The notes under the pieces are model-generated. The model searched no databases and was not told where the DNA came from. It saw only the letters and a list, made by a program, of their open reading frames with translations. 64,000 bases of DNA, taken from IMG/VR virus record IMGVR_UViG_3300044994_000320, positions 23,212 through 87,211 of that record; one strand, written 5' to 3'. Positions within the stretch are counted from its first letter, which is position 1; each line of letters opens with the position of its first letter. Source of the DNA: a virus. Both the position numbers and the translations under genes were made by a program. Below, piece by piece: positions 1 through 64,000 of this stretch.

Positions 1-50
1 AGCGATAATACGCGCCACCGATAAAAAGATATCAATCGAGAGGCGCCAAA

Positions 51-263
51 ATGAAGCCGTTCAATGTTCTTTGTGCGAATTGTAAAAATACGATTACAGC
101 AATGTCTCATGTCGGGTTTCACCGATGCCAGCTTTGTTTCGCAAAATTAGTAATAACAAGTGAAGAAGATGCGCTTGGAAGATACATATCGAAAAAAGCT
201 CCGATAGACGAAGAAGAGCTAAAAATCGCGCGAAAAATAAACCGCCTGTTAGCTCTGGAATAA
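51..263 (+). CDS. Small zinc-ribbon protein (70 aa)
   Basis: This short protein carries two CxxC knuckles (C8/C11 and C26/C29) separated by 14 residues, the layout of a treble-clef or zinc-ribbon metal site, followed by a charged helical tail. The start follows a GAGAGG ribosome site at 38-43. The next gene has the same C-x2-C-x14-C-x2-C spacing, so the two look like tandem paralogs. No catalytic motif is visible. A nucleic-acid or protein adaptor role is inference only. Confidence 0.6.
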   Translation: MKPFNVLCANCKNTITAMSHVGFHRCQLCFAKLVITSEEDALGRYISKKAPIDEEELKIARKINRLLALE

Positions 264-268
264 AGCCC

Positions 269-571
269 ATGGCCGTAGAGAGAATCAACAACAAAGCGCT
301 GTTAGTTGCTTGCGCGGTATGCCACGCAAGAAACTACCTCGAAGTAGAAAACAGCCGCACGGTATGTCCAGAGTGTATGTCCGGGCTTTACGTCAATTCC
401 GATACGAATAAGCATGCATTCGAGATCGCCCGCGGCACGGCCGCATCAGGCATAACGGTAAGCAAAGGCGAAGAAGACCTCTTTCGCCGCGCCGGCGTTG
501 CTGCCAATCACGGCAAACCGCCACGCGCTCTACGGCCAGAAAAGACCGGTAATCGCCTTCTGGACTTGTGA
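269..571 (+). CDS. Small zinc-ribbon protein, paralog of the preceding gene (100 aa)
   Basis: Cysteines C15/C18 and C33/C36 form two CxxC pairs with the same 14-residue spacing as the gene just upstream, five bases away. The C-terminal half is basic and probably disordered. The Shine-Dalgarno sequence is weak, so translation may be coupled to the upstream gene. The GC-rich second half (from about 420) differs in codon style from the structural genes downstream. The function is unknown; only metal binding is well supported. Confidence 0.55.
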   Translation: MAVERINNKALLVACAVCHARNYLEVENSRTVCPECMSGLYVNSDTNKHAFEIARGTAASGITVSKGEEDLFRRAGVAANHGKPPRALRPEKTGNRLLDL

Positions 572-918
572 TTCTGGCGCAGAACAAATGCCCCTAAAAT
601 TCGCGCCGTAAAACAGCACAAAGCTCCCTATAAGGAAATACAGGAGAGGTAAATGATCGCCGCTTTCTCTGCCATCTTTTAGGGCCGAATAGCACCATTG
701 TCTTTTTCCAGTAATTTGCGCAAAATTTCGCGCGAGGAAAGAGACTATGTGATATTAGGAGAGAGAAGAATACCTTAAGAGTAGCATAGAAACAAGCAGA
801 AAAGAGTCTATTCTCTGATCATTTTAGCATTGCGATTATGATATAAAAACCTGCCTCGACCCGCCGGGCCTCGAAGCGGGCAAGAAACACGATAATAGCC
901 CGGTAAAAGGAGATCAAA
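572..918. other. 347-bp non-coding region with possible leader and promoter elements
   Basis: No gene-length frame is open here. Visible items are a ten-codon mini-ORF at 653-682 behind a strong AGGAG, a TATGAT/TATAAA-like AT box at 837-847, a duplicated GCCTCGA at 853-859 and 868-874, and a CCCGC/GCGGG inverted repeat at 860-864 and 876-880 just before the ribosome site of the next gene. This could be a promoter and 5' leader for the 919-2169 gene. None of these elements is individually convincing. Confidence 0.4.
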
Positions 919-2169
919 GTGAATAAAAAAGCTGGTAATACGGAACGTCTTTTAGACGCCTTTAAGGATTTGTGGCCGGCAAAGGGCTTGGATGGTTTGC
1001 CTTCTTCTCTCTCAGAAGAGGCTTCTAAAAGTCCAGAAAGCTCTTTTTCGCGCGAAAAAGGCGAGGAAAAGGAGAGTGTTTCAAAGTCCGGTCTGGGGTA
1101 TTGGCGTCTGCCTCGTAAGGGTTCAGGAGAGTTTCACGCTTCTTGTTCTTTGGTTATTTTAGTTCCTCGCCCTCTTTTAGCGGAGATTTTTTCGCGATTT
1201 TCGGACTGGGAATTGGCAGAACTCAGTAGCAGAGTAGAGAAGGAGCTTGAGGACAAGATGGGGCCTTCTTCGACCTGGAAAAATAACCCCGCTAATTGCG
1301 AGGCGGTGGTTTCGTTTCTTTTACAGGACGCTCTTACAGAAAAGACTAAAAGCCAAGTTTTAGCGCAAAAAATACCAGAAGGCTTAGTAAAAGAGCCTAT
1401 GGTGGAGATAGGCTTATCGGTTAGTACGTGGAGAACACTTCTTTTAGGGGCCTCTGTTTTGAAGGTGTTTTACGGCGACCAGTCCTTGCGTTTTGCGCCA
1501 TCAAAGATTTCAGATACAGAAAACCCAGTAGAGCTGCACCCGGCAGATATTCAAGAGCTACTCGCCATGGAAATAGGCGCGGCTCTGGGCAGACTGCAGG
1601 GCCGCAAAAGACCCATAAACATAGAAGACGTTATTAAATGGGCGCACGATGCGGTAGCCCAAATGGAACTACCGTCTCAAGAGGATATAACAATGGGCAG
1701 AGAACCCCGCACCGCACAGAAAGAAGTACAGCAGGTAGAGGCTAAAGTAAATGGCCCGAGAACGCCATCGCTACTCCCCACCCCCACCTACCAAAAGGCA
1801 TTCAGGGCCGCGTCATTTTTAGCGCAAACAGACCAAACGGCGCTAAGATATATAGACCCTGTGCAATGGCTAATGCTCAGAGAATTATTCCAAGAGGTAG
1901 CCCACAGCCTTATTGCGTACACGCAAGACCATAACGTGCAGTACACACTGCTGTACGAACAAGACCCGCCTACGACCATACCAGAAGTATTCGACCCGTC
2001 TCTAAAAGATTCCGCTTCAGCTAAAAGAAATAGCTATATCGAGAATTTTTTAGCGCCGAGTAAAAGCAAAACAAGTGAAGAGCAGGAGAGCATAGAGCAG
2101 ATCGAGAAAAGACTCAGAGAAGGCCAGTCGGGATTTGTTACGCCCACTCAAGATTTGTCCCAAGGATAA
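919..2169 (+). CDS. Hypothetical protein upstream of terminase (416 aa)
   Basis: I do not recognise this protein. It starts with GTG behind AAAAGGAG. The first ~70 residues are Ser/Glu/Lys-rich and likely disordered. The middle (about 85-245) looks globular and mixed alpha/beta, and the end is again charged and helical. Its place directly before the terminase large subunit is where a small terminase subunit often lies, but it is two to three times the usual length and shows no clear helix-turn-helix. A packaging role is therefore only positional inference. Confidence 0.45.
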   Translation: MNKKAGNTERLLDAFKDLWPAKGLDGLPSSLSEEASKSPESSFSREKGEEKESVSKSGLGYWRLPRKGSGEFHASCSLVILVPRPLLAEIFSRFSDWELAELSSRVEKELEDKMGPSSTWKNNPANCEAVVSFLLQDALTEKTKSQVLAQKIPEGLVKEPMVEIGLSVSTWRTLLLGASVLKVFYGDQSLRFAPSKISDTENPVELHPADIQELLAMEIGAALGRLQGRKRPINIEDVIKWAHDAVAQMELPSQEDITMGREPRTAQKEVQQVEAKVNGPRTPSLLPTPTYQKAFRAASFLAQTDQTALRYIDPVQWLMLRELFQEVAHSLIAYTQDHNVQYTLLYEQDPPTTIPEVFDPSLKDSASAKRNSYIENFLAPSKSKTSEEQESIEQIEKRLREGQSGFVTPTQDLSQG

Positions 2170-2751
2170 AATTCGGCCACGGGGCCAGCGGGCCTACCTA
2201 CATCGTAACGGCAGAATAATTTCAAAGTCCCGATATTTTCGGCCAAGCCTACCGCATAAAAAAGTCCACCGCTTTTAGCCCGCTACTACGGCCCGACCAG
2301 CCCGCCCGCCGAAACACCGCCAACATAAATTTAAGAAAAACCGCGCAAAGATTTAGCCGGCTTACAGATAGATAAAAGTAGAAAGTAGTAAGATGGGATC
2401 AGCGTCTTCCAGAGATAGCGAAAAGGAATTCAGATAGAAGGTAGATTAAGATTAAACCCGTCTTAGCCCTATATTTACGGTTGTCCAAAGAAAGCCCCCC
2501 ACCAGCCCGTTTTTAAGGTTTCACGTATAAATAGGCTAAGAGCGGCTCAGAAACCCCATGATTTGAAGACGGCTGCACAACCCCGCGTTTAAGGGTGTAC
2601 CACAGCTAATACACGCCGTGCTCCGCCGTCGCCCGCTATCACCAACAATAGAATGTAAATTCGCTTGAAATTCTGACCAGATAGCTAAAAGAAGCGTAAC
2701 AAACCCTTTGGAATTTAGCCGGGTAGCCGTACCATACTATCCGGCATTTTT
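2170..2751. other. 582-bp non-coding region before terminase
   Basis: All frames are closed by frequent stops. Several inverted repeats are visible. One is a nested fold with ACGGC (2569-2573) pairing GCCGT (2615-2619) around an inner GTGTA/TACAC hairpin (2595-2599 and 2610-2614). A terminator-like hairpin lies at the right edge. Candidates are a structured RNA, a packaging recognition site next to the terminase gene, or decayed coding sequence. The sequence alone does not decide. Confidence 0.4.
2718..2751 (+). terminator. Intrinsic-terminator-like hairpin abutting the terminase start
   Basis: GCCGGGTAG (2718-2726) pairs with CTATCCGGC (2737-2745) as a nine-pair stem with one G-U wobble and a ten-base loop. 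It is followed by ATTTTT, which runs straight into the ATG at 2752. It has the anatomy of a rho-independent terminator for the upstream transcript. It occupies the place where the terminase ribosome site should be, so it may also control terminase expression. Confidence 0.6.
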
Positions 2752-4629
2752 ATGGTAGAGAATAGGCCAAAGACATTCAATCTTTCTGAAATGAAGCCTT
2801 CGGTGCGTAAAAAACAATACGCGCCAGATGAGAAATTTTTACCTGAAAATGTAGAGAACAGCCTAAACTCCGATAGGGATGTCTCCGGCCCTGCCCTCTC
2901 CCCACTCGCCGATCAAAGCTCATTACAGAAGCAAGAAGCGCGGCTTCAAAATTTTCAGAAAGCTTTTGAGCGCCGTGAAAGAGCTTTCGATAAGAGGATA
3001 AGAAACGAGAAATGGGGAAATTTTAGCATTTCCGAAGTCGTACAAAAAGCCTTCGATTTAGGTAAAATCCTCACAGGACGTGTGCCTTACCCGTATCAAG
3101 AAACTCCGATCAAAAGGCTATTCCTATCTGTTTTGCTCAATGATGGAGAAGAGCTTGTGTTTGAATTTAGTCGGCAATCCGGCAAAACAGATGCTGTGGC
3201 CTTTGCCATCTGCACGATTTGTACGATATTTCCAGCTCTCGCCGAATTTTTTCCACAGATAGACCATCTAAAGAATGGAGTAAGGTTTGGTGTTTATGCA
3301 GGCACGCATACACAAGCCGAAAACCTGAAAGAGCGCGTTCATTTTTTTATGAACAGCGATCAAGCGAAAGAAGTTTTAAGTGACCCCGATCTTGAAATCG
3401 AAGTTGAAGATAACGCCTGGTCTAACGGCTCCTCGGTGTTTTATTCCTCTGCCGCAGCGCAAACAAAGATCGAAGCTAAAACTTTTGACATAGTTATCTG
3501 CGAAGAGTGCCAAGACATCCCAGACATAAAGATTACAAAGTCAATTCACCCGATGCTCGCCGCCCGTAACGGGACTCTGGTGAAGATCGGCACTCCGATC
3601 CCAACAATTTGCGAACTTTACAAAGCCGTTACGCGTCAACGGCGAATGGACCTTACAAGGAATAAAAACCGTCAGTGCTGTTTTATCGTCGATTACAAAG
3701 AGGCGCAAAAATACAACGTCAAGTACCGTAAGTACATTCAACACGAGAAAGAGCGTATCGGAGAAGATAGCGATGCGTTCCGTATGTCGTATGGTCTTGA
3801 GTGGATTCTCGACAAAGGGATGGTCATTACTCACGACGAGTTTGAGCGCAAACTTGAAATGTCCAACCTGCATCTCGGCAATACGCAATTTGATGGAATA
3901 GTCGTCGGCGGTCTCGACCTCGCTAAAGAAGTAAACTCTACTGTTTTTACCGCTATCGGCTTGCGGCCCGTCATTATGTACAGGGACGGTTTCAAAGAAA
4001 CGGTCTTTGAACACCAGATCCTCGATTGGATGGAAATGCAACAAAAAGACTGGGATGAGCAGCTTCATCATATTAAGAATTTTGCGCGGAAATTTCGCAA
4101 TATGCAATGCCTCGCATTCGATCAAACCGGGCTAGGCAACGTCGTGTTCGACTTACTCAAGAAGCATTTTAGAGAAGCTGGGGTAAAGCCAATCGGGGTA
4201 AACTTCACAGGAAAAAAGGGTGAAATGGCTGAAGCATTCGATCAGCTTATCGCCGATAACTTGCTAAAAGTCCCTGCGTCGTCTCAATCAAAAAAGACCC
4301 GCAGATGGCAAAAGTTCTATTACCAGCTTATTGAGTGCGAGCGAGTGTTCAAAAACGGCGAAATCCGGTTTCAGAAACCCAAAGAAGCCGGGGCAATGGA
4401 CGATTACGTAGATTCTCTGCTACTCGCCATTTATGCCGCTAGAACAAAACTAAGGTCTCCGGTTGTTCACCAGCACGTTAATGTCTTTAAGAACAGTTTT
4501 AGGGAAGTTCGCGATAACAAGATAGTCGGTTTCGACAATGTGCGGCGTATCGGCCGGCAAAAACTCGCGATAGCCATGGCAAGATCAATGAGCGAAAACC
4601 GCTTAGCCGCCCTTTCCGAATCCGACTAA
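2752..4629 (+). CDS. terL: Terminase large subunit (DNA packaging ATPase/nuclease)
   Basis: This is the motor that cuts concatemeric DNA and pumps it through the portal. The ATPase domain has a Walker A of the form SRQSGKT at residues 140-146 and a Walker B, VICEEC, at 248-253. The RNase H-like nuclease domain shows its acidic triad in GGLDLAKE (D389), AFDQTG (D457) and the DDYVD segment near 550-554. The 625-residue length fits the family. The start at 2752 has no Shine-Dalgarno sequence because a terminator-like hairpin sits directly upstream. An internal ATG at 2791 is a possible alternative. Confidence 0.95.
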   Translation: MVENRPKTFNLSEMKPSVRKKQYAPDEKFLPENVENSLNSDRDVSGPALSPLADQSSLQKQEARLQNFQKAFERRERAFDKRIRNEKWGNFSISEVVQKAFDLGKILTGRVPYPYQETPIKRLFLSVLLNDGEELVFEFSRQSGKTDAVAFAICTICTIFPALAEFFPQIDHLKNGVRFGVYAGTHTQAENLKERVHFFMNSDQAKEVLSDPDLEIEVEDNAWSNGSSVFYSSAAAQTKIEAKTFDIVICEECQDIPDIKITKSIHPMLAARNGTLVKIGTPIPTICELYKAVTRQRRMDLTRNKNRQCCFIVDYKEAQKYNVKYRKYIQHEKERIGEDSDAFRMSYGLEWILDKGMVITHDEFERKLEMSNLHLGNTQFDGIVVGGLDLAKEVNSTVFTAIGLRPVIMYRDGFKETVFEHQILDWMEMQQKDWDEQLHHIKNFARKFRNMQCLAFDQTGLGNVVFDLLKKHFREAGVKPIGVNFTGKKGEMAEAFDQLIADNLLKVPASSQSKKTRRWQKFYYQLIECERVFKNGEIRFQKPKEAGAMDDYVDSLLLAIYAARTKLRSPVVHQHVNVFKNSFREVRDNKIVGFDNVRRIGRQKLAIAMARSMSENRLAALSESD

Positions 4630-4931
4630 AAGTTTGCGTCAAATCGAGAAATTCGCTTAAATGACTCATTTAAGGCAGGTATAGTGTCCTTATTTTCAGA
4701 TCTGTCAAAAATAGGTATAAAGAATTTTTATACCACCTATAAAAAATTTTTCGACCCCTATTAAAATTCTTTATACCACCTATAAAAAATTTTACCCCTA
4801 AATACATAAACAAAATAAAGAAATAGAAAAAGAGAAAAGAACTTGCGCTTTCGCGCGCCGGAGGCAAATGACCTAAAACGATTGACCGCCTAAAAACAGC
4901 ATTTTAGAGCGCTTTAGTTTCCCGCAAAAAT
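4630..4931. repeat. AT-rich intergenic tract with direct and inverted repeats
   Basis: A perfect 24-bp direct repeat occurs at 4727-4750 and 4770-4793. In addition GGTATAAAGAATTTT (4714-4728) is exactly complementary to 4763-4777, and GGTATAAA/TTTATACC forms an eight-pair hairpin at 4714-4721 and 4727-4734. The tract is much more AT-rich than its surroundings and lies between the terminase and portal genes. It could hold a promoter, an iteron-like binding site or an origin. No coding frame is credible. Confidence 0.65.
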
Positions 4932-6554
4932 ATGAGTTTTATCGCCTCAGTCGTTTCTTATGGTTCCAAAGTCCTTAGAACTGTTTTTCGCGTTTCGACA
5001 CATGAAGAACTATTGCGGGAAGAGCAGGCAAGACTTAACCGCTATCAGGAAAACTGGGACTGGTACAACGGCTTTCACTGGAAACATTCTCGTGAATCCG
5101 GTGATATGCCTTACGTAAACTGGGCGAAGCGTGTTGTTAATCGTTTGACTTACGCACTTGTAGGCATCCCACCAAAGCTCCGCGTAGATGAAACGCACAA
5201 AGACATGCTGAAATACCACCAAGACACTGTAAGGGCTTCCGGAAAATCCATCTTTTTAGATGCGGTTCAAATGGGCTCAGTTACAGGCGACCTGTACTTA
5301 AAAGCAGAGTATGACGCTACTAGGCCAATAGATGACCAAGTTTATTTTCGTGTTTTGGAAAGTGGCAAGTGCTTCCCTATTTATCGTCGCGGTGAGCTTA
5401 TCGCATTTCGTCACTACTACGCTGAAACCTCTGATCAGGGTGAGATTACGCTCCTGTATGAGCATTGGACAAAAACAGAGTGGTACATCGCAAGGGTTAA
5501 AGACGATGAAATTGTCAGCAACAATGGTAAAAAGACCCCCCATTCTTGGGGCTTTGTTCCATTTGTCCATGTCGCAAATAATAAGTCCGGCAATCTGGTT
5601 TTCGGTATTTCTGACATCGAAGATTTGCGCGAAGTAAATCGCGAATTCAACAAAAATTTGGTTCGTTATCGTGATGCGGCAGAGTATGACGGAGACCCCC
5701 AGCTTGCTTTTTTTGGTTTTGATGCAGAAGAAATCGAGCGCGGTGCAGATCAAGCATGGGGTGGTTTACCGATAGAGGGTCGAATAGAGGTAATAGGCGC
5801 TTCTAGTGATTACCCTGCTTTGCAAAAGCTTATGGAGATCCTAAAAGAGGCCATCCATATAAATGCCTCTATGCCAAAAGGCGCGCTTGGAGATGAAACC
5901 GATCCATACTCTTCTTCTGCTGCGTTGCAAACCAAGCTTTTACCTATAGAAGAAAACCTCGTCCGTAAACGCGCAGCTTATTCAGAGGGTTTCGAGAAAA
6001 TTTTAGCTATTTGTCTTCAAATTCGTAATGCTGTACAAAACCTCGGTCTTGAAAAGAGGAAGTTTACTGCCACGAGAATGAAACCGCTCGAAAAAGCGGA
6101 AGTTTTTGATCCAGAAGGAGAAGTCAAGATCGAAACAGAAGAGGTTGTGAGCACTCGCCCTTATTATGAAGTCTATGTAAAATTCCAAGACAGTCTGCCA
6201 AAAAATCGTGCAGAAATGCTTGTATCTATAGGTCAAGAAATGCAGCTCGAACTAGAAACCCGGCGTGGCGCACTCGAACGTTTGGGTGAAGAAAATATCG
6301 ATCAGAAAATGCTCGATCTCGCACAAGATTTTCAAGAGCGCCTTGATAGAAAAATACGAGAAGCAGAGGCCCTCGGTGAAGTCTCTACAGAATATCAAGG
6401 TGACACGAGTACTGATGGCGAAACCAATGACACAGGCAACGAAGCGCGTAAAATCGGTCAAGGTGCCGACACTAGAATGGGCCAAAGACGTATAGGCTCG
6501 AAAAGAAATAAAAACGGCGGATTCAAAAACGATCGCGGAGAAAAGACTCAATGA
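4932..6554 (+). CDS. Portal protein (SPP1 gp6-like)
   Basis: This 540-residue protein has the order expected of an SPP1-type portal: a helical N-terminus, a beta-rich wing (about 110-260), and a helical stem/crown region with the typical segment around MPKGALGDE (about 318-326), followed by long helices. Twelve copies form the ring through which the terminase packages DNA. The C-terminal 70 residues are charged and low-complexity. The start lacks a clear ribosome site, unlike most genes here. It overlaps the next gene by four bases (ATGA). Confidence 0.88.
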   Translation: MSFIASVVSYGSKVLRTVFRVSTHEELLREEQARLNRYQENWDWYNGFHWKHSRESGDMPYVNWAKRVVNRLTYALVGIPPKLRVDETHKDMLKYHQDTVRASGKSIFLDAVQMGSVTGDLYLKAEYDATRPIDDQVYFRVLESGKCFPIYRRGELIAFRHYYAETSDQGEITLLYEHWTKTEWYIARVKDDEIVSNNGKKTPHSWGFVPFVHVANNKSGNLVFGISDIEDLREVNREFNKNLVRYRDAAEYDGDPQLAFFGFDAEEIERGADQAWGGLPIEGRIEVIGASSDYPALQKLMEILKEAIHINASMPKGALGDETDPYSSSAALQTKLLPIEENLVRKRAAYSEGFEKILAICLQIRNAVQNLGLEKRKFTATRMKPLEKAEVFDPEGEVKIETEEVVSTRPYYEVYVKFQDSLPKNRAEMLVSIGQEMQLELETRRGALERLGEENIDQKMLDLAQDFQERLDRKIREAEALGEVSTEYQGDTSTDGETNDTGNEARKIGQGADTRMGQRRIGSKRNKNGGFKNDRGEKTQ

Positions 6555-6874
6555 ATACCCCTTACTTCGACCCCTCTATCCCTATAGAGCGCCGTGAAGA
6601 ACTCACAGCTCTTCTAGAAAAAATTCGTGATTCCCTCGTCTGCACTGCAGTTATTCCAGAAGAAGAAAGAAACTTGCGCATTCGTCGTGCTCGATTTTAC
6701 ATCGAAATGGAAGATGAAAACAAGGTCCCTATTCATTTTTCTACGGATGACTTTAACGTCCTTTTATTTTTAGAAGGAACCCCCGAATCTCAGCAGCATC
6801 AAGCATGGCTTGAACGCGAATTAGATGAGGAAATAAAATTTCAACAAGGAGATTACGATGCCAGAACCAATTGA
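6551..6874 (+). CDS. Hypothetical protein between portal and scaffold (107 aa)
   Basis: I do not recognise this acidic protein. It overlaps the portal gene by ATGA and the scaffold gene by 17 bases, so all three are probably translated as a coupled set. Its composition is mainly helical, with a short beta segment around 55-75. The position suggests a head-assembly accessory, which is inference only. Confidence 0.6.
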   Translation: MNTPYFDPSIPIERREELTALLEKIRDSLVCTAVIPEEERNLRIRRARFYIEMEDENKVPIHFSTDDFNVLLFLEGTPESQQHQAWLERELDEEIKFQQGDYDARTN

Positions 6875-7583
6875 AGGAAATCAGGCCAAAGACGCTCCTG
6901 CAGAAACCACCACGACACCTAAAACAGACACAAAAAAGATGTACACGCAGGATGAACTCGATGAGATCGTAAAAGCCGCTGTGTCAAAGGCGGTGAATAC
7001 CGAAAAAGACAAGCTTTACGAAACTATCGAAAAGCTTAAAAGCGACATTGAAAAGAACAACAAGTTCTTTCAACAGATTGAAGAAGAGAAGAAAAAAGCG
7101 ATAGCAGACGCTGAAAATCAAAAGCGTGAAAAGATGAGTGAAACACAGAAACTCTCTTTGCAGATTGAGGAGTTACAGAAGCAAATTGCCGAAATGGCCG
7201 AAAATCACAGAAGTGAGCTTGACGCCATTCGTAAGCGAGCCGACCAAAAAGCTCTTGACGACCATAAGGAAAAATTGCTTCTGAAGTACCAAGATGAGAT
7301 TGTTCCAGGTCTTGTGTCTGGTAACTCTATCGAAGAACTCAACGCTTCGGTTGAAGTTGCCCGTCGCGAATACCAGAACATTCTCGCTAAGGCTGAAAAG
7401 AAAAAACAAAATGACACACAAGTACAAGCTCAGAATACCGCTCCGATACCTCTTGAAACAAAAGAACCTCTTTCACCACAGCCCAGCGCTTCCAACGTGA
7501 ATCCACGATCTGCCCGGAGTCTTCAAGACCTCCGGACTATCGAAGAAGAAATCGTTGGTAGCTTTGTAAAAAACCTAAAGTAA
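6858..7583 (+). CDS. Capsid scaffolding protein
   Basis: This is a 241-residue, highly charged, Lys/Glu/Gln-rich protein. Residues about 30-180 form nearly continuous coiled coil, and the C-terminal part is Pro/Gln-rich ahead of a short basic tail. This architecture, just before the major capsid gene, is that of phage scaffolds of the gp20/DUF4355 type, which template capsid assembly and leave before packaging. A good AAGGAG precedes the start. The family assignment rests on architecture and position rather than on a catalytic motif. Confidence 0.8.
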   Translation: MPEPIEGNQAKDAPAETTTTPKTDTKKMYTQDELDEIVKAAVSKAVNTEKDKLYETIEKLKSDIEKNNKFFQQIEEEKKKAIADAENQKREKMSETQKLSLQIEELQKQIAEMAENHRSELDAIRKRADQKALDDHKEKLLLKYQDEIVPGLVSGNSIEELNASVEVARREYQNILAKAEKKKQNDTQVQAQNTAPIPLETKEPLSPQPSASNVNPRSARSLQDLRTIEEEIVGSFVKNLK

Positions 7584-7595
7584 AAGGAGTAAAGG

Positions 7596-8504
7596 ATGGC
7601 AGCAACCTTAATAGCTGATATACCAGACGCAGTTTTGCAGGTATATTCGCGAAAAGCGATTTTGAAGGCCATGCCACGTCTCGTTTTTGCTAACTTCGCT
7701 ACGCGCGAAGATCAGCTTGGCGAAGAAAGTGGTGAAAGGCTTAACTTTCTCAAGTACGATAACTTGACGAAAGGCGGTAAATTGGGGAACGAGACAACCC
7801 CAATCCCAAAAAGAAAATTGTCTGAAAGTCAGGTAAATATCACCGTTGACGAATACGGCAATGCAGTTCAAGTCTCACGTCGTGCTCTTCGCGCGTCTTT
7901 CCGTCGAATCATGGACGATATCGCAACCCTTCTGGGCCGCGACTACGCTTTGGTTTTAGACGAAATGATTCGCGATGCGTACCTCACTACGGCAAACAAG
8001 TTTTATGGTATTAAGTCAAATACTGCTACGAACCAGATTACTTCTGCCCACAAGCTGACGACTGCCAGTATCAAGGACGTGATCGAGCGCATGAAAACTT
8101 CGAACATTCCGCCAATGATCCGTGGCGGTGACCAGCATTTTGTTGGTATATTCCACCCAACGCAGCTTCGTTCGCTTCGAGACGACGCCGCATGGCTGTC
8201 TCCACACCAGTATGTAGATACCGCAGAGATTTACAATGGTGAAGTCGGTAAGTACGAAGGTGTTGTTTTCATCGAAACCACTCAAATCCCGGCCCTTGCA
8301 GGTGCAGGTTCGGGAGGTATCGACGTTTATCGCGGTCTTGTTTTCGGCGAAGACGCCGTAGGTTTTTCAGAACCCGTTCCATTCGAGCTCGTTGATGACG
8401 GTATCGAGGATTTTAAGCGCCTGCAGTCAATCGGTTGGTATTCAATCATGGGTGCCGGCATCATCAACGACCACGTTTTTGAACTGCAAACTGCAGGTTC
8501 GTAA
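7596..8504 (+). CDS. Major capsid protein (N4-gp56-like, HK97 fold)
   Basis: This 302-residue protein matches the N4-gp56 family of capsid proteins. An early segment (about 15-60) leads into LNFLKYDNLT. The middle segment ITVDEYGNAVQVSRRALRAS resembles the family pattern, and the helical spine follows around DYALVLDEMIRDAYL. The beta-rich C-terminus would form the P and A domains. Strong AAAGGAG ribosome spacing fits a highly expressed gene. It lies between scaffold and small capsid-accessory genes. No separate protease is visible nearby. Confidence 0.9.
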   Translation: MAATLIADIPDAVLQVYSRKAILKAMPRLVFANFATREDQLGEESGERLNFLKYDNLTKGGKLGNETTPIPKRKLSESQVNITVDEYGNAVQVSRRALRASFRRIMDDIATLLGRDYALVLDEMIRDAYLTTANKFYGIKSNTATNQITSAHKLTTASIKDVIERMKTSNIPPMIRGGDQHFVGIFHPTQLRSLRDDAAWLSPHQYVDTAEIYNGEVGKYEGVVFIETTQIPALAGAGSGGIDVYRGLVFGEDAVGFSEPVPFELVDDGIEDFKRLQSIGWYSIMGAGIINDHVFELQTAGS

Positions 8505-8518
8505 AAGGAAGGTAACAG

Positions 8519-8806
8519 ATGGCAACAGGTAATGACAAGTTTCCGGGATCAAAGGTACCGTACCATTTCACTGCGTTCGACACAGCGCTCGCCGCTGCTG
8601 GAACGATTGCAGTTACGCATGCCGCAGATCCAAACAAAGTGCGAAAAGTTACTGTTATTGATCAGGCAACTGGCAATATCGTCCCTTTTAGCACTCCAGC
8701 CGGTAACACCGCTCAATGCACATTTACCAGCAATACCGTAACCACAATCACGAATCGTACCGGCGGAACAGTAAACTGGCTCGTCGTAGTTACGGTTAAC
8801 CCGTAA
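8519..8806 (+). CDS. Small beta-rich protein, possible capsid decoration (95 aa)
   Basis: This protein is rich in Thr, Ala and Val with alternating hydrophobic residues typical of a small beta-sandwich. It lies directly after the major capsid gene behind AAGGAAGG. Decoration or head-stabilising proteins often occupy this position and size. I see no family signature, so the role is inferred from context. Confidence 0.55.
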   Translation: MATGNDKFPGSKVPYHFTAFDTALAAAGTIAVTHAADPNKVRKVTVIDQATGNIVPFSTPAGNTAQCTFTSNTVTTITNRTGGTVNWLVVVTVNP

Positions 8807-8815
8807 GGAGATTTT

Positions 8816-9292
8816 ATGGCAGCAGAAGAATTTCAAGAAGGTGACGAACCGGTTGATACCAGCTTTGATACACCCGATGAAGGCCAAGTGCTAGAATCAG
8901 AGTCAGATTCGGTTTCATCCGAGCCCCCTTCCCCTAAAAACGCTATCCAGGGTATGCGACCACTATCAAATGTTGGTCGCGGCCGTGCACAGGCAAAAGC
9001 AGAGACAGCCGGATTGAGCATCCCTATAGATGACGGCGAAATTATCGACGAAGAAGAAACGCGCGTCGATCCAGCGGAAGCAGCCGCCTCCGTTTTTGGC
9101 GAGCCGCGCAAAAAAGCTCACTTCGTTGTGGAATCCGATAGCGATTCTGAAAAATTCGTCGTTTGGGTAGATACCAACATTCGTTGCTGGATCGGCCCAA
9201 AACATCTAGAATTTAAGAAAGACCAGAAGTACCGTGTTTCTAAAAATGTGAAAGACGTGCTTCTCGCACGCGGCGCCCTAAAAGCCGTGTAA
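8816..9292 (+). CDS. Acidic head-region protein with C-terminal globular domain (158 aa)
   Basis: Residues 1-100 are strongly acidic and probably disordered. The last ~55 residues form a compact beta-rich domain with several aromatics (for example FVVWVDTNIRCWIG). The gene closes the head cluster and is followed by a 12-bp stem-loop. A head accessory or joining protein is plausible, but I cannot assign a family. Confidence 0.5.
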   Translation: MAAEEFQEGDEPVDTSFDTPDEGQVLESESDSVSSEPPSPKNAIQGMRPLSNVGRGRAQAKAETAGLSIPIDDGEIIDEEETRVDPAEAAASVFGEPRKKAHFVVESDSDSEKFVVWVDTNIRCWIGPKHLEFKKDQKYRVSKNVKDVLLARGALKAV

Positions 9293-9298
9293 ACCAGA

Positions 9299-9325
9299 AG
9301 GCGTCGAAGTAGCACTTCGACGCCT
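9299..9325 (+). terminator. Perfect 12-bp stem-loop after head genes
   Basis: AGGCGTCGAAGT (9299-9310) and ACTTCGACGCCT (9314-9325) form a perfect 12-pair stem with a three-base AGC loop. The following bases (ATTTAG) are a poor U-tract. It may be an intrinsic terminator of reduced efficiency or a 3' mRNA-stabilising and processing hairpin that separates capsid transcripts from the fibre genes. Confidence 0.65.
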
Positions 9326-9340
9326 ATTTAGAGGTACTAA

Positions 9341-11593
9341 ATGGCTTTAATAACAAGAGACACCTACAACCCAGAAAAAAATCGCGCTAAGGTTGTTATT
9401 CAAAAGGGAAAGCCAGGAATAGATGCCGAAATAAATGAAATGCAGGACATTTTGCGCGGCTACCTCAACAATTTCTACGATCTCCTATTTACCGGTTTTA
9501 GCGCTCTAGGTTTCCAGATACAAGAACACCCAACAGTTAAAGAGCAAAATTTTTTGATTAAGCTTGGTCGTTTTTACGGCAAACTCCCGCGATTAAACAG
9601 TATCGATACAAGCTATGTAAATCAGGCCGTAGACTATACGTTTCAAACAATTTCTCCAGTAATGCTCACTACTCCTGTCAGTAACAGGACAGACCTCGTC
9701 TATTTAGACGTTTGGCGCGAAGAAGTAAACTCTACAACAGACGTTTCGCAAATCGACACTTCTTTAGGTGCAGAAACGGCCGTTCGTGATGTAATTAAGT
9801 TTGCAGTTAAGGTTCTCGAAGGCTCTACGACATTACCAACGCCGGCCAGTGGTCACGAGCATCACGTGCTTGCGCATATAAATCGTCTTGCTGGGAACGC
9901 GCAAATTTTAGCGTCTATGATTGTCGATAAGCGAAACATCATCGCCAGTCTCGACGACACAATCAAAGCTCGAAGAGCCTACCCATTTAAGGTTTCAAGC
10001 GCGAAGGCGAATCTTCTTAACGATAATAAGGCATACGGCGTAAGTAATATGCTCTTAAACGGATGTGAGGGTGATCGAGAGTATTTTATTACAAAGATTT
10101 CTCGCAATGTTGGAGGCGCTTGGATTGTCGAAATTTCCGATACTGTTAGTCTAGTTGCGCGGTTTAGTTCTACGATTAACCCAGAAGGGAGTGAGTATTT
10201 CCAAGTATCCCCCGTTGGTATTTCAAATGTTCGCGGGTTTGGTCGTATAAAGTGGTCTGATATTCCAAATGGTGCTACGTACACTTTCGCTCAAGGCGAC
10301 TTGATTATTCTTGATCAAAACTGCTCTACTTCTACGCAGAATACCGGCCCCGGCGGTGCCGGTAGTGGAAATAAAGTCACCACGTATCGTTCAGGTCAAG
10401 CCCCTCTTTATGTCGATCCCAGTGACCCTACTGGTCGTCGTTGCCGCGTTTTTAGGCGCGATGTACAGCTTGTATCCGCTGATGGGTCATTACAGCAGCA
10501 CGTTGAACAAGAGCAAGAAAATCCAGTTTCGCGCGTTGATAATAAAGCTGAAGATATTTCAGATGTTTACATCTTGCAAAACGCGATGTCTGAACTTCCC
10601 GCAAACAAGATCCTCTTTACCCCCAACCCCGATGTACTATTCAGTGATCGACACCAACGTGTAGGTTTCTACGTAGCTGTAAAAGGTCTTGGCTATACCG
10701 GTATTCGCATAACTATTCATGATGACACTAATCAAGTTATCAGCACAGCCGATGTTCCAATCGGCAGCATCCCTAACGGGGATTGGATGTATGTCGACCT
10801 GCCGTGTATTTTAGAGTACGGTAGAACGTACCACTATCATTTCCACACTCTGAACTTTACCGTCGGTACATCCCCACGTTTTGGTGCTTCTTCGAGCGGT
10901 GTTATAGCTTTTCGTGAAATGTACAAGCCGTTTAGCGGAAAATTCGGAAGCCCCGACTGGGAAGACGTGGTTGTGCTATTTTCAGAGGCCGGTCTTTTGA
11001 TCCCCGCCCGTGTTTTGGGCGAAGATGTCGGCTATGCCAGCGGCCCCGGCGTTTTTGACGTTATGGCCGTCGATTTTAGTGATGACGCTAAATGGGCTGC
11101 GTGGGAGTACAATGACTATATCGGCGTTGATTTGCTTACAGGCCGCGTAAAATTTCCACCGTCTCTTAACCCGCTTAATTATGGCGTAAATTTCAATGCG
11201 CTTGAAAACTGGGAGCAGGCAGACGGAAAAAATACGCTTATGCACGGCGAAAGCCGCTCTGTTCAAGAGGAACTCGTCTTTTTACGTAATAGTTTGATCG
11301 TCGGAGCGCCTTACGGTTTTTCTGCAGTAGTTTCTGGCGGAACAGTGGCCCAACCCGCAGAAGTTGTTTTTCAGCGCACCCCAACAAGCGAACCCTACAA
11401 CCAAAATTTGCGCTGGAAAGCGGCCCTTTCTTGGACAAATACCCCCATCGTCGGCCTTTTAGCTTCTGTTGTTTACTCGAAGAGTTTCGATGGCGGCACT
11501 ACCTATACAGAGATAGGATCAGACGTCTATGCATACGATGGATCAGGTTATTTAGTTTCAGTATCTTCGTCCGACAAACAACGTATAACGTAA
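9341..11593 (+). CDS. Virion structural protein with DUF6519-like N-terminus (750 aa)
   Basis: The N-terminal ~170 residues resemble the DUF6519-type tail module: a DTYNP segment near the start, GIDAEINEMQDILR (about 27-40) and RTDLVYLDVWREEV (about 116-129). The rest is beta-rich with Gly/Ser linkers (around 335-345) and carbohydrate-module-like sandwiches. This is the first gene of the fibre region. A baseplate-attached fibre or appendage base is the likely role. The exact position in the virion cannot be read from the sequence. Confidence 0.65.
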   Translation: MALITRDTYNPEKNRAKVVIQKGKPGIDAEINEMQDILRGYLNNFYDLLFTGFSALGFQIQEHPTVKEQNFLIKLGRFYGKLPRLNSIDTSYVNQAVDYTFQTISPVMLTTPVSNRTDLVYLDVWREEVNSTTDVSQIDTSLGAETAVRDVIKFAVKVLEGSTTLPTPASGHEHHVLAHINRLAGNAQILASMIVDKRNIIASLDDTIKARRAYPFKVSSAKANLLNDNKAYGVSNMLLNGCEGDREYFITKISRNVGGAWIVEISDTVSLVARFSSTINPEGSEYFQVSPVGISNVRGFGRIKWSDIPNGATYTFAQGDLIILDQNCSTSTQNTGPGGAGSGNKVTTYRSGQAPLYVDPSDPTGRRCRVFRRDVQLVSADGSLQQHVEQEQENPVSRVDNKAEDISDVYILQNAMSELPANKILFTPNPDVLFSDRHQRVGFYVAVKGLGYTGIRITIHDDTNQVISTADVPIGSIPNGDWMYVDLPCILEYGRTYHYHFHTLNFTVGTSPRFGASSSGVIAFREMYKPFSGKFGSPDWEDVVVLFSEAGLLIPARVLGEDVGYASGPGVFDVMAVDFSDDAKWAAWEYNDYIGVDLLTGRVKFPPSLNPLNYGVNFNALENWEQADGKNTLMHGESRSVQEELVFLRNSLIVGAPYGFSAVVSGGTVAQPAEVVFQRTPTSEPYNQNLRWKAALSWTNTPIVGLLASVVYSKSFDGGTTYTEIGSDVYAYDGSGYLVSVSSSDKQRIT

Positions 11594-11606
11594 GGAGCCT
11601 AAAAAA

Positions 11607-12188
11607 ATGTTTCTTTTTCAGCAAGCTCTTGCACGTCTTCGTGTAGAAAAAGTCGATAAGGTAAATAACATTGCCGAAACGATTACCGGGCAAAAAACTT
11701 TGTCTTTGTCGCCACTTATTGCAGTTGGCGGAGAGTCTTCTAATGCCCAAGCCGTACAAACGCGTTCACAAATTGTTGCTGTCGCTCAAGCCGAAGGAGC
11801 GGCTGCAGCTGCCGCAGTTATTAAGAATATTCCTACATGGACAGAAACTTTACAGGCTCCCTCCGCTCGTGCTGTAGAAGAGCGCGTTACCCCAGGTGTA
11901 ACGGTTGAAACCTATACCTCTGGCCCCCTCGTTTTGAATTTTTCTACTGGCTTTCCTGTGAAAGACGTTCAAGGCGCAAGTGTGGCTCCAGCCAATATAT
12001 CCATAGTTGGCGTAGCAGAAGGCGGTTCGTATGCGTTTAAGTTCATTTCAGACGTAAGTACCAGTTCAGAGTCACTCGGCTGCGTTTGGCCGAATGGTAC
12101 AAACCCGATATTTGTTGAAAGCAAAACGTATATGATAAACTTTATCGTAATCTCTGGAGTTAAGCACGCTGTATCCACTGCGTATTAA
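11607..12188 (+). CDS. Hypothetical structural protein (193 aa)
   Basis: I do not recognise this protein. The N-terminal ~85 residues are helical and Ala-rich. The C-terminal half, from about residue 95, is a predicted beta-sandwich rich in Val, Thr, Ser and Gly. It is spaced like an operon member between two adsorption-type genes, only two bases before the glycine-rich gene. A fibre-associated or chaperone role is inference. Confidence 0.5.
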   Translation: MFLFQQALARLRVEKVDKVNNIAETITGQKTLSLSPLIAVGGESSNAQAVQTRSQIVAVAQAEGAAAAAAVIKNIPTWTETLQAPSARAVEERVTPGVTVETYTSGPLVLNFSTGFPVKDVQGASVAPANISIVGVAEGGSYAFKFISDVSTSSESLGCVWPNGTNPIFVESKTYMINFIVISGVKHAVSTAY

Positions 12189-12190
12189 AA

Positions 12191-13213
12191 ATGAAAGGTA
12201 TACACTACCCGATTACCCCGAGAACCGGTTTTTTCGGTGGAGGCTCAAGTTGGCCTAATGGCTCAGATGGCGACCTAAATATCACAACGCATGTTATAGT
12301 TACAACGTGGTCGGTTAAAGATTACAGGAACATCTATATCTCGCCAACCGGCATTTTAGAGATTCAGCAGAATGCGTTTTGGACTTTTATCGGTTGTACC
12401 GGGACGTTCGTAATCGATGGTATTTTGCGCGTTGTAAATACCGGTGCAGCAGGTACTATTTTAAGTAATACCCCAGGTCTTTCCGGCGCGCTCACAGGCC
12501 CCCCAATAAGTCACAACATTGTCCAAAAAAACGGAGGCAATGGTGGGTTTGGTAATAAAACAAGAAATACTTTGTTCGGCTGTTCGGAGTCCAACAGTTC
12601 TGGCGGCGCTCAAAACGCCGGCGGTGGCGGTGGCGGTGGCGGTGGCAATACTTGGCACGGCAGTTCCTGTTCAAACTACGTTGTAGGCAATAACGGCGCT
12701 CCCGGCGGCCCTAACGGTGAAGGTGGTTCAGGTGGTTCAGGCGGAAATTGGGCAAGCGTTGTCGGAGGCTCAGGTGGTTCTGGCGGCGCTTTATCTGGTG
12801 GAAACGGTGGCGGAGGTGGAGTAGGCAACGTCTCTGGTGCCAGTGGCCCTGGTGGAGGTGGAGGCGGTGCTCGAGGTTTTCACGGCGGGTGCCTTATGAT
12901 ACGTATGCGCTCAAGCAATCTTGTCATAAACGGTTCTATTCAAGCCAAAGGCTATCCCGGTGGTAACGGCGGTGCCGGAGCGAGCACAGGCGGTAATGCC
13001 GGCGGTGCCGGTGGTGGAGGTGGAGGCGCTGGAGGATCAGGTGGAAAAGTCTCCATTCTTACCCCATTCTCCGTAATAAATTTCGGAAATATAGACATTA
13101 GCGGAGGTCCCGGTGGAACAGGCGGCACACAAGGCGGCGCAGCAATTATAGGTTCCGCCGGAGATAACGGGCAAAATGGCAATCCTGGCGTTAAAGAGGT
13201 CATCGTTGGGTAA
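12191..13213 (+). CDS. Glycine-rich adhesin-like protein
   Basis: Residues 1-110 form a beta-type globular head. From about 115 to 330 the chain is dominated by GGxGG and GGSGG runs interrupted by short loops. This pattern is known in T-even gp38 adhesins, where stacked polyglycine II helices present variable loops that contact the receptor. Its place among fibre genes supports a receptor-binding role. Resemblance to gp38 is by composition and architecture only. A self-assembling structural glycine-rich protein is the alternative. Confidence 0.6.
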   Translation: MKGIHYPITPRTGFFGGGSSWPNGSDGDLNITTHVIVTTWSVKDYRNIYISPTGILEIQQNAFWTFIGCTGTFVIDGILRVVNTGAAGTILSNTPGLSGALTGPPISHNIVQKNGGNGGFGNKTRNTLFGCSESNSSGGAQNAGGGGGGGGGNTWHGSSCSNYVVGNNGAPGGPNGEGGSGGSGGNWASVVGGSGGSGGALSGGNGGGGGVGNVSGASGPGGGGGGARGFHGGCLMIRMRSSNLVINGSIQAKGYPGGNGGAGASTGGNAGGAGGGGGGAGGSGGKVSILTPFSVINFGNIDISGGPGGTGGTQGGAAIIGSAGDNGQNGNPGVKEVIVG

Positions 13214-13334
13214 AAGAGTTTACATACTCAATGCGGCGCCAGAAAAAGGCGAGGCTCTTTTAGCAGACCCGCATCTCGAAATCATCCAGCACAAAAGAGT
13301 AAAGGAGTTTTCAGATGCCAGCGTATATAGATGA
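13206..13334 (+). CDS. Possible small overlapping ORF (42 aa, TTG start)
   Basis: A frame opens at TTG 13206, seven bases after an AAGAGG site, overlaps the end of the glycine-rich gene by eight bases and runs into the next gene. Its product has a balanced composition rather than shadow-frame bias, and it fills an otherwise empty 100-bp gap. There is no homology evidence. It may equally be an untranslated spacer. Confidence 0.3.
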   Translation: MGKRVYILNAAPEKGEALLADPHLEIIQHKRVKEFSDASVYR

Positions 13335-13584
13335 ACCGAGAGCAATCCCCCGTGATCCTTTTAATGCTCCAAACTATGATTTTTCTGTTCCTATCGATCA
13401 CCCGTTACTTATTCGTGAGGAAATCGATAAAAATGCGTCCGGTGAAGTAGTTCGTTGGCGCAAAATATATGAAACATCTTCGACTGACTCAACCCCTAGA
13501 ACCTTTCAAAAAGTCATCGACCCTGGCTCCGGCGACACTGCGGTAGCGACTACAGTTATTGTCTATCCTTGGGTGGAGATTTAA
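13315..13584 (+). CDS. Fibre-cassette small protein, copy A (89 aa)
   Basis: This protein is clearly paralogous to the 96-residue protein at 17914. Both contain DHxLLI, then VRWxxxYxTSxTDxTPxTxQK, and end in TVYPWxxI or a close variant. In both places it directly precedes a fibre gene that shares a His-rich repeat with its counterpart. It is therefore probably a fibre-linked structural or assembly partner. The ribosome site is AAAGGAG. No known family is recognised. Confidence 0.6.
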   Translation: MPAYIDEPRAIPRDPFNAPNYDFSVPIDHPLLIREEIDKNASGEVVRWRKIYETSSTDSTPRTFQKVIDPGSGDTAVATTVIVYPWVEI

Positions 13585-13585
13585 T

Positions 13586-16500
13586 ATGGGCCCAGGAGCA
13601 GCTTTTTATCAGCAGGTTCTTTTCCCAGGTCCTTCCGATACTGCGGAAAATGTAGGTACAGGCGCGAGTGTTTTTAGAAACAAGATTAATCGGCGCTTTT
13701 ATTTTAGGTCGCTAAAATCGCAAACTTCTGCACTCGTAATTTCTGTTGTTGGCGATGAAGTGCAGTTTACCTTAAATTTCCCGCCAATGCTTAACTACAA
13801 AGGCAGTTGGAACGCTAACACGAATTCTCCTGATCTCACTACGGGTTCTCATGCTGTCGGTGATGCCTACGATGTGTCTGTTGCTGGTACAACAAACCTC
13901 GATGGCATTTCTGATTGGGAAGTTGGTGATCTGGTTGTGCGTTTCGATACAGGTTCTGGCCAAGCATGGAAAAAATTTGATAATACTGATAAGATTATTT
14001 CTGTAAATGGCCAAGTCGGTGCTGTAGCTTTAACTACAGATGACATTCCTGAAGGCGCAAACAAGTATTACGATGACGCACTTGTCTCTGCAAATACTGA
14101 TGTAGCTGCCAACACCGCTGCGCGTCACGTTCATTCCAATTTTGCGCTGCTTGAAACTTATACGCAAACAAATGCTAATATTGCAGACGCAGTTACAAAA
14201 AGGCACACTCACGCTAATCTTGCTCTGCTTCACAGTTATTCACAAACAGAAGCCGATCTTGCTGATGCTGTTAATAAGAAACACACGCACTCAAATTACG
14301 CGCTTTTAGAAACTTATACAGTTTCAAATGCAAATATCGAAGCGGCTTATACTCACTCTCAGGCAGGTATTAGTGCGCATTCCGATGTAGATACCGAAAC
14401 CACCCCGCCTACAGACGGGCAAGCTCTCGTTTGGTATGATACAGAAAGCAAGTGGAAGCCAGGAACAATTTCAGGTGGCAGTGGCCATGTAATTCAAGAT
14501 GAAGGTTCCCCTTTAACTCAGCGATCAGCACTTGATTTTGTTGGGGCTGGAGTTACTCTTACTGACGACCCTGTAAATGATAAGACGATTGTGTCAATAT
14601 CTGGCGGTAGCGGTGGAACATCCAATATCGCTATCTACGATCCAGATATTGCAGCTACGGTTGACAATCGTTACAAGACATGGGCAGAGGTTATGGCCGC
14701 AGTTTCATCATGGGGGCCGGTAGGTGGTGAGATTGTAGTGCATAAGGTCGGTCTTTTTCAGAATGCTGCCGTTCCGGATGGAACGTATGATTTATCTAAT
14801 GTTTCTATTGTTTCTTCGAATGCTTCTATTGTTCCCGGCCTATCCTTTGCTGATGGTACTACGCTATCTGGTTTTCCGCGGCTACTTGAAGGTGTACGAA
14901 TCTTAAATAACAATACTTCTGCTCCACTGTATACTGTAAGTAGTTTTGGTCTTTTAGTGATTAGAGACTCTTCTGTGGTTAATGCTAGCAGTGCAACGCA
15001 TGCAGCTATCCACTTATCCTCTGGCTCTAACCTTACTTGTTCTGTTCATACAGGGATAAGTCCTTTCTTTAAGGAAAGTGGTGGGAGTGAGCCTATCTTT
15101 TGTGAAGGTTCTTTGTCTTTAGATATATGGAGAGTCCCAGAAAGCTCTTTTTTTTCTCAAAACGACATTTTCTCCAATGGTCTTTCAGGCAACGGTGTAA
15201 TTTACATTAACTCTCGTGTGCTAGTTTCTGGCGGATACGTTGCTACGCATACTAACTTTGATGGAACACTCAATGTGCTTCAACGATACGAAGAACGCGT
15301 TAATGAATTGATTGGTAATAAAACAGAAGAGGTTTTCTATTTCAACCCTGATTTGGCTCCGGGTGGAAATCTTTACGACAATTTCGATAACCTCGCAAAC
15401 GCTATCGCAAGTTCCACGAGCCAGTCAATTATCGTGTATTTTAATCTTGAAAATGGCGCTTACTATGTGCCAACGCCTAATACTTACGATTTTAGTAGAT
15501 GCGTATTCAAAAACATCAGCCGTGTAGATACGAATGCCACTCTCGATTTCCCTGATGGCACAACAATAACACAATGGCCGATAGATTGTGAAATTTCTAT
15601 GATTTTTCATAATTATACTGCGCCAGTTTCACAGACTTCAGGCATTTACAAAAACGCAAGATTTTCTAAAAAGGCAGCGATAGACAATTCTGGATCTCAA
15701 CCTGTTTTTAGGGCTTCTAATAATGGGGATAATTTTGAAATAATCTTAACAGAAGAATCCAGATGCAATAATGGTACGCTCTTTCACGCGGCTTCGGCAA
15801 ATAGTGCAATCAGAATTAAACTATTTGATTACGCAAGGATTGGTAATGTTTTTACTTCAGTTTCAGGTTCTATGATCGCTATAGAAGATCATACGCTTGT
15901 TGATGGTGGAGCAGATATTTCTAGTTATGGATCTGGAACACTGTATTATGATAATCCAGGTGAAGAAAGAATTAGTCAAGTTTCGGATCAACGTCTTGCA
16001 GATATTACTTGGAGAATATCGGACACAACGAATAAAAGCCTTCGTTTGTTTGCTGGCAGCTCCACACAGCTTTTAAGTAACTTAGCTATTTCTCAAATAG
16101 GCCCACAAGGTCCGTATTTTCCTAGGAAATTTGGTTTTTATTCGAACCTTACTGGCTTAACTACATTACACGGTATTTATCCCGGTATAGCCACCTACAT
16201 TGCCGATGGAATGGTGATTGTTCTGGAAAACATACAACAAGATGCAACAGTAGGAACTCTGGCTATTGAAATGAAGCACAACTCTGTTAGCGGAATAAGT
16301 AATGGAAAAATCTTTACTCAAGATGGTCACAGCTTGTGGCTTTACCAAAACGATAAAGTAAAATTGCGCTATAACAATAATGCTTCTTTCGGACCGATAG
16401 GATGGCATGTGATTGCCGTAGAAAGAGCCAATAGCTTTTATTCTGGAGCTGTTGCAGGCATTACATGGACCGCTACAGTTAACCCGACAGTGCTTGACGC

Positions 16501-16816
16501 AGAATACAAACTACGCTTTGAAGGAGGATACTGCTATTTAGATGCGTATATTCAGTGCAATGGTACAAGTGGTACGAATATTACGCAAATTATTTTCAAC
16601 ATGCCTCAAGGAACTCCAAAATCAGGCGGTCCTCTAGGCACCGGACGAATTGGTACGTTAGTAAATCAAGGTGCAGACTACTTAACTGGTTTTACCTCTG
16701 CTTGTATTGCGCACGCCGGAGATGAAGCTATTCAAGCGGCGTTTCCAGCAATCAGTAACCCAGAGTTTTTAAGATTCAGTATGATTATTCCGTTAGATGG
16801 ACCTCCAGTTCCATAA
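13586..16816 (+). CDS. Tail fibre / receptor-binding protein with duplicated beta module (1076 aa)
   Basis: I place the start at ATG 13586 behind GGAG, rather than at an upstream in-frame TTG. The N-terminal region (to about 170) is a beta-rich attachment domain. Three tandem copies of a His-containing motif (H-x-H-x-N-x2-LL-x2-Y) follow. Then come two related ~200-residue beta modules, recognisable by DGTTLSGFP and DGTTITQWP at equivalent places. The last ~140 residues look like a C-terminal trimerisation or receptor domain. This layout is typical of long fibres or tailspikes. No lyase or hydrolase motif is evident. Confidence 0.75.
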   Translation: MGPGAAFYQQVLFPGPSDTAENVGTGASVFRNKINRRFYFRSLKSQTSALVISVVGDEVQFTLNFPPMLNYKGSWNANTNSPDLTTGSHAVGDAYDVSVAGTTNLDGISDWEVGDLVVRFDTGSGQAWKKFDNTDKIISVNGQVGAVALTTDDIPEGANKYYDDALVSANTDVAANTAARHVHSNFALLETYTQTNANIADAVTKRHTHANLALLHSYSQTEADLADAVNKKHTHSNYALLETYTVSNANIEAAYTHSQAGISAHSDVDTETTPPTDGQALVWYDTESKWKPGTISGGSGHVIQDEGSPLTQRSALDFVGAGVTLTDDPVNDKTIVSISGGSGGTSNIAIYDPDIAATVDNRYKTWAEVMAAVSSWGPVGGEIVVHKVGLFQNAAVPDGTYDLSNVSIVSSNASIVPGLSFADGTTLSGFPRLLEGVRILNNNTSAPLYTVSSFGLLVIRDSSVVNASSATHAAIHLSSGSNLTCSVHTGISPFFKESGGSEPIFCEGSLSLDIWRVPESSFFSQNDIFSNGLSGNGVIYINSRVLVSGGYVATHTNFDGTLNVLQRYEERVNELIGNKTEEVFYFNPDLAPGGNLYDNFDNLANAIASSTSQSIIVYFNLENGAYYVPTPNTYDFSRCVFKNISRVDTNATLDFPDGTTITQWPIDCEISMIFHNYTAPVSQTSGIYKNARFSKKAAIDNSGSQPVFRASNNGDNFEIILTEESRCNNGTLFHAASANSAIRIKLFDYARIGNVFTSVSGSMIAIEDHTLVDGGADISSYGSGTLYYDNPGEERISQVSDQRLADITWRISDTTNKSLRLFAGSSTQLLSNLAISQIGPQGPYFPRKFGFYSNLTGLTTLHGIYPGIATYIADGMVIVLENIQQDATVGTLAIEMKHNSVSGISNGKIFTQDGHSLWLYQNDKVKLRYNNNASFGPIGWHVIAVERANSFYSGAVAGITWTATVNPTVLDAEYKLRFEGGYCYLDAYIQCNGTSGTNITQIIFNMPQGTPKSGGPLGTGRIGTLVNQGADYLTGFTSACIAHAGDEAIQAAFPAISNPEFLRFSMIIPLDGPPVP

Positions 16817-16856
16817 TGCTTTACAGGTGACGCCCAAGATTACTAAGGAGTAAATT

Positions 16857-17594
16857 ATGACGCAGCTTTTAGTCACACTTATGAATTTCTTGTGGCCGCT
16901 GTTAAAAGGTGTTTTTTCTAAAACAGCGCTGCTAAGAAACCAAAATGGGTGGAACACCCAAGAATCCGAAGATCGCGCAAAAAAGATTTCAAAAGAAGAG
17001 GTTTTACAGAAAGTAGGTAAAAAAGCAGAAGAGCCTACGTCTTTAACATGGCCTACCAAGCGCGTACCGATTGTTGTTACTTCCAATTTTGGGTGGCGCA
17101 TTTTGAAACCAAACGGCGTAGAGAAGCGTGTGTGGCACGCTGGTGTAGACTTTCGCTCTTTCGATAACCCCGATATTATCGCTTGCGAAGACGCAGTCGT
17201 CAAAAAGGTCGTCGTTCCAGATACGCAATACCCTGTGCGATTTCAGCGTGTTAATGGTGTATGGAAAGAAATTGCGCCTAAAGATCGTGCATGGACTCCG
17301 TATCTCGTGTTAATTGGCAAGAAGTCCAACAATATGTATGTGTACCGCCATGTCTCGGTTATACCAAGCCTCAAGCCCGGGGATTCAGTTACCTGCGGAC
17401 AAGTTTTAGGGCGCACAGGAAATTTAGGGTATAGCATGGGAGAGCATCTGCATTTTGAGGTCTATGATTTCGATGAGCGCAATCAAACCTGGAAGTCACC
17501 AGAAGACCCGTTAAAATTTTTCAAAAAAGCCGGGTTGAAACAAGAGATCGAACATCAAGTCTCTGTCCCGGAATCTTTTTTCTTGGAGGATTAA
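16857..17594 (+). CDS. M23-family endopeptidase (endolysin)
   Basis: The C-terminal domain is a LytM-type zinc metallopeptidase that cuts peptide crosslinks in peptidoglycan. It shows H94-x3-D98 in the context HAGVDFRS, H165 in YRHVS, and HLH at 197-199. Residues 3-20 are hydrophobic and may be a signal-anchor. The adjacent holin-like gene starts two bases downstream, so this is the probable lytic enzyme, although a virion-associated role cannot be excluded. It sits between two copies of a fibre cassette. Confidence 0.85.
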   Translation: MTQLLVTLMNFLWPLLKGVFSKTALLRNQNGWNTQESEDRAKKISKEEVLQKVGKKAEEPTSLTWPTKRVPIVVTSNFGWRILKPNGVEKRVWHAGVDFRSFDNPDIIACEDAVVKKVVVPDTQYPVRFQRVNGVWKEIAPKDRAWTPYLVLIGKKSNNMYVYRHVSVIPSLKPGDSVTCGQVLGRTGNLGYSMGEHLHFEVYDFDERNQTWKSPEDPLKFFKKAGLKQEIEHQVSVPESFFLED

Positions 17595-17595
17595 A

Positions 17596-17910
17596 ATGGA
17601 AGAACAAAAAAGGAATATCGTATCACGCATTTTAGCGGCCTTTTGGCACGCCTTCTTTACAGACGCAAAAAACCAGTTTTCAACGCGCAAAACTTTTGCG
17701 TTAATCTTTGTGAGTTTAGCTATTGTAGAAAAAGTCTGCCTTGTCTTTTTCCCGGCTCACCACTTTATGGTTTTTTTGCAAGCTAAAGGTTTCAGTGACG
17801 CTGTTTTGATTGCTTTACAAGCATCTCTCGATGCAGTTGCCATGATTTCTCTCAGCGTTTATGGTGTTAAAGCCGCTTTAGACGCAAAAAGTCAAACATC
17901 TCAAGGTTAA
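17596..17910 (+). CDS. Holin-like membrane protein (104 aa)
   Basis: Two hydrophobic stretches, about residues 33-53 and 66-92, flank a short loop. The N-terminus is charged and the C-terminal tail is short and polar. Size, topology and immediate proximity to the M23 peptidase fit a class II-type holin. Holins share little sequence, so the call rests on topology and context. Confidence 0.6.
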   Translation: MEEQKRNIVSRILAAFWHAFFTDAKNQFSTRKTFALIFVSLAIVEKVCLVFFPAHHFMVFLQAKGFSDAVLIALQASLDAVAMISLSVYGVKAALDAKSQTSQG

Positions 17911-17913
17911 GCA

Positions 17914-18204
17914 ATGCCAGGGCCTAATGATCTACCACCTTTAGCGTCAAAGGACACGCCCTTTGTCCATATGCATGATAAGCTGGGGCACCCTATTCTT
18001 GATATAATACCTGTAGATCATGCCCTGCTTATTTACGAGCGCCTACACTACAATAGCCAAAAGGATATGGTTCGTTGGGAACGCGTGTACAAGACATCAG
18101 AAACCGACCCTACACCGATTACTTATCAAAAGCGCATAATTCCTGGAAACGGTAATGAGACTGTCGCCACAACCGTAACTGTCTATCCATGGGAGAGAAT
18201 ATAG
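17914..18204 (+). CDS. Fibre-cassette small protein, copy B (96 aa)
   Basis: This is the second copy of the 13315-13584 gene. It retains DHALLI, VRWERVYKTSETDPTP, a TYQKR segment and TVYPWERI. It has an extra N-terminal segment (about 10 residues) and again lies immediately before a fibre-type gene, whose GTG start abuts its stop codon. The duplication makes a shared structural job with that fibre likely. Confidence 0.6.
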   Translation: MPGPNDLPPLASKDTPFVHMHDKLGHPILDIIPVDHALLIYERLHYNSQKDMVRWERVYKTSETDPTPITYQKRIIPGNGNETVATTVTVYPWERI

Positions 18205-19011
18205 GTGTTTAATTACCTGTGGATACATGTTGGCTCAAAGCTTTCGGGCTCCATCTCTGGTGGGTCAGCAGTCATTGTTTTAGGTGAATACAATACCTAT
18301 GCCGAGTTACCGCCAGCAGACGCTACGAATAACCAGCATATCGCCAAAGTTTTAACGACTACAGGCATTATCGGTATAAATCGGCGCGTAAAAGGTTGGT
18401 ATATCAGTAACGGCGTTACCTGGGAAAAGTATGAAACAGATCAAGAAGGCATTGATGCGATAACTTCTCATGAGGCTCTTTACGCGCACGATCAAATTGC
18501 TCTAAATTCCGCTGCCAGGCATTCTCATGCCAATAAAGCGCTACTCGATACATATGACCAAACAAACGCCGACCTTTTAGACGCGGTTTCAAAAAAGCAT
18601 TTGCAGAACACCGATACCCATACAAGCTCTGCGTCTTTTCAGCTACAGCCAGGTAACGGCCCTATTCTTAAAAACGTAGGCGGCGAATTACAGTTGCGCA
18701 ATTATTTGGACTTGATTTACGGAAATTTACGTGTCGGCTCTGTGTACTACGACGGGGATCTCGTAGGCCCCTTGCGGGATTCTTACTTGGAAATTTCACG
18801 TACCAGCGGCTTGGTTTCTTCGGCCATACTCTGGACTTCGGCGGCAAAAGTGCAAAAAATCCGCGAAATAAACGTCACGCGTTCTGGCTCTACCGTAATA
18901 CAGGTTCAGCATAAAGAGTACGATAAAGCTGGATTTTTAGTGAAAACCTACGATGGAACATTATCACGCTCTAGTGGTCAGATTGTTAGTGTTACAGGGG
19001 TTGAATCATGA
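18205..19011 (+). CDS. Short fibre-type protein, paralog of the 1076-aa fibre (268 aa)
   Basis: Translation starts at GTG behind GGGAGAG. The segment AARHSHANKALLDTYDQTN matches the tandem His-containing repeat of the larger fibre. The remaining domains differ: there is a single repeat and a different beta-rich C-terminus, with no long beta modules. It is a structural protein of the fibre or baseplate periphery. It overlaps the next gene by four bases. Confidence 0.6.
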   Translation: MFNYLWIHVGSKLSGSISGGSAVIVLGEYNTYAELPPADATNNQHIAKVLTTTGIIGINRRVKGWYISNGVTWEKYETDQEGIDAITSHEALYAHDQIALNSAARHSHANKALLDTYDQTNADLLDAVSKKHLQNTDTHTSSASFQLQPGNGPILKNVGGELQLRNYLDLIYGNLRVGSVYYDGDLVGPLRDSYLEISRTSGLVSSAILWTSAAKVQKIREINVTRSGSTVIQVQHKEYDKAGFLVKTYDGTLSRSSGQIVSVTGVES

Positions 19012-19640
19012 TTCAATTCATTATCGGAGAAGTCGAAGCGCTTTTACGCGACGCTCTCGGTAATTTTCTTACATCAAAAGACGAAGGCTTGGGTGTGCGC
19101 TCCCTCGATGTAAATTTACGTTCAAGGGCTTTACCCGCAACGTATCGCGCCGCTTTCGCGTCTCTTGCAACGTACACGGTAAATGCGGGAACAAATGGAG
19201 ACTTAATTACCCTTTTAGGTAGTGCGTCTAAAACAGTCAAGATTCACAAAGTCTTGATTAGTGGTAACGGCTCTACGGCGCAACAAGGTTCAGTTAACCT
19301 TATCCTGCGTTCTACGGCTGATACGGGCGGTACAAGTTCCCCGATCGCCGCCGTACCTTTGGATAGTAGCAATGCCGCAGCAACCGCGGTCGCGCGCTCA
19401 TATACGTCCGCTCCAATACAAGGAACCGCTGTAGGTACACTTGCGTCTATTCGGAAACTTTTCCCATTGGCTAGTTCAGCCACTCTTTCGGGCGATGTTG
19501 CTCTTTTTGACTCTTTTAGAGAGCATGTGCAACCTATTACGTTAAGGGGAAATTCTGAACAGCTTTGCATTAACTTAAGTAATACGTCCGGTAATTTCGC
19601 CCCTACTCTTAGTGGTTTTATCGAATTTACGGAGGAATAA
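19008..19640 (+). CDS. Hypothetical structural protein (210 aa)
   Basis: I do not recognise a named family. After a short helical N-terminus, the sequence from residue 50 onward is a Ser/Thr/Ala/Gly-rich beta-sandwich, ending in a short acidic strand. It is coupled to its neighbours by ATGA overlaps on both sides. An appendage or baseplate-decorating role is inferred from context. Confidence 0.5.
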   Translation: MIQFIIGEVEALLRDALGNFLTSKDEGLGVRSLDVNLRSRALPATYRAAFASLATYTVNAGTNGDLITLLGSASKTVKIHKVLISGNGSTAQQGSVNLILRSTADTGGTSSPIAAVPLDSSNAAATAVARSYTSAPIQGTAVGTLASIRKLFPLASSATLSGDVALFDSFREHVQPITLRGNSEQLCINLSNTSGNFAPTLSGFIEFTEE

Positions 19641-20257
19641 TGATAGAGATTTCAAAATCTTGGTCTCAGCTAAAAAATATCCTTACGTACAATAACTTAT
19701 ATTTTGATTTTGACGACTCTGATGATGGTTCTCGTCGAGTAATCTACTGTCAAAGAAATGCTTATATTGTTTACGTTTGTGGCATGGACTTAGTTGAAAA
19801 CCCGGCTCAAGGTTCAGATCAATTTGATTTTGAGCAAAATTGGATGGCAAAAGCTGGAGAAAAAAAGTATATCTATTATTCTAAAGCTTTTGATGTGGTT
19901 CTCACAGATGGGTTATTTATAGCCGATTTCAAATTAAAAGCAAACGATGAAACCACCGATGTAGAGGCCTTTTTGTACCAAGGCTCTTTGGACATAGGCG
20001 AAGGCGCAGTTCGAGGCGATTCTATCGAAGTCCAGGTTATTGACCTCGACAATGTACTGGGTCATGGCTACGGTACCGTGTTGGGTTGGGTTGTTCGAAA
20101 AAAGATTCTTTCAGGGGCGCAGTTTGTGCGTATACGCCCACCACAGTACGACTTTCTTTCAAGTAAAAGAAAGCTTCCACAGGGAGTGTACCTGAGACTT
20201 CGATATATTGGACAAGGTGAACCGAGCATAATTGCCGATTACGAATACGAATACTGA
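19640..20257 (+). CDS. Hypothetical structural protein (205 aa)
   Basis: This is a mostly beta protein rich in Tyr, Phe and Asp, with conserved-looking aromatic stretches (for example KKYIYYSKAFDVVLT). Its TAATG junction couples it to the gene before. It ends the run of fibre-type genes before the membrane and lysis genes. The function is unknown. Confidence 0.5.
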   Translation: MIEISKSWSQLKNILTYNNLYFDFDDSDDGSRRVIYCQRNAYIVYVCGMDLVENPAQGSDQFDFEQNWMAKAGEKKYIYYSKAFDVVLTDGLFIADFKLKANDETTDVEAFLYQGSLDIGEGAVRGDSIEVQVIDLDNVLGHGYGTVLGWVVRKKILSGAQFVRIRPPQYDFLSSKRKLPQGVYLRLRYIGQGEPSIIADYEYEY

Positions 20258-20265
20258 GGTAACAC

Positions 20266-20799
20266 ATGGAAACGCACAGTTTAATCGTGATTCCTTTTCA
20301 ACTGATCTTTTCAATTTTCCTTGTTCGCGCCGTTTTTAGTCGCGTAGATTGTGTTACTTATGTTTTGATCTGTATTGCGCTCGCTGTCGATTTTATCGGC
20401 ATGTTTATTCCAGACTTTTTGCCTCTATCTTCTTTTTTGCTTATCTTCGCTTTTTTACGCTATTACGATAAAGGAAACTGGGCAAAAGTTTATGCTCTTG
20501 GGTTTAACTTTTTTATGTACCTTATTTACTCAAAGATTCCTATGGGGGCATATTTCGTCACCGCTGTAAATTACTATGTCGCTTACACAGTTATGCAATC
20601 TACAGAAGAGAATGAGATTTTCATTAAGAACATCCTCTATTACGCAAGCTTAAGACATCTTTCGATTGTTGCCGGGTACTGGCTTGCTTCGAAAATAATG
20701 TTCGCTTACGTTGCAGAGTTTTTTTCTGTTGTAGTCGTATATTACATGATCCGCGCGATCATGTATTACAAGAGGCAAAATGGCGATAAAAAAGAATAA
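20266..20799 (+). CDS. Polytopic membrane protein (177 aa)
   Basis: Roughly five hydrophobic segments are visible (about 5-25, 33-65, 80-95, 105-120 and 130-165), with a Lys/Arg-rich C-terminus that predicts a cytoplasmic tail. It overlaps the next gene, which encodes an XhlA-like protein, and lies in the presumed lysis region. A holin-associated or superinfection role is possible. No family is recognised. Confidence 0.5.
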   Translation: METHSLIVIPFQLIFSIFLVRAVFSRVDCVTYVLICIALAVDFIGMFIPDFLPLSSFLLIFAFLRYYDKGNWAKVYALGFNFFMYLIYSKIPMGAYFVTAVNYYVAYTVMQSTEENEIFIKNILYYASLRHLSIVAGYWLASKIMFAYVAEFFSVVVVYYMIRAIMYYKRQNGDKKE

Positions 20800-20995
20800 C
20801 GCATACGATCTTCTTGCATATCGTGTTGATCAACTCGAAGAAAAAGACAAAATTCACGAAGAGTTTATTGAAAAAATTCGCGAAGAACAAAACGCAATTA
20901 AGATTGAAGTTATGCGTATGGCTACTAAGATAGCCGTTGTAGGGAGTCTTTTAGGCTCTATCGGTACGTATATGCTACAAAAATTCTGGAAGTAA
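20780..20995 (+). CDS. XhlA-like coiled-coil membrane protein (71 aa)
   Basis: Residues 8-45 form a charged coiled coil and residues about 48-68 a single membrane helix followed by a short basic end. This is the architecture of haemolysin XhlA-type lysis accessories, which in phage SPbeta/PBSX relatives help holin and amidase. The start overlaps the preceding membrane-protein gene by 20 bases and the patatin-like gene follows three bases later, supporting a shared operon. Confidence 0.55.
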   Translation: MAIKKNNAYDLLAYRVDQLEEKDKIHEEFIEKIREEQNAIKIEVMRMATKIAVVGSLLGSIGTYMLQKFWK

Positions 20996-20998
20996 CCC

Positions 20999-21832
20999 AT
21001 GAAAGTATGTTTAATCCTCTCCGGCGGAGGTTCAAACGGTATCGTTCAGGTAGGCTACTGTAAGTATTTCGCCGAAAAAAACGTTCAATTTGAAGTTATT
21101 ACCGGCACGTCTACGGGAGCTTTACAAGGCGCAATGTACGCACAAAATCGATTCGACGAGCTAATGAAAATCTGGTACTCCATAGGTAGCCACAAGGACA
21201 TCTACAGGCACCATTTTCCGTTCTCATTTTTGCAAGGTATTTTTAAGAAGTCTTTGTACTCCGCTGCGCCGCTAAGAAATAAAATCGACGCTTTTGTTGA
21301 TGTAGATGTTTTGATCAAATCGCGCCAAAGATTCATTTCGTGTTCTACGAATATCACTACTCAGAAAGTGCATTACGTGGAGTCCACTGAAGACAACCGC
21401 CATCTGATTAAAGATTTCATCTATGCCTCTGCTGCTTTTCCCCTTGCTTTTGAGCCAGTACAAAAAAACGGAGAGTATTTTTGGGATGGCGGGTTGGTAG
21501 AGCCTATACCAGTTAAACGCGCAGTAGAGGCGTGCCCAGATGCGGATCTTTATATCATCGGTCTAACCAACCCGGTGTACGAAGTACCCAAAAAAGATTT
21601 CGGCAAAACCATTTTAGGTTTTACCTTTCGAGCTATAGAAAGCATGTTTCAAGAAATCTGGGAAAACGACATCGAAAAAGGTCAGAAGTATTGGGTAGAT
21701 TCTAAGTTTGTTCTACTCTCGCCAGACTATCCGCCGTTTCCATCTTCACTTGAATGGTATCCTAACATGTACGATGATAAAATCGCTCTTGGGTATAACA
21801 TCGCGCGAAATGTGCTCCAAGGAGTTTTATGA
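20999..21832 (+). CDS. Patatin-like phospholipase
   Basis: All three signatures of the patatin-like family are present: the oxyanion-hole glycine run GGGSNG (9-14), the nucleophile elbow GTSTG with Ser38, and the second dyad residue in DGG (D163-G165). Members hydrolyse acyl chains of membrane phospholipids. At 277 residues it is a complete single-domain enzyme. It overlaps the following gene by ATGA and is surrounded by membrane and cell-wall genes, so a role in membrane disruption during lysis or in entry is a reasonable inference. Confidence 0.85.
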   Translation: MKVCLILSGGGSNGIVQVGYCKYFAEKNVQFEVITGTSTGALQGAMYAQNRFDELMKIWYSIGSHKDIYRHHFPFSFLQGIFKKSLYSAAPLRNKIDAFVDVDVLIKSRQRFISCSTNITTQKVHYVESTEDNRHLIKDFIYASAAFPLAFEPVQKNGEYFWDGGLVEPIPVKRAVEACPDADLYIIGLTNPVYEVPKKDFGKTILGFTFRAIESMFQEIWENDIEKGQKYWVDSKFVLLSPDYPPFPSSLEWYPNMYDDKIALGYNIARNVLQGVL

Positions 21833-22095
21833 GCTTATCAAGTATATGGAATAACCTCAAAGCCATTCCGAAAGCTGTATGGGTATTTTTAGCTGGTGCG
21901 GCCGCAAGTTTAATTTTGTATTTTAAGTTTCGCGGAAAACCTTCTAGTCAAGGCGCTCCAGATCCGAATATTGATAGAGTAGGTATCGACGGTTGGAAGA
22001 AAGCTGAGTCAGATAAGAAAAAGCCTGTGGTAGAAAATCCGCTGACTGAGGAAGAGATAAATGCCGGTGAAAAGCATATTCGCGGTCTTGATTAG
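21829..22095 (+). CDS. Single-pass membrane protein, candidate inner-membrane spanin (88 aa)
   Basis: A membrane helix at about residues 17-34 is followed by a charged, probably periplasmic tail. The next gene starts inside it in another frame and encodes an exported protein, an arrangement often seen for Rz/Rz1-type spanin pairs. The tail is shorter and less coiled-coil than in typical i-spanins, so the assignment is tentative. Confidence 0.4.
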   Translation: MSLSSIWNNLKAIPKAVWVFLAGAAASLILYFKFRGKPSSQGAPDPNIDRVGIDGWKKAESDKKKPVVENPLTEEEINAGEKHIRGLD

Positions 22096-22558
22096 TTTTG
22101 TTTCTCTCGACTGTGCTTCTCGGGTAGTGCAAGCCTCTACCTTGCCTTTGTCTGAACCCTCGCCTGTATCTTCGCCTACGTCCGCGAAAATCCAAAGCTG
22201 TCTTTCTTCTGAAGAAAAAACGCGCATTCTTAAAGCCTATGAAATGGCTCGATATTACAAGTATTATGACTCTCTGGTAAAAGGCCAGGACAGTATCGAA
22301 ATTGTCGAGGTAGAAAAACTCGAAGATGTGGTTGTTGCCGATTACGAGTATAGGGCCATCTTTAGGATGGTTTTGCGTATTCGGATTGACGACGCGACAT
22401 TTGACCGGACATTCACCATACCTATATTCTATTCCAGAAAAGAAGCGCCTGACGCCCCAAAAGGGGTATGGGCTAAAGTAAAAGCTGATTTCTGGAAATT
22501 CGGAACAGGATTCGCATTAGGAACTCTCACAGGTATAGGTATTTGTGCAGCAAAATAA
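22061..22558 (+). CDS. Exported protein with N-terminal signal and C-terminal hydrophobic segment (165 aa)
   Basis: The first ~25 residues form a signal peptide with either a non-canonical lipobox (SLDC, cysteine at 18) or a signal peptidase I site near VVQA. The middle is a small alpha/beta domain, and residues ~145-163 are a second hydrophobic stretch. The ATG lies behind GAGGAAGAG within the preceding gene. It could be the outer partner of a spanin-like pair, but the second hydrophobic segment is unusual for that role. Confidence 0.4.
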   Translation: MPVKSIFAVLISFVSLDCASRVVQASTLPLSEPSPVSSPTSAKIQSCLSSEEKTRILKAYEMARYYKYYDSLVKGQDSIEIVEVEKLEDVVVADYEYRAIFRMVLRIRIDDATFDRTFTIPIFYSRKEAPDAPKGVWAKVKADFWKFGTGFALGTLTGIGICAAK

Positions 22559-22570
22559 CGGAGGCCAAAA

Positions 22571-22885
22571 ATGGCAGAAGAAAATGAAAACACAGCGAGT
22601 ACCGGTTCTGAAAAAGAAGGAAACGTCGCAGGTAAAAATCCAGAAAAAAGTGCAGCTCCAAAGATTGAGCCCAAGAAAGGTGCCGTCAAGTCGCTGGACA
22701 AGGACGCAGAAAAACCAGTCGGGTGTCAAATCGGCACCGCAGGAGTCACCGCCGTCATACCCAAAGATGAAAAAAGCCAAAAAGAGTTTCGGTGCAACCA
22801 TTGTGGGAAAACTCTCGGAAATGACTGGCCGCACAAAGTCACAGGAATAGGTCAACCCGCCGGTTGCCCAAAAGCAGTGAAGTAG
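22571..22885 (+). CDS. Small protein with C-terminal zinc-finger motif (104 aa)
   Basis: The first ~50 residues are Lys/Glu/Ala-rich and disordered. The rest contains RCNHCGKT followed by a third cysteine near the end (GCPK), which suggests a partial zinc knuckle. It lies five bases before a tail structural gene. The function is unknown. Confidence 0.45.
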   Translation: MAEENENTASTGSEKEGNVAGKNPEKSAAPKIEPKKGAVKSLDKDAEKPVGCQIGTAGVTAVIPKDEKSQKEFRCNHCGKTLGNDWPHKVTGIGQPAGCPKAVK

Positions 22886-22889
22886 CGTT

Positions 22890-23957
22890 ATGAAAATCGC
22901 CATACTCAACCGCTCAGAAATAGAAAGCATGGTGCAAGGCGACTCATACCCAGCTTTGCGTGTCCAAGTGCTTCAAGACAACGGTATCGACCCATACCCG
23001 CTTACGGATGGTCACGATCTATTTTTAGTCGTCAATGTTCGCAGCGAAGATGGCGCTATAGGCGCAAACAAGTTCAAAAAACGTTTCATTATCACCAACG
23101 CCGCAAGCGGTCTTGCCGAGTATCGTTGGGCAAACACTCAAACGCTCAAAGATCTTTCCGACGCCGGCAGTTTTGCTTACGACGTGGTACTTCATCTGCC
23201 TGAAACGCCAGCAAAAGTCTACGCCGCACAAAAAGATGCCGCAAATACCGGTGACGATACTTTGAGTGCTTCGGGCGTCTTTATCGGTAATCAAGACACC
23301 GTTTACAACCTCGAAGTTACAACGCAAGGCGTATTTTCGCCAGGTGTAAAGGAAGTGGTTACAATCACCACTATTGCCGATTCCAGTGGAAGTCTCAACA
23401 ACAAGTATTTCTTGTTGAGCGACACTCATTACGTTTGGTTTAACGTAAATGGTGCAGGTGGAGACCCCGCACTTTCCGGTCTTACAGGTATCGAAGTACC
23501 TATCCCTACAGATGCTACAGAAGACGATGTAGCTACCGCGCTTCGTTCTGCTCTCGACACCGCTCTTTCAAACGTAACTGTTACTGGTGCGGCTGATCAG
23601 GTTGTTATCGAATTCGATACTCCAGGTAACGTAGCAGATACCGCAGACTCTGGCGGTAGTACTGCTACCGGATTTACCATCGTAATTACTACTCAAGGTA
23701 ATGCGGTTTTAGGTACGATTCAGGTTACTCCTGTCGGTGCTGAAACAGACGTAACGTATGTTACCCCACAAAAGAATGTGCCATTCGCTATTGGGACAAA
23801 AGGCGTAATTGGGCGCATTACCGAATCAGGTGCTGGGGATGGTATTCTAACCCTTGGCGATAAATGGACAATCCAGGCAAAAGCCAAAGTTCCAGGTTCA
23901 GTGCAGACCCTCACAAAGGAGCCTGAAACTTTTATCGTGCGTGCAAAGTTGGCTTAA
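22890..23957 (+). CDS. Virion structural protein with nested beta domains (355 aa)
   Basis: Residues 1-110 look like an N-terminal beta-sandwich. From about 125 on, a domain resembling the one inserted in the tail sheath protein (26744-28645) is split in two by a second inserted domain. The halves are recognisable by a VYNLEV segment and by FAIGTKGVIG...GDKWTIQAKAK, which parallels FAVGTKGVML...GDTFKISVTAK in the sheath. The inserted part spans roughly residues 155-275. A surface-exposed virion protein is likely. The exact position is unknown. Confidence 0.55.
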   Translation: MKIAILNRSEIESMVQGDSYPALRVQVLQDNGIDPYPLTDGHDLFLVVNVRSEDGAIGANKFKKRFIITNAASGLAEYRWANTQTLKDLSDAGSFAYDVVLHLPETPAKVYAAQKDAANTGDDTLSASGVFIGNQDTVYNLEVTTQGVFSPGVKEVVTITTIADSSGSLNNKYFLLSDTHYVWFNVNGAGGDPALSGLTGIEVPIPTDATEDDVATALRSALDTALSNVTVTGAADQVVIEFDTPGNVADTADSGGSTATGFTIVITTQGNAVLGTIQVTPVGAETDVTYVTPQKNVPFAIGTKGVIGRITESGAGDGILTLGDKWTIQAKAKVPGSVQTLTKEPETFIVRAKLA

Positions 23958-23958
23958 A

Positions 23959-24126
23959 ATGAAGTCTATTTTGAAAGCAAAGGCTTTGAAAAAAAAGAAA
24001 GTGGCGAAAGTTATGCGTGAGTGGAAAGAAGGCAAGCTTCGTAGCGGTCATAAAGGCCCTCTTGTAAAATCTCGTAAGCAGGCCATCGCCATCGCGCTTT
24101 CCGAAGCAAGAAAGCAAGATGCCTAA
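23959..24126 (+). CDS. Small basic DUF6496-like protein (55 aa)
   Basis: I chose ATG 23959, directly after the preceding stop, over a longer reading that would overlap the upstream gene. The peptide is strongly basic and carries MREWKEGKLRSG followed by KSRKQAIAIALSEA, the core of the DUF6496 family of short phage and bacterial proteins. The role is not established; nucleic-acid binding would fit the charge. It overlaps the next gene by eight bases. Confidence 0.6.
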   Translation: MKSILKAKALKKKKVAKVMREWKEGKLRSGHKGPLVKSRKQAIAIALSEARKQDA

Positions 24127-24901
24127 CGAACTAAAAAAAGAAATCTTTTTTCTCATTGAAGTCCCGGATGTGTCCGACCCTATCATAAAAGCTGACGGAG
24201 ACGTTATTGCGCAAGAAAAAGATGTCGATGGACGTATTGAAAAGAAATCTTTCGATATAAAGTACATAGTGCTTTATGAATCCGATTCTCGCGAAGGCAC
24301 GTATAAAAAAATCGACAAATTTCGAGCTGTTCAAGGCGTTAAGAAATACGGCACGCGAGAGTACACTGACCCGAGCCACTGGTTTAAGTTCCGTTTTCAA
24401 TCGTCTACGCTCGTAGAGTCGCAGTTTTCTGACCCTATTTTGCCTGACGACATTGATTCGCTCATCCTCGCTATCCGAAATGACGTTTTCGATAATCGAG
24501 AGAAAAAAGTCCACGATGACGATTACTATTTGCGTAAATTACGCACAGCCGCATTTCGGCACGGCAAATACACCAATTTTAGCGAAATCCCTGATCACGA
24601 ATTGGATTTAGTGCTTATGCTCGCAAAGTCGAGTATATGTCGCGATTTAGCGCAAGCGTCTGCCAAGTTTCATTCTCTTACCTTACCCGGCGGCTTGACC
24701 CTACAAAAAGGTGAAATTATGCGGCACTATCTCGATCTTGCTGAGTCGTATGATAAAGGCTATAGAATGGCTATGGACAACATCGATACAGCAACGAGTG
24801 AAGGTGGAATCCACTCAGTAAAAATTCGCAGAAAAGACCTCTACTCAAATTCAGACATAAGCCCTTCTCGAATAAGAAGAAAATTGGACAGGATGATGTA
24901 G
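24119..24901 (+). CDS. Neck/connector-region protein (260 aa)
   Basis: The N-terminal ~105 residues are beta-rich. The rest is helical, with DDYYLRKLRTAAFRHGK and a DLVLMLAKSSICRDLAQ stretch resembling the helical core of head-tail adaptor proteins. It starts the run of genes that leads to the sheath. Assignment as an adaptor is by position and helical layout, not by a clear family match. Confidence 0.45.
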   Translation: MPNELKKEIFFLIEVPDVSDPIIKADGDVIAQEKDVDGRIEKKSFDIKYIVLYESDSREGTYKKIDKFRAVQGVKKYGTREYTDPSHWFKFRFQSSTLVESQFSDPILPDDIDSLILAIRNDVFDNREKKVHDDDYYLRKLRTAAFRHGKYTNFSEIPDHELDLVLMLAKSSICRDLAQASAKFHSLTLPGGLTLQKGEIMRHYLDLAESYDKGYRMAMDNIDTATSEGGIHSVKIRRKDLYSNSDISPSRIRRKLDRMM

Positions 24902-24909
24902 GTAGATAA

Positions 24910-25569
24910 ATGCCGGTAACTGGCGAAGAATATCAAGACCTATACGATACCGTTCGAGAAGCTATCGAATCGGTCTCCGGCTTAGAAGGTAAAGAACTGC
25001 CCGTACAATGGAAAAAATTTCGCCCGAGTAAATACGATAAGACTTTCAATTCCGATGCTAAAAGAGAGTATGAAAGCCCTGTACCTCTCGTGGCCTTTTT
25101 TCTACCTACAAAAGCCGTCGACCTATTTACGAACAGCCCACAATCTATCGTTACGGCAGACATGCTTGTTTTAGTGGCTGCTTCCGAGATTGAACGCATT
25201 GGTGGAGTTTCTGAAAAAGACCAGGCTATCATTGAAGGTCACGTTTACAACGTCGGTTCTGCTAACCCCGTAATTTATGGGGGGCCGTTGTGCACGCTTT
25301 TTTATATGAACAAGGCACCACTTCTCGATCAAAAAAAAGAAGTTCGCGATAAGTACGTCAAACCACCAGAAGCCCCGACCGCTAAGACCGCTCAATTAAA
25401 ATCTAAGGTAAAGTCAGGTGTAGAGCCTATTGTTTCCCATAAAAGAGAGCCTGAAATAAATCCCAACGTCAGTCAGCCAGTCCCGGTTACGCCAGCAGCT
25501 TTTCCGAAAGAAGAGTACGCTACTCCGCCAAAAGAGGATTTTACGGATGTCTTTGAAAATCACAGTTAA
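24910..25569 (+). CDS. Neck/head-completion-region protein (219 aa)
   Basis: Residues 1-145 form a mixed domain with beta-strands consistent with a stopper or head-closure protein. Residues from ~150 are Pro/Lys-rich and disordered. It overlaps the next gene by 23 bases. No signature motif is seen. The order adaptor, closure, tail completion, terminator, sheath is common in contractile phages and supports the guess. Confidence 0.45.
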   Translation: MPVTGEEYQDLYDTVREAIESVSGLEGKELPVQWKKFRPSKYDKTFNSDAKREYESPVPLVAFFLPTKAVDLFTNSPQSIVTADMLVLVAASEIERIGGVSEKDQAIIEGHVYNVGSANPVIYGGPLCTLFYMNKAPLLDQKKEVRDKYVKPPEAPTAKTAQLKSKVKSGVEPIVSHKREPEINPNVSQPVPVTPAAFPKEEYATPPKEDFTDVFENHS

Positions 25570-26041
25570 TGAAGAGTCCGGCAAAATTACTGCTTATATT
25601 ACTGGTAAGAAATCGTTACTCAAGAAAATTCCGCGGTCTGATTTTATTCGTGCCCTAAACGCTTTTCCAAAGATCGTTCGACGCCATATAGATCGACAAG
25701 ACCTAAAAGTTCCAAAGTTAGCTGCATCTACCATTCGTAGAAAAAAAGGCGAAACTCGTGTGTACTATGAAACCGGGGAGCTCTACCGGGACATCGGTGT
25801 GCATAAGTATAGTTCTGACGCAGGCCAAGTTTTAGGGGCATGGGCCGGCTGGGATGCAAAAAAAGTCCACAAGCCATCGAATACCACTTATGGCGTTCTA
25901 TTAAAGCGTTTGATGTACGGTTGGGGAGATGTTCCAGGTAGAGACCTAATTACGCCTTCAATAAAAGAGTGGAAAAAGCGAATTTGGAACCCATATATGG
26001 CTAAGATGAAACGCGATTTTCATAAAACGGGGACGGTGTAA
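25547..26041 (+). CDS. Tail-completion / HK97 gp10-like protein (164 aa)
   Basis: This is a basic alpha/beta protein with an early helix (about 28-50), then LAASTIRRKKGETRVYYETG and a GWGDVPGRDLITPS segment. The PGRD(L/F) motif near the C-terminus is characteristic of gp10/gpG-type tail-completion proteins, which sit at the head-tail joint. Position before the terminator-like gene and sheath agrees. Confidence 0.6.
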   Translation: MSLKITVNEESGKITAYITGKKSLLKKIPRSDFIRALNAFPKIVRRHIDRQDLKVPKLAASTIRRKKGETRVYYETGELYRDIGVHKYSSDAGQVLGAWAGWDAKKVHKPSNTTYGVLLKRLMYGWGDVPGRDLITPSIKEWKKRIWNPYMAKMKRDFHKTGTV

Positions 26042-26044
26042 CCC

Positions 26045-26731
26045 ATGGCCGATTTTAATGACATTGACTCTTTTTTTAAGAATAAGTTTTTCGCCGCGGA
26101 AGATTTCAAAATTTCGCTCAACGTAGACGGAGTATTAACTTGGGTACGTCCTACGGTCATAGCCAACGCGCTGGTAAAAGACTTTAACGAAGCTACTTAT
26201 GATCCTGAAATTCGTATTCGCCACGAAAATGCCTATATCCACGAGTATTCAGATGATCTTAAGCAAGTTGCTCGAATACCCCAAAAAAGCGACGTTAAAA
26301 AGATAGATATAATTACACGAGAAATTATACCCGTGCAGTGCACTACAATCATAGAACACTTGACGAAAGACCCAATAGTGGATAATTGGTTAGCTACGGA
26401 GTTTTTGAAAAGGCTTAAAAGAGTAAGCGAGTTTCGAGTGTCTGAAAAATCCGGTAAAAAAGATGACTGGATTGTAATGATGCTCGATGACATTGTAGAA
26501 TTGAACAATGACAAAACATATAGACGTGCATACCGCTACAAAACAGAGTTCAGCATCGTTACGACTTCTAAAAGAGAAGCTACTAGAGCCAGATCGATTA
26601 AGATTAAAGTGGGGCCTATACCAGAGACTGCGCGAGGCGCAGGTGCAAATTCGGCCAAAATCGTTAGCGATGATGGCTCGATTCTTGACTCAAGTAGGCT
26701 TACACCTGTCGATATCGATATTAAACTCTAA
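26045..26731 (+). CDS. Probable tail terminator/completion protein (228 aa)
   Basis: It is a 228-residue alpha/beta protein with an N-terminal helix and several strands, directly upstream of the sheath gene. Tail terminators, which cap tube and sheath polymerisation, often sit here. No diagnostic motif was recognised. The last ~35 residues look flexible. Confidence 0.45.
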   Translation: MADFNDIDSFFKNKFFAAEDFKISLNVDGVLTWVRPTVIANALVKDFNEATYDPEIRIRHENAYIHEYSDDLKQVARIPQKSDVKKIDIITREIIPVQCTTIIEHLTKDPIVDNWLATEFLKRLKRVSEFRVSEKSGKKDDWIVMMLDDIVELNNDKTYRRAYRYKTEFSIVTTSKREATRARSIKIKVGPIPETARGAGANSAKIVSDDGSILDSSRLTPVDIDIKL

Positions 26732-26743
26732 CAGGAGGAAGGT

Positions 26744-28645
26744 ATGCCAATTTCGACTTTGAACCAAAGTCCCGGCGTGCTTTTAGAAGAAGTTCCTGCA
26801 GATGCGGTGGCGCCAGTCCTCGTATCTACCGGTGTTGGCGCAATGCTTTGCGTCACGGAAAAGGGGCCAATCGAAGCACGACAAGTAACCTCTTTCGGAG
26901 AATGGAAGAGGCTTTATGGCAGACAACTTCAAGATTTGGATTCAAACGCCAATCTTAAGTATTCTGCAAACCAGCAAGCCAAGAATTTTTTTCGCAACGG
27001 CGGAAGAGTTCTATGGACTAAGCGCGTCGTTCACTATACAGACATTACCGACGCAGCAACGATTACGGCTAAAAAATCCGCGGTTATTCTGCGCGACGGC
27101 GATGTAGCAGTTCCGGCTACAATCGGCGCCTCTGTTCAAAGCGTAGGCACTGGAACAGCGCACGTATCCAGTGGCACTTACACAGGGTTGTTTGATGCAA
27201 CTTATGTGATTACGTGCTTGACCGGCGGTTTGCTTAACGGTAGCGCAGCTACATTTCAAGTTTCGGCTATTGGGGGCGATGAACACGGAATTATTAGTTC
27301 TACAGTTACCCCAACAACCGGTGTTGCTTTTGCTGTCGGCACTAAAGGTGTCATGCTTACACTTACAAATGCTGGATCAGTATCGGTCGGTGACACTTTC
27401 AAGATTTCGGTAACCGCAAAAGGTAACCCAGTCCTTAAGGTAGAAGCTCGCTGGCATGGAGCATACGCTAACACAGACTTTGTTAACAACAAAGGCTTAG
27501 CTGTCTCTGTTTCCGCAGGCGCTATCAGTGGAACATACAAAATTACCGAATGGGTCGATGGGGTAGTTGGACGAACTTTCGACAATTTGCAAAATCAGCG
27601 CACTGACACTCTCGGAAATTTGCGCGCGGATTTCGCCGAGCTCGAAATAAACTCGCCAAGTGGGTCAGAAGAAATTCGAGTATCAGTTTTAGGGCCCACA
27701 AACCCTGTAACAGGTTTTGCAACCCCTATTCCGCTTGTTTCCGGTGACGACGGTCTCGTAGGACTCTCAAATTCAGATTATACTGGTGATTCTGATGCTG
27801 AGACAGGTATTCACGGATATAACACTGTGAAAGAAATCCTCGTTTTAGGATGCCCAGATAAAGAAAACGATATTACAGTCGTAAATGAACTTATCGCATG
27901 GGTCGAACGGTATCACCCCCGTAGCCACCTTGTGCACTCACTTCCTTACGACATCGGTTTTGATGGCGCGAAGGTGTATATGCCTATAACTTTGGCAAAG
28001 GACTCTTCTCGTTACTCCGCGTACTACCCATGGATTAAGACCGATGGAAACTGGGTTTCGCCTACTATGGCTATCGCTGGCCTATACATGGTCAACGACG
28101 CATTACCGCAGCGTGGTGTATGGTCATCCCCAGCAGGGACAGATTTGTCGTTTACTGGCGTAGAAGACATCGAAGTACGTATCGGCGATACTAAAGGCGG
28201 AGTGCTCAACGAAAACCGAGTAAATGTTTTGCGAATTATGCCAAATGCTGGACTCGTTATTTGGGGTAGTCGTACAGGTACGGTTTCACAACAAAAGTAC
28301 TTCCGGTTCATCGGCTCACGACGTAACACTAACTATGTCGCTATGTCTCTTGAAAAGTCGTCCGCTTTCGCTGCCCACCACGATACCGGCCCGGATTTGT
28401 GGAGAAAATTGACAAATACGTTCGAGTCTTTTTTATTCCGGCATTGGCGAGCAGGCGGTTTTAGAGGGCAGAGCAAGTCAGAAGCGTACTTCGTAAAAGT
28501 CGATGGTGAGATTAACCCACCGTCTAACGAAGAACAAGGCATTACGCGCAGCCAGGTCGGTATTTGGAATAAGAAAACAAACGAGTTCCTGATTATCGAA
28601 CTTTCGCAACTCGGTGGTGAAACCTCCGTAAGCGAAGGCGTGTAA
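26744..28645 (+). CDS. Contractile tail sheath protein
   Basis: The start matches the sheath family: SPGVLLEEVPADAV, then GVGAMLCVTEKGP. The conserved C-terminal part has GVWSSPAGTDLSFTG, VNVLRIMPNAGLVIWGSRT, and the terminal region that wraps neighbouring subunits. The middle carries an extra beta domain (about residues 110-235) not needed for contraction and shared with the 22890-23957 protein. At 633 residues it is long for the family because of this insertion. A strong AGGAGG precedes it, and the tube gene follows after 12 bases. Confidence 0.95.
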   Translation: MPISTLNQSPGVLLEEVPADAVAPVLVSTGVGAMLCVTEKGPIEARQVTSFGEWKRLYGRQLQDLDSNANLKYSANQQAKNFFRNGGRVLWTKRVVHYTDITDAATITAKKSAVILRDGDVAVPATIGASVQSVGTGTAHVSSGTYTGLFDATYVITCLTGGLLNGSAATFQVSAIGGDEHGIISSTVTPTTGVAFAVGTKGVMLTLTNAGSVSVGDTFKISVTAKGNPVLKVEARWHGAYANTDFVNNKGLAVSVSAGAISGTYKITEWVDGVVGRTFDNLQNQRTDTLGNLRADFAELEINSPSGSEEIRVSVLGPTNPVTGFATPIPLVSGDDGLVGLSNSDYTGDSDAETGIHGYNTVKEILVLGCPDKENDITVVNELIAWVERYHPRSHLVHSLPYDIGFDGAKVYMPITLAKDSSRYSAYYPWIKTDGNWVSPTMAIAGLYMVNDALPQRGVWSSPAGTDLSFTGVEDIEVRIGDTKGGVLNENRVNVLRIMPNAGLVIWGSRTGTVSQQKYFRFIGSRRNTNYVAMSLEKSSAFAAHHDTGPDLWRKLTNTFESFLFRHWRAGGFRGQSKSEAYFVKVDGEINPPSNEEQGITRSQVGIWNKKTNEFLIIELSQLGGETSVSEGV

Positions 28646-28657
28646 GGAGGTAGGTAC

Positions 28658-29140
28658 ATGCCAGCACCAGTAACATTTGCGAATGGATATTACGCGCCGA
28701 ACCCAGAAGTTCGTCACAAGTATCGCTTTCGCGTTTACGATAACGCAAATCAGCAAATCGGTTCGTTTACCGAGATTAACGGTTTGCAAAAAGAAACAGA
28801 GGTCGTTGAGTGGAGAACAGGTGATGATAATTTCACAAAAACTCTCCCCGGCGTCTCAAAACAAAGTCCGATTACACTGATCCGAGGCATTGACGATAAC
28901 TCATATTTTGAGCTATGGTATGAGCGTGTGTGGAGTCGTAATTCGGAACCATCCCGTCAATATAAGCGTGACTTGTACATCATTGTCTCCAATCGTGACG
29001 GCACTGACTACAAGCAGATTAACGTGTACGGAGCGTGGCCATCCAAGTATATTCTTGGAGACCTTAACGCCAAAGATTCTGCTCCATGGGTTGAAACATT
29101 AGAAATGCAGCACGATGGCTGGGATTCAGTCAATCTGTAA
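28658..29140 (+). CDS. Tail tube protein (T4 gp19-like)
   Basis: A 160-residue protein whose pattern fits the tube family: YRFRVYDNANQQIGSFTEING near the start (a strand, then G-x-F-x-E-x-x-G), a charged loop with W, and TLIRGIDDN (about 73-81). The C-terminal segment ends WVETLEMQHDGW. It polymerises into hexameric rings inside the sheath. Position immediately after the sheath and a strong AAGGAGG site confirm the call. Confidence 0.93.
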   Translation: MPAPVTFANGYYAPNPEVRHKYRFRVYDNANQQIGSFTEINGLQKETEVVEWRTGDDNFTKTLPGVSKQSPITLIRGIDDNSYFELWYERVWSRNSEPSRQYKRDLYIIVSNRDGTDYKQINVYGAWPSKYILGDLNAKDSAPWVETLEMQHDGWDSVNL

Positions 29141-29162
29141 GTTTCAGGAGGGTTGATTACAA

Positions 29163-29945
29163 ATGGCTAAAATGGAAGGTTGTCTTGAAAAAGAAGTTCC
29201 GCTCATGTTTCCGATAAAAAATTCGGAAGGGCAAGACATCAAAAAATTAACTGTAAGAGAAGTGGTAGGCTACGACGAAGAGCATGTCAATCAGCCGCAA
29301 ATAAGAAACGCGCCGGTCGAATATCTTGTGAATCTCGTCTGGCGCTGTTCTTACCCTACAGTAGAAGGAGTGTCTTTTAGCGAAGAAGATGCCGCTAAAT
29401 TGGCCGTCCCTGATAGAGATAATCTTGTAAACCAAATAGGGATTCTTTCTGTCGGAGATGATTATACTGTTGAATGGTCTTGTCGATTTTGCGGCGCTAA
29501 TAATACGGAAAAAAGAAAACGCTCAGAGCTTAAGGTGATCAATAAGCTAAAAGAAGGCGCTGTTGCAGCGCCTTTTAAGTTCAAAAAACCCTATGTTAAA
29601 AACATAGTCAAGGAAGACAAGAAAGAGACTTTGACGTACACAGAAGGCATGATCACTATTGTAAATAATAGTGAGCTTTCTCGTGAGCTTTACAAAAAAT
29701 TCGGGTCAGTGGATACGAACAACGGCGAAGTACGTTCGTATATCTATGCCCGATCTTGCCGTTACCCCGGTAAGCCAAATTTACAGATCACTGATTACCA
29801 GCGTATGACTAAGTCGCAGCGAGACGATATACAAGCTGCGTATGACGATTACGCGGTGTCTTTTGGGTACGGCAAAGAAAGCTCCTGCTTCAAATGCGGT
29901 AAAAGGCAAGAAGTTTTAGGGGCCCCAAGTTTTTTCTTCGCTTAA
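29163..29945 (+). CDS. Tail assembly chaperone, zero-frame product (260 aa)
   Basis: This gene lies between tube and tape measure, where tail assembly chaperones are encoded. It contains a split zinc ribbon: C107/C110 in CRFC and C242/C245 in CFKC. Similar cysteine pairs occur in chaperones of several myoviruses. The last codons hold a slippery heptamer, so a fraction of ribosomes should make a longer product (see the 29163-30148 entry). The zero-frame form stops at TAA 29943-29945. It is expected to coat the tape measure during tail assembly and not to stay in the virion. Confidence 0.75.
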   Translation: MAKMEGCLEKEVPLMFPIKNSEGQDIKKLTVREVVGYDEEHVNQPQIRNAPVEYLVNLVWRCSYPTVEGVSFSEEDAAKLAVPDRDNLVNQIGILSVGDDYTVEWSCRFCGANNTEKRKRSELKVINKLKEGAVAAPFKFKKPYVKNIVKEDKKETLTYTEGMITIVNNSELSRELYKKFGSVDTNNGEVRSYIYARSCRYPGKPNLQITDYQRMTKSQRDDIQAAYDDYAVSFGYGKESSCFKCGKRQEVLGAPSFFFA

Positions 29946-30148
29946 ACCTCTTCGATGAGAACCCAGACCCGACTGTCGAAGAGGGAGAGCATCACGCCTC
30001 GATCTATTATCAAGCGCTGATTTTAGGTCGATTTGTTGGGTGGAGTTGGCATGATACCATGTCAGTACCATCAAGGGTTCGGGCCGTTATGCTCGAAGTA
30101 GTAACGAAAAAATTTAAGGACCCAAAGGACGGTAAGTTACACCTATGA
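29163..30148 (+). CDS. Tail assembly chaperone, -1 frameshift fusion (328 aa)
   Basis: Slipping back one base after codon 258 opens a frame with no stop for 70 codons, beginning LRLNLFDENPDPTVEE and ending at TGA 30146-30148, which overlaps the tape measure ATG at 30145. The extension has no good start of its own but has normal protein composition with aromatics (YYQALILGRFVGWSW). This is the G/GT arrangement known from lambda and conserved across tailed phages. The coordinates span both frames, so translation requires the shift at 29936. Confidence 0.8.
29930..29984 (+). promoter_or_regulatory. Programmed -1 ribosomal frameshift signal
   Basis: T_TTT_TTC occupies 29930-29936 exactly in the zero frame. 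Ten bases later CCTCTTCGA (29947-29955) pairs perfectly with TCGAAGAGG (29976-29984), a nine-bp stem of the kind that stalls ribosomes. Heptamer, spacing and stem together make a complete signal. The zero-frame stop falls inside the spacer. Confidence 0.85.
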
Positions 30149-32874
30149 CCTCGACAGAGACATCCATTCTAGGCATCGTCGCTACGTTCAAAGACATGGC
30201 CTCTGCCGGTCTGGATAAGATGAGCGCTTCTTACAAGAATTTTACAAATCAAGTTAAAGGCGATGGCGGGAAGAGCTTCCGTCAAATATCCGAATCTGCG
30301 GACAATTTTTCAAAGAAAGCAGACAAGTTGGCACTAACCGCAGGTGTTGCTGCAGCAGGTACGGGTATGGCCTTTAATTCTTTAATCAAAGAGGCGCGCG
30401 AATTAGAGGCTGTCATGCTTAAGCTCGATATGTTTGGTGGTATTACAAAAGGCACCAAAGATTACGAAAAAGCAGAAGCCATGATTAAAAAATTTGGTGT
30501 AGATTCGGTTTTTACACTTAAAGAAGTAGGCGATGCTGTTACCGATTTTTTGAAACGCGGATATTCTCTTGAAAAAGCTGAATTTTTAGCTAAAGCTGCG
30601 GATAAGTTTGCAGTAATTTCTGGCGGAGAAATCACCATCGCCCAAGCCGCAAATTTTATGATTTCTGCAATCGACAAAGCCGGAATAGACATAAACAAGT
30701 TCTCTACTGATGGCGGTAAACAGATTAGCGAGCTAAGTTATGCTTTTGATATGATGGCAAAAAGTGCAGACATCGCCAAAATGGACATAAAAGACCTCCC
30801 TATTCTATTTAACTCTATGCGTCAGTCTATGCAAGAAACCGGCTCTACTATGAAAGACCCCAAAAAGTTTGCTGGTATGCTTGTCCAAGCTGGAATTGCC
30901 CAGAACCTCGGTATGCAGCCTGCCGAAGCAGGTCAGTTACTTGCAGCAACTTCAAGAAAATTTGCCGAGTTTGCTCGCACAGCCACTTTAGATAAACTGG
31001 GTGGTGGCAAATCTCGCGGAGGCCAAGCTCGAAATATCTTAAGTAGAATTTTTGGCACAAATGAAGAGTTGCGTAAGTGGATGACGGATGCAGATGGAAA
31101 TTTTCGCGATACAGGCGAGATGATTTTGGAGTTTAATCAACGTATTGATAAACTCGGGCTAAATAACGTAGAACGGCAAGGAGCTCTCGGCATGATTTTC
31201 GACATGCTGTCTAAACAGTCTTCGGCGAATTTTAGGTCTATAAAAGTAGAAGCCAGAGACGTGCTTTATGAAGTGGATAACATGGGAAGAAAAACGAATA
31301 AAGTCTTGTTTGACCCTACTGCGCACAAGAATTGGAGAAAAGACATAAAAGCTGCGGTATTGGAAGGAGCAGAAGCATACGCTTATCTACAGTTGCAAAT
31401 TCAAAATGCTTCTGGCTACCAAGATGTGCTTTATGATAAAGTGGTTAAAGGTTCAGAGTACACTAAAAAAGCTTTCGAAGGCGCTATTGGAACTATGAAA
31501 GCTGTTTATGGTAAGCCCGCGCTCGAAGTGTGGGATGCCCTATTAAATAAGATAGGCGCGTTTGCAACTTGGTTGACAAAGATAGGGGAAAACAATCCAG
31601 CTTTTGCAAAATTTGTATCGTATGGCTTTATGGCTGCCGCTGGATTTACTGCTTTACTCACGGTTTTAGGGGTTGTTGGTAGCGTACTCGGTAGAGGTTT
31701 TGCCATTATGACCGGAGGTCTTGCTTCGCTTCAAGCTCGTCTTGCGAGCGTAACTGGTGCTGAAACTGCGTTAGCCGCTAATTCAACTGCCACGGCAGCG
31801 GCCCTTACCCGGCAAAATCTATTGATGAACACTAAAGCCGCTACGTCTACCCGTTTGGCTTATTCGCTTCAAGGTGCGGCCATTGCCGAGACTACTCTTG
31901 CAAAAGCGTCTGCAGCTGGCATGGTTACTACCGGTGGTTTTAACCCCGGAGCGAGTATCCCAGTAGGTGTTGCCGGAAAAGGCAACATCTTAAAGCGTAT
32001 GTGGCAAGGTACTAAAGGCATGCTTAAAGGTGGTGGTCTTATCAGCGCTGCCGTAAGCTTGGCCCCAATGGCCGTTTCTGCTATGAGCGAAATACCTACT
32101 GCCAAAGGACTTACTCCTGACCAAACTGCTCAAGGTGCAACAGCCGAGAATATCGCCGCCGTTTCAGAGCAAAAAAAGCAAGAAATGCTTTCGCAGCTAC
32201 AGAATCACGGGTTTACTAAGGCGCAGGCTGAAGCCGAAGTCGCAAAATATAGCGCAGAGCATTTTGCTACGGCCGCAAAAAATGACATAGAAAAAGCCAA
32301 AAATGAGTGGACTATTGCTAAAGGTCTTGCCTCAGAAACATCTTCTACTGCAAGTACGGTTTTTGCTATTCTTGGTGGAGTTGTAGGTGCAGCTATCGGA
32401 TTTTTTGGTGGTGGCGTAGGCGCGGCTCCGGGAGCTATGGCTGGCATGGGCTTGGGTTCAGGTCTCGGCAGTTTCATAGGCGCAGCTATGGACAAGTACA
32501 ATCTCGATTGGAAGGACATTGCAATCGGCGCTATCCCGGGCTACGGCGCATACCACATCGGCAAAAAAATCATGGCAGGTCCAACAGGCTCCAGTGTTAC
32601 AGGATCAGATGTTGTTGGGCCGGTGCAAGGCCCCGTTCAGTTTAAGCCTGGCGACAATAAAGTTAATATAAATCTTGTTGTTCCGAAAGCTGACGAAGCT
32701 CGTATTGCCCAAGAAGTTCGTTCAGGTATTCAAAGCGATATGGCAAATGGCGAGTTAAATGTTCGCATAAATGGAACTTCTGTTTCCTCAGAAAGAAAAG
32801 GCAGTACGGCACCCTACGTATCTTCCTCGCCTCTATCGGCTGATAAGGCTGCGGCATTTCTAAGAGGCAGATAA
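30145..32874 (+). CDS. Tape measure protein
   Basis: This is the longest gene of the tail cluster (909 aa), placed right after the chaperone as expected. The TP901-like core covers about residues 85-300 (GDAVTDFLKRGYSLEKAEFLAKAA, helices with repeated Ala and Lys). Two hydrophobic regions, near 490-520 and 735-790, may insert in the host membrane during DNA ejection. At about 0.15 nm per residue of tape, the expected tail is in the range of 120-140 nm. The start overlaps the end of the frameshift product. Confidence 0.9.
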   Translation: MTSTETSILGIVATFKDMASAGLDKMSASYKNFTNQVKGDGGKSFRQISESADNFSKKADKLALTAGVAAAGTGMAFNSLIKEARELEAVMLKLDMFGGITKGTKDYEKAEAMIKKFGVDSVFTLKEVGDAVTDFLKRGYSLEKAEFLAKAADKFAVISGGEITIAQAANFMISAIDKAGIDINKFSTDGGKQISELSYAFDMMAKSADIAKMDIKDLPILFNSMRQSMQETGSTMKDPKKFAGMLVQAGIAQNLGMQPAEAGQLLAATSRKFAEFARTATLDKLGGGKSRGGQARNILSRIFGTNEELRKWMTDADGNFRDTGEMILEFNQRIDKLGLNNVERQGALGMIFDMLSKQSSANFRSIKVEARDVLYEVDNMGRKTNKVLFDPTAHKNWRKDIKAAVLEGAEAYAYLQLQIQNASGYQDVLYDKVVKGSEYTKKAFEGAIGTMKAVYGKPALEVWDALLNKIGAFATWLTKIGENNPAFAKFVSYGFMAAAGFTALLTVLGVVGSVLGRGFAIMTGGLASLQARLASVTGAETALAANSTATAAALTRQNLLMNTKAATSTRLAYSLQGAAIAETTLAKASAAGMVTTGGFNPGASIPVGVAGKGNILKRMWQGTKGMLKGGGLISAAVSLAPMAVSAMSEIPTAKGLTPDQTAQGATAENIAAVSEQKKQEMLSQLQNHGFTKAQAEAEVAKYSAEHFATAAKNDIEKAKNEWTIAKGLASETSSTASTVFAILGGVVGAAIGFFGGGVGAAPGAMAGMGLGSGLGSFIGAAMDKYNLDWKDIAIGAIPGYGAYHIGKKIMAGPTGSSVTGSDVVGPVQGPVQFKPGDNKVNINLVVPKADEARIAQEVRSGIQSDMANGELNVRINGTSVSSERKGSTAPYVSSSPLSADKAAAFLRGR

Positions 32875-32875
32875 A

Positions 32876-33619
32876 ATGACCAGCATTGTAACAGCCCTTT
32901 TAGGGTCTACTGCGCAAAAGAATTTCAAAGGATTTTTGTTTAGTTATGATAACATCCCCCCACTGTTCGTTAAATTTGGATGGAACCCTGAAACCTATAC
33001 GGATGATTGGCAGTCAGAATTTGCGGAGATAAAAACTCCTTTTTCCCGCGCGCCACGTTTAGTGTGGACTGGTAATTCCTCAAGAATCTTTACTTTCGGC
33101 CTACGTGCCGACCAAGATGCGCCTACATCTTGTTGGGATGGGTTTCTCAAGAGACAACAAGCTCTCGAAGCGGCAAAAGCAACTGGTAAAACAGGCGAAC
33201 AACTTCGCGCAGAAACTATCGCAAAAACTTCGGAGGTAAAAAGCGAAGAAGACGCTTCTATTGGCCCGGAAGGTATTGAAGTCTTAATTTCGGCCATGGA
33301 GCAGCTCAAGTTACCAAAAAGCCCGCTTATCACCGGCGCTTTAAGCTTGGCTGGCAGCTTCGGCCTCCTAAAAGGCGGCGCCGGTGCGTCAAACGCGGCA
33401 CCACCGAGGGCAATTTTAGGTCTGGGATGGGGAAAGTTCGTCCAAGGCTACGTTCGCAAGTGCACGCCAAAAATTGAAAAGCTGAATAGCGCCATGCGTC
33501 CAACACGTGTGCAGTTTGAGATTGAGTTTGTTGTTGAGCCCGGTACTCTTCTTCAATATGTGGAAGACATGGCACGTATTGCAAACAATTTTATCGGTCT
33601 GTCTAATTTTTGGAGCTAA
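32876..33619 (+). CDS. Tube-initiator / CIS tube-like baseplate protein (247 aa)
   Basis: The protein opens with a strand-rich domain including LFVKFGWNPETYTDDWQSEF. It has a flexible Ala/Lys/Glu-rich middle (about 95-130) and a C-terminal domain with PTRVQFEIEFVVEP, similar to the small tube-like proteins between tape measure and hub in contractile injection systems. Such proteins join the tube to the hub. The family assignment is moderate. Confidence 0.55.
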   Translation: MTSIVTALLGSTAQKNFKGFLFSYDNIPPLFVKFGWNPETYTDDWQSEFAEIKTPFSRAPRLVWTGNSSRIFTFGLRADQDAPTSCWDGFLKRQQALEAAKATGKTGEQLRAETIAKTSEVKSEEDASIGPEGIEVLISAMEQLKLPKSPLITGALSLAGSFGLLKGGAGASNAAPPRAILGLGWGKFVQGYVRKCTPKIEKLNSAMRPTRVQFEIEFVVEPGTLLQYVEDMARIANNFIGLSNFWS

Positions 33620-33621
33620 CA

Positions 33622-33900
33622 ATGATTTTGTTTGACCAAAATACTTCTGTCGTATTCTTTGGAAACGACGTAGTTCGTATTCGTGAATTCCGTTCTCGCC
33701 TGAATTTGTCAGACGACCAAAAAGTGCATGTAACAATGCCACTAGAAAATTACAAGCGCCTTGATTTACAAGCCGCCGCGCTCTACGGTGATATATCCAT
33801 GACCGACCTTCTTTTAGAATTTACTGATAAGCCATATTTCGAGTGGGGTGTTAATGAAGCTATTATTGCTGTCAGCCCTCAGTACGCTGTTATTTTTTAA
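33622..33900 (+). CDS. Small baseplate protein, gpX/gp53-like position (92 aa)
   Basis: The start ATG 33622 follows GGAG in the end of the upstream gene. The sequence LDLQAAALYGDISMTDLLLEFTD, followed by a short strand region, is reminiscent of LysM-like gpX or gp53 wedge proteins that lie next to the hub gene. No peptidoglycan-binding residues can be assigned with confidence. Confidence 0.5.
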   Translation: MILFDQNTSVVFFGNDVVRIREFRSRLNLSDDQKVHVTMPLENYKRLDLQAAALYGDISMTDLLLEFTDKPYFEWGVNEAIIAVSPQYAVIF

Positions 33901-33904
33901 GTGT

Positions 33905-35689
33905 ATGAATCCTTCCGTAAGCAGCTTACTCGACAAAGTCCTTTACGATAAAAATTCCGCTTTCTACGACATCGAGTTCACAGACATCGACGGTAATGAG
34001 CAACCATTCAGCACTTTCGTAGAACGTTTCTTTTCGAAAACTCTTCGAGATCGTGTTGAGAGCATCGAAATTACAGATCAGATTAACGGCCCAAACTCAG
34101 CCGTAATTGTTTTTTCCGGGCTTTCAAGAAATGAAGCAGATAGCCCTTTTTTCGATGAAATGAATTTGACTTATGTAAAAGTAAAAGTCGGATACTACTA
34201 TACTGCAGCGCCTGTGCCAGCTTCACGACAATTATTTGAGGGTTTGCTGTACAATATCGAATGGGATTATCGCGAAACAGGTATCGTGGCAATTTGCCAT
34301 TTCGTAGAGAAACTTTACGATGTTTTTGATCAACCTTTTAGCGAATTTGCGAGTCTCGTTTCTGACAAAGAAACAAAAAATCAATCTGTTACTGTTGTTG
34401 AATTTCTTACGCGCGTGGCTAAAAAAGAGAATTTCAATTTCGTTTCGTATGTCGTGGATAATGAAAATCAGCCCGTGAAGTCTTTTTATGAGGCGCCGTA
34501 TAAGCCATCTATGTCTGCAAAAGCTACGCTCATGGATTACATAAAAGACGTTGTTAAGAGGTATCATACCGGTTATTTAGTTAAAGAGAACTTTTTGTAT
34601 ATCGGTCACCCAGATACTCCTATTGACGCTTCAAAAGTTTTTGTGTACGGGGTTAATCAAGATTTTTCAGTAGGTGGAGTCAGCTTACCTATTCCACTTG
34701 GGCCCCCAACTTCCGGGTTAAATAAGGAAAACGAAGAATTAAGCCCTAATGAAAAAAAGCGCCTCGCAGCTTTTGTAGAAGACCATTTTGAAAAGATACA
34801 GATTCAGTACAGAGACCCAAAAGACGTGTATAGAAATAACTTTGTGGCTATTGTTGGAGAAGACAACGGCTTTCCCGTTCTCAAAAAAATCAGCCAACTA
34901 GCAAAAGATGCGACGTTCTCTCAGAAAGCAATAAAAAAAGGATTAAAGAAAGAAGCCAAGAAAAGGCTAAAAGGCGAATCTAAGTCTTCTTTTTTTGTCG
35001 AGACTCCTGGTGTTAGCGTAGGCAAAAAAGGAGTTACACGTGCGCAGTTAAAAAAAGCCCACGCAGAAAAAGGTAAAAAAATTGAAGCGGCCCAAGAGTC
35101 GGTCGACTCTTATGTTCTGCATAATCCTACGCAGGTCTCTGGAACGGTAAAAGATGCGCAAGAAAAAGCGCTTCTCGATATCAGGAAAAAAATGCTCCAG
35201 CAGCTTGTATGTATAGTTACCGGTTGTCCAGGCGATAACGCCTTCGGAACTCCGTTTGCGTTTACCGTTTTAGGGTTGGCTAAAATCCATCAGGGAAAAT
35301 ACAGTGCAGTAAAAGTCGTACATCGCATTGATACCTCTCAAGGGTACTCTATGGATATTCACGGAGTAAAATTTAGGCATTTCGCGGTAGATGCGGTCAT
35401 AGACAAAGCCCTGCCTCCAAAGCCTACGGCTCCTCCAGGCCCTAAGCCAAAAGAAAGATACGTCTATCGAATTAAAAGATTCAATGGTCATGTCATTTCT
35501 CACCACAAGGTAGAGTCCAAGGCTGTATCTGACGCAAAGCACCGTCTACTTAAAGCCGAACTCAACCTTGATGACGCTTTTCAGTTTGAGGAGATATACA
35601 AAGAAGATCTTGCCACAGTTCGTGGAGAGGGCCACCAAACCCCACAGTTCGAGACAGTCCCAGCGGGGACACCTAGAACCCCATTTTAG
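33905..35689 (+). CDS. Baseplate hub protein (gpD / gp27-like)
   Basis: I start it at ATG 33905, just after the upstream stop, giving 594 residues beginning MNPSVSSLLDKV. A longer reading from GTG 33848 would add a signal-peptide-like leader encoded out of frame within the upstream gene, which is unlikely for a baseplate protein. The N-terminal ~220 residues show the beta-barrel pattern of late control D-type hubs. A Lys-rich insertion spans about 350-420 and a Pro-rich linker about 520-535. It lies before the OB-fold spike gene, as hub genes usually do. Confidence 0.75.
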   Translation: MNPSVSSLLDKVLYDKNSAFYDIEFTDIDGNEQPFSTFVERFFSKTLRDRVESIEITDQINGPNSAVIVFSGLSRNEADSPFFDEMNLTYVKVKVGYYYTAAPVPASRQLFEGLLYNIEWDYRETGIVAICHFVEKLYDVFDQPFSEFASLVSDKETKNQSVTVVEFLTRVAKKENFNFVSYVVDNENQPVKSFYEAPYKPSMSAKATLMDYIKDVVKRYHTGYLVKENFLYIGHPDTPIDASKVFVYGVNQDFSVGGVSLPIPLGPPTSGLNKENEELSPNEKKRLAAFVEDHFEKIQIQYRDPKDVYRNNFVAIVGEDNGFPVLKKISQLAKDATFSQKAIKKGLKKEAKKRLKGESKSSFFVETPGVSVGKKGVTRAQLKKAHAEKGKKIEAAQESVDSYVLHNPTQVSGTVKDAQEKALLDIRKKMLQQLVCIVTGCPGDNAFGTPFAFTVLGLAKIHQGKYSAVKVVHRIDTSQGYSMDIHGVKFRHFAVDAVIDKALPPKPTAPPGPKPKERYVYRIKRFNGHVISHHKVESKAVSDAKHRLLKAELNLDDAFQFEEIYKEDLATVRGEGHQTPQFETVPAGTPRTPF

Positions 35690-35690
35690 T

Positions 35691-36641
35691 ATGAATCTGT
35701 TTCTCGGTAAATACAAGGCCACAGTATTCGATGTCATCGAAGGAGACGACGTTGGTGCAGGCTTCGCAAAAATTCGCGTAATCTGCCCAAAAGTTTATGG
35801 TATTGATTATGAAGGCAATTACGTCGTAAGTCCTCCGTGTCAGGCGTGTGTCCCTTCTCCTCACGATTACCACGTACCAGAGCCAGGTCAAAAGGTTTGG
35901 ATAGAATTTGAAGAAGGCGATCCTGAATTTCCAATATGGGTAGGCTCTTACCCCTCTATCGACCAACAGCGTGTAGACGAGCCAAAAAAAGCAGGCGATA
36001 ACCCACTTCTCATAGAAAAGAAAAAAGAAGGTCGCCCAAAATCTGTCGTAAATGATGAAGAGGTTCACGATAGAGTAATCGGTAGCCGTTTTGGAAGTTA
36101 CTTAAAATTCGACGATACTAACGAGTTGCTTATTCTACAAGTTTTTGGCCCGACTGCCGATAAGCCAGATCAAGCAGGCCCTATTATCATTCTTGACAAT
36201 AAAAATAAGCAAGTGCAGTTAATGTCACCGAGCGGTAATTTAATCAATGTCACAAAAGACTCCATCTACATGACAGCGTCTGATGGCTCAAAAGGTGGGT
36301 ATATTGGTCTAAAGCCGAATAAATTGGATATAATTGCCGGCTCCGTTGTAATGACTTGCGAAGATACGTTTCATCTAAGATCCGCTAAATTGTTACTCGG
36401 CACAGGTACAGGTGGAGAGCCCGCCGTTTTAGGTAATAAGTTGCTGCAGCAGCTTTCAGACATGCTTAACCCGCTCAATACACTCGCACAGCAGTTTCTT
36501 GTGCCACTCATAGGGCCTGCGTCGTATTCGCCCTCGGTTGCTCTGGCTGCGTCTACAGTAATAGCGCAAATTTCCGCTATGCAACTTTTATTGACGCCGT
36601 TGACTTCTACTCTCGTGAGTAAGCAGGTTACGGTTTCATAA
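35691..36641 (+). CDS. Baseplate spike protein with OB fold (gpV/gp5/VgrG-like)
   Basis: Translation from ATG 35691 gives 316 residues. The N-terminal OB domain has the family pattern FAKIRVICPKVYG, a short loop, and PEPGQKVWIEFEEGDPEFPIWVG. A beta-rich stalk follows, with LILQVFGP and IYMTASDGSKGGYIGLKPNK, as in spikes that end in a triple-stranded beta helix. It trimerises on the hub and pierces the cell envelope. The next gene encodes a possible tip. No lysozyme domain is inserted. Confidence 0.88.
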   Translation: MNLFLGKYKATVFDVIEGDDVGAGFAKIRVICPKVYGIDYEGNYVVSPPCQACVPSPHDYHVPEPGQKVWIEFEEGDPEFPIWVGSYPSIDQQRVDEPKKAGDNPLLIEKKKEGRPKSVVNDEEVHDRVIGSRFGSYLKFDDTNELLILQVFGPTADKPDQAGPIIILDNKNKQVQLMSPSGNLINVTKDSIYMTASDGSKGGYIGLKPNKLDIIAGSVVMTCEDTFHLRSAKLLLGTGTGGEPAVLGNKLLQQLSDMLNPLNTLAQQFLVPLIGPASYSPSVALAASTVIAQISAMQLLLTPLTSTLVSKQVTVS

Positions 36642-37082
36642 ATGCCATGTATTGTATGTAAGAGATTCCCGGAAGCAGAGCATTGTTTTGACTTCCCCGT
36701 AATTACGCCCCCAGTATTGCCTGAGTTACCAAGCCTGCCTGAACTTCCCGAGATCCCCTCGTTCAGTCTCGATTTAGGCAGTTTCAGCCTCGGTTTACCG
36801 GGAATTGGTGGTCCGTCCTTTACGTTGCCCACTGTATCGCTCCCTGTTATCACACCGCCTATTTTGCCTTCTCTACCTGAACTTCCTGAACTCCCCGAAA
36901 TTCCAGATTTCGGTCTCGATCTCGGAAGCTTCAATTTTGGGTTACCAGGAATAGGCGGTCCGAATTTCACTTTACCCGCCGCGTCTCTGCCCTCTATTGT
37001 TCCCCCGGTGCTGCCATCACTCCCAGAGATTCCCGCACCGCCCGAAATCCCTAGTTTCGACATTTTACCGTGCGAGGTGTAA
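36642..37082 (+). CDS. Proline-rich tandem-repeat protein at the spike-tip position (146 aa)
   Basis: The N-terminus has C3/C6, H14 and C15, a possible metal site. Then come two near-identical 49-residue repeats (19-67 and 68-116) and a partial third. Each contains ITPP(V/I)LP, a PELPEIP-type stretch and LGLPGIGGP or a close variant, and the protein ends in ILPCEV. Apart from the first ~17 residues it is almost all Pro, Leu, Glu, Ile, Ser and Gly. The gene lies between spike and gp25 where PAAR or gp5.4-type tips are encoded. No family is recognised; a tip or connector role is inferred. Confidence 0.6.
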   Translation: MPCIVCKRFPEAEHCFDFPVITPPVLPELPSLPELPEIPSFSLDLGSFSLGLPGIGGPSFTLPTVSLPVITPPILPSLPELPELPEIPDFGLDLGSFNFGLPGIGGPNFTLPAASLPSIVPPVLPSLPEIPAPPEIPSFDILPCEV

Positions 37083-37085
37083 CGA

Positions 37086-37451
37086 GTGAGTTTGAGCGTA
37101 GTGACACAATGGCAGATTAACGCTTCTGGTTCAATCTCTGTTGTTCAGGACACGCCTATCGACCTCGCTGGGGTGCGTGAGCAGGCTAAGATGCTTTTGC
37201 TTACCGATTTAGGCGAACTGGAAAACGAACCTACTTTCGGTACTCGTCTGAGCGAACTTGTTCATGCAGATCACAATTCTCAGACTTTGCAAGATTTGGT
37301 ACGAATTATCGTGTCCGAGTCTTTGGCTCAATGGATGCCCTATGTTTTTCTGCGCTCAGTTTTAGTGCAAGAAAAAGAACAAGGAGAAAAAAAGGTAGTG
37401 CTCGGCCTCGGCATCTTAGGCACAAGCCAGACTTTTCAGGTTGAGGTTTAA
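37086..37451 (+). CDS. Baseplate wedge protein gp25/W-like
   Basis: This 121-residue protein with a GTG start has the gp25 core: the strand-helix opening, then VREQAKMLLLTDLGELENEP, followed by FGTRLSEL. T4 gp25 and P2 gpW initiate sheath assembly at the wedge. The position between spike and baseplate J matches P2-like baseplates. Confidence 0.9.
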   Translation: MSLSVVTQWQINASGSISVVQDTPIDLAGVREQAKMLLLTDLGELENEPTFGTRLSELVHADHNSQTLQDLVRIIVSESLAQWMPYVFLRSVLVQEKEQGEKKVVLGLGILGTSQTFQVEV

Positions 37452-37453
37452 TT

Positions 37454-38866
37454 ATGCCAAAGTTTGATATAGACTACACCGCGCTTGATTACGATTCGCT
37501 ACTCGCGTTTCTTGATGATTCCGCAAAAAAATTGATTCCAGAATGGACTAATAGGTCTCCCACGGATGTAAACTGGGCTTTGTTGCAGCTTGTAGCGGGT
37601 ATCGTAGAGATTGCGAACTTTTATACCAATTTTGCGTACAACGAAAGCGTTCCATCTACTGTGCGCACGCGCTCCGGCTTTTACCGTCTTGCAAAATCTC
37701 GTGGCTTTTTCCCAAAGTTACGCCAAAGCGCTGTGCTGACTATGCAAGTAGAAAGAAGTGATGACACTGACCCCTATACTGTTCTTGAAGGTAGTAAAGT
37801 TACGGCTATTGACGGCAGGGAATACTTTGTTTTAGATAGAGTTACCTACGGTGCTGGCGAAGCCCTAAAAGAGATCGTAGCATTTTATGGACAATTTTTG
37901 CGCGTGGATATTGCTACTCCATCAGATGGTTCTGCATGGCAAGAATTTCGGGTCGCTCAAGACAGGATCATTACAGGAACTCTTCGCGTGTGGGTAGACT
38001 CTGGTTCAGGCTACGAGTGGTGGAAACCTGTAGATTCTTTAGCTCTTTCGTCCGCTACAGACAAAGAAGTCATGTATCAGATCGAAGAAGACGGCACAGT
38101 CTCTTTTCTTTTCGGTGATGGTGTAAACGGAGCAATCCCCCCATTAAATGCTAACATTCGCTATACTGTTGGTATCCAGCCAGCGCAATCCGAAGAAGAA
38201 GACTACGGCAATATAGGTGAAAACAGTATTGCCAGCATCGATGGCCTTCCCACGTCGTTTATTGTTCACCCGGCAGCAACAGCTGGAGCAAGCCCTCCCA
38301 CCCTATCTGATCTTGTCCGCGACTTAGCTCTTTTTGAATCCAGCTCCCAGCGGGCCGTGTCTTTGCGAGATTACGAATTTTTAGCGCGCCAGGTAAACGG
38401 CGTAAATTTTGCTAAAGCGGAAGTTGGTGGGCTAAATCTTACATTGCTGTATTGCTTTGACATTGCTGGAAATGCTCCGCCGCTTTATACGCGTCAGGCT
38501 GTTGAGGCATACGTTGGAAAGCGTCTTATTGAGGGCAAGCTTGTGAATGTCCGCATCCCAAGTGATTTGCCTGTCAACCTCGGCGTAGAGTTTAAGCTTA
38601 ATGCCAATGTTTCGCGCGATACCGCACAGACACTCTTAAACTCGCGCATTACTGCGCTATTTAAGTACCTGCGTTCAAATTTCGTTAAAGACGTAGAAAT
38701 TATGACCGTATATGCTTTCTTTTACCAGACACTCTCTCAGTACGGGCGCATTACGATAACGGAACTTAACAACGGCTCTTTTTTCGGCGCAAATAATTTT
38801 AGTCTGCAGCCATCACAAATTGTTTCTCAAGGCACTGTCAGCACAAGTCTTATAGGCGGTGTGTAG
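37454..38866 (+). CDS. Baseplate protein J (gp6-like wedge)
   Basis: This 470-residue protein starts FDIDYTALDYDSLLAFLDDSA and continues with the region about WTNRSPTDVNWALLQLVAGI. It contains SLRDYEFLARQVNGV and AVEAYVGKRLIEG, all patterns of the gpJ family that forms the wedge arms linking hub to fibres. It follows gp25 by two bases and overlaps the next gene slightly, as in P2 and Mu. Confidence 0.88.
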   Translation: MPKFDIDYTALDYDSLLAFLDDSAKKLIPEWTNRSPTDVNWALLQLVAGIVEIANFYTNFAYNESVPSTVRTRSGFYRLAKSRGFFPKLRQSAVLTMQVERSDDTDPYTVLEGSKVTAIDGREYFVLDRVTYGAGEALKEIVAFYGQFLRVDIATPSDGSAWQEFRVAQDRIITGTLRVWVDSGSGYEWWKPVDSLALSSATDKEVMYQIEEDGTVSFLFGDGVNGAIPPLNANIRYTVGIQPAQSEEEDYGNIGENSIASIDGLPTSFIVHPAATAGASPPTLSDLVRDLALFESSSQRAVSLRDYEFLARQVNGVNFAKAEVGGLNLTLLYCFDIAGNAPPLYTRQAVEAYVGKRLIEGKLVNVRIPSDLPVNLGVEFKLNANVSRDTAQTLLNSRITALFKYLRSNFVKDVEIMTVYAFFYQTLSQYGRITITELNNGSFFGANNFSLQPSQIVSQGTVSTSLIGGV

Positions 38867-38867
38867 C

Positions 38868-40238
38868 GTGATTACAGCAAGAATACGCAATTTTCCGGCA
38901 CCTGCTTTTGAAGGGGCCCACGTTCTCGGCTATTTGGTCGATGAAGACCAGATAGACTACTCGTCTTTTGCCGCGTTTCACGCTTCTTTGCTTTTAGCTA
39001 TCGTCGACTTTTTTGAAGGCAATCTAATCAACAACGGCGTTGGCAACGGTTTAGAGGTAGCGATTCCACTGAAGTTCAATGACTATGGTCCGGGCAATTT
39101 TAGAGTGCTCTGTTTTATCGATTTGAATTACACTTGGAGTTTTGAAATAGGTTATCCGTATTTTTGGGGGCCGGTGTTCCCTGTCGCTGATCCAAATGTC
39201 GCAAAAAATTTAGTCTATAATGCATCTCCTACTTTTTTGTGGGATGACTGGCCAGACCCTTCTTTGTATCGTTTCTTGTATGTTCACGCAGAAAACGGCC
39301 TTCTTTGCAAATTCGACACCCCTGTTGAGTACAAGGTTGTCGCTCAAGGAGGAGATTGGAATTCTCCCTCGATTTTCAGTGGTGTAGCCGGTTGGTGGGG
39401 TTTGGAGAATACTGTCCAAACTTTTCTTGATTTTGCTATCGGTTCTTTTGCTCCAGGATTATACACACTGATAATTCGCAATGAAATAAGCCAGAACTCT
39501 GTGTTTGATTTTGGCGATACGTATTTTGCCGCAGATTTTGAAATTGTTTCTTCGGATGTGTACCTAAATATCGCCACTCTAGATTGGTCTATCTACGCCC
39601 CACCAAATGCTTTTTACTCTGGTTGGGGTCTTTATGATTTATGGGAAAAAGTCCCTCAAAAAATTCGCGCAAGAGACAAGAACACTCCGCAGATAAAAGT
39701 TAATGGTGAAGATAGAGGCCAGTTTGAGCGTTTTGTTATGTCTATATCCCACGTTTTAGGAAAGGTTATCGGCAATGTTATTAAGGCGCAGAAGTCGCGA
39801 AATTTCGACGATACGTTTTCTGACTTTCTGATTAAAGACCTTGCATCAAAGTTGTTCCCTTTCGATACTACTTATTCGCCTGAAAGAAAACGGATCATTT
39901 ATTTTGATTCTGTCGGTATGAATAAACACTCTGGAGTTTTTCACGTTTTGCGCGCCTTGTCCGTCAGATTTTTTGGATGGGAAATTGCCAGCAAAAAAAG
40001 TTTCGCCGATTTAGTCTTTTTTTGGAATGAAAATAATTCACGGTTTATAGACGAGTCTAGCTATTTCGATTCCTCAAAGAAGTTCTTTGACCCCTCAATA
40101 CACTCCCCCCTTAATAAGATCACCTATATCATAGATACTCAAGGTGATCCCGACTTCTTAGACAAAAAAGAACGTTACGAATCCTTTATCAAACAGTACA
40201 CGGTTTCTGATTTTATAGTGGAATTTGAGTACCTGTAG
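38868..40238 (+). CDS. Baseplate/tail protein at the gpI position (456 aa)
   Basis: The protein occupies the gpI position after gpJ but is longer than P2 gpI. I prefer GTG 38868 because GGCGG lies eight bases upstream; an in-frame GTG at 38859 is the alternative. The first ~240 residues are beta-rich with many aromatics; the remainder is helical. It may combine a wedge domain with a fibre-binding part. It ends the structural cluster, and the intergenic gap that follows marks the switch to replication genes. Confidence 0.5.
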   Translation: MITARIRNFPAPAFEGAHVLGYLVDEDQIDYSSFAAFHASLLLAIVDFFEGNLINNGVGNGLEVAIPLKFNDYGPGNFRVLCFIDLNYTWSFEIGYPYFWGPVFPVADPNVAKNLVYNASPTFLWDDWPDPSLYRFLYVHAENGLLCKFDTPVEYKVVAQGGDWNSPSIFSGVAGWWGLENTVQTFLDFAIGSFAPGLYTLIIRNEISQNSVFDFGDTYFAADFEIVSSDVYLNIATLDWSIYAPPNAFYSGWGLYDLWEKVPQKIRARDKNTPQIKVNGEDRGQFERFVMSISHVLGKVIGNVIKAQKSRNFDDTFSDFLIKDLASKLFPFDTTYSPERKRIIYFDSVGMNKHSGVFHVLRALSVRFFGWEIASKKSFADLVFFWNENNSRFIDESSYFDSSKKFFDPSIHSPLNKITYIIDTQGDPDFLDKKERYESFIKQYTVSDFIVEFEYL

Positions 40239-40322
40239 CTACTTTAACAAAAATAACAAAAATAACTTTACAACCTATCTACACTCTCTACTCTTCCCTA
40301 ACCAAAACCCAAGGAGAAGATT
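40239..40322. promoter_or_regulatory. Candidate promoter region between structural and replication genes
   Basis: This A/T- and pyrimidine-rich gap holds the direct repeat AACAAAAAT twice and then ACTTTACAACCTA (40265-40277). A similar ACTTTACACAATACCTA occurs at 49568-49584 in the gap before the polymerase gene. A shared element in two module-boundary gaps suggests a phage promoter or operator. The ribosome site AAGGAG of the next gene lies at its end. Confidence 0.35.
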
Positions 40323-40592
40323 ATGCTTGAAAAGCAATTTTTGTCTTCTTCCGATCCAAGTAAGTTTTACACGGCAAAGATTTTCGATGATGGTACACAA
40401 CATTGTACATGCAGCGGATTTTCTTTCCGAAAAACTTGTAAGCACACGGAAGAATTGAAAAAAACAGCCCAACCTAAAAAAGATGAAAAGGTTGAAGAAC
40501 AGGCCAAGTACCTTTTTCAGAAAGTGATAAACCACTCAAAAAAGATAATCCTAAAAAAGTTGGAGGACCCGCGTGTTAGAAAAAGCGCTTAA
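40323..40592 (+). CDS. SWIM zinc-finger protein (89 aa)
   Basis: C28-T-C30 and, eight residues later, C39-K-H41 give the CxCxnCxH signature of a SWIM domain, known from SWI2/SNF2 and MuDR proteins to bind DNA or proteins. The C-terminal half is a charged helix. The gene overlaps the ligase gene by 20 bases, so the two are translated together and may act together at nicks or recombination intermediates. Confidence 0.8.
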   Translation: MLEKQFLSSSDPSKFYTAKIFDDGTQHCTCSGFSFRKTCKHTEELKKTAQPKKDEKVEEQAKYLFQKVINHSKKIILKKLEDPRVRKSA

Positions 40593-41469
40593 AAATCGAT
40601 CACTTTTGTATCAAGGATGCTTAGGAAAGATTGAACCGTCGAGAGGAGGATTTGCCGAGTTTTTTTCTGAGTACTCACAAGTTCTGCTTGAAGAAAAATT
40701 CGACGGTCAGTGGGGTGCACTAGAGATTTTGCCCAACACAAAAAAAGCGAAGGTCACGTCTAGAAATGGGTTAGAAAAAAACCCAGAAGGAGTTCTTGAG
40801 TATGCCGCGGCGTTCTTTAACGATAAAGGCGTTTCCGGTCAAACCATTTTAGCTGGAGAGCTCGGTTTCGGTTCACAGGCAGAAACAGAATTGGCTAAAA
40901 AGAGAGGCCATCACAGGTATCTGGCTTATGACGTAATCTTAGCAAATGGTCGGTTTGTAGGTGACAAGCCTCTCCTAGAGCGAAAAACCATTCTAAAGGG
41001 CTTGCTTCACGGGGCTAACCCAGATTTATTGGTGGAGTCCCCATACCGCGTAGAAACGTCTGTAGACGCCGCATGGGATTACTACCGACAAATCGTCGAT
41101 AAAGGCGGAGAAGGGCTAATAGCTAAGCTCTTAGAAACAAGGTACTCTGTAGTCGGAGGTAAAATTCGCGAGTGGTTTAAGATCAAAAAAACTGTTTCAA
41201 AAGAATTCCGCATTGTTGGCTACGAGTATTCAGAAGCTTTGAAATACAAAGCCAAAGGATGGATTAAAAATATCCATCTAGCTGAAATCGAAGATAAAAC
41301 AGATACGGTGATCGTTCATCTTGGCTCTATGGATGAAGCTACTCGTGAAGCTGTCTCTAAAGACCCTAAAGGGCATATCGGCAAAATAGTTGAGGTAGGC
41401 GGTAACGAGATATTTAAGTCTGGGTCTATTCGCCACCCGTTTTTTATTAGGTTTAGGGAGGACATATAA
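40573..41469 (+). CDS. ATP-dependent DNA ligase
   Basis: The adenylation motif EKFDG places the active lysine at K42. Further nucleotidyltransferase motifs follow: SRNG, an ELGFG segment, YDV, GGEGLIAK and EWFKIKK. The OB domain follows from about residue 215. At 298 residues it is a compact, single-unit ligase that seals nicks in replicated or recombined phage DNA. The GTG start lies inside the SWIM gene. Confidence 0.9.
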   Translation: MLEKALKNRSLLYQGCLGKIEPSRGGFAEFFSEYSQVLLEEKFDGQWGALEILPNTKKAKVTSRNGLEKNPEGVLEYAAAFFNDKGVSGQTILAGELGFGSQAETELAKKRGHHRYLAYDVILANGRFVGDKPLLERKTILKGLLHGANPDLLVESPYRVETSVDAAWDYYRQIVDKGGEGLIAKLLETRYSVVGGKIREWFKIKKTVSKEFRIVGYEYSEALKYKAKGWIKNIHLAEIEDKTDTVIVHLGSMDEATREAVSKDPKGHIGKIVEVGGNEIFKSGSIRHPFFIRFREDI

Positions 41470-41473
41470 GACT

Positions 41474-42082
41474 ATGGAAAAGATAAAATTGAAAATTCCG
41501 CTCGAAAAAAGCAAAAGCTACTTTTTCACAGGTAGGTATTTTAGCGATTCAATCATGTTGCTATCTTCGGACTTTTACACTCTTACGAATAAAGAGTTTA
41601 GTGACCTTTACGAAAAAGGCACTCCTTTTAAGTGCTCTTTTGACAAGAATAAAAAGAAGTTTGTAGTGGTTACTGAAAACCTTGTTCTACCTGATGTTGA
41701 TAAGTTGCTTAGCAAGCTTTTAAGCAATAAGCGCGTTGCAGTGGCGCCTACAGGTGTGGCAATTTTTAGCTCTGCACATGACGAAAACGGGTATAACCAT
41801 TTGTACTGCTCTAAAGATACTCTTGAACATTTGTATATAGCGTCAAAGTATGACGCGATTCTTCTTGTTCACAAGAACTTAAGTCTTTACGGTACTTCTT
41901 CTGATAGTTTTCCAATGCTTGAAAGAAACGCAATGATTGCAATGATTACGGTTCCGCATAAAGAAAAAATGCTCGAAGAAGTTTTTGTGTGCTGCGTTAT
42001 GCCGATTAAATGCCAGAATGCGTTTCTCGACAATCTTTTTAGTAGTGTTTTGCAAAAAAATCAGGAGCACAGAAATGATTGA
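41474..42082 (+). CDS. Hypothetical protein (202 aa)
   Basis: I do not recognise this alpha/beta protein, which has no membrane segment and no obvious catalytic motif. It lies four bases after the ligase gene and overlaps the next unknown gene by eight bases. The two unknowns have similar lengths and amino-acid composition and could be related, but alignment by eye is not convincing. Confidence 0.5.
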   Translation: MEKIKLKIPLEKSKSYFFTGRYFSDSIMLLSSDFYTLTNKEFSDLYEKGTPFKCSFDKNKKKFVVVTENLVLPDVDKLLSKLLSNKRVAVAPTGVAIFSSAHDENGYNHLYCSKDTLEHLYIASKYDAILLVHKNLSLYGTSSDSFPMLERNAMIAMITVPHKEKMLEEVFVCCVMPIKCQNAFLDNLFSSVLQKNQEHRND

Positions 42083-42620
42083 AATAGCAAAGATACAAGA
42101 GCCGCGTTTTCAAGATACGCGGTTTCTTTCCATAAATGATAATAGGTATAATAGCGAGCTTCTTATCTTGGATTCTAAAGAGTCTTTACGAGAAGCGTTA
42201 AACGGCCTTGTTGGTTTTAATGAGTGCTATGTGAGTTTCGGCGTCCTTACTCCGCGTATATTGGTTGAAAAAAGGTTCGGATACAATTACGATAAGTGGA
42301 GTAAGTACGCGTTTTATTCTTTTGGGCTACTTCTCCCAAAAAGTAGGCAAGACTGGCTGAATGACGACAAATGGCACAAGTTTTTTGTGCCACTTTTTAG
42401 TGAAGAAGAAGAAGATAGAGGCACGCTAGCCCACGTTTCTTTGGTTGAAAGTATTGATTACCTCGATCCAGATTTTTTTAAGATTCTGCAGAAATCTAAA
42501 GAAGTCTATGACACTATTGGTATGAGTATAGCCTTTGGCCCTGCGCCGTTTTTAGAGTCGGCTTATGCTGAAATTATTCGTGCAAAAGAAGAGCAGAAGT
42601 CTATCGCCGCAAGTTCATGA
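42075..42620 (+). CDS. Hypothetical protein (181 aa)
   Basis: The start ATG 42075 follows AGGAG; an upstream in-frame extension would only read through the end of the preceding gene in another frame. The protein is rich in Phe, Tyr and Leu with an alpha/beta pattern and is unrecognised. It overlaps the helicase gene by ATGA. Confidence 0.5.
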   Translation: MIEIAKIQEPRFQDTRFLSINDNRYNSELLILDSKESLREALNGLVGFNECYVSFGVLTPRILVEKRFGYNYDKWSKYAFYSFGLLLPKSRQDWLNDDKWHKFFVPLFSEEEEDRGTLAHVSLVESIDYLDPDFFKILQKSKEVYDTIGMSIAFGPAPFLESAYAEIIRAKEEQKSIAASS

Positions 42621-43996
42621 AAAACGTAGTTATCGACTTGTTTAATCTTGAAGCAAAAATTCGCGGGAGTATTACGCAAGACGACTATTATGCTCTAAGC
42701 GTCGTGCTTTCTTACAAAGTTAAAGACGCGGAAAGAACAGCGGCGTATCAAACCGGCAGGTGGTCTGGAAGAGTTCGCTTGTTAGAGTCTTATACTTTTC
42801 CTTCTGGCCTCCTTACCAATGCTGTGAAAAAATTGCGCAGTTTAGGGTATACGGTTTCGATTAACGATCTACGTGTAGTTCCTAAAAAAAGTGTTAATTT
42901 CGGATGGTATTACCCCCATCCTTTAAGGAAGTATCAGAAAGAAGCTCATGATGCTTTCATTAAAGCTACGCGTGGAACTTTAGTTTTGCCCACTGCTTCA
43001 GGCAAAACAGTTGTTGTAGCCAAGATCATTCATACGTTGCAGGTACCTACCTTGTATCTCGTGCAGACTCAAGAAGCGAAAGCTTCTGCTATAGAAGATT
43101 TTTCAACATGCCTTGGGTATTCTGCCGATCAAATGGAGCAAATAGGCGATTTTACTGTTTCGACTATTCAAGCTTTCTCAAATAAACGGTCTAAAAAGTT
43201 CAGCGCTTTGGATAAAGACCATTACAAATTCGTAGTTTTTGATGAAGTACACCACTACGGGGCTGACACTTTTTTTGCCGTGGTTAAGAAGCTTAACGCG
43301 TACTATCGCCTCGGCATTACGGCCACGTTTATGCGTGGAGATGGGGCGACACTTCGTCTTGCCGCAGGCACAGGTAGAGTAATTTATGAGCAAAAGCCAT
43401 CTTCTTTGGTAGAAGCAGGAGTTTTAGCAAGGCCAATTATTCATTGGCTAGAATACAAGCACTCTACCATAAGCCCTTATGCAGACGGTAAATCCGCGTA
43501 CCTTTACGGTATTGTAGAAAACGCTCATAGAAATGAAAAGGCGCTCGATGTTATCGAGTCCCTTTTCAGACAGAACAAGTCAGTTTTAAGTGTAGTAGAA
43601 AAACTCGAACACGGAGAAACCATTTTAGCAGGTTTGTTAAAAAGAGGTATTCCATGCGAGTTTATTCATGGTGGTAAGAAAAACAGAAAAGTTTTGCAAC
43701 AAAGATTCAAAGACGGCACACTGCGTGTCGCTATCGCTACTCGTATATATGACGAATCTGTTAATCTACCTTTTTTGAACGCGATCGTCAATCTCGCTGG
43801 AGGAAAGTCAGATATTCGGACCCTACAGCGTATAGGCCGCGCGTTGCGTAAACCAGACAACAGTAAAGAGTTCGCCGAGTATTACGATTTCAAAGATCTC
43901 GGACACAGAACTCTCGAAGATCACTACGAATCAAGAAAAGATATTTTGGAGAAAGTATATGGCAAAGAAAAAGACCAGGTCATTGACCCTGCGTGA
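42617..43996 (+). CDS. SF2 DNA helicase (UvsW/XPB-like)
   Basis: Superfamily 2 motifs are clear: the Q-like segment HPLRKYQKEA, Walker A LPTASGKT (124-131), DEVHH (209-213) and GITATF (233-238). A second RecA-like domain follows, with FIHGG and then a VI motif around LQRIGRALRKP. The small N-terminal domain (1-95) resembles that of T4 UvsW, which remodels forks and D-loops and controls origin-initiated replication. At 459 residues it fits the family. Confidence 0.88.
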   Translation: MKNVVIDLFNLEAKIRGSITQDDYYALSVVLSYKVKDAERTAAYQTGRWSGRVRLLESYTFPSGLLTNAVKKLRSLGYTVSINDLRVVPKKSVNFGWYYPHPLRKYQKEAHDAFIKATRGTLVLPTASGKTVVVAKIIHTLQVPTLYLVQTQEAKASAIEDFSTCLGYSADQMEQIGDFTVSTIQAFSNKRSKKFSALDKDHYKFVVFDEVHHYGADTFFAVVKKLNAYYRLGITATFMRGDGATLRLAAGTGRVIYEQKPSSLVEAGVLARPIIHWLEYKHSTISPYADGKSAYLYGIVENAHRNEKALDVIESLFRQNKSVLSVVEKLEHGETILAGLLKRGIPCEFIHGGKKNRKVLQQRFKDGTLRVAIATRIYDESVNLPFLNAIVNLAGGKSDIRTLQRIGRALRKPDNSKEFAEYYDFKDLGHRTLEDHYESRKDILEKVYGKEKDQVIDPA

Positions 43997-44183
43997 GTAC
44001 CGTTTTTCAAAGTCGCTGTCTCAAGAGGTCTTTGCAAAAAAACTTGGGTATTCTCGTGAGGCTATCACGCTTGCTGAAAAGAAAAACCGTGTTTCGCAAA
44101 AAATGCTTTTCCGTTTGCGCGGTGCGTTTCCAGATTTTGAAAAAGCAAACGTCTTGTTAGAGGTCGAAAATGGCGGAAAATGA
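43959..44183 (+). CDS. XRE-type helix-turn-helix protein (74 aa)
   Basis: Residues 18-55 match a Cro/CI-type HTH: LSQEVFAKKLGYSREAITLAE. The gene starts 38 bases inside the helicase gene behind GGAG and overlaps the initiator gene, so it is part of the replication operon. It could regulate early genes or assist origin recognition. It is shorter than most repressors and lacks a dimerisation domain. Confidence 0.65.
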   Translation: MAKKKTRSLTLREYRFSKSLSQEVFAKKLGYSREAITLAEKKNRVSQKMLFRLRGAFPDFEKANVLLEVENGGK

Positions 44184-44991
44184 TAGCAGTGAAGGCAGAG
44201 AGCTACATTTTAAGTCTATAAAGGGTATCCAGTTTGTTCCTTGTGAATTTTCACTTATTGACGATTGGAGCCCTATACTTGAATCGTTAGCTAAAGGTAG
44301 CTGCTGGACGTATATCGTCATCCAACGCTTTTTGAACAGGCAAAAAGCTAACCCGAATTACGGAAAGGCTTGGCTAAGTGAAAGGCTGTTGGCTGAGATT
44401 ACCGCGTCATCTATACCTACGGTTGACAAGCGCTTGGCTGTGCTCACCGAGCATAAGTTTTTAGAATTAGAAACTCGGAACCACAACAAGCTGTTCTACA
44501 CCGTTTTAGAATTACCGAGTCCACCTGTCGTGTCTACGCGCCGTGCAGATACGCCTAAGCTTAACGAAGTTAATCTAGACGCGGCTTTCAACGCCCCTCC
44601 ACCAGAGCGCATAGCCAAAATGGAGTCGCCCGAGCATTGGAAAAACGTTAAAGATGTTGCGAGATACTGGCAGTACGCTTACAGCGAAATGATGCGCCGG
44701 GAAAAACGTACCCAAGAACCAGTCGAATACGGGTTCCCTAACCAGAAAGAGTTGAAGCATCTAAAAAGCCTTCTCGAAGAGTATGGTGCGGTTCGTGTAA
44801 AAGAGGCCATCGACCATATGATGTCAGATTTTAGAAGCTACATTGATAGTTACCCTACTATTGCCGCTTTTTATGGCTATCGAAGGTCTATTTTTCCAGA
44901 AGCTTCTGTCGGAAAGCCCGGAAGAAAAGACCAGTGGAAGTCCAGCAAAGTAAACGAGTTTAAGAAGAACGGAAAGATAGGTGTATGGTAG
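44170..44991 (+). CDS. Replication initiation protein, O/DnaD-like (273 aa)
   Basis: The N-terminal part (about 45-115) looks like a winged helix with WLSERLLAEITASSIPTVDKRLAVL. The middle is a Pro-rich linker, and the C-terminal part (about 190-240) is helical and DnaD-like. Position directly before a DnaC-like loader is the classic order for phage initiator and loader pairs. It overlaps the neighbouring genes on both sides. An origin might lie within its own coding sequence, but I see no clear iterons. Confidence 0.65.
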   Translation: MAENDSSEGRELHFKSIKGIQFVPCEFSLIDDWSPILESLAKGSCWTYIVIQRFLNRQKANPNYGKAWLSERLLAEITASSIPTVDKRLAVLTEHKFLELETRNHNKLFYTVLELPSPPVVSTRRADTPKLNEVNLDAAFNAPPPERIAKMESPEHWKNVKDVARYWQYAYSEMMRREKRTQEPVEYGFPNQKELKHLKSLLEEYGAVRVKEAIDHMMSDFRSYIDSYPTIAAFYGYRRSIFPEASVGKPGRKDQWKSSKVNEFKKNGKIGVW

Positions 44992-45584
44992 TCTTTGAAG
45001 GTAAAGTTCCGCGGCTAAAAGACCTCTTAGTAGACTCAAGAATTCGTTCAAGAATATCAAAGAGCCACTTAAAAGAGTATCTGTCTATTCTGGAAGTGTG
45101 TAAGACGTTTGTATCGGCTGCAGACTTTTCCCCTCCGGGCAAGGGCCTCTTTTTTTACGGCCCAAATGGTGGCGGTAAAAGCTGGGTTGCTGCAGCTGTC
45201 GCTAACGAGATTAGTTCGAGAACTAAATGCGAAGCTTTACGCAGGTCAGTTCCCGAGATTCTATTTCAGTATTTCAAGACGTGGGAGATTGACGAACAGC
45301 TTATGTACGCTCCCGTGCTCGTTTTAGAAGAAATCGGTAAAGAAATTCGCACTAAAAACGAGCACGCTGAAAAGCAGATTGAGTTCATCCTTAAATATCG
45401 CTTCGAGGAAGGCAAGATTACGATTATCACAGCCAACGTAACTGCACAAGAGATTACCGATATTTATGGAGGTACAGTCGCGTCTATTTTCTACGGTCGA
45501 TGCTTTCCTATCGAATTTCCTGATGTAGACCTAAGAATTTTACAGAACCAAGACTTTCAAAAAAGAATTCTAAAAGGAGATTAG
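44985..45584 (+). CDS. DnaC-like helicase loader (AAA+)
   Basis: It has a Walker A of the form GPNGGGKS (59-66) and Walker B VLVLEEIG (about 107-114), where family members usually have DDxG. It is 199 residues long, shorter than E. coli DnaC, with the N-terminal helicase-binding segment reduced. It probably loads the DnaB-like helicase encoded at 47132. It overlaps the initiator gene by seven bases. Confidence 0.82.
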   Translation: MVVFEGKVPRLKDLLVDSRIRSRISKSHLKEYLSILEVCKTFVSAADFSPPGKGLFFYGPNGGGKSWVAAAVANEISSRTKCEALRRSVPEILFQYFKTWEIDEQLMYAPVLVLEEIGKEIRTKNEHAEKQIEFILKYRFEEGKITIITANVTAQEITDIYGGTVASIFYGRCFPIEFPDVDLRILQNQDFQKRILKGD

Positions 45585-45585
45585 T

Positions 45586-46233
45586 ATGAACAAAGAAGAT
45601 CAAGAAAAAGACTACGCCTTGCAGCAAAAAGTTTTCTGCGACATCGTTGAAAAAGCTTCGAGCACTGCCAAGGTCACCTTCGACTCACGTGTTGTAGGAA
45701 AGGTGTACATAGAAGTACGATCAGCAGAAGAGCAAGAAAAAATCGCCAACGCTCTGAAAACGCAATGGCCTTTCGAGGCATCTTTTAGGGTGTCTTGTGC
45801 TATTGTTGAAGGTAGCTCCAAGCCCATCGAAAATGAGCAAGAAGTCTTTGAAGATTCTTCACCGAAGAAATCTCGTATGGAAAAACTTGAAGATGCGCTT
45901 CGTAGTGGAGCTAATCGCGATACGTTTAAAGCCGCTTCTGAATGCACTCAAAAGTTTGCAGAACTTGTCGGTTCTTTTATTGTTAGTGCTACCATGCAAC
46001 CTTCGGCAAAAGCTTTGATTACTTTCGCTAAAATTGAAAATGGCGCGTTAAGGCAATCGTATATTGAGGTAGACTTTGATACTCTATCTACCTTTAGCAC
46101 GCATGTTAAAGCCGATGTCGAAAACGATGACGATGCGGTCACTAACGCTAAAAATGCGATAAAGAATGTCGATTCGGTTGCTCCTGTTAAAGAAGATGAG
46201 CATTCTGATGATTCTTTAATGCAGGACAGCTAA
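45586..46233 (+). CDS. Hypothetical acidic protein (215 aa)
   Basis: The protein is unrecognised. Residues 20-75 form a small alpha/beta unit, residues 95-165 another, and the C-terminus is strongly acidic (DEHSDDS) like the tails of ssDNA-binding or clamp-interacting proteins. It lies between helicase-loader and helicase genes behind AAAGGAG. Confidence 0.5.
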   Translation: MNKEDQEKDYALQQKVFCDIVEKASSTAKVTFDSRVVGKVYIEVRSAEEQEKIANALKTQWPFEASFRVSCAIVEGSSKPIENEQEVFEDSSPKKSRMEKLEDALRSGANRDTFKAASECTQKFAELVGSFIVSATMQPSAKALITFAKIENGALRQSYIEVDFDTLSTFSTHVKADVENDDDAVTNAKNAIKNVDSVAPVKEDEHSDDSLMQDS

Positions 46234-46234
46234 A

Positions 46235-46693
46235 ATGGACTGGATTTTTGAATTGCAGAAAAATTCCGCTCTTGTTGAGATAGAACGATACGAAGCCTAT
46301 GCGGATAACGCGTATTGGAGTGCTATTTTAAGCATACACTCAACGTCCAGTATCTATAAAAATTTCGTAGAGTTCCTTTCGACAGATAAAGAATTCTGCG
46401 AAAGTTTGCCAGATATTTTGTACGACGCGCAAATGACTAACCTTAAGGTTGACTACCCTGTCCGGTTATATCAGTTTTCTTCACTGAAAATAGATGACGC
46501 CTCTTTTTCTGAGCTCCTATCTGTGCTTTTAGGTAAAAAGCCTCTTACCGAATACAGATTGGATTATAGAGCTAATCAGGTTATGGTTTCTATGATCAGT
46601 TCGCACCAAAGAGTCGGTTGCCTATCTCCAAAGCAGTTTCCCTACGCTTGGAAAGTGCTAAAAAGCAGGTTTTCCCAGCGCATGACGAAATGA
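46235..46693 (+). CDS. Hypothetical protein (152 aa)
   Basis: It is a helical protein of unknown family, directly after the acidic protein. It has no membrane segment or metal motif. The context is replication. Confidence 0.45.
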   Translation: MDWIFELQKNSALVEIERYEAYADNAYWSAILSIHSTSSIYKNFVEFLSTDKEFCESLPDILYDAQMTNLKVDYPVRLYQFSSLKIDDASFSELLSVLLGKKPLTEYRLDYRANQVMVSMISSHQRVGCLSPKQFPYAWKVLKSRFSQRMTK

Positions 46694-46700
46694 CAAGTAT

Positions 46701-47132
46701 ATGGCGATGATCCATACGGTAAAGAAAATCGGCCGGCGCTATCAAACCGGGCAACAGCCGCTCGTAGTTATCGACTCTAATTGCACGTTCGATAAAGTGC
46801 AGGAGAGAGCTTTAAGACGACTTTTTAGGGTGTCCGATCTTTTTGTTTGGCACGCGCTTTACAGTGATAGCTTTTTTGAATGGTTATCGACAGCTTCTCT
46901 TGTAGAAAAAGACTACGAGCGTATAGCTGGTGTTCACACTAGATACCGTTTTCGTGGTTATCATGTTTTTGGCCCGGTGTTTGCGCAATTACATGAGCTC
47001 TTGCCATGGCTGTGTAGAGTTAACGGTTTGTTAGTTACACAAAATCCGGCTATAATCGATAAAGCAGACTATTTTAGGGTTACAACCCCGTTATCTGCTT
47101 TGCATTACTTGAAGCAAAAAAGGAGAATGTAG
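46701..47132 (+). CDS. Hypothetical basic protein (143 aa)
   Basis: It is an unrecognised basic protein rich in Arg, His and Leu, with VVIDSN around residues 22-27 and several aromatics. Its stop shares a base with the GTG start of the DnaB-like gene, so expression is coupled to the helicase. Confidence 0.45.
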   Translation: MAMIHTVKKIGRRYQTGQQPLVVIDSNCTFDKVQERALRRLFRVSDLFVWHALYSDSFFEWLSTASLVEKDYERIAGVHTRYRFRGYHVFGPVFAQLHELLPWLCRVNGLLVTQNPAIIDKADYFRVTTPLSALHYLKQKRRM

Positions 47133-48478
47133 TGGATTACGGTTTTGCCGTTGTATGTAAGATTCTCTCGGCTCCTACGCAAGAAGACCGAGAAATAGGG
47201 TTAAAGAAAGTAATCAATGCCGGTATCCATGCAGAGATGCTCGGCCCTGTTAGGGATAAGCAACTCGACTATGTGTTGAAGCATTACAAAAAATTCGGCG
47301 CGGTAATAGACAAAGCCACCTTCTTTTCGCGTTTCAAAAGCGAGATAGACATCGATACTCCAGAACCGATCGAGTATTACATAGAAGAGGTTAAAGATTC
47401 TTTCCTTTTCATGAAACTCAAAAATGTTCGCGAGGTTATCGAAGAAGGTCTAGAAAACGACACGAGCGAAAATATCGTTAAGAAGGCTTTAGGCATTTTG
47501 CGTGAATGCATGATAACTACAAAGCCTATGGTAGACCTCGAATACTCAGGTTCTATGGATCAGAGGTTACAGACATACTATCAGCGCACTCTTATAGGTG
47601 ACAAGATTACCGGTGTGCCTACAGGTATTTCTGCCATAGATAGTGTAGTAAAAGGCTTTAAGCCAGGAGAGTACATCGTTATTCACGGTAGGCCAGAGTC
47701 ATATAAGACTTACCTCACCCTTTTCATGGCGTACAACGCTAATAAAGCTGGATACAGAGTCTTATACGTTTCAAGAGAGATGCCCCCAGCGCAGCTTCTT
47801 ATGCGTGTAGACTCTTTTTATGCAAAAGTCGATCCAGCTAAGATTAAACATGGGTTTATCGACGAAGAGGATTTCAACCTTTTTCGTGACGCGTTGGTTA
47901 AGACGAAAAACAGCACGGAATTTGTGATTTCTGGCGCGATGGGTGACGACAACGGAGCGTATACCGTAGAGGCCGTACAAGCTAAGATAAAAGAAGTACG
48001 ACCGCAGCTTGTATTTTTAGACGGTATTTATTTGATGTCTGTTCCAGGCCACAAAGGTTCCGATTGGGAGAGACTCAAGACAGTCTCACAAGGCATTAAG
48101 CAGCTTGCTATGACCGAATCCGTGCCCATAGTTGCAACGTCCCAAACAAAAAAAGGTTCGACGTTCAATAGTTACGGTGGAGATAACGTAGCTTTTGGTG
48201 ACTCTCTTTTTCAAGATGCAGACATGATGTTCAGCATCGGCAGAGAATGGGACCATGTTATGAATACCAAGTCTCGTGTGCAATGGGTCAAGTGGGATAA
48301 AACGCGCGATGATAGCCCAGGTCAGACCTTTTATCTTGATTGGAATTTTCTTTCGATGCGTATTCGAGAGTCTTTCGACAAAAGCGTATTTTTAGGAGGT
48401 CTGGCCGATCCTGAAAAAGGCGCGATAAAAAACAGTGCCGAAGTTGAAGGCCCAAGTTGGGCTGGCGAAGAGTTTTAG
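47132..48478 (+). CDS. Replicative DNA helicase (DnaB-like)
   Basis: The 448-residue protein has an N-terminal helical domain and a RecA-like C-terminal domain beginning GVPTGISAIDSVVKGFKPGE. Its Walker A is GRPESYKT (186-193), with Tyr where most members have Gly. The SREMPPAQLLMR motif and Walker B LVFLDGIY follow. It unwinds the fork and should work with the loader and primase encoded nearby. The GTG start is coupled to the upstream stop. Confidence 0.88.
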   Translation: MDYGFAVVCKILSAPTQEDREIGLKKVINAGIHAEMLGPVRDKQLDYVLKHYKKFGAVIDKATFFSRFKSEIDIDTPEPIEYYIEEVKDSFLFMKLKNVREVIEEGLENDTSENIVKKALGILRECMITTKPMVDLEYSGSMDQRLQTYYQRTLIGDKITGVPTGISAIDSVVKGFKPGEYIVIHGRPESYKTYLTLFMAYNANKAGYRVLYVSREMPPAQLLMRVDSFYAKVDPAKIKHGFIDEEDFNLFRDALVKTKNSTEFVISGAMGDDNGAYTVEAVQAKIKEVRPQLVFLDGIYLMSVPGHKGSDWERLKTVSQGIKQLAMTESVPIVATSQTKKGSTFNSYGGDNVAFGDSLFQDADMMFSIGREWDHVMNTKSRVQWVKWDKTRDDSPGQTFYLDWNFLSMRIRESFDKSVFLGGLADPEKGAIKNSAEVEGPSWAGEEF

Positions 48479-48479
48479 C

Positions 48480-48638
48480 ATGAGAGAAATACTTGTTGGA
48501 TTATTAGGCATGCTCGCCAGCGCTGTTATCGGCTTTCTTGTTTGCTACATCATGTACGTTAAGACTATCAGTTACGCGTATTTTGCCCTACCTGTTGTGT
48601 TTATGGTTACTATAGGCTACTGGGCTAAAAAGGAGTAA
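48480..48638 (+). CDS. Small membrane protein (52 aa)
   Basis: ATG 48480 follows the helicase stop directly. The peptide has two hydrophobic helices (about 4-25 and 30-48) and a basic end. It lies between helicase and primase genes, an odd place for a membrane protein. It could tether the replication complex or act on the host membrane. The function is unknown. Confidence 0.5.
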   Translation: MREILVGLLGMLASAVIGFLVCYIMYVKTISYAYFALPVVFMVTIGYWAKKE

Positions 48639-48640
48639 AG

Positions 48641-49561
48641 ATGCTTGACCCGAATTTTTTAATAAAGACGCTTGGGCTTAAAAAAGCGCGAGTCGTCGGT
48701 AAAAATCTTATGGCTTGTTGTCTATTCCATAAAGAGAATGAGCCAAGCATGGGCATCAATTTGTTTAATGGCCGGTGGAACTGTTTTTCGTGTCTTGAAA
48801 AAGGTCGAAAACTCGATACGATTTATTTCAAGCTCAATATGGAGGTTCCGACTACTTACCCCACGACTGACGGGAAGCCTTTCAATCCTGAAGAAGAGCC
48901 TGGTAAAATGGAGGAGGAAGTAGAGCCAGAAATAAACCAGTCTTGGATGGGTTTTCTTATGGCGAACCCAAGCAAGGCCCTAGAGGAACTGCATCTGCTG
49001 GGGAAAAAAGACATAACTTTAGATATGGTCGGTCGATATCGAGTAGGCTATAGCGATAAAAAAGGTTCAATCTTTTTCCCTATTACGGTTCGTGACACCT
49101 TGATTTCATACATGGAGCGAAATAAAGATTGGAAAGAACGGTACCGCATACGCCCCGCAGGCGCTAAAAAAGGCAAACTGCTATTCGGGCTAGATCAAGC
49201 GTATAACTGTAACTACAACGTCTCGCGCCAGAAAAAGATGTGCATTTTAGTAGAAAGCTGCACAGATGCTTTGCAGGTCGCGTCAGCTATAGGGCACCCA
49301 CTTGCCGTAGCTACCTGTGGTGGGTATATATCAGACTACCATGTCGATATGACAATAAAGCATTTCGATGTAATTTATTTGCTCCCACAAAATGATGATG
49401 TTGGGCAAAAGTGGACTCGTGATTTGATCCATAAGCTAAAAAAGAACCCAAGCGTAAAAAAGCTGTGGGGCGCCAGAATGCCTATAAAGTACAAAGACCC
49501 TGGAATGGCCCCTTTCGATGAGATTAAAAAAGCGCTTCGAGAGGCTAAATTTATTCTATAA
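48641..49561 (+). CDS. DNA primase (CHC2 zinc finger + TOPRIM)
   Basis: The N-terminal zinc finger is C27-x2-H30-x17-C48-x2-C51, the CHC2 pattern of DnaG-type primases. A TOPRIM-like domain begins at CILVESCTDALQVA and continues to LLPQNDDVGQKW, which holds the acidic metal-binding residues. At 306 residues it lacks the helicase-binding C-terminal domain of bacterial DnaG. It makes RNA primers for the polymerase encoded next. Confidence 0.85.
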   Translation: MLDPNFLIKTLGLKKARVVGKNLMACCLFHKENEPSMGINLFNGRWNCFSCLEKGRKLDTIYFKLNMEVPTTYPTTDGKPFNPEEEPGKMEEEVEPEINQSWMGFLMANPSKALEELHLLGKKDITLDMVGRYRVGYSDKKGSIFFPITVRDTLISYMERNKDWKERYRIRPAGAKKGKLLFGLDQAYNCNYNVSRQKKMCILVESCTDALQVASAIGHPLAVATCGGYISDYHVDMTIKHFDVIYLLPQNDDVGQKWTRDLIHKLKKNPSVKKLWGARMPIKYKDPGMAPFDEIKKALREAKFIL

Positions 49562-49612
49562 AATAATACTTTACACAATACCTAAATTAACCAAATTAAC
49601 AAAGGAGCTTAA

Positions 49613-51397
49613 ATGCTAAACATAGAAGAATTGAAACGGGGAGACGCGTCGTTTTACGACACTATTCTCCCGCTACTTCCCTCTCTGTACGTTTCGTTAG
49701 ACTTAGAGTGGGAAATCGAAACAAAGTTTCCAGAGCTTTTTTCGATCGCTTATCGTGTGCCTGAAACGAATCCTGTAGAATGGCGTTCAAGATCTTTCAT
49801 CTATTGCGATGACACCATGCATATTCTTGAAGCCATTCTGCAAAAAAGTCGCGGGTTGGTTTTTCATAACGCCAAAGCGGATTTGGATGTTTTAGAGTGT
49901 AATGGGCATGAAATCGAGTATTTACGAGGGAAAGTCCATGACACGCTTCTTATGGCCCATTTGGTTGATGAGGTTCGCCGAAAAGGGCTAAAAGTGCGTG
50001 CAGAAGATGTCGGTATGACACTAAAAGAACTCGATGAAGTAGATCGAGGCAACATAGAAGAGTACATGAAGTACAACGAAAACGACGCTTTGGCTACGAT
50101 AAAGCTTTTCTACAAATACGGCGCCACGTTAAAAAGAGACGACCTACTTATTGCCTACGAACTTGAACGCATGTGCGTGTATCCGACAATGCGTATGGAG
50201 CAACAGGGCCTATACATCGACCGAGCTAAAACGCTTGAGCTTGAGCGCCTAGCCAATGAACGTATAAAGTTTATTGAAGGAGAGCTCTTCAAAGCTAACG
50301 GCGGCCCATTTAACCCAGCCTCGTCTAAGCAACTGGCCGTTTTTCTTTTTAAGACACTGGGGTTAGCTCAAGATAAGCGTTGGATAACGGACGCTGGTAA
50401 CGTGTCCACTGCGGCTAATGTTTTGGAAGAACTTTATGAGCGTGAGAAAAAAGGGCCTCACGGAGAGATTCTTACGTTGTTAATGGAGTACAGAAAACTT
50501 CGCAAAATTGTGTCTACCTATGTTGGTGAAGCTATTTTGAAGCATGTAGGCGCAGACGGGTTTATTCACGCCAGTTTTAGTCAAGTTGGTACCGTTACAG
50601 GCAGATTCAGCTGTTCCGATCCAAATTTACAGAATCAGCCTAAAGACCCCCTTTTCAAAGATGACCCCGATACGCTTATTCGTAAGCAGTATGTGGCGCC
50701 ACCCGGTAAAAAGATGGTTGTTATCGACTATTCTCAGATCGAACTTCGTGTTATGGCTTACCTCTCTCAAGATAAGCGTATGCTAGAGGTCTATGCCAAT
50801 GACGAAGACCTACACGAGGATATGGCTAAGTTCGCAGGAGTTGAGCGCGATTTTGCTAAGACTCTAAACTTCGGTATGGCCTATGGTCTTGTCGAAAAGA
50901 CTTTTGCGGCAAACACAGGTCTTCCGCTTAAAAAAGTACAAGAAATGTATGCTAAACACGAAGAGCGGTTCCCTGGCTTGTACAAGATGTTCGCAAATAT
51001 CCGGCAGTTTACTCGTGAAACGGGCTATACTATTACGATGAGTGGTCGTCGTCGGCGTATTCCCGAGATATACAGCGATAACTTTGTTGAAAAGGCTCAC
51101 GCTCAACGGCAGGCAGTAAACACTACGATTCAAGGCAGCGCGGGGGATTTAATAAAACTCGCGATGATTAACCTTTACGAAAACACCGATCACAAAGAAG
51201 TTCAAATGGCTGCTCAGATTCATGATGAGCTTCTGTTGTACATCCCCGATGTCGGTAAAGACGAAGAGTACCTCGAAAAGATACAGCACCTTTTCGAGAC
51301 TGCTATGGTCGTAAAGTCTATACGTTTCAAAGCTGAAGGAAAAATCTGCGCGACGTGGGCAGACAAAAACCTTAAAGCACCAAAAGTCGAAGTGTAA
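49613..51397 (+). CDS. Family A DNA polymerase with 3'-5' exonuclease
   Basis: The N-terminal DnaQ-type exonuclease shows Exo I (D30-x-E32), Exo II (HNAKADLD) and Exo III (YNENDA). The polymerase domain has GRFSCSDPNLQNQP, motif A DYSQIELR, motif B RDFAKTLNFGMAYG and motif C QIHDELL. At 594 residues it lacks the 5'-3' exonuclease domain of bacterial Pol I. It is the replicative polymerase of the phage. The upstream gap has the candidate element at 49568 and a good AAAGGAG. Confidence 0.95.
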   Translation: MLNIEELKRGDASFYDTILPLLPSLYVSLDLEWEIETKFPELFSIAYRVPETNPVEWRSRSFIYCDDTMHILEAILQKSRGLVFHNAKADLDVLECNGHEIEYLRGKVHDTLLMAHLVDEVRRKGLKVRAEDVGMTLKELDEVDRGNIEEYMKYNENDALATIKLFYKYGATLKRDDLLIAYELERMCVYPTMRMEQQGLYIDRAKTLELERLANERIKFIEGELFKANGGPFNPASSKQLAVFLFKTLGLAQDKRWITDAGNVSTAANVLEELYEREKKGPHGEILTLLMEYRKLRKIVSTYVGEAILKHVGADGFIHASFSQVGTVTGRFSCSDPNLQNQPKDPLFKDDPDTLIRKQYVAPPGKKMVVIDYSQIELRVMAYLSQDKRMLEVYANDEDLHEDMAKFAGVERDFAKTLNFGMAYGLVEKTFAANTGLPLKKVQEMYAKHEERFPGLYKMFANIRQFTRETGYTITMSGRRRRIPEIYSDNFVEKAHAQRQAVNTTIQGSAGDLIKLAMINLYENTDHKEVQMAAQIHDELLLYIPDVGKDEEYLEKIQHLFETAMVVKSIRFKAEGKICATWADKNLKAPKVEV

Positions 51398-51403
51398 AAA
51401 AGC

Positions 51404-51450
51404 GCCGAAACTCGGTTGGGAGTTTTTAGGGTTCGATTCCCTATTCGGCA
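51404..51450 (+). ncRNA. tRNA-like element without an anticodon arm (47 nt)
   Basis: All 47 bases fall into a three-arm fold. A six-pair acceptor stem forms from GCCGAA (51404-51409) and TTCGGC (51444-51449). The D-type arm is ACTC-GGTTGG-GAGT (51410-51423), followed by a TTT linker. The T arm is TAGGG-TTCGATT-CCCTA (51427-51443) with a canonical seven-base T loop. An unpaired A at 51450 stands at the discriminator position. No CCA is encoded and no anticodon arm exists. The same bases allow a competing terminator-like hairpin AAACTC/GAGTTT (51408-51425) with a U-run. It may be a tRNA remnant, a tRNA mimic, or a terminator with coincidental likeness. Confidence 0.5.
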
Positions 51451-51452
51451 AA

Positions 51453-51485
51453 AGCTCGTATAAAAGTCAAAGACTTAAAAGAGCT
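51453..51485 (+). promoter_or_regulatory. Nested hairpin in the leader of the SSB gene
   Basis: AGCTC (51453-51457) pairs with GAGCT (51481-51485), and inside it AAGTC (51464-51468) pairs with GACTT (51472-51476) around an AAA loop. It stands between the tRNA-like element and the AGGAGG of the SSB gene. It may be an RNA leader element that affects SSB expression. The stems are short, so confidence is limited. Confidence 0.35.
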
Positions 51486-51508
51486 AAATAATAAGTAGGA
51501 GGTACTCG

Positions 51509-52237
51509 ATGAGTACAGAAGTTACAAGTCTCGATTCAATTTTTGATAAGACTGAGTCGATTCAAGATAAAGCCAAGGATGTCGATGAGCGAAGAAAGAA
51601 CTCCGGAAAAGGCGTTCCGTGGCTATTTTTAGAGGAAGGTGATGAGGCCCTTGTGCGATTTTTGCACCGTGACCCCGTTCTTTACTATTCCCATCGAGTT
51701 TGGGACCCGGACAAAAGCGAAGGCAAAGGCGGATATGTCAATCTTACCTGTACAAAAGCTGCCGGTCGTTGCCCTTTGTGCGAAGTAGGCGAAAAACGTA
51801 GCTATAAAGGTGCGTACCTTGTTTTGCATATAAACAACACCGGTGATGGCGACAAGGTTGTTCCGATGGTCAAGATGCTGATTCGTGGTATTAACGACTT
51901 GCGTATGCTTGAAGCTAAATCGAAAAAGTTCGATCTTACAAAAGTAAACCTCGAAGTGTCGCGTGTCGGTTCCAGCACAGATTCGCGGCTTATACTCGAT
52001 CGCAGTGAGGATACTACAATGCCTGAGTTTGACCGTACCCCAATCGACGGTGCGTCAAACGAAGAGCAGTATGTAGCGTTCCTCAAAAAGAAGCTGAAGC
52101 CAGACATGAAGAAAATGGAGGCCATAGCCGGCACAAAGCGCGGCTCTTCAAAAGGCTCGAACAGCCAGGAATCCGACAAAAAATCGCAAACAAACACCAG
52201 TACGGAATCCGATGATGACGATGACATTCCATTTTAA
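51509..52237 (+). CDS. Single-stranded DNA-binding protein
   Basis: This 242-residue protein has a central OB-type region with a zinc site (C81, C88, C91 in CTKAAGRCPLC), as in T4 gp32-like proteins. A Ser/Lys-rich linker leads to a C-terminal acidic tip DDDDDIPF, the conserved end through which SSBs recruit replication and repair partners. It lies between polymerase and RecA genes. The combination of a gp32-like zinc core and a bacterial-type tip is notable. Confidence 0.88.
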   Translation: MSTEVTSLDSIFDKTESIQDKAKDVDERRKNSGKGVPWLFLEEGDEALVRFLHRDPVLYYSHRVWDPDKSEGKGGYVNLTCTKAAGRCPLCEVGEKRSYKGAYLVLHINNTGDGDKVVPMVKMLIRGINDLRMLEAKSKKFDLTKVNLEVSRVGSSTDSRLILDRSEDTTMPEFDRTPIDGASNEEQYVAFLKKKLKPDMKKMEAIAGTKRGSSKGSNSQESDKKSQTNTSTESDDDDDIPF

Positions 52238-52247
52238 GGAACACCAA

Positions 52248-52274
52248 GGAGGGCGCTCAGCCCTCCATAATTTT
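52248..52274 (+). terminator. Terminator-like stem-loop after the SSB gene
   Basis: GGAGGGC (52248-52254) pairs with GCCCTCC (52260-52266) around GCTCA, followed by ATAATTTT. The seven-pair GC-rich stem with a moderate U-tract suggests an intrinsic terminator or attenuator that would let SSB be made in excess over the downstream RecA. Confidence 0.6.
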
Positions 52275-52288
52275 AAGGAGAATCGCAA

Positions 52289-53305
52289 ATGCAAAAAGCG
52301 TTTTTAGACGCGCTTGCGAAGCGTTTTGGAAAAGACGTTCTCGTACCGGGCGCAAATTTTGAATCAAACAGTTTTCGTGTATCTACCGGAAGTTTTGGCC
52401 TTGATTGGGCCACGGGTGGAGGATGGCCGAGAGGTAGGTTGAACTTACTCTGCGGTCCGTATTCTTCCGGTAAAAGTTTTCTTGTGTATAAGTCAATCGC
52501 ACAAGTTTCAAAGGAAGGTAAGCAAGTAGCTTGGCTTGATGTAGAAGGGGCTTTCGATACCGATTGGGCTAAAAAGTGCGGCGCAGATGTATCGAATATT
52601 TTAGTAAACCGCGGAGAAACCGCAGAAGAAGTCCTCGATCTATGTGAGGCTCTCGCAGAAAGCGGAGAAGTAAGTGCCATTGTTTTAGATTCCATCGCCG
52701 CCCTTGTTCCAAAAGATGAAAAAGAAGAGTCTCTTGAACAGTGGCAAATGGGTCTCGGTGCAAGGCTATTAAACAAGTCCATGCGAAAATTGCAGTCGGC
52801 GTTAAACAAAGCTTCACGAGGTAAATCAGAACCACCGCTTGTTTTCTTCATTAACCAGTTAAGAATGAAAATAGGCGTAGTGTACGGTAGTCCAGAAACT
52901 CTTCCTTACGGAGAAGGGCAAAAGTATTTTGCACAAGTACGCGCAGATGTTCGCGGCGAAGGTGTCGACGAAGATGGAATGGCGCAAAGTAGGGTTAAGT
53001 TTGAGAAAAACAAGACCGCTCCGCCAAAAAAGGTGTGGTCTGTTCAGTTTTACACCGAAGGCCCAAATGCGGGTAAGCTAAACAGTTCTTTCGACCTAAT
53101 GCGATTCGCCGAAGATTGTGGGCTAATTCAAAGAAACAAAGGTTGGCTTACCGTTGCTGGCAACGCTAAAAATTTTCGCGAAAAAGACATCTTTGAGATG
53201 TTTGTGAACGATACTACGTTTCGTGAAGAAGTAATAGCACTCGCTACGTCCTCTTGGCCTACAGGTCTATTGCGCCACCCAGCAAGCACTTATGAGTGGC
53301 TTTGA
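52289..53305 (+). CDS. RecA/UvsX-like recombinase
   Basis: The protein begins with an N-terminal segment and STGSFGLDWATGGGWPRGR, the RecA entry motif. Walker A is GPYSSGKS (56-63), followed by WLDVEGAFD, Walker B SAIVLDSIAALVP and the L2-adjacent FFINQLRMKIGV. At 338 residues it is the size of bacterial RecA. It drives strand exchange and recombination-dependent replication. Confidence 0.93.
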   Translation: MQKAFLDALAKRFGKDVLVPGANFESNSFRVSTGSFGLDWATGGGWPRGRLNLLCGPYSSGKSFLVYKSIAQVSKEGKQVAWLDVEGAFDTDWAKKCGADVSNILVNRGETAEEVLDLCEALAESGEVSAIVLDSIAALVPKDEKEESLEQWQMGLGARLLNKSMRKLQSALNKASRGKSEPPLVFFINQLRMKIGVVYGSPETLPYGEGQKYFAQVRADVRGEGVDEDGMAQSRVKFEKNKTAPPKKVWSVQFYTEGPNAGKLNSSFDLMRFAEDCGLIQRNKGWLTVAGNAKNFREKDIFEMFVNDTTFREEVIALATSSWPTGLLRHPASTYEWL

Positions 53306-53669
53306 CGAAAGTCGTTTACCTAAGTGGCTCCGTAAATCCACGGAGCCAACGTCAGTAAAAAAGAAGTCGCAAAAAGCCGAAAGAGTTTTAGCAAAAGCGT
53401 TATCTATGCGCGCGACCCCAGGATCGGGCAATAAGTTTTTGCACCCAGGCGACATTGCCGGTAAAGGTTTTCGTATTGAGCACAAGATGACGGAAAAAAG
53501 CTCTATTTCAATTAAAGGGGAATGGCTCGATAAAATTCGCCAAGAAGCGATTAGCAAAGGAGATATACCGGCTCTTGCATTAAAAATCGGTGAACGAGAA
53601 GAATGGGTTATGATAGACCTCGAAAGATTCAAGCTGCTTATTGCTTTTATTGATACCTTGGAGGATTAA
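53292..53669 (+). CDS. Hjc-like Holliday-junction nuclease candidate (125 aa)
   Basis: The core ATPGSGNKFLHPGDIAG, followed by FRIEHKM, fits a small PD-(D/E)xK nuclease of the resolvase type, with D in PGDI and the ExK-like pair in EHK. The helix-rich N-terminus is basic. It overlaps recA by 14 bases, which suits a junction-resolving role. A second, RuvC-type resolvase is encoded at 60975. Confidence 0.65.
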   Translation: MSGFDESRLPKWLRKSTEPTSVKKKSQKAERVLAKALSMRATPGSGNKFLHPGDIAGKGFRIEHKMTEKSSISIKGEWLDKIRQEAISKGDIPALALKIGEREEWVMIDLERFKLLIAFIDTLED

Positions 53670-54161
53670 ATGCGAAAGCAAAAGATCGCAGGTAAAGATG
53701 TGACCTTTTATTCGTTAAGCCAATTTGCGCACCTTTTAGGTAAAAAGCCCCTTACTTTGCGTCGTTGGATAAAAGCCGGCATTATGCCGCCTGCTTTTTT
53801 TGTGCGCAATTTTCACAGTAACTTGGCAAAAGAAACAAAGCAAGCGTACCTTTTTAGCGAGCAAGAAGTAAACGCTTTCCTCGCTATTAAAGATAAATGG
53901 CGGCTGAGCCATTATCGAAATGTTCCTAAAGGGTTCAAAGAAGAGTTGCAAAAAGTCTGGGACATCATTCGTCAGGAAATAGTCGAAGGAAAACAACGCC
54001 CCATAGAAGACGAAGTCGGCTTTATAGTTCGTTTCAATAACAGGCAAGAAGCGGAGCTAACGCTACAAAAAATTTTGAAAAAGAATTACACCATAAACAT
54101 GAGTATCACGGAAATTTCTGCTATGCTTGTGCGTGAGTTGATTGCTATAAGGCATTCTTAG
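53670..54161 (+). CDS. MerR/excisionase-like DNA-binding protein (163 aa)
   Basis: Residues 14-40 read as a winged HTH of the MerR/Xis type: SLSQFAHLLGKKPLTLRRWI, then AGIMPPA. A further segment with YLFSEQEVNAF matches the wing of that family. The C-terminal ~80 residues are helical. It is immediately after the nuclease gene. It may be a regulator or a DNA-bending factor. No integrase is present to make it an excisionase. Confidence 0.6.
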   Translation: MRKQKIAGKDVTFYSLSQFAHLLGKKPLTLRRWIKAGIMPPAFFVRNFHSNLAKETKQAYLFSEQEVNAFLAIKDKWRLSHYRNVPKGFKEELQKVWDIIRQEIVEGKQRPIEDEVGFIVRFNNRQEAELTLQKILKKNYTINMSITEISAMLVRELIAIRHS

Positions 54162-54169
54162 GAGGTTCT

Positions 54170-54325
54170 ATGAAATCAGAGATTAAGATTGGTGTAAAGC
54201 TATGCGTATTCGTTTTCGCTATAGCTCTTTACTATGTCGGAGTTGTCGAATTTCATAAAGTTAAAGAGCTTATCGGAATCGCGATTATTGTCGGTCTTGC
54301 TCTTCCGACAGTTTTTCGTAAATAA
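54170..54325 (+). CDS. Small membrane protein (51 aa)
   Basis: An ATG at 54170 follows a strong TAGGAGG. The product has two hydrophobic helices (about 8-26 and 34-47) joined by a short charged loop. No family is recognised. It is too short for most gene-finding cut-offs, but spacing, ribosome site and composition support it. Confidence 0.6.
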   Translation: MKSEIKIGVKLCVFVFAIALYYVGVVEFHKVKELIGIAIIVGLALPTVFRK

Positions 54326-54344
54326 TTGAGCAAAGGAGAAAAAA

Positions 54345-54509
54345 GTGAAGAAGACCACAAAAAAGACCACAAAAAAGACCACAAAAAAGGCTGCGCCCAA
54401 GAAAACAGCTAAGAAAAAAGCCGCGAATAAAAAAGCGGTGAAGAAAATAAGCACGCGTGCAAAGAGTCTAGAAACCCCGGCAATGCAAAAACCCGAGGCA
54501 GTAATCTAA
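54345..54509 (+). CDS. Lysine-rich histone H1-like protein (54 aa)
   Basis: GTG 54345 follows AAAGGAG. The product opens with three perfect KTTK repeats, encoded by three identical 12-bp units AAGACCACAAAA (54351-54386), and continues with KKAAPKKTAKKKAANKKA, a composition like histone H1 tails and bacterial Hc1/AlgP proteins. DNA binding or compaction is likely from charge alone. Its stop overlaps the next start (TAATG). Confidence 0.65.
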   Translation: MKKTTKKTTKKTTKKAAPKKTAKKKAANKKAVKKISTRAKSLETPAMQKPEAVI

Positions 54510-54724
54510 TGGCTAAGGTTACAGAGGTTGGTGTTACGTTGGGTATGACTCTCAATATCGGAAACTTCGAGAGCATGCGTATAGACGCGGAATGCAAGAT
54601 GATGTTGGAGCCCGAGGATACCCCAGAGAGTGCGTACTCTGCGGCTTGGGCTCATGTGCAAAATCAAATTCGCGAACACGCGAAAGTTATCCGCGAAAAA
54701 CAGAAAAAGACGACAAAGGAGTAA
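54509..54724 (+). CDS. Hypothetical protein (71 aa)
   Basis: This small protein has an N-terminal strand pair (VTLGMTLNIGNFESMRID) and a C-terminal helix ending in KKTTKE. It is translationally coupled to the lysine-rich gene. Similar small proteins occur beside phage nuclease genes, but I cannot name a family. Confidence 0.5.
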   Translation: MAKVTEVGVTLGMTLNIGNFESMRIDAECKMMLEPEDTPESAYSAAWAHVQNQIREHAKVIREKQKKTTKE

Positions 54725-54727
54725 ACT

Positions 54728-55654
54728 GTGGGGCTGCAAGACTTAATGGACGAAATTTCTCTTACAGGTATCGCGGAGACGCAAAAAGAAAGGCAAACAA
54801 TCGTTAAGCCTCTAGAAGAATACCTGTGGCGACTTAACTTTAGTAAAGCTTATGAAGAGCAGCAGTATGGTGGCGTTGTCGAACGAGGCTTTCACCCATC
54901 AGGTCTTGTTAACTCCGAGTGCTGGCGCCAGCTCGCTCTGGAATTTTTAGAGTGCCCAAAGGTAGACGGAGAGTGGGAAATCCCACACCTCACCCGCCGC
55001 GTTTTTGATAACGGGCATAGCGTTCACGAACGTTTGCAGGGGTACTTACAAGGCATTTCAAAGATTCCAGAGCTAGGCGTCGTATTAAAGGGTACTTGGA
55101 AGTGCCGTAGCTGTGGTAAGTACCACGGCGATAATTCTACAGGCCCTATTGTTGAGCCTGAAGTTTGCGAGTGCTCGTGCAAGTCGTTTAAGTACAAAGA
55201 GTGGCGATTGCGTCACAAAGAATTGCGTATCACGGGTAAAACCGATGGTATTTTACAATTCGCCTTTGACAAAAGCCATGTACTTTTGGAAATCAAGAGC
55301 ATAAACACTTTTAGTTTCCAAAATTTGCGCGGAGTTTTAGATGAACACAAGGTGCAGATTAACTTGTACATGTGGTTATCAGGCATTCATCGAGCGCTTT
55401 TTATCTACGAAGATAAGAATAACCAACGTATTCAAGAGTATTCAGTCGATTTTGACTCTAATGTCATCGCGCCGATAATAAAGCAACTCGAAGAGGTAAA
55501 CGCTTTGCTCGATAAAGGACTACTTCCGGATGTGTTGCCAAATAAAAACGCGCAAAAAGCAAAAGATCGAAATAAAGTCTGTAAGCAGTGTGTTTTTAGG
55601 GATCACTGTGAGACTTTCGAAATTCCAGATTGGTTTAAGGAGACCTTAAAATGA
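54728..55654 (+). CDS. Cas4/RecB-like PD-(D/E)xK nuclease with Fe-S site
   Basis: The motif set of Cas4/AddB-type nucleases is present: C65, the helical GHSVHERLQGYL (H100), D173 in GKTDG, E188-x-K190 in LLEIKS, Q210 in the QxxxY motif, and a C-terminal cysteine triad C285, C288, C294. C65 and the triad would ligate a 4Fe-4S cluster. A second cysteine group (C126, C129, C147, C149, C151) is an inserted zinc-type site that is not typical. It is coupled to the MoxR gene by an ATGA overlap. It may process DNA ends during recombination or packaging. Confidence 0.82.
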   Translation: MGLQDLMDEISLTGIAETQKERQTIVKPLEEYLWRLNFSKAYEEQQYGGVVERGFHPSGLVNSECWRQLALEFLECPKVDGEWEIPHLTRRVFDNGHSVHERLQGYLQGISKIPELGVVLKGTWKCRSCGKYHGDNSTGPIVEPEVCECSCKSFKYKEWRLRHKELRITGKTDGILQFAFDKSHVLLEIKSINTFSFQNLRGVLDEHKVQINLYMWLSGIHRALFIYEDKNNQRIQEYSVDFDSNVIAPIIKQLEEVNALLDKGLLPDVLPNKNAQKAKDRNKVCKQCVFRDHCETFEIPDWFKETLK

Positions 55655-56820
55655 AAAAAGAAACGCAAACAGAACTGAAAGTAAATCAGAAAACTACTCT
55701 TGTTGATGAAGCGCGGTTAAACGCCGCAAAAGAAAATTACCTACAGTTTTTTAAGGGCATAAAAGAATGCCTTATTGGAAGAGACATAGAGATCGCTGCA
55801 ATAGCCACCGCTATTTGCATGAAAGAGCATGTCCTGCTTAAAGGACCGCCTGGTGAAGCCAAGTCTATGGTTTCAAAGCTTGTGTTCGAGAATATCCAAG
55901 GAGCGACCATGTTCAAAGCACAGCTTAGCCGTTATACCTCAGAAGACTTACTTTTTGGCCCACCAGATTTTGAAGAAATTAAAAAAGGGCGCTTAGTAAG
56001 AAACATCCAAAACTCGATGCTTACTGCCAATTTTGTGTTCTTAGATGAAATCTTGAACGCTTCTTTGGAGCTTATCTGCTCTATGAATGAGGTGTTAAAC
56101 GAGCGGTCGTTTACACGTAACGCTCAGCAAGTATCTTGTCCTCTTGTAAGCGCCGTTATGACAACAAATGAGCGAAAAGAAAAGCATAGCGAGTATGCGG
56201 CATTCTATGACCGTGTTTTGTTTAACATAGAGGTCTCTCCGTTGAGCTACGAAGATATGGAGAAAGTCCTTTTAGGCGCTTACAGCAAAAATCCCCCCAA
56301 AATAGCTTTCGAGGATATTCAGCTTGTGGTAGAGAACTTCGACCCTTCGAGTATCACGCTCCCACCTATGTTCGTAAAAGACTTTATCGAGGTTATGCAA
56401 GATTTAGCTCGATGCATGGGTCGTACGTCATTTTCTACTCGTACCGCGCAGAAAATTATGACGCTTCTTAAATGCAGCGCATACATGAATATGCGTTCTC
56501 GTGTATCCGCTCAAGACCTCGATATTTTAGGTCTCTTGTCGGAAAAGCCAGAAGAAAAAGATCGCATAGAAGAGTTGTTTCGTGACATTAAAAAGAAAAC
56601 TTACTTTATCGACGACTCAAAAGTTCGTGCGGTTTTTGATAAGATAAAATCTAATTCATCGCAGTCTATCTCTGATAAATCAAAAATGCTTGGAAAACTG
56701 CAAATAGACGCCGCCAAAGCTGGATTTTCAAGTCTAAGTAAAGAAATCTTGGAGTACGAAAAAACGCTAACGGCGCAAGCTAAGAGTCTTGAAGACTTCA
56801 CTATCGGGAAAGGTCAATGA
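55651..56820 (+). CDS. MoxR-family AAA+ ATPase
   Basis: Walker A is GPPGEAKS (65-72), the GxPGxAKS/T form of MoxR proteins, with Walker B VFLDEI (129-134), followed by NEVLNERSFTRN and sensor 1 VMTTNE. The lid domain follows from about 240. In bacteria such ATPases (RavA, MoxR) work with VWA-domain partners to load metals or remodel complexes. A VWA protein is encoded two genes downstream. ATGA overlaps bind it to both neighbours. Confidence 0.9.
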   Translation: MKKETQTELKVNQKTTLVDEARLNAAKENYLQFFKGIKECLIGRDIEIAAIATAICMKEHVLLKGPPGEAKSMVSKLVFENIQGATMFKAQLSRYTSEDLLFGPPDFEEIKKGRLVRNIQNSMLTANFVFLDEILNASLELICSMNEVLNERSFTRNAQQVSCPLVSAVMTTNERKEKHSEYAAFYDRVLFNIEVSPLSYEDMEKVLLGAYSKNPPKIAFEDIQLVVENFDPSSITLPPMFVKDFIEVMQDLARCMGRTSFSTRTAQKIMTLLKCSAYMNMRSRVSAQDLDILGLLSEKPEEKDRIEELFRDIKKKTYFIDDSKVRAVFDKIKSNSSQSISDKSKMLGKLQIDAAKAGFSSLSKEILEYEKTLTAQAKSLEDFTIGKGQ

Positions 56821-57140
56821 CTGAAGCTAAGATAAAGGTACTCTATCAAGGTTCCTTACTTGAAAAGTACGTTGATGACGCCGAAAGCCTTTTTAATACT
56901 GCAGGTGTCGATTTTGCTTCTATAAAGGCTGTGCACTTCGGCGATATAGTGCCTCCGCCAGAGTATATACAAGCTCTTGGTCAAACAATCGACAACAAGA
57001 TTATCGTTCTTACGAAACTGGATAAAAAATGCGCGGTTTCGACCGTAAAGGTAGGAGCCGAAATCAAAAGGCTAAAATACGTTTTGTACATAGGCCCGAT
57101 GTTTTTTGCTGTTAACGAATTCAAACGGAGGATTCCATGA
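56817..57140 (+). CDS. Hypothetical protein between MoxR and VWA genes (107 aa)
   Basis: It is an unrecognised small alpha/beta protein, overlapped by ATGA at both ends. The strict coupling suggests it is a subunit or adaptor of the MoxR-VWA pair. It has no cysteine pairs or membrane segments. Confidence 0.55.
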   Translation: MTEAKIKVLYQGSLLEKYVDDAESLFNTAGVDFASIKAVHFGDIVPPPEYIQALGQTIDNKIIVLTKLDKKCAVSTVKVGAEIKRLKYVLYIGPMFFAVNEFKRRIP

Positions 57141-58534
57141 AACTGTTTCCAACAAATTTCAGATTTGTGCGTATTGACCTTCCACAAGAAATGGAAGATT
57201 TGATACAGAGTATTTATGAGGCCCTTTCGCCAGAAGTTCGCGGAATGGTCAGTTCGTTTTATTTTAGCGATATGGTTTCAGCGCAATTTTTAGGCGAACG
57301 AGTAAAGAACTATCTTGCAACGATAAACGAATTGCGTATTGAAGCGTCAAACCAAGGCGTTCTTAATTACAAAGACGCAGTAGAGCTTTTTATTGAGTAT
57401 CGTCGATCCATTCTCGAATATGTTCAGTGCAATATGTATTATGCTATTCAGATGGCTCCCGGCACAGCTTTAGAGCTTACAGAAGTCGTGTGTTTTTTTC
57501 TTGCCGGAATGCTCGAAGGCTTAGCCAATTCAAATACGCCGCCAGTTCCTGTTCCTGGGCAGAGCACTTCTGTCCCTGGGCCGCAGGTTTCCAGAAACAG
57601 CAAAAGTTCTGTTGATTATACGGCTTCGGCTCTAGCTGCGTGGAGAGACATCCCATCGCTTTTCGATTTGCTTAGTAGCTATTCCGGCATAAGGCAAAAG
57701 AACACTGGTAATGCTACAGGTGCGAGTAGAAGTAATGCTCGAACTTTTACGAGAAAGCAGCTTATCCGCGAAATCGAAGAACGCATGGTAGATATAAGCA
57801 GTAAGGTGTACCAAGTTGGCAGCCTGTTCGATATTGCCAGGTCAATCCAAGCGTCTCTTGATTTAGCTCTCGGAGGAGCGACAGAGGAGTCTCACGTTGT
57901 CTCAACCGATGTGGATTTTAGGAAAATCCAATCGTTGAGTGAACTACCGAATCAAGTTATCGAATACCCAGAAGAAATGGCGGATTCTTTGGCGCTATCT
58001 AAGAATCTACGTGTGCAAAAGTATGCCCGTCGTGTAAAAGGTAAAATCTCTGCGGCGATAGCTTTCGATGTTTCAGGGTCTATTAACGATCGCAGAGAGA
58101 CCCTCATAAAAGGTTGTGTTATGGCTTACGGGCAGCGTGTTGCAAAAGAAGGCGGCGTTCTGGATATTGCGTATTTTCACGATTGGGTTTCTGACTACTT
58201 GCATGTAACCGACGACAGAACTTGGTCTGCAAGTTTGAAAGAGATTTTTGAAATCGAAACAGATGAAGGTACCGACATCGACCGCGCCGTGGCGTCCATT
58301 GCTGAGAGAATCACGATGCAAGGTCTAGATCACGGTATCCTGATAACCGACGGCACACAGGATATGGTCGATACTTCTCGTGTCCCGCAGTCGGCTTGGG
58401 ATAAGATTACCGTTATCTGCCTCGATAGTATGCTACCAAATTTACGTGAAAAGGCGGCAAAGTATTTTAGAGTCGATAGCATGAACATTTCGGCTCATAA
58501 CTTTGCGTCAATCTTCTACGAAATAGAAAAGTGA
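57137..58534 (+). CDS. VWA-domain protein, partner of the MoxR ATPase
   Basis: The C-terminal domain (from about 300) is a von Willebrand A fold with an intact MIDAS: DVSGS (311-315), T379 in EGTD, and TDG (404-406). The N-terminal ~290 residues are helical, with a Pro/Ser-rich linker near 135-155, similar in layout to ViaA/CoxE-type partners of MoxR ATPases. The pair would form a chaperone-like machine. Its substrate in a phage is not known. Confidence 0.88.
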   Translation: MKLFPTNFRFVRIDLPQEMEDLIQSIYEALSPEVRGMVSSFYFSDMVSAQFLGERVKNYLATINELRIEASNQGVLNYKDAVELFIEYRRSILEYVQCNMYYAIQMAPGTALELTEVVCFFLAGMLEGLANSNTPPVPVPGQSTSVPGPQVSRNSKSSVDYTASALAAWRDIPSLFDLLSSYSGIRQKNTGNATGASRSNARTFTRKQLIREIEERMVDISSKVYQVGSLFDIARSIQASLDLALGGATEESHVVSTDVDFRKIQSLSELPNQVIEYPEEMADSLALSKNLRVQKYARRVKGKISAAIAFDVSGSINDRRETLIKGCVMAYGQRVAKEGGVLDIAYFHDWVSDYLHVTDDRTWSASLKEIFEIETDEGTDIDRAVASIAERITMQGLDHGILITDGTQDMVDTSRVPQSAWDKITVICLDSMLPNLREKAAKYFRVDSMNISAHNFASIFYEIEK

Positions 58535-58540
58535 GGAACA

Positions 58541-59077
58541 ATGGACATTAAAAAAGAAATCGCAGAATGGGAGCTACTTGATTCAGAAATCGAAAAAGAA
58601 ATGGCCGAAATCGGCCTTCCAAAAATAAGAAAACCAAAGAACGAAGAATTCCCTGAGTTTCCGCCAGATATATCCACCCTTACCGGGCATGATATTACAA
58701 GGTTAATGGGTGAGTATTCTGCTTGGGCCGGGTATGTGCGCCCATTGCTGGCAAAAGTTCTTGCAAGAAAAGGCATCGAAGAGAATCTACGCGAGAAAGT
58801 CTATTCCCGCGTAGTCATGGAAAATCGCGCAAAAGAAGAAAAAGTTTCTGACGCCAAGTCTGCCGCAGAGGTTGACAGCCACATCATGGCCCTCGATAAG
58901 AAGATTGCAAAAGATGAAGCAAAAGCCACGCATCTACGAGAGCTTCTTACCACGTTGGACAGCTACGTTAAAACGCTTTCTCGGCAGCTTACTCTTTTAG
59001 CTATGGATGAAGATTCCGAAGGAAAGGGGGATCGTCGTGTTATCGGTAAATCCAAAGGAGACATTTATGCAGGTTAG
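58541..59077 (+). CDS. Coiled-coil protein (178 aa)
   Basis: The first 60 residues are acidic with many Glu and Pro. Residues 105-165 form a long coiled coil (SAAEVDSHIMALDKKIAKDE and onward). It follows the VWA gene by six bases. Size and helical layout would also suit a recombination mediator of the UvsY kind, but I see no diagnostic sequence. Confidence 0.5.
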   Translation: MDIKKEIAEWELLDSEIEKEMAEIGLPKIRKPKNEEFPEFPPDISTLTGHDITRLMGEYSAWAGYVRPLLAKVLARKGIEENLREKVYSRVVMENRAKEEKVSDAKSAAEVDSHIMALDKKIAKDEAKATHLRELLTTLDSYVKTLSRQLTLLAMDEDSEGKGDRRVIGKSKGDIYAG

Positions 59078-59765
59078 TTCAGACATCCCTGTTCACGAGA
59101 TATTCCCTACAGTACAAGGAGAGGGTAGATATTTGGGCTACCCCGCCGTGTTTATTCGACTTCAAGGGTGCAACTACGGGCTAAAAATTTGTCCGTGGTG
59201 TGACCAGGCCGATTCCACAATTATGTCCAAGAGAGCAGAAAGGCTTATGTCTCCAGAAGACGTTTTTCGGCGTGTAGTAGAAGCTGCAGATGCTATCAAG
59301 GCAAAGCTTGTCGTTCTCACTGGTGGAGAGCCTACCGCGTTTAAGTATTGGGAACCCCTAATCCAAGGTCTTATGGGGTTAGGTAAGTTTGAGCGCTGTG
59401 TCGTAGAAACTAACGGCTCTACAAAAGAAATCTTGATTCCGCGCTATTTACACGATGTGACCTTCTCCATCGCCCCAAAAATAGCTACATGGCGTCCAGA
59501 CATCTATAAAGATGTCGATTCTTACTTAAAGCTTACAGTTGGCCCAGATTCTTTAGAGATCAATGATAACGCAATAAGTCAATTCCTTGCTTTACGTAAA
59601 GACGTTCAGGTCTATATACAGCCTTGCGATATGTCCTCAGTTACAGGAAGTGCCAAGTTTACTTACGCCGAGTCTTACGCGTATTTTCTAGAGCTGTGCG
59701 AGAGATACCCAAAAGCTGACTTGCGTATGGGTATTCAAGCGCATAAAGTGTGGGGTGTCAGATGA
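59067..59765 (+). CDS. queE: 7-carboxy-7-deazaguanine synthase (QueE, radical SAM)
   Basis: ATG 59067 behind AAAGGAG is preferred. The protein starts with EIFPTVQGEG and GYPAVFIRLQGCN, the QueE signature, and has TGGEPT (85-90). It makes CDG, the precursor of preQ0, from carboxytetrahydropterin. The radical SAM cysteines are C35, C42 and C45, a C-x6-C-x2-C spacing instead of the usual C-x3-C-x2-C. With FolE and a QueD-like protein nearby it points to deazaguanine synthesis. At 232 residues it has normal length. Confidence 0.88.
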   Translation: MQVSSDIPVHEIFPTVQGEGRYLGYPAVFIRLQGCNYGLKICPWCDQADSTIMSKRAERLMSPEDVFRRVVEAADAIKAKLVVLTGGEPTAFKYWEPLIQGLMGLGKFERCVVETNGSTKEILIPRYLHDVTFSIAPKIATWRPDIYKDVDSYLKLTVGPDSLEINDNAISQFLALRKDVQVYIQPCDMSSVTGSAKFTYAESYAYFLELCERYPKADLRMGIQAHKVWGVR

Positions 59766-60028
59766 TAGAAAACCCAGAAAAAATTCGCGCGATTGTAAAT
59801 GCCACAATGGCTGTAGCGACTACAGGTGGCGTCGCCTCTAACCTTTTAGGTAACGCGCTTCGAATGGACAACACTAAGATCACGGATGATATTGAAAAAC
59901 AGCTAGCCGCTCGCGCGGGTCATTGTATCTTAACGGCTAATGCCTTGCTCGCCCTTTTAGGAGTGAGTCAGCAAGAAGCTATCTCTGCCGCAGAAAAAGA
60001 AATCGCCAATTCGGGTAGTTTGAAATGA
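59762..60028 (+). CDS. Hypothetical protein (88 aa)
   Basis: It starts at ATG 59762, overlapping queE by four bases. It is a helical protein rich in Ala and Asn, with two repeat-like helices (NATMAVATTGG and LTANALLALLG). No family is recognised. Confidence 0.5.
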   Translation: MIENPEKIRAIVNATMAVATTGGVASNLLGNALRMDNTKITDDIEKQLAARAGHCILTANALLALLGVSQQEAISAAEKEIANSGSLK

Positions 60029-60231
60029 AGCTCTATACTTTCACTGAATTGGTTAAGCATTTGTACTATGGTGGAGCTATCGCAGAAAACGGTTGGCCGA
60101 AAGAAAAGTTCATAAAGATGCACAGGCAGACCTCGCGTTTAATTCTCTACAACGGTAATTTGCGGTCAGAGACAAAAATAGCAGACGAAGATCGCCTAAA
60201 AAAGAAGTGGGTTATCAGTAATGGAAAATGA
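60025..60231 (+). CDS. Hypothetical protein (68 aa)
   Basis: A small basic protein that opens KLYTFTELVKHLYYGG and carries a GWPKEKFIKMHRQTSRL segment, resembling short phage proteins of the Thoeris anti-defence or DUF2829 neighbourhood in general size and aromatic content only. It is coupled by ATGA. The function is unknown. Confidence 0.45.
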   Translation: MKLYTFTELVKHLYYGGAIAENGWPKEKFIKMHRQTSRLILYNGNLRSETKIADEDRLKKKWVISNGK

Positions 60232-60394
60232 ACATATGAGCTTTATAGACAATATTGACGCGCTTCGTTTATTTATCGTGTTAGTTGTCTTTTACCTCAT
60301 TGCGTATAGCCGAGAAAAGCGTTGGGCTTCTCAAGTTTACGCGTGGATTCGCACAGGAGTCGCAAATTCATGGAAAAAACTAAAGAAAAAGTGA
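60221..60394 (+). CDS. Small single-pass membrane protein (57 aa)
   Basis: ATG 60221 (or 60236, 52 residues) opens a frame with one hydrophobic helix (about 16-29) and a strongly basic C-terminus. It overlaps the genes on both sides. Composition and overlap pattern support translation. The start choice and function are uncertain. Confidence 0.45.
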   Translation: MENEHMSFIDNIDALRLFIVLVVFYLIAYSREKRWASQVYAWIRTGVANSWKKLKKK

Positions 60395-60906
60395 CAGCAA
60401 TCCGACGGCGAGTCGAGGCGACTCTACTGTATGCCTTAGCAAAGGCTATGTCAAAAGTCAGTGTGTTCTTTACTGAGCAGCGCAAAAAGCGCGGAAAGTA
60501 TAAGCCTTCAGAGATCATCCAGCTTGCTCACGGCTTAATTTCAGAAAAAGAAAAAACGTGTAGAAGGTATCGCCTTATAGGTATAAAACCTGTACCACAG
60601 AAAATAAATGCGATAAAAGTTCGCTACCAGGTGCAGTACCACTTTTCCGGTTCCAACGCGGTTACCCGAGAAGAAGAGTTTGTTTTAGACGGCCCTATCT
60701 GGCCTATGGACTTTTCTGACGATGTTGACTTTTTGAACTTTATGGCTGGAAAACCTTACGGTAAAAAAAGGGAAAAAGCGCAAAAGCTTTACGATAAAGC
60801 TGTGTTCAATGCAGCCAAGCAAATTCAGCGAGATCCGACAAAAAAGGTCTTGATAAGGTCTCCAGAAGGAAAACTACTCCAGTTATACAGCGCTAAAAAA
60901 GATTGA
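60370..60906 (+). CDS. Hypothetical basic protein (178 aa)
   Basis: The start ATG 60370 follows AGGAG. The protein is Lys/Arg-rich and helical at both ends, with a central beta part (about 75-120). Nothing diagnostic is seen. It overlaps the preceding membrane-protein frame by 25 bases. Confidence 0.5.
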   Translation: MEKTKEKVTAIRRRVEATLLYALAKAMSKVSVFFTEQRKKRGKYKPSEIIQLAHGLISEKEKTCRRYRLIGIKPVPQKINAIKVRYQVQYHFSGSNAVTREEEFVLDGPIWPMDFSDDVDFLNFMAGKPYGKKREKAQKLYDKAVFNAAKQIQRDPTKKVLIRSPEGKLLQLYSAKKD

Positions 60907-60974
60907 CGTATGCATTGTAACTCTGATTAAAGCGCACAAACGTAGCCTACTACGTGATTTGAAAGGAGACTTGC
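60907..60974. promoter_or_regulatory. Short gap with weak promoter-like and hairpin elements
   Basis: A TTGACG box begins at 60903 and a loosely matching GATTAA lies 16 bases further on. An ACGTAG/CTACGT hairpin lies at 60940-60945 and 60950-60955. AAAGGAG precedes the RuvC-like gene. The promoter match is poor in its second half. Confidence 0.25.
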
Positions 60975-61538
60975 ATGATTGTCTTGGGGCTCGATTCCGG
61001 CGGTCGCTATAACGGCTTAGCTGTTGGCGACTTGGTTAAAAAAAGCATAAATCGCGCAGAGCTTTTTATGCAACCATTTACAAAACCATCTCCCGATAAG
61101 TTAATCCAAGTTGTAGAATTTGCTACAAGTTGGGTCACAAAATTTAAGCCCGCGTGCGTCGTAGCAGAAAACTACGCATTTGGTGGTATGAATTTTAATC
61201 GTGAAGTGCCAGAAGTTTTTGGTGTTTACAAGATGGTTTTTCATAAGTGCCGCGTGCCCTTGATACTTGTTCCACCGTCAAGCGCAAAGAAAGCAGTCAC
61301 CGGTTCAGGTAGAGCGACTAAAGCAGAAGTTCAGAAAGCCGCAAAAGAGTTCATCGTTAAAAATAAGGTCGATGTTGTTATTGAGGCTTTACCTCGTGAG
61401 CTTCAATCTCATCCGTATGATGCGCTTTCACTTCTTGTAGCTTTGGTTCGAGCAGACAAAGAGTCGCCTATACGCAGAGACTTGCGAATAGTAGGAGAAT
61501 TTTACGGGATCAATCTTTTAGGAGCACTGTATGAGTGA
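60975..61538 (+). CDS. RuvC-like Holliday-junction resolvase
   Basis: The RNase H-like fold is marked by LGLDSG (D7), VVAENYAFG (E65) and the C-terminal HPYDALSLL (H146, D149), the catalytic residues of the RuvC family. The central KKAVTGSGRATKAEVQ helix also matches. At 187 residues it is RuvC-sized. It would cut recombination junctions before packaging. Confidence 0.8.
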   Translation: MIVLGLDSGGRYNGLAVGDLVKKSINRAELFMQPFTKPSPDKLIQVVEFATSWVTKFKPACVVAENYAFGGMNFNREVPEVFGVYKMVFHKCRVPLILVPPSSAKKAVTGSGRATKAEVQKAAKEFIVKNKVDVVIEALPRELQSHPYDALSLLVALVRADKESPIRRDLRIVGEFYGINLLGALYE

Positions 61539-61830
61539 AGCCCCAACAGGTACAAGCAGTAGTATAGAATTGAAAGTCGCTGCTTCCAATAATGTTCAAA
61601 AAACTGCTACTGCTATTGTTAAAAATATCCAAGAAGGAAAACAAGTAAGCGTTTCAGCAGTAGGCCCAGAAGCTGTTAATCAAGCAGTCAAAAGTGTGGC
61701 CGCAGCACGAGGTAAAATTGCTTCAAACGGTGTGAACCTTCTGGCGCAAATCGGCTTTCGTACTTTCAAACAAGACGAAAGTGACGCACGAGAAAAAACA
61801 GCGATGATTTTCAAACTGCTTATACAGTAA
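61531..61830 (+). CDS. SpoVS-like (Alba-fold) protein (99 aa)
   Basis: The body matches the SpoVS family pattern: LKVAASNNVQKTATAIV, then VSAVGPEAVNQAVKSVAAAR, then GVNLLAQIGF and a terminal EKTAMIFKLLI. SpoVS has an Alba-like nucleic-acid-binding fold and is known from sporulation in Bacillus, but occurs in many non-sporulating lineages. Here it is coupled to the RuvC-like and FolE genes, so a DNA- or RNA-binding job in phage metabolism is likely. Confidence 0.75.
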   Translation: MSEAPTGTSSSIELKVAASNNVQKTATAIVKNIQEGKQVSVSAVGPEAVNQAVKSVAAARGKIASNGVNLLAQIGFRTFKQDESDAREKTAMIFKLLIQ

Positions 61831-62429
61831 TGCCTAAAGCTCAAAAGCCTAAGATACCGGGCGTCGATTTTAGGCGCCTTCCAGTTTTAGAAAAACTGTA
61901 CGCGCAGTTTATGACAGAGTTAGGGATAGACCTTAAAGACCCTAACTGTTCAGATACTCCAAAACGTGTGTCCAAGATGTTTCTTGAAGAGTTTACTCCA
62001 GCGTTGTTCAGTCAGCCAGAAGGTATCGTAACCGCTTTTCCAAACGAAAAAAACGTCTATGATCAGTACCTTGCTGTTGGCAACATACCTTTTTACTCGA
62101 TCTGCGCTCACCATCACGTCACGTTTTTCGGCACAGCAAATATCGTGTACCATCCAAAAGATAAGTTGTTAGGACTGAGCAAATTCTCGCGAATTGTGAA
62201 CCATTATTGCAAAAAGCCTCAGATACAAGAAAACCTCACGGCTGAAATTTTAGATGCGGTTGTACGGGCTACAGACCCACACGGCGTTTACGTCAATTTA
62301 GTAGGAAGGCACTTCTGCATGGAATCTAGAGGTGTTCGGTCACACGGGGCCCATACGGTTACGTCAAAAATTTACGGCGAAATCGACAAGAATGAAGCCA
62401 TAAAATTGTTAAGGGAGTATCAACGATGA
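61830..62429 (+). CDS. folE: GTP cyclohydrolase I (FolE-type)
   Basis: The zinc ligands are visible as C92 with H94/H95 in ICAHHH and C163 in HFCMESRGV. Other family parts are DTPKRVSKMF and LGLSKFSRIV. It converts GTP to dihydroneopterin triphosphate, the first step to both folates and deazaguanines. The 199-residue length is usual. Its TAATG start and ATGA end couple it to SpoVS-like and QueD-like genes. Confidence 0.92.
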   Translation: MPKAQKPKIPGVDFRRLPVLEKLYAQFMTELGIDLKDPNCSDTPKRVSKMFLEEFTPALFSQPEGIVTAFPNEKNVYDQYLAVGNIPFYSICAHHHVTFFGTANIVYHPKDKLLGLSKFSRIVNHYCKKPQIQENLTAEILDAVVRATDPHGVYVNLVGRHFCMESRGVRSHGAHTVTSKIYGEIDKNEAIKLLREYQR

Positions 62430-62851
62430 TAAAACTGTTGAAAGATAAAAAGAAATCAAAAGTGCGGGAGCGTCTCGACAAAAAAGTGCGTAGATTTATC
62501 GAATTCAAGTTGCAGTTCCCCAAGGTGCACTGGTTCCCCAAAGCCGAAGGAATTTTCGCGTATTTGAAAAGCCCTCATCGTCACCTATTCCACGTTCATG
62601 TGCGAGTCGAGGTATTTGAAGCCGATAGAGAAATCGAATTTTTAGAGCTTCAAAGAATTACCGCTAACTATATCGGTAGTTCAAAGTGGATAGAGCCGAG
62701 TGAAGATTCCTGCGAGCATATTGCAGAGTACATTCACGGTTTTCTATCCGGCTACCTTGGTAAGTTATCCCCTAATGGTCCGGTTCGCGGTATTTCAGTT
62801 CGCGTACTGGAAGACAACGAAAACGGCGCGGAGTTTCAATCAGACTTATGA
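62426..62851 (+). CDS. Divergent QueD/PTPS-like T-fold protein (141 aa)
   Basis: Although diverged, it keeps the order of 6-carboxytetrahydropterin synthase motifs: H35 and, after a gap, H51-R-H53 as possible zinc ligands, then VHVRVEVFEADREIEFLEL (the F-x-x-L helix), SCEHIAEYIHGFL (like P-T-x-E-N-x-A) and ISVRVLEDNENGAEF (like VRVxETxTxxAEY). The usual catalytic cysteine is not evident. FolE upstream and QueE nearby support this reading. It could also be a related pterin enzyme. Confidence 0.6.
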   Translation: MIKLLKDKKKSKVRERLDKKVRRFIEFKLQFPKVHWFPKAEGIFAYLKSPHRHLFHVHVRVEVFEADREIEFLELQRITANYIGSSKWIEPSEDSCEHIAEYIHGFLSGYLGKLSPNGPVRGISVRVLEDNENGAEFQSDL

Positions 62852-63660
62852 GCTACATAAAAAGTTATTGTAAGTACCCGCATATCACCGCCGCGTATTG
62901 TACTTATGCAAATCCTCAGAATGTCGGCGCTATCATAGGGTCGATGCACTCCCTTATTCACGAGGGTATTTCAAAGTTTGTTATAGTGGATAATGGCTCG
63001 AACTGCACAATGTACACGTTCTCAAATTTTGTTGAGTATTTGGATTTGATCAAAGAGCATTTTGGTGTAGAAGTCGAGTACATTCGTGTTACCGGTAAAA
63101 CCCTTTGGGAATACCGAGCCATTGCGTACAACGCTGTAAAGACCGAGAAAATTTTGATTATTGACGATGATATGTTCGCTATGCCTAAAGCAGTTAGCGC
63201 GCTGGATAGTGCACTTCTCGATCAAGGCTTTGTCTCCGCCACAGTTTCACAAGAAGGAGGAATAGGGCTAAAAAATCGCGATTTTAGCGAGACCTTCGAT
63301 ATTGGGCTTATAGCTACGGGCTTCTACAAAGAAGACCTCATAATCGAAGGTATAAAGATCGTCGGGCCACCTATTCTGACCTTTGCAAAGTATTTGCAGT
63401 CAAAGGATTTCAGCGATTTTATGTCTGACATTAAAAAACGTATTACTGATGCGGGGTTTGATCTTTCAAAGGTTGGTGGTGAAGACTCTGCAGTGTCTTT
63501 TTTTCTCGCGACATATTGTGGTAAAAGAGACGGCTCTGTAGTTACCGGTTCAAGGTTCATCCATAACGGTGCAAAGTCTCCGTACATGAAATGGTACGAC
63601 GGCGGAGACATCTTGCCGTTTATTTTTAAGACGTATCCAGAAAACAACAGGAGAAAATAA
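62848..63660 (+). CDS. Family 2-type glycosyltransferase
   Basis: The GT-A fold is indicated by ITAAYCTYANP, VIVDNGS (45-51) and the metal-binding DDD at 106-108 in ILIIDDDMF, with GGEDSAVSF further on as the likely acceptor-side motif. At 270 residues it is a soluble, single-domain enzyme without membrane segments. It overlaps the QueD-like gene by ATGA and precedes a PIG-L deacetylase. Phage DNA, a virion protein or a host target are possible acceptors. Confidence 0.78.
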   Translation: MSYIKSYCKYPHITAAYCTYANPQNVGAIIGSMHSLIHEGISKFVIVDNGSNCTMYTFSNFVEYLDLIKEHFGVEVEYIRVTGKTLWEYRAIAYNAVKTEKILIIDDDMFAMPKAVSALDSALLDQGFVSATVSQEGGIGLKNRDFSETFDIGLIATGFYKEDLIIEGIKIVGPPILTFAKYLQSKDFSDFMSDIKKRITDAGFDLSKVGGEDSAVSFFLATYCGKRDGSVVTGSRFIHNGAKSPYMKWYDGGDILPFIFKTYPENNRRK

Positions 63661-64000
63661 ATGAAAAATCTGATAGTAGTCGCGCACCCGGATGACGAAA
63701 GCTTCTTCTTCGGCGGGAGAATGCTGCAGTCGCCCGAGCAAACATTCGATGTTTTAGTAATCACTGACGGAGGCCATCACGACGGGGAAACAAAGCAAAA
63801 TCCCGGCAAGCGCCTCGAACGGTTATACGCAGCCGCAAAAAAATTCGGCTTTCGAGTTATTCCTAACCCTAACGCGCTCCCTGACTACTACTCCAAACGC
63901 CTCGACTTCGACGCCATCGTATCCCTGATAGAACCCCTCGCAGTCGGTAGTCATTACGACCGGGTCTATACGCACAGCCCTATTGGTGACGAAGGCAGGC
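63661..64000 (+). CDS. PIG-L/LmbE-family deacetylase (partial, cut by window end)
   Basis: The N-terminus is complete: VVAHPDDE (6-13), the zinc-binding AHPDDE motif, then VITDGGHHDGE and KRLERLYAAA. A THSPIGDEG segment lies at the cut. Enzymes of this family remove acetyl groups from N-acetylglucosamine-type sugars. AGGAG precedes the ATG. Pairing with the glycosyltransferase suggests sequential sugar transfer and deacetylation. The gene continues beyond base 64000. Confidence 0.85.
   Translation, partial: MKNLIVVAHPDDESFFFGGRMLQSPEQTFDVLVITDGGHHDGETKQNPGKRLERLYAAAKKFGFRVIPNPNALPDYYSKRLDFDAIVSLIEPLAVGSHYDRVYTHSPIGDEGR

Follow-up and report, generated by a model that had tools for sequence, protein, structure and literature searches.

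A tRNA-like element without an anticodon arm between two replication genes of an uncultured phage, and similar elements in other phages

Introduction

The DNA analysed here (the window) is a stretch of 64,000 nucleotides, corresponding to bases 23212-87211 of the 87,211-bp virus record IMGVR_UViG_3300044994_000320 of IMG/VR, which carries portal, terminase, capsid, tail and replication genes. Between a gene for a family A DNA polymerase and a gene of an ssDNA-binding protein family, both read in the same direction, lies a sequence of 47 nucleotides, GCCGAAACTCGGTTGGGAGTTTTTAGGGTTCGATTCCCTATTCGGCA. An initial annotation, made from the letters alone, described it as a tRNA-like element lacking an anticodon arm, and proposed a decayed tRNA, an att-like tRNA remnant, a mimic recognised by tRNA enzymes or a novel short RNA, with a terminator as the plain alternative. 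We examined whether this structure is real, whether it recurs in other phages and which of these readings fits best. The observation proved to be correct, whereas the interpretation was supported in part, the tRNA mimic being the option that fits best, because the same kind of element recurs between co-directional genes in many unrelated phages with compensating base changes.

Results and Discussion

Structure of the element

The features of the locus are listed in Table 1.

Table 1. Features of the polymerase/ssDNA-binding protein intergenic region (window coordinates)
Coordinates	Strand	Feature	Basis
49613-51397	+	Family A DNA polymerase gene with 3'-5' exonuclease domain; stop codon ends 6 nt before the element	Pfam DNA_pol_A, E 6.5e-93; list of open reading frames
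51404-51450	+	Mini tRNA-like element without anticodon arm (whole)	Sequence, folding, descriptor and covariance model
51404-51409	+	Acceptor 5' strand GCCGAA, pairing with 51444-51449; same 6 bp as the tRNA-Leu acceptor	Sequence; cellular tRNA-Leu matches
51410-51423	+	D arm: stem ACTC (51410-51413)/GAGT (51420-51423), loop GGTTGG (51414-51419); the AAACTC/GAGTTT hairpin weighed as a terminator in the initial annotation	Sequence and folding; no terminator match
51424-51426	+	Linker TTT	Sequence
51427-51443	+	T arm: stem TAGGG (51427-51431)/CCCTA (51439-51443), loop TTCGATT (51432-51438)	Sequence and folding; only exact GGTTCGANTCC in the window
51444-51450	+	Acceptor 3' strand TTCGGC (51444-51449) and discriminator-like A (51450)	Sequence
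51453-51485	+	Hairpin between element and ribosome site, corresponding in position to the hairpin that follows the element in other phages	Folding; comparison with other phages
51497-51502	+	AGGAGG ribosome-binding site of the next gene	Sequence
51509-52237	+	Gene of the ssDNA-binding protein family, its ATG 58 nt behind the element	PHROG 14578, E 8e-9; PHROG 9721, E 2.5e-5

The minimum-energy fold is this three-armed structure, at -17.8 kcal/mol (z -2.7), with 6 of 200 shuffled sequences as good; the element was also folded in its wider context. Acceptor and T stem stack over 11 bp, one less than the 12 of tRNA, and no CCA is encoded. A loose descriptor (acceptor, D stem with GG, canonical T arm) found only this site in the window. 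Shuffled windows gave 18 hits in 200, most of them longer than this one and about 3 of similar short length, which makes chance unlikely but does not exclude it on its own. No tRNA was called by ARAGORN in the window or in the rest of the record, and, the anticodon arm being absent, the element does not qualify as a functional tRNA gene.

No Rfam family reached its threshold. The sub-threshold tRNA-like matches were mascRNA/menRNA (RF01684), with 17.1 bits against a gathering score of 42.5, and tRNA-Sec, with 15.7 against 47. mascRNA is likewise a compact tRNA mimic linked to a long transcript, with acceptor, small D arm and T arm, and is processed by RNase P and RNase Z, but it keeps a small third arm and is animal. 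The tRNA-like domain of tmRNA also has acceptor, T arm and D loop without a normal anticodon arm, but we found no tag reading frame, no long helix and no tmRNA call. The tRNA-like domain of the bacterial Y RNA YrlA (PMC7790460) is another tRNA mimic, which needs a Ro60-family partner and a Ro-binding stem; no TROVE gene (PF05731) was found in the record, which may be incomplete.

An att remnant is unlikely. No tyrosine integrase (PF00589) was found in the record, a search that did not cover serine integrases, and the element is closed on both its 5' and 3' sides, not just a tRNA 3' end. A small protein at 53670-54161 of the window nevertheless shows weak similarity to an excisionase/regulator family. 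The terminator alternative gets no support. A six-base inverted repeat with a run of five T is present, but a scan for G+C-rich hairpins followed by a U run found no terminator, the T arm and acceptor lie behind the U run, and what varies together in other phages (see below) is the T stem and not a U-tailed hairpin. We consider a weak terminator or a chance resemblance very unlikely.

Relation to tRNA-Leu and search for close relatives

The acceptor GCCGAA/TTCGGC and the final A are those of tRNA-Leu. A search for AGGGTTCGATTCCCTnnTTCGGCA gave 119 cellular matches, most of them visibly tRNA-Leu, all of which have two bases at the T-acceptor junction where the element has one. They came from too many lineages (Chloroflexi, Planctomycetes, Flavobacteriales and others) for a host to be named. 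A decayed tRNA may thus be the evolutionary origin of the element. That it is now a functionless tRNA-Leu gene with a deleted anticodon arm is possible for this single copy but seems improbable, since all three stems are intact, its D arm does not look like that of tRNA-Leu, and simple decay does not explain the recurrence, compensating changes and modular repeats of the class described below.

No close relative of this phage was found in the collections searched. DNA similarity searches with the polymerase-ssDNA-binding protein region gave no phage match, searches with polymerase or RecA peptides gave no close relative, and a capsid alignment found only relatives at 40% identity or less; of 20 such records only two had any hit with the covariance model described below. 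Exact-core patterns gave no match, and in six loci bearing polymerase homologues no element was seen in the 250 nt behind the gene. The compensating base changes reported below are therefore those of other phages only.

Similar elements in other phages

We next searched for the architecture rather than the sequence. A pattern with the same acceptor found an element at 2606-2651 of a viral contig (L104), AGCCGAA-CTATGGAGTGTAG-AA-GTAGG-TTCGAGT-CCTGC-TTCGGCT, starting in the stop codon of an open reading frame. The same contig bears a twister-sister ribozyme at 957-1025 (46.6 bits). A descriptor scan of loci retrieved through weak T-arm similarity found further elements in Lactococcus phage bIL66 and Streptococcus phage D4446, and homologues exist in several Streptococcus phages and many lactococcal 936 phages. 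Similar mini-elements also occur in many IMG/VR contigs. The working definition of the class is an acceptor stem of 5-8 bp closing on a T arm with a TTCRANN loop, with 9-22 nt containing GG between them, to which the window element conforms. Its D arm is longer than the usual AATGGTTAAT loop of the class.

A last scan with the pattern TGGTN{3,12}GGGTTCGATTCCC gave at least 127 sites in at least 120 loci. Among these 127 sites, 28 have a 6-8 bp acceptor at short distance, whereas swapping 3' flanks among sites gave 3.2 on average and at most 9 in 300 trials. Several share the loop AATGGTTAAT or close variants. As the pattern was chosen after earlier examples had been seen and the site counts are lower bounds, these numbers show that the class is real, not how common it is.

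A covariance model (R1) was then built from five IMG/VR elements, not including that of the window. It found the Streptococcus, 936 and window elements, and in the whole 87-kb record the window element was the only hit, with 24.8 bits and an E-value of 3.8e-4, although E-values from this short calibration are rough. Two bacterial genomes gave nothing at E 0.01, and 1 of 118 bacterial genomes of one phylum had a hit at E 0.001 (E 7.7e-5). The model does therefore not simply respond to ordinary tRNAs, and the class is mainly viral in this sample.

In lactococcal phage sk1, a stretch annotated as putative terminator for middle transcripts (record positions 27885-27911, 1162-1188 of the locus analysed) overlaps the T arm TAGGG-TTCGATT-CCCTA of such an element. 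At 781-995 of the same locus, sk1 also carries an unannotated tRNA-Trp(CCA) and a degenerate tRNA next to two mini elements, although a paper on other 936 phages reports no tRNAs in its genomes. The presence of complete, degenerate and mini units side by side suggests that tRNA genes can decay in phages.

Compensating changes and gene context

In five Streptococcus phages all 17 pairs of acceptor, T stem and following hairpin are kept, and three T-stem pairs and one hairpin pair change on both sides. A second contig (L336) holds six copies within 2.6 kb (62-2670), each followed by a hairpin, a ribosome site (AAGGGAGAA or close) and ATG. Three T-stem pairs change on both sides in nine cells, and none of 500 shuffles reached that count or the covariation score. 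A third contig (G028, 23500-27186, minus strand) holds five matches. The four full ones have different acceptors that each pair (CCCAG/CTGGG, CCCTT/AAGGG, GCCGTT/AACGGC and CCCCTA/TAGGGG), the T stems also differ but pair, and all five are followed by a hairpin of the type TTGACAC..GTGTCAA, GAGGAGG and a start codon, one copy having an extra hairpin before it. The copies within contigs were found by the model, which favours pairing, whereas the Streptococcus alignment was made without it. MAFFT alignments of mixed elements put the acceptors out of register and were not used for pair counts. Taken together, these changes indicate that RNA structure is selected in these phages.

The elements typically start just after a stop codon and precede the ribosome site of the next gene, often with a small hairpin between, as in the window. 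Of 29 elements checked, 14 lie outside open reading frames within -12 to 60 nt of a co-directional stop codon, against 622 of 19,028 random positions (3.3%); the caller used is crude and misses several obvious cases, for example in L336. The neighbouring genes are varied: helicase and primase (locus L259), an ATPase (locus L261), an anti-restriction protein (L336), the Erf annealing protein (Streptococcus phages) and polymerase and ssDNA-binding protein (window).

This context bears on whether the element acts in the leader of the downstream gene, controlling its translation or stability without being cut, for example as a binding site for the phage ssDNA-binding protein or a host tRNA-binding protein. 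The elements usually precede a gene and are followed by hairpin and ribosome site, the window copy precedes an ssDNA-binding protein gene, and in the Streptococcus phages a promoter-like sequence lies upstream of the element, so that there it sits in a 5' leader and need not split an operon. A leader function is thus possible, but we consider it unlikely. No common product of the downstream genes was found; where known they are unrelated (primase, ATPase, anti-restriction protein, small membrane ORF), so that there is no single autoregulated product, and the elements also hug the upstream stop codon. It is less likely still that an excised mini-tRNA acts in trans as a decoy or small RNA, occupying host tRNA enzymes or tRNA-attacking defence nucleases. 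The element keeps the parts such enzymes recognise and lacks an anticodon, and a competitive-inhibitor role has been suggested for the YrlA tRNA-like domain (PMC7790460). However, the intergenic placement next to ribosome sites and the up to six copies per contig, each before another gene, point to a role in cis.

A possible role in mRNA punctuation

What is constant is the place in the operon and the tRNA features used by end-processing enzymes, and what is lost is the decoding arm. We therefore favour operon punctuation as the most likely mechanism. In this view, the element would be transcribed in the intercistronic part of a replication-gene mRNA and fold into a minimal tRNA mimic, the acceptor stem stacked on the T arm, with a GG-bearing D loop that could dock on the T loop. 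Host RNase P would cut at its 5' side, just after the polymerase stop codon, and a tRNA 3'-end nuclease (RNase Z or equivalent) would cut behind A51450. The polymerase mRNA would thereby get a 3' end, and the ssDNA-binding protein mRNA a new 5' end shielded by the following hairpin.

There is precedent for this proposal. RNase P cleaves hairpins made only of acceptor stem, T stem and T loop (PMC11143913). Plant mitochondrial t-elements, which are tRNA-like sequences at gene borders, are cut by RNase P and RNase Z, thereby defining mRNA ends, and are CCA-tailed but not charged (PMC11658184). The t-elements are tRNA-homologous and organellar, whereas the phage elements lack the anticodon arm and recur as modules of element, hairpin and ribosome site, and their cleavage is only inferred by analogy. 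Against the proposal, the window element stacks 11 bp instead of 12 and lacks CCA, which bacterial RNase P prefers. The structure, the recurring class, the gene context and the compensating changes in other phages rest on computation, whereas transcription, docking of the D and T loops, recognition and cleavage by the enzymes and any effect on expression are inferred from sequence alone. We are confident that this is a real structured element and one member of a recurrent phage class, but hold the processing role to be only about as likely as not.

Conclusions

The 47-nt sequence behind the polymerase gene belongs to a class of phage elements that is absent from Rfam, and the elements tested are not called by ARAGORN. 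A literature search found no report of anticodon-less tRNA mimics between phage genes, which is weak evidence of novelty as most subscription journals lay outside its scope. The class is unannotated in cultivated laboratory phages too, such as sk1 and Streptococcus phage P738, where it can be tested directly. In its widest form, which we put forward only tentatively, phages of many unrelated lineages would carry a dedicated, modular mRNA-punctuation system, in which an anticodon-less tRNA mimic, a protective hairpin and a ribosome site between operon genes let host tRNA-processing enzymes cut the phage message into separately tuned mRNAs and release mini-tRNAs. If the punctuation role is true, phages use the host's most essential RNA enzymes, RNase P and tRNA 3'-end nucleases, to cut their operons, a bacterial-virus counterpart of mitochondrial tRNA punctuation, and the elements would provide natural minimal substrates for asking what tRNA enzymes need to see.

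Follow-up and report, generated by a model that had tools for sequence, protein, structure and literature searches.

A MoxR-VWA pair and a predicted Cas4-type nuclease share an operon in the replication region of a probable contractile-tailed phage

MoxR rings, as known from RavA-ViaA, CbbQO and midasin, spend ATP on remodelling client proteins that are captured through a partner with a MIDAS-type VWA domain. We know of no client of any bacteriophage MoxR-VWA pair, and the locus described here raises the question of what such a pair would act upon when it is encoded in a phage operon together with a nuclease. The stretch analysed (the window, 64,000 nt) is part of the IMG/VR virus record IMGVR_UViG_3300044994_000320 of 87,211 bases; the source virus is probably a contractile-tailed phage, since the record encodes a terminase, a portal, a major head protein and a tail-sheath match. 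The original prediction described four genes coupled in succession by ATGA, in which a chaperone-like MoxR-VWA pair accompanies a Cas4-like Fe-S nuclease. The ORFs, their + strand, their coordinates and the three overlaps were all confirmed, and the family assignments hold, with motifs intact:

54728..55654, + strand: Cas4-type PD-(D/E)XK nuclease, 308 aa, GTG start with AGGAG upstream
55651..56820, + strand: MoxR (RavA-like) AAA+ ATPase, 389 aa
56817..57140, + strand: orphan protein between the MoxR and VWA genes, 107 aa
57137..58534, + strand: VWA protein, 465 aa

Three successive ATGA junctions join the nuclease, MoxR, 107-aa and VWA genes. The same overlap is present in 10 of the 74 adjacent + strand ORF pairs of the window, and a single one is therefore ordinary here; three in a row are mildly unusual, and mark close co-translation rather than joint function. 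The operon is preceded, in this order, by genes for a DNA ligase, a UvsW-like helicase, a DnaC-like loader, DnaB, a primase, PolA, SSB, UvsX/RecA, a Holliday-junction resolvase and an HTH protein, including:

51509..52237, + strand: single-strand DNA binding protein, SSB (phrog_14578, 8e-9)
52289..53305, + strand: UvsX/RecA-type recombinase (PF00154, 4e-60; phrog_97, 2e-51)
53292..53669, + strand: Holliday-junction resolvase-like protein of the recombinase cassette (phrog_2002, 5.9e-24)

Downstream of the operon lie QueE, RuvC, FolE and QueD-like genes. The MoxR-VWA pair is situated within this replication region, and the terminase, head and sheath genes that could be identified lie ~25-50 kb away. 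Some genes of a 7-deazaguanine (preQ0) pathway are recognisable nearby, namely a QueE-like gene (59007-59765), FolE, a GTP cyclohydrolase (61830-62429), and a weak QueD-like match (62426-62851); they suggest that the phage DNA is modified, and in phage 9g a Cas4-like nuclease is also found close to deazaguanine genes (PMC5567051). The early region further encodes a SpoVS-domain protein of 99 aa (61531-61830; PF04232, 5e-18), and a patatin-like phospholipase is encoded amid the structural gene block (20999-21832; PF01734, 1e-34).

The nuclease matches phrog_1706 (3e-28) and phrog_1990 (1e-20), as well as the cas4 model TIGR00372 at 8.8e-8, which is under the cutoff of that model, and its profile matches the solved structure 4ic1 (1e-6). 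The PD-(D/E)XK motifs are complete (D173, E188-x-K190, Q210-x3-Y214) and four Fe-S-type cysteines are present (C65, C285, C288, C294), with C65, D173, E188, K190, Y214 and C288 conserved in the nuclease alignment (A5); an inserted CxxC...CxC ribbon starting at C126 is shared with relatives in Vibrio and Streptomyces phages. By these motifs and cysteines, the protein is a predicted Fe-S exonuclease of the Cas4/AddB type. Nucleases of this type are located near RecA in Streptomyces, Vibrio and Dulem phages too. A CRISPR role, as for Cas4, was considered and rejected, Cas1 being absent from the 87,211-base record.

The MoxR protein scores 121 bits against the Pfam model bpMoxR (PF20030, 4.6e-35; gathering cutoff 27) and 77.9 bits against the NCBIfam RavA model (8e-22), for which the equivalog cutoff is 681, so that this model does not class it as RavA proper. 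Its ATPase residues are intact: Walker A (GPPGEAKS, 65), Walker B (VFLDE, 129), sensor 1 (N173), the Arg finger (R188) and sensor 2 (R264) are all present. The family profile aligns with RavA (3nbx) at 1.4e-91, the alignment ending near RavA residue 340, and sequence comparison places the protein closest to RavA and bpMoxR. It forms an isolated long branch on the MoxR tree, ~30% identical over the core to its best relatives, and single-protein searches of IMG/VR returned no relatives of the MoxR, VWA or PolA proteins of the window. In sequence the pair is very divergent, and no close relative came up in the searches made.

These matches bear upon two further readings of the pair. CobS-CobT likewise combines a MoxR with a VWA protein, and tailed viruses widely carry cobST (PMC8651126), which could point to auxiliary cobaltochelatase subunits that capture CobN of the host. 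We disfavour this reading and consider it extremely improbable: the window MoxR matches RavA and bpMoxR but no CobS model, CobN is absent from the phage, and a related viral MoxR (L032) reaches 0.02 against the porphyrin-biosynthesis family of PHROGs as opposed to 1e-92 against phrog_19600. The top Pfam model, bpMoxR, takes its name from the MoxR-vWA ternary systems of bacteria, and a counter-defence or conflict function of this kind, as also raised in the original prediction, would fit that name. It seems very unlikely, given that the adjacent genes showed no third component (VMAP, iSTAND, beta-propeller) and no domain of a peptidase or effector, and that the pair is kept across a broad range of viruses.

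The VWA protein has no match to any Pfam VWA model, and its match to the viral VWA profile built here (A3, 1.8e-103) is partly circular, as the window sequence is among the seed rows. The MIDAS residues are kept (D311-x-S-x-S, T379, D405), and AlphaFold2 gives a confident VWA domain at ~300-465 (pLDDT mostly above 85), preceded by a helical N-terminal part of low model confidence. Foldseek matches of the model include ATV ORF892 (p892), whose partnership with a MoxR has been demonstrated, the MIDAS domain of midasin (MDN1-MIDAS) and A7KV72, which we take to be the VWA protein of phage 0305phi8-36; a single-protein search found no relatives in annotated phages. The predicted VWA fold and the complete MIDAS argue for a MoxR-associated type, similar to ViaA and p892, and the intact motifs of both proteins suggest that the MoxR-VWA machine is active. 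The 107-aa protein encoded between them has no Pfam, PHROGs or NCBIfam match. Neither the viral nor the cellular MoxR loci contained a homologue, and phages gave no convincing one; folded alone, it gave no usable model (pLDDT 44).

To place the pair in a wider context, a set of at least 85 viral MoxR representatives was compiled through profile-guided scans of IMG/VR, including the window and two annotated phages. The loci taken are metagenomic fragments whose MoxR matched two conserved patterns; most representatives stand for clusters at 80% MoxR identity, and 16 from the second scan were only identity-filtered. A few of the 85 may be bacterial stretches, such as L182, which groups with enterobacterial RavA. 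Three loci filed as phage (L004, L005, L006) were left out, as their MoxR-VWA or RavA-ViaA-type genes sit beside ordinary bacterial genes and they look like bacterial DNA. Of the 85 representatives among the matches listed, 81 have a VWA gene no more than 5 kb from MoxR, and 61 have DUF6744 at a distance of up to 10 kb. The combination of MoxR with VWA is a module of viruses in general, and its RavA-like members often include DUF6744 as a third gene (e.g., L070:16904-17866, L002:6391-7299 and relatives). The 87-kb record of the window, which may be incomplete, contains no DUF6744 match, and a comparison of the 107-aa protein with DUF6744 gave no match either. The literature searched, with most subscription papers outside its scope, yielded no mention of DUF6744, and the three-gene viral module (DUF6744-MoxR-VWA) with its occasional nuclease link may therefore be unreported. 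A reverse transcriptase is encoded ~3-4 kb downstream of the MoxR start in 12 viral MoxR-VWA lineages (L060:12951-13874, L064:13222-14052, L076:13050-13976 and nine other loci).

The original prediction had regarded the coupling of the nuclease to the pair as constant, and proposed that the pair may mature or remodel this nuclease or another metalloprotein. With detection by the N1 profile, single-sequence searches and a motif scan, by which further nuclease families could be missed, a recognised Fe-S-type nuclease was found within 5 kb of MoxR in 17 of the 85 viral loci among the matches listed, and 68 were without one. In 13 of the 17, the nuclease belongs to a single family (phrog_1218) that goes together with Sak4 and an SSB-like DUF669 protein. 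Single-sequence searches with the remaining four nucleases do not lead from one to another, and the gene orders differ: nuclease-MoxR-small-VWA in the window, Sak4-nuclease-MoxR-VWA-DUF6744 in L035, nuclease-MoxR-VWA-AAA_24-like in L188, and MoxR-VWA-Cas4-like in L097. In ~16 loci, an exonuclease-Sak4-SSB cassette shares the contig stretch with MoxR-VWA, in most cases immediately downstream of VWA; larger phages have the nuclease tens of kilobases from MoxR.

The same question was approached from the nuclease side with a two-sequence alignment, which gave 80 loci with the nuclease type of the window (20 clusters at 80% identity). MoxR, VWA or DUF6744 was found within 7 kb in none of these 80 loci, an absence limited by the many short contigs among them, and a RecA/UvsX-type recombinase was found in 50-52. 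Because of this split, the usual partner of the nuclease type is a recombinase, and that of the MoxR-VWA pair is DUF6744. What holds of the original prediction is a chaperone-like MoxR-VWA pair sharing an operon with a nuclease of Fe-S-type cysteines; a constant coupling to the nuclease does not stand.

The possibility that the pair acts directly on its neighbour, by loading, maturing or remodelling the nuclease or a nuclease-recombinase complex, has to be weighed against these counts. In its favour, adjacent nucleases without detectable mutual homology flank the pair in the window, L035, L188, L097 and the 16-locus N1 family, and on the MoxR tree the nuclease label has to change 10-11 times, with only four of these changes forced by well-supported branches. 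This recurrent adjacency to unrelated nuclease families in several arrangements is suggestive, and a recombination complex, though hypothetical, is plausible. A random-placement test of the nuclease-MoxR distance gave p=0.03 over 26 contigs, but distances were no closer than chance once the dominant N1 family was collapsed (KS p=0.32), and we therefore claim no significance for this closeness. Given also the 68 nuclease-free loci and the lack of the pair in the 80 loci of the nuclease type, we regard direct action on the nuclease as rather unlikely. The remodelling part of the proposal survives as a minor option on account of the unrelated nucleases that recur beside the pair, and nothing in the analysis points to metalloprotein maturation or counter-defence.

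The client could also be a virion protein. To our knowledge, the ATV pair is the only viral MoxR-VWA pair studied experimentally, and it acts on virion proteins. Roles for such pairs had been thought undescribed in phages, but viral pairs are in fact published: p618 (MoxR) of ATV binds p892 (VWA), which stimulates the p618 ATPase, and the two are proposed to act in tail development (PMC4124505); a pair in jumbo phages of group 2.2 is described with a proposed role in virion assembly (PMC7824862); and further pairs are reported in phage 0305phi8-36 (orf66/orf63; PMC2147016) and in Hardycor1 and other haloviruses (PMC7911831). The Foldseek resemblance of the window VWA protein to ORF892 agrees with a virion-assembly chaperone, to which the ATV precedent also points, and early-region neighbours do not define a client. 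The replication-region position of the window pair, far from the terminase, head and sheath genes, speaks against it. In nuclease-free viral MoxR-VWA loci, moreover, the genes that could be recognised nearby encode for the most part helicases, ligases, polymerase, nucleotide-metabolism enzymes and a Rad52-like protein rather than capsid or tail proteins. We consider virion assembly quite unlikely for the window pair; this setting, together with the DNA-metabolism neighbours elsewhere, favours a client in replication-recombination over a virion protein.

We therefore favour, with slightly better than even confidence, the scenario of two known modules in one early operon: a recombination exonuclease, and a RavA/ViaA-like chaperone whose client belongs to replication-recombination. 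The nuclease would be a phage recombination or end-processing exonuclease of the Cas4/AddB type, partnering the UvsX/RecA, SSB and resolvase encoded just upstream. We infer that MoxR forms a ring that hydrolyses ATP, and that the VWA protein would use its Mg-dependent MIDAS site, together with the helical N-terminal part, to capture a client and present it for remodelling. Among possible clients in this phage, a protein from the early programme of DNA replication and recombination is the most likely, and the 107-aa protein may be an adaptor, replacing the usual third gene DUF6744.

A bolder scenario, which we hold to be unlikely, is that viral MoxR-VWA pairs in general are remodelers that load or turn over Fe-S exonuclease-recombinase assemblies, recruited time and again beside unrelated nuclease families, with DUF6744 or small orphan proteins as adaptors. 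If pairs do service recombination nucleases, phages would own a dedicated ATP-driven remodeler for DNA-end processing. Good test cases are provided by the divergent, DUF6744-free version of the window, and by L035, L188 and L097 with their directly adjacent nuclease; RavA-like pairs as such occur in many tailed viruses, usually with DUF6744.

The operon was compared with the closest known systems. With phage Cas4-type exonucleases (phrog_1706, phrog_1990), it has in common the PD-(D/E)XK motifs, the Fe-S-type cysteines and the RecA/UvsX and resolvase neighbourhood, but MoxR-VWA follows the nuclease in the window and in 0 of the 80 loci of its relatives. The ATPase and VWA families and their adjacent order are those of the viral DUF6744-MoxR-VWA module (phrog_19600 / phrog_24053 / PF20529), from which the window differs in lacking DUF6744, in having the orphan 107-aa gene and in a MoxR ~30% identical to its relatives. 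CobS-CobT shares the MoxR-VWA architecture but differs in sequence family, and the phage has no CobN. As in the E. coli chaperone pair RavA-ViaA, a MoxR AAA+ protein is encoded alongside a VWA partner and its AAA core aligns with RavA (3nbx), but the window MoxR has 389 aa against 498-500 in RavA, which seems to leave no room for a LARA domain between the triple-helical segments, and the pair is phage-encoded with an additional small gene. In the archaeal virus ATV (p618-p892), MoxR and VWA are virus-encoded as they are here, and the window VWA protein matches ORF892 in Foldseek; p618 and p892 act together with proteins of the virion and tail (PMC4124505), whereas the window pair is located in the replication operon of a tailed phage.
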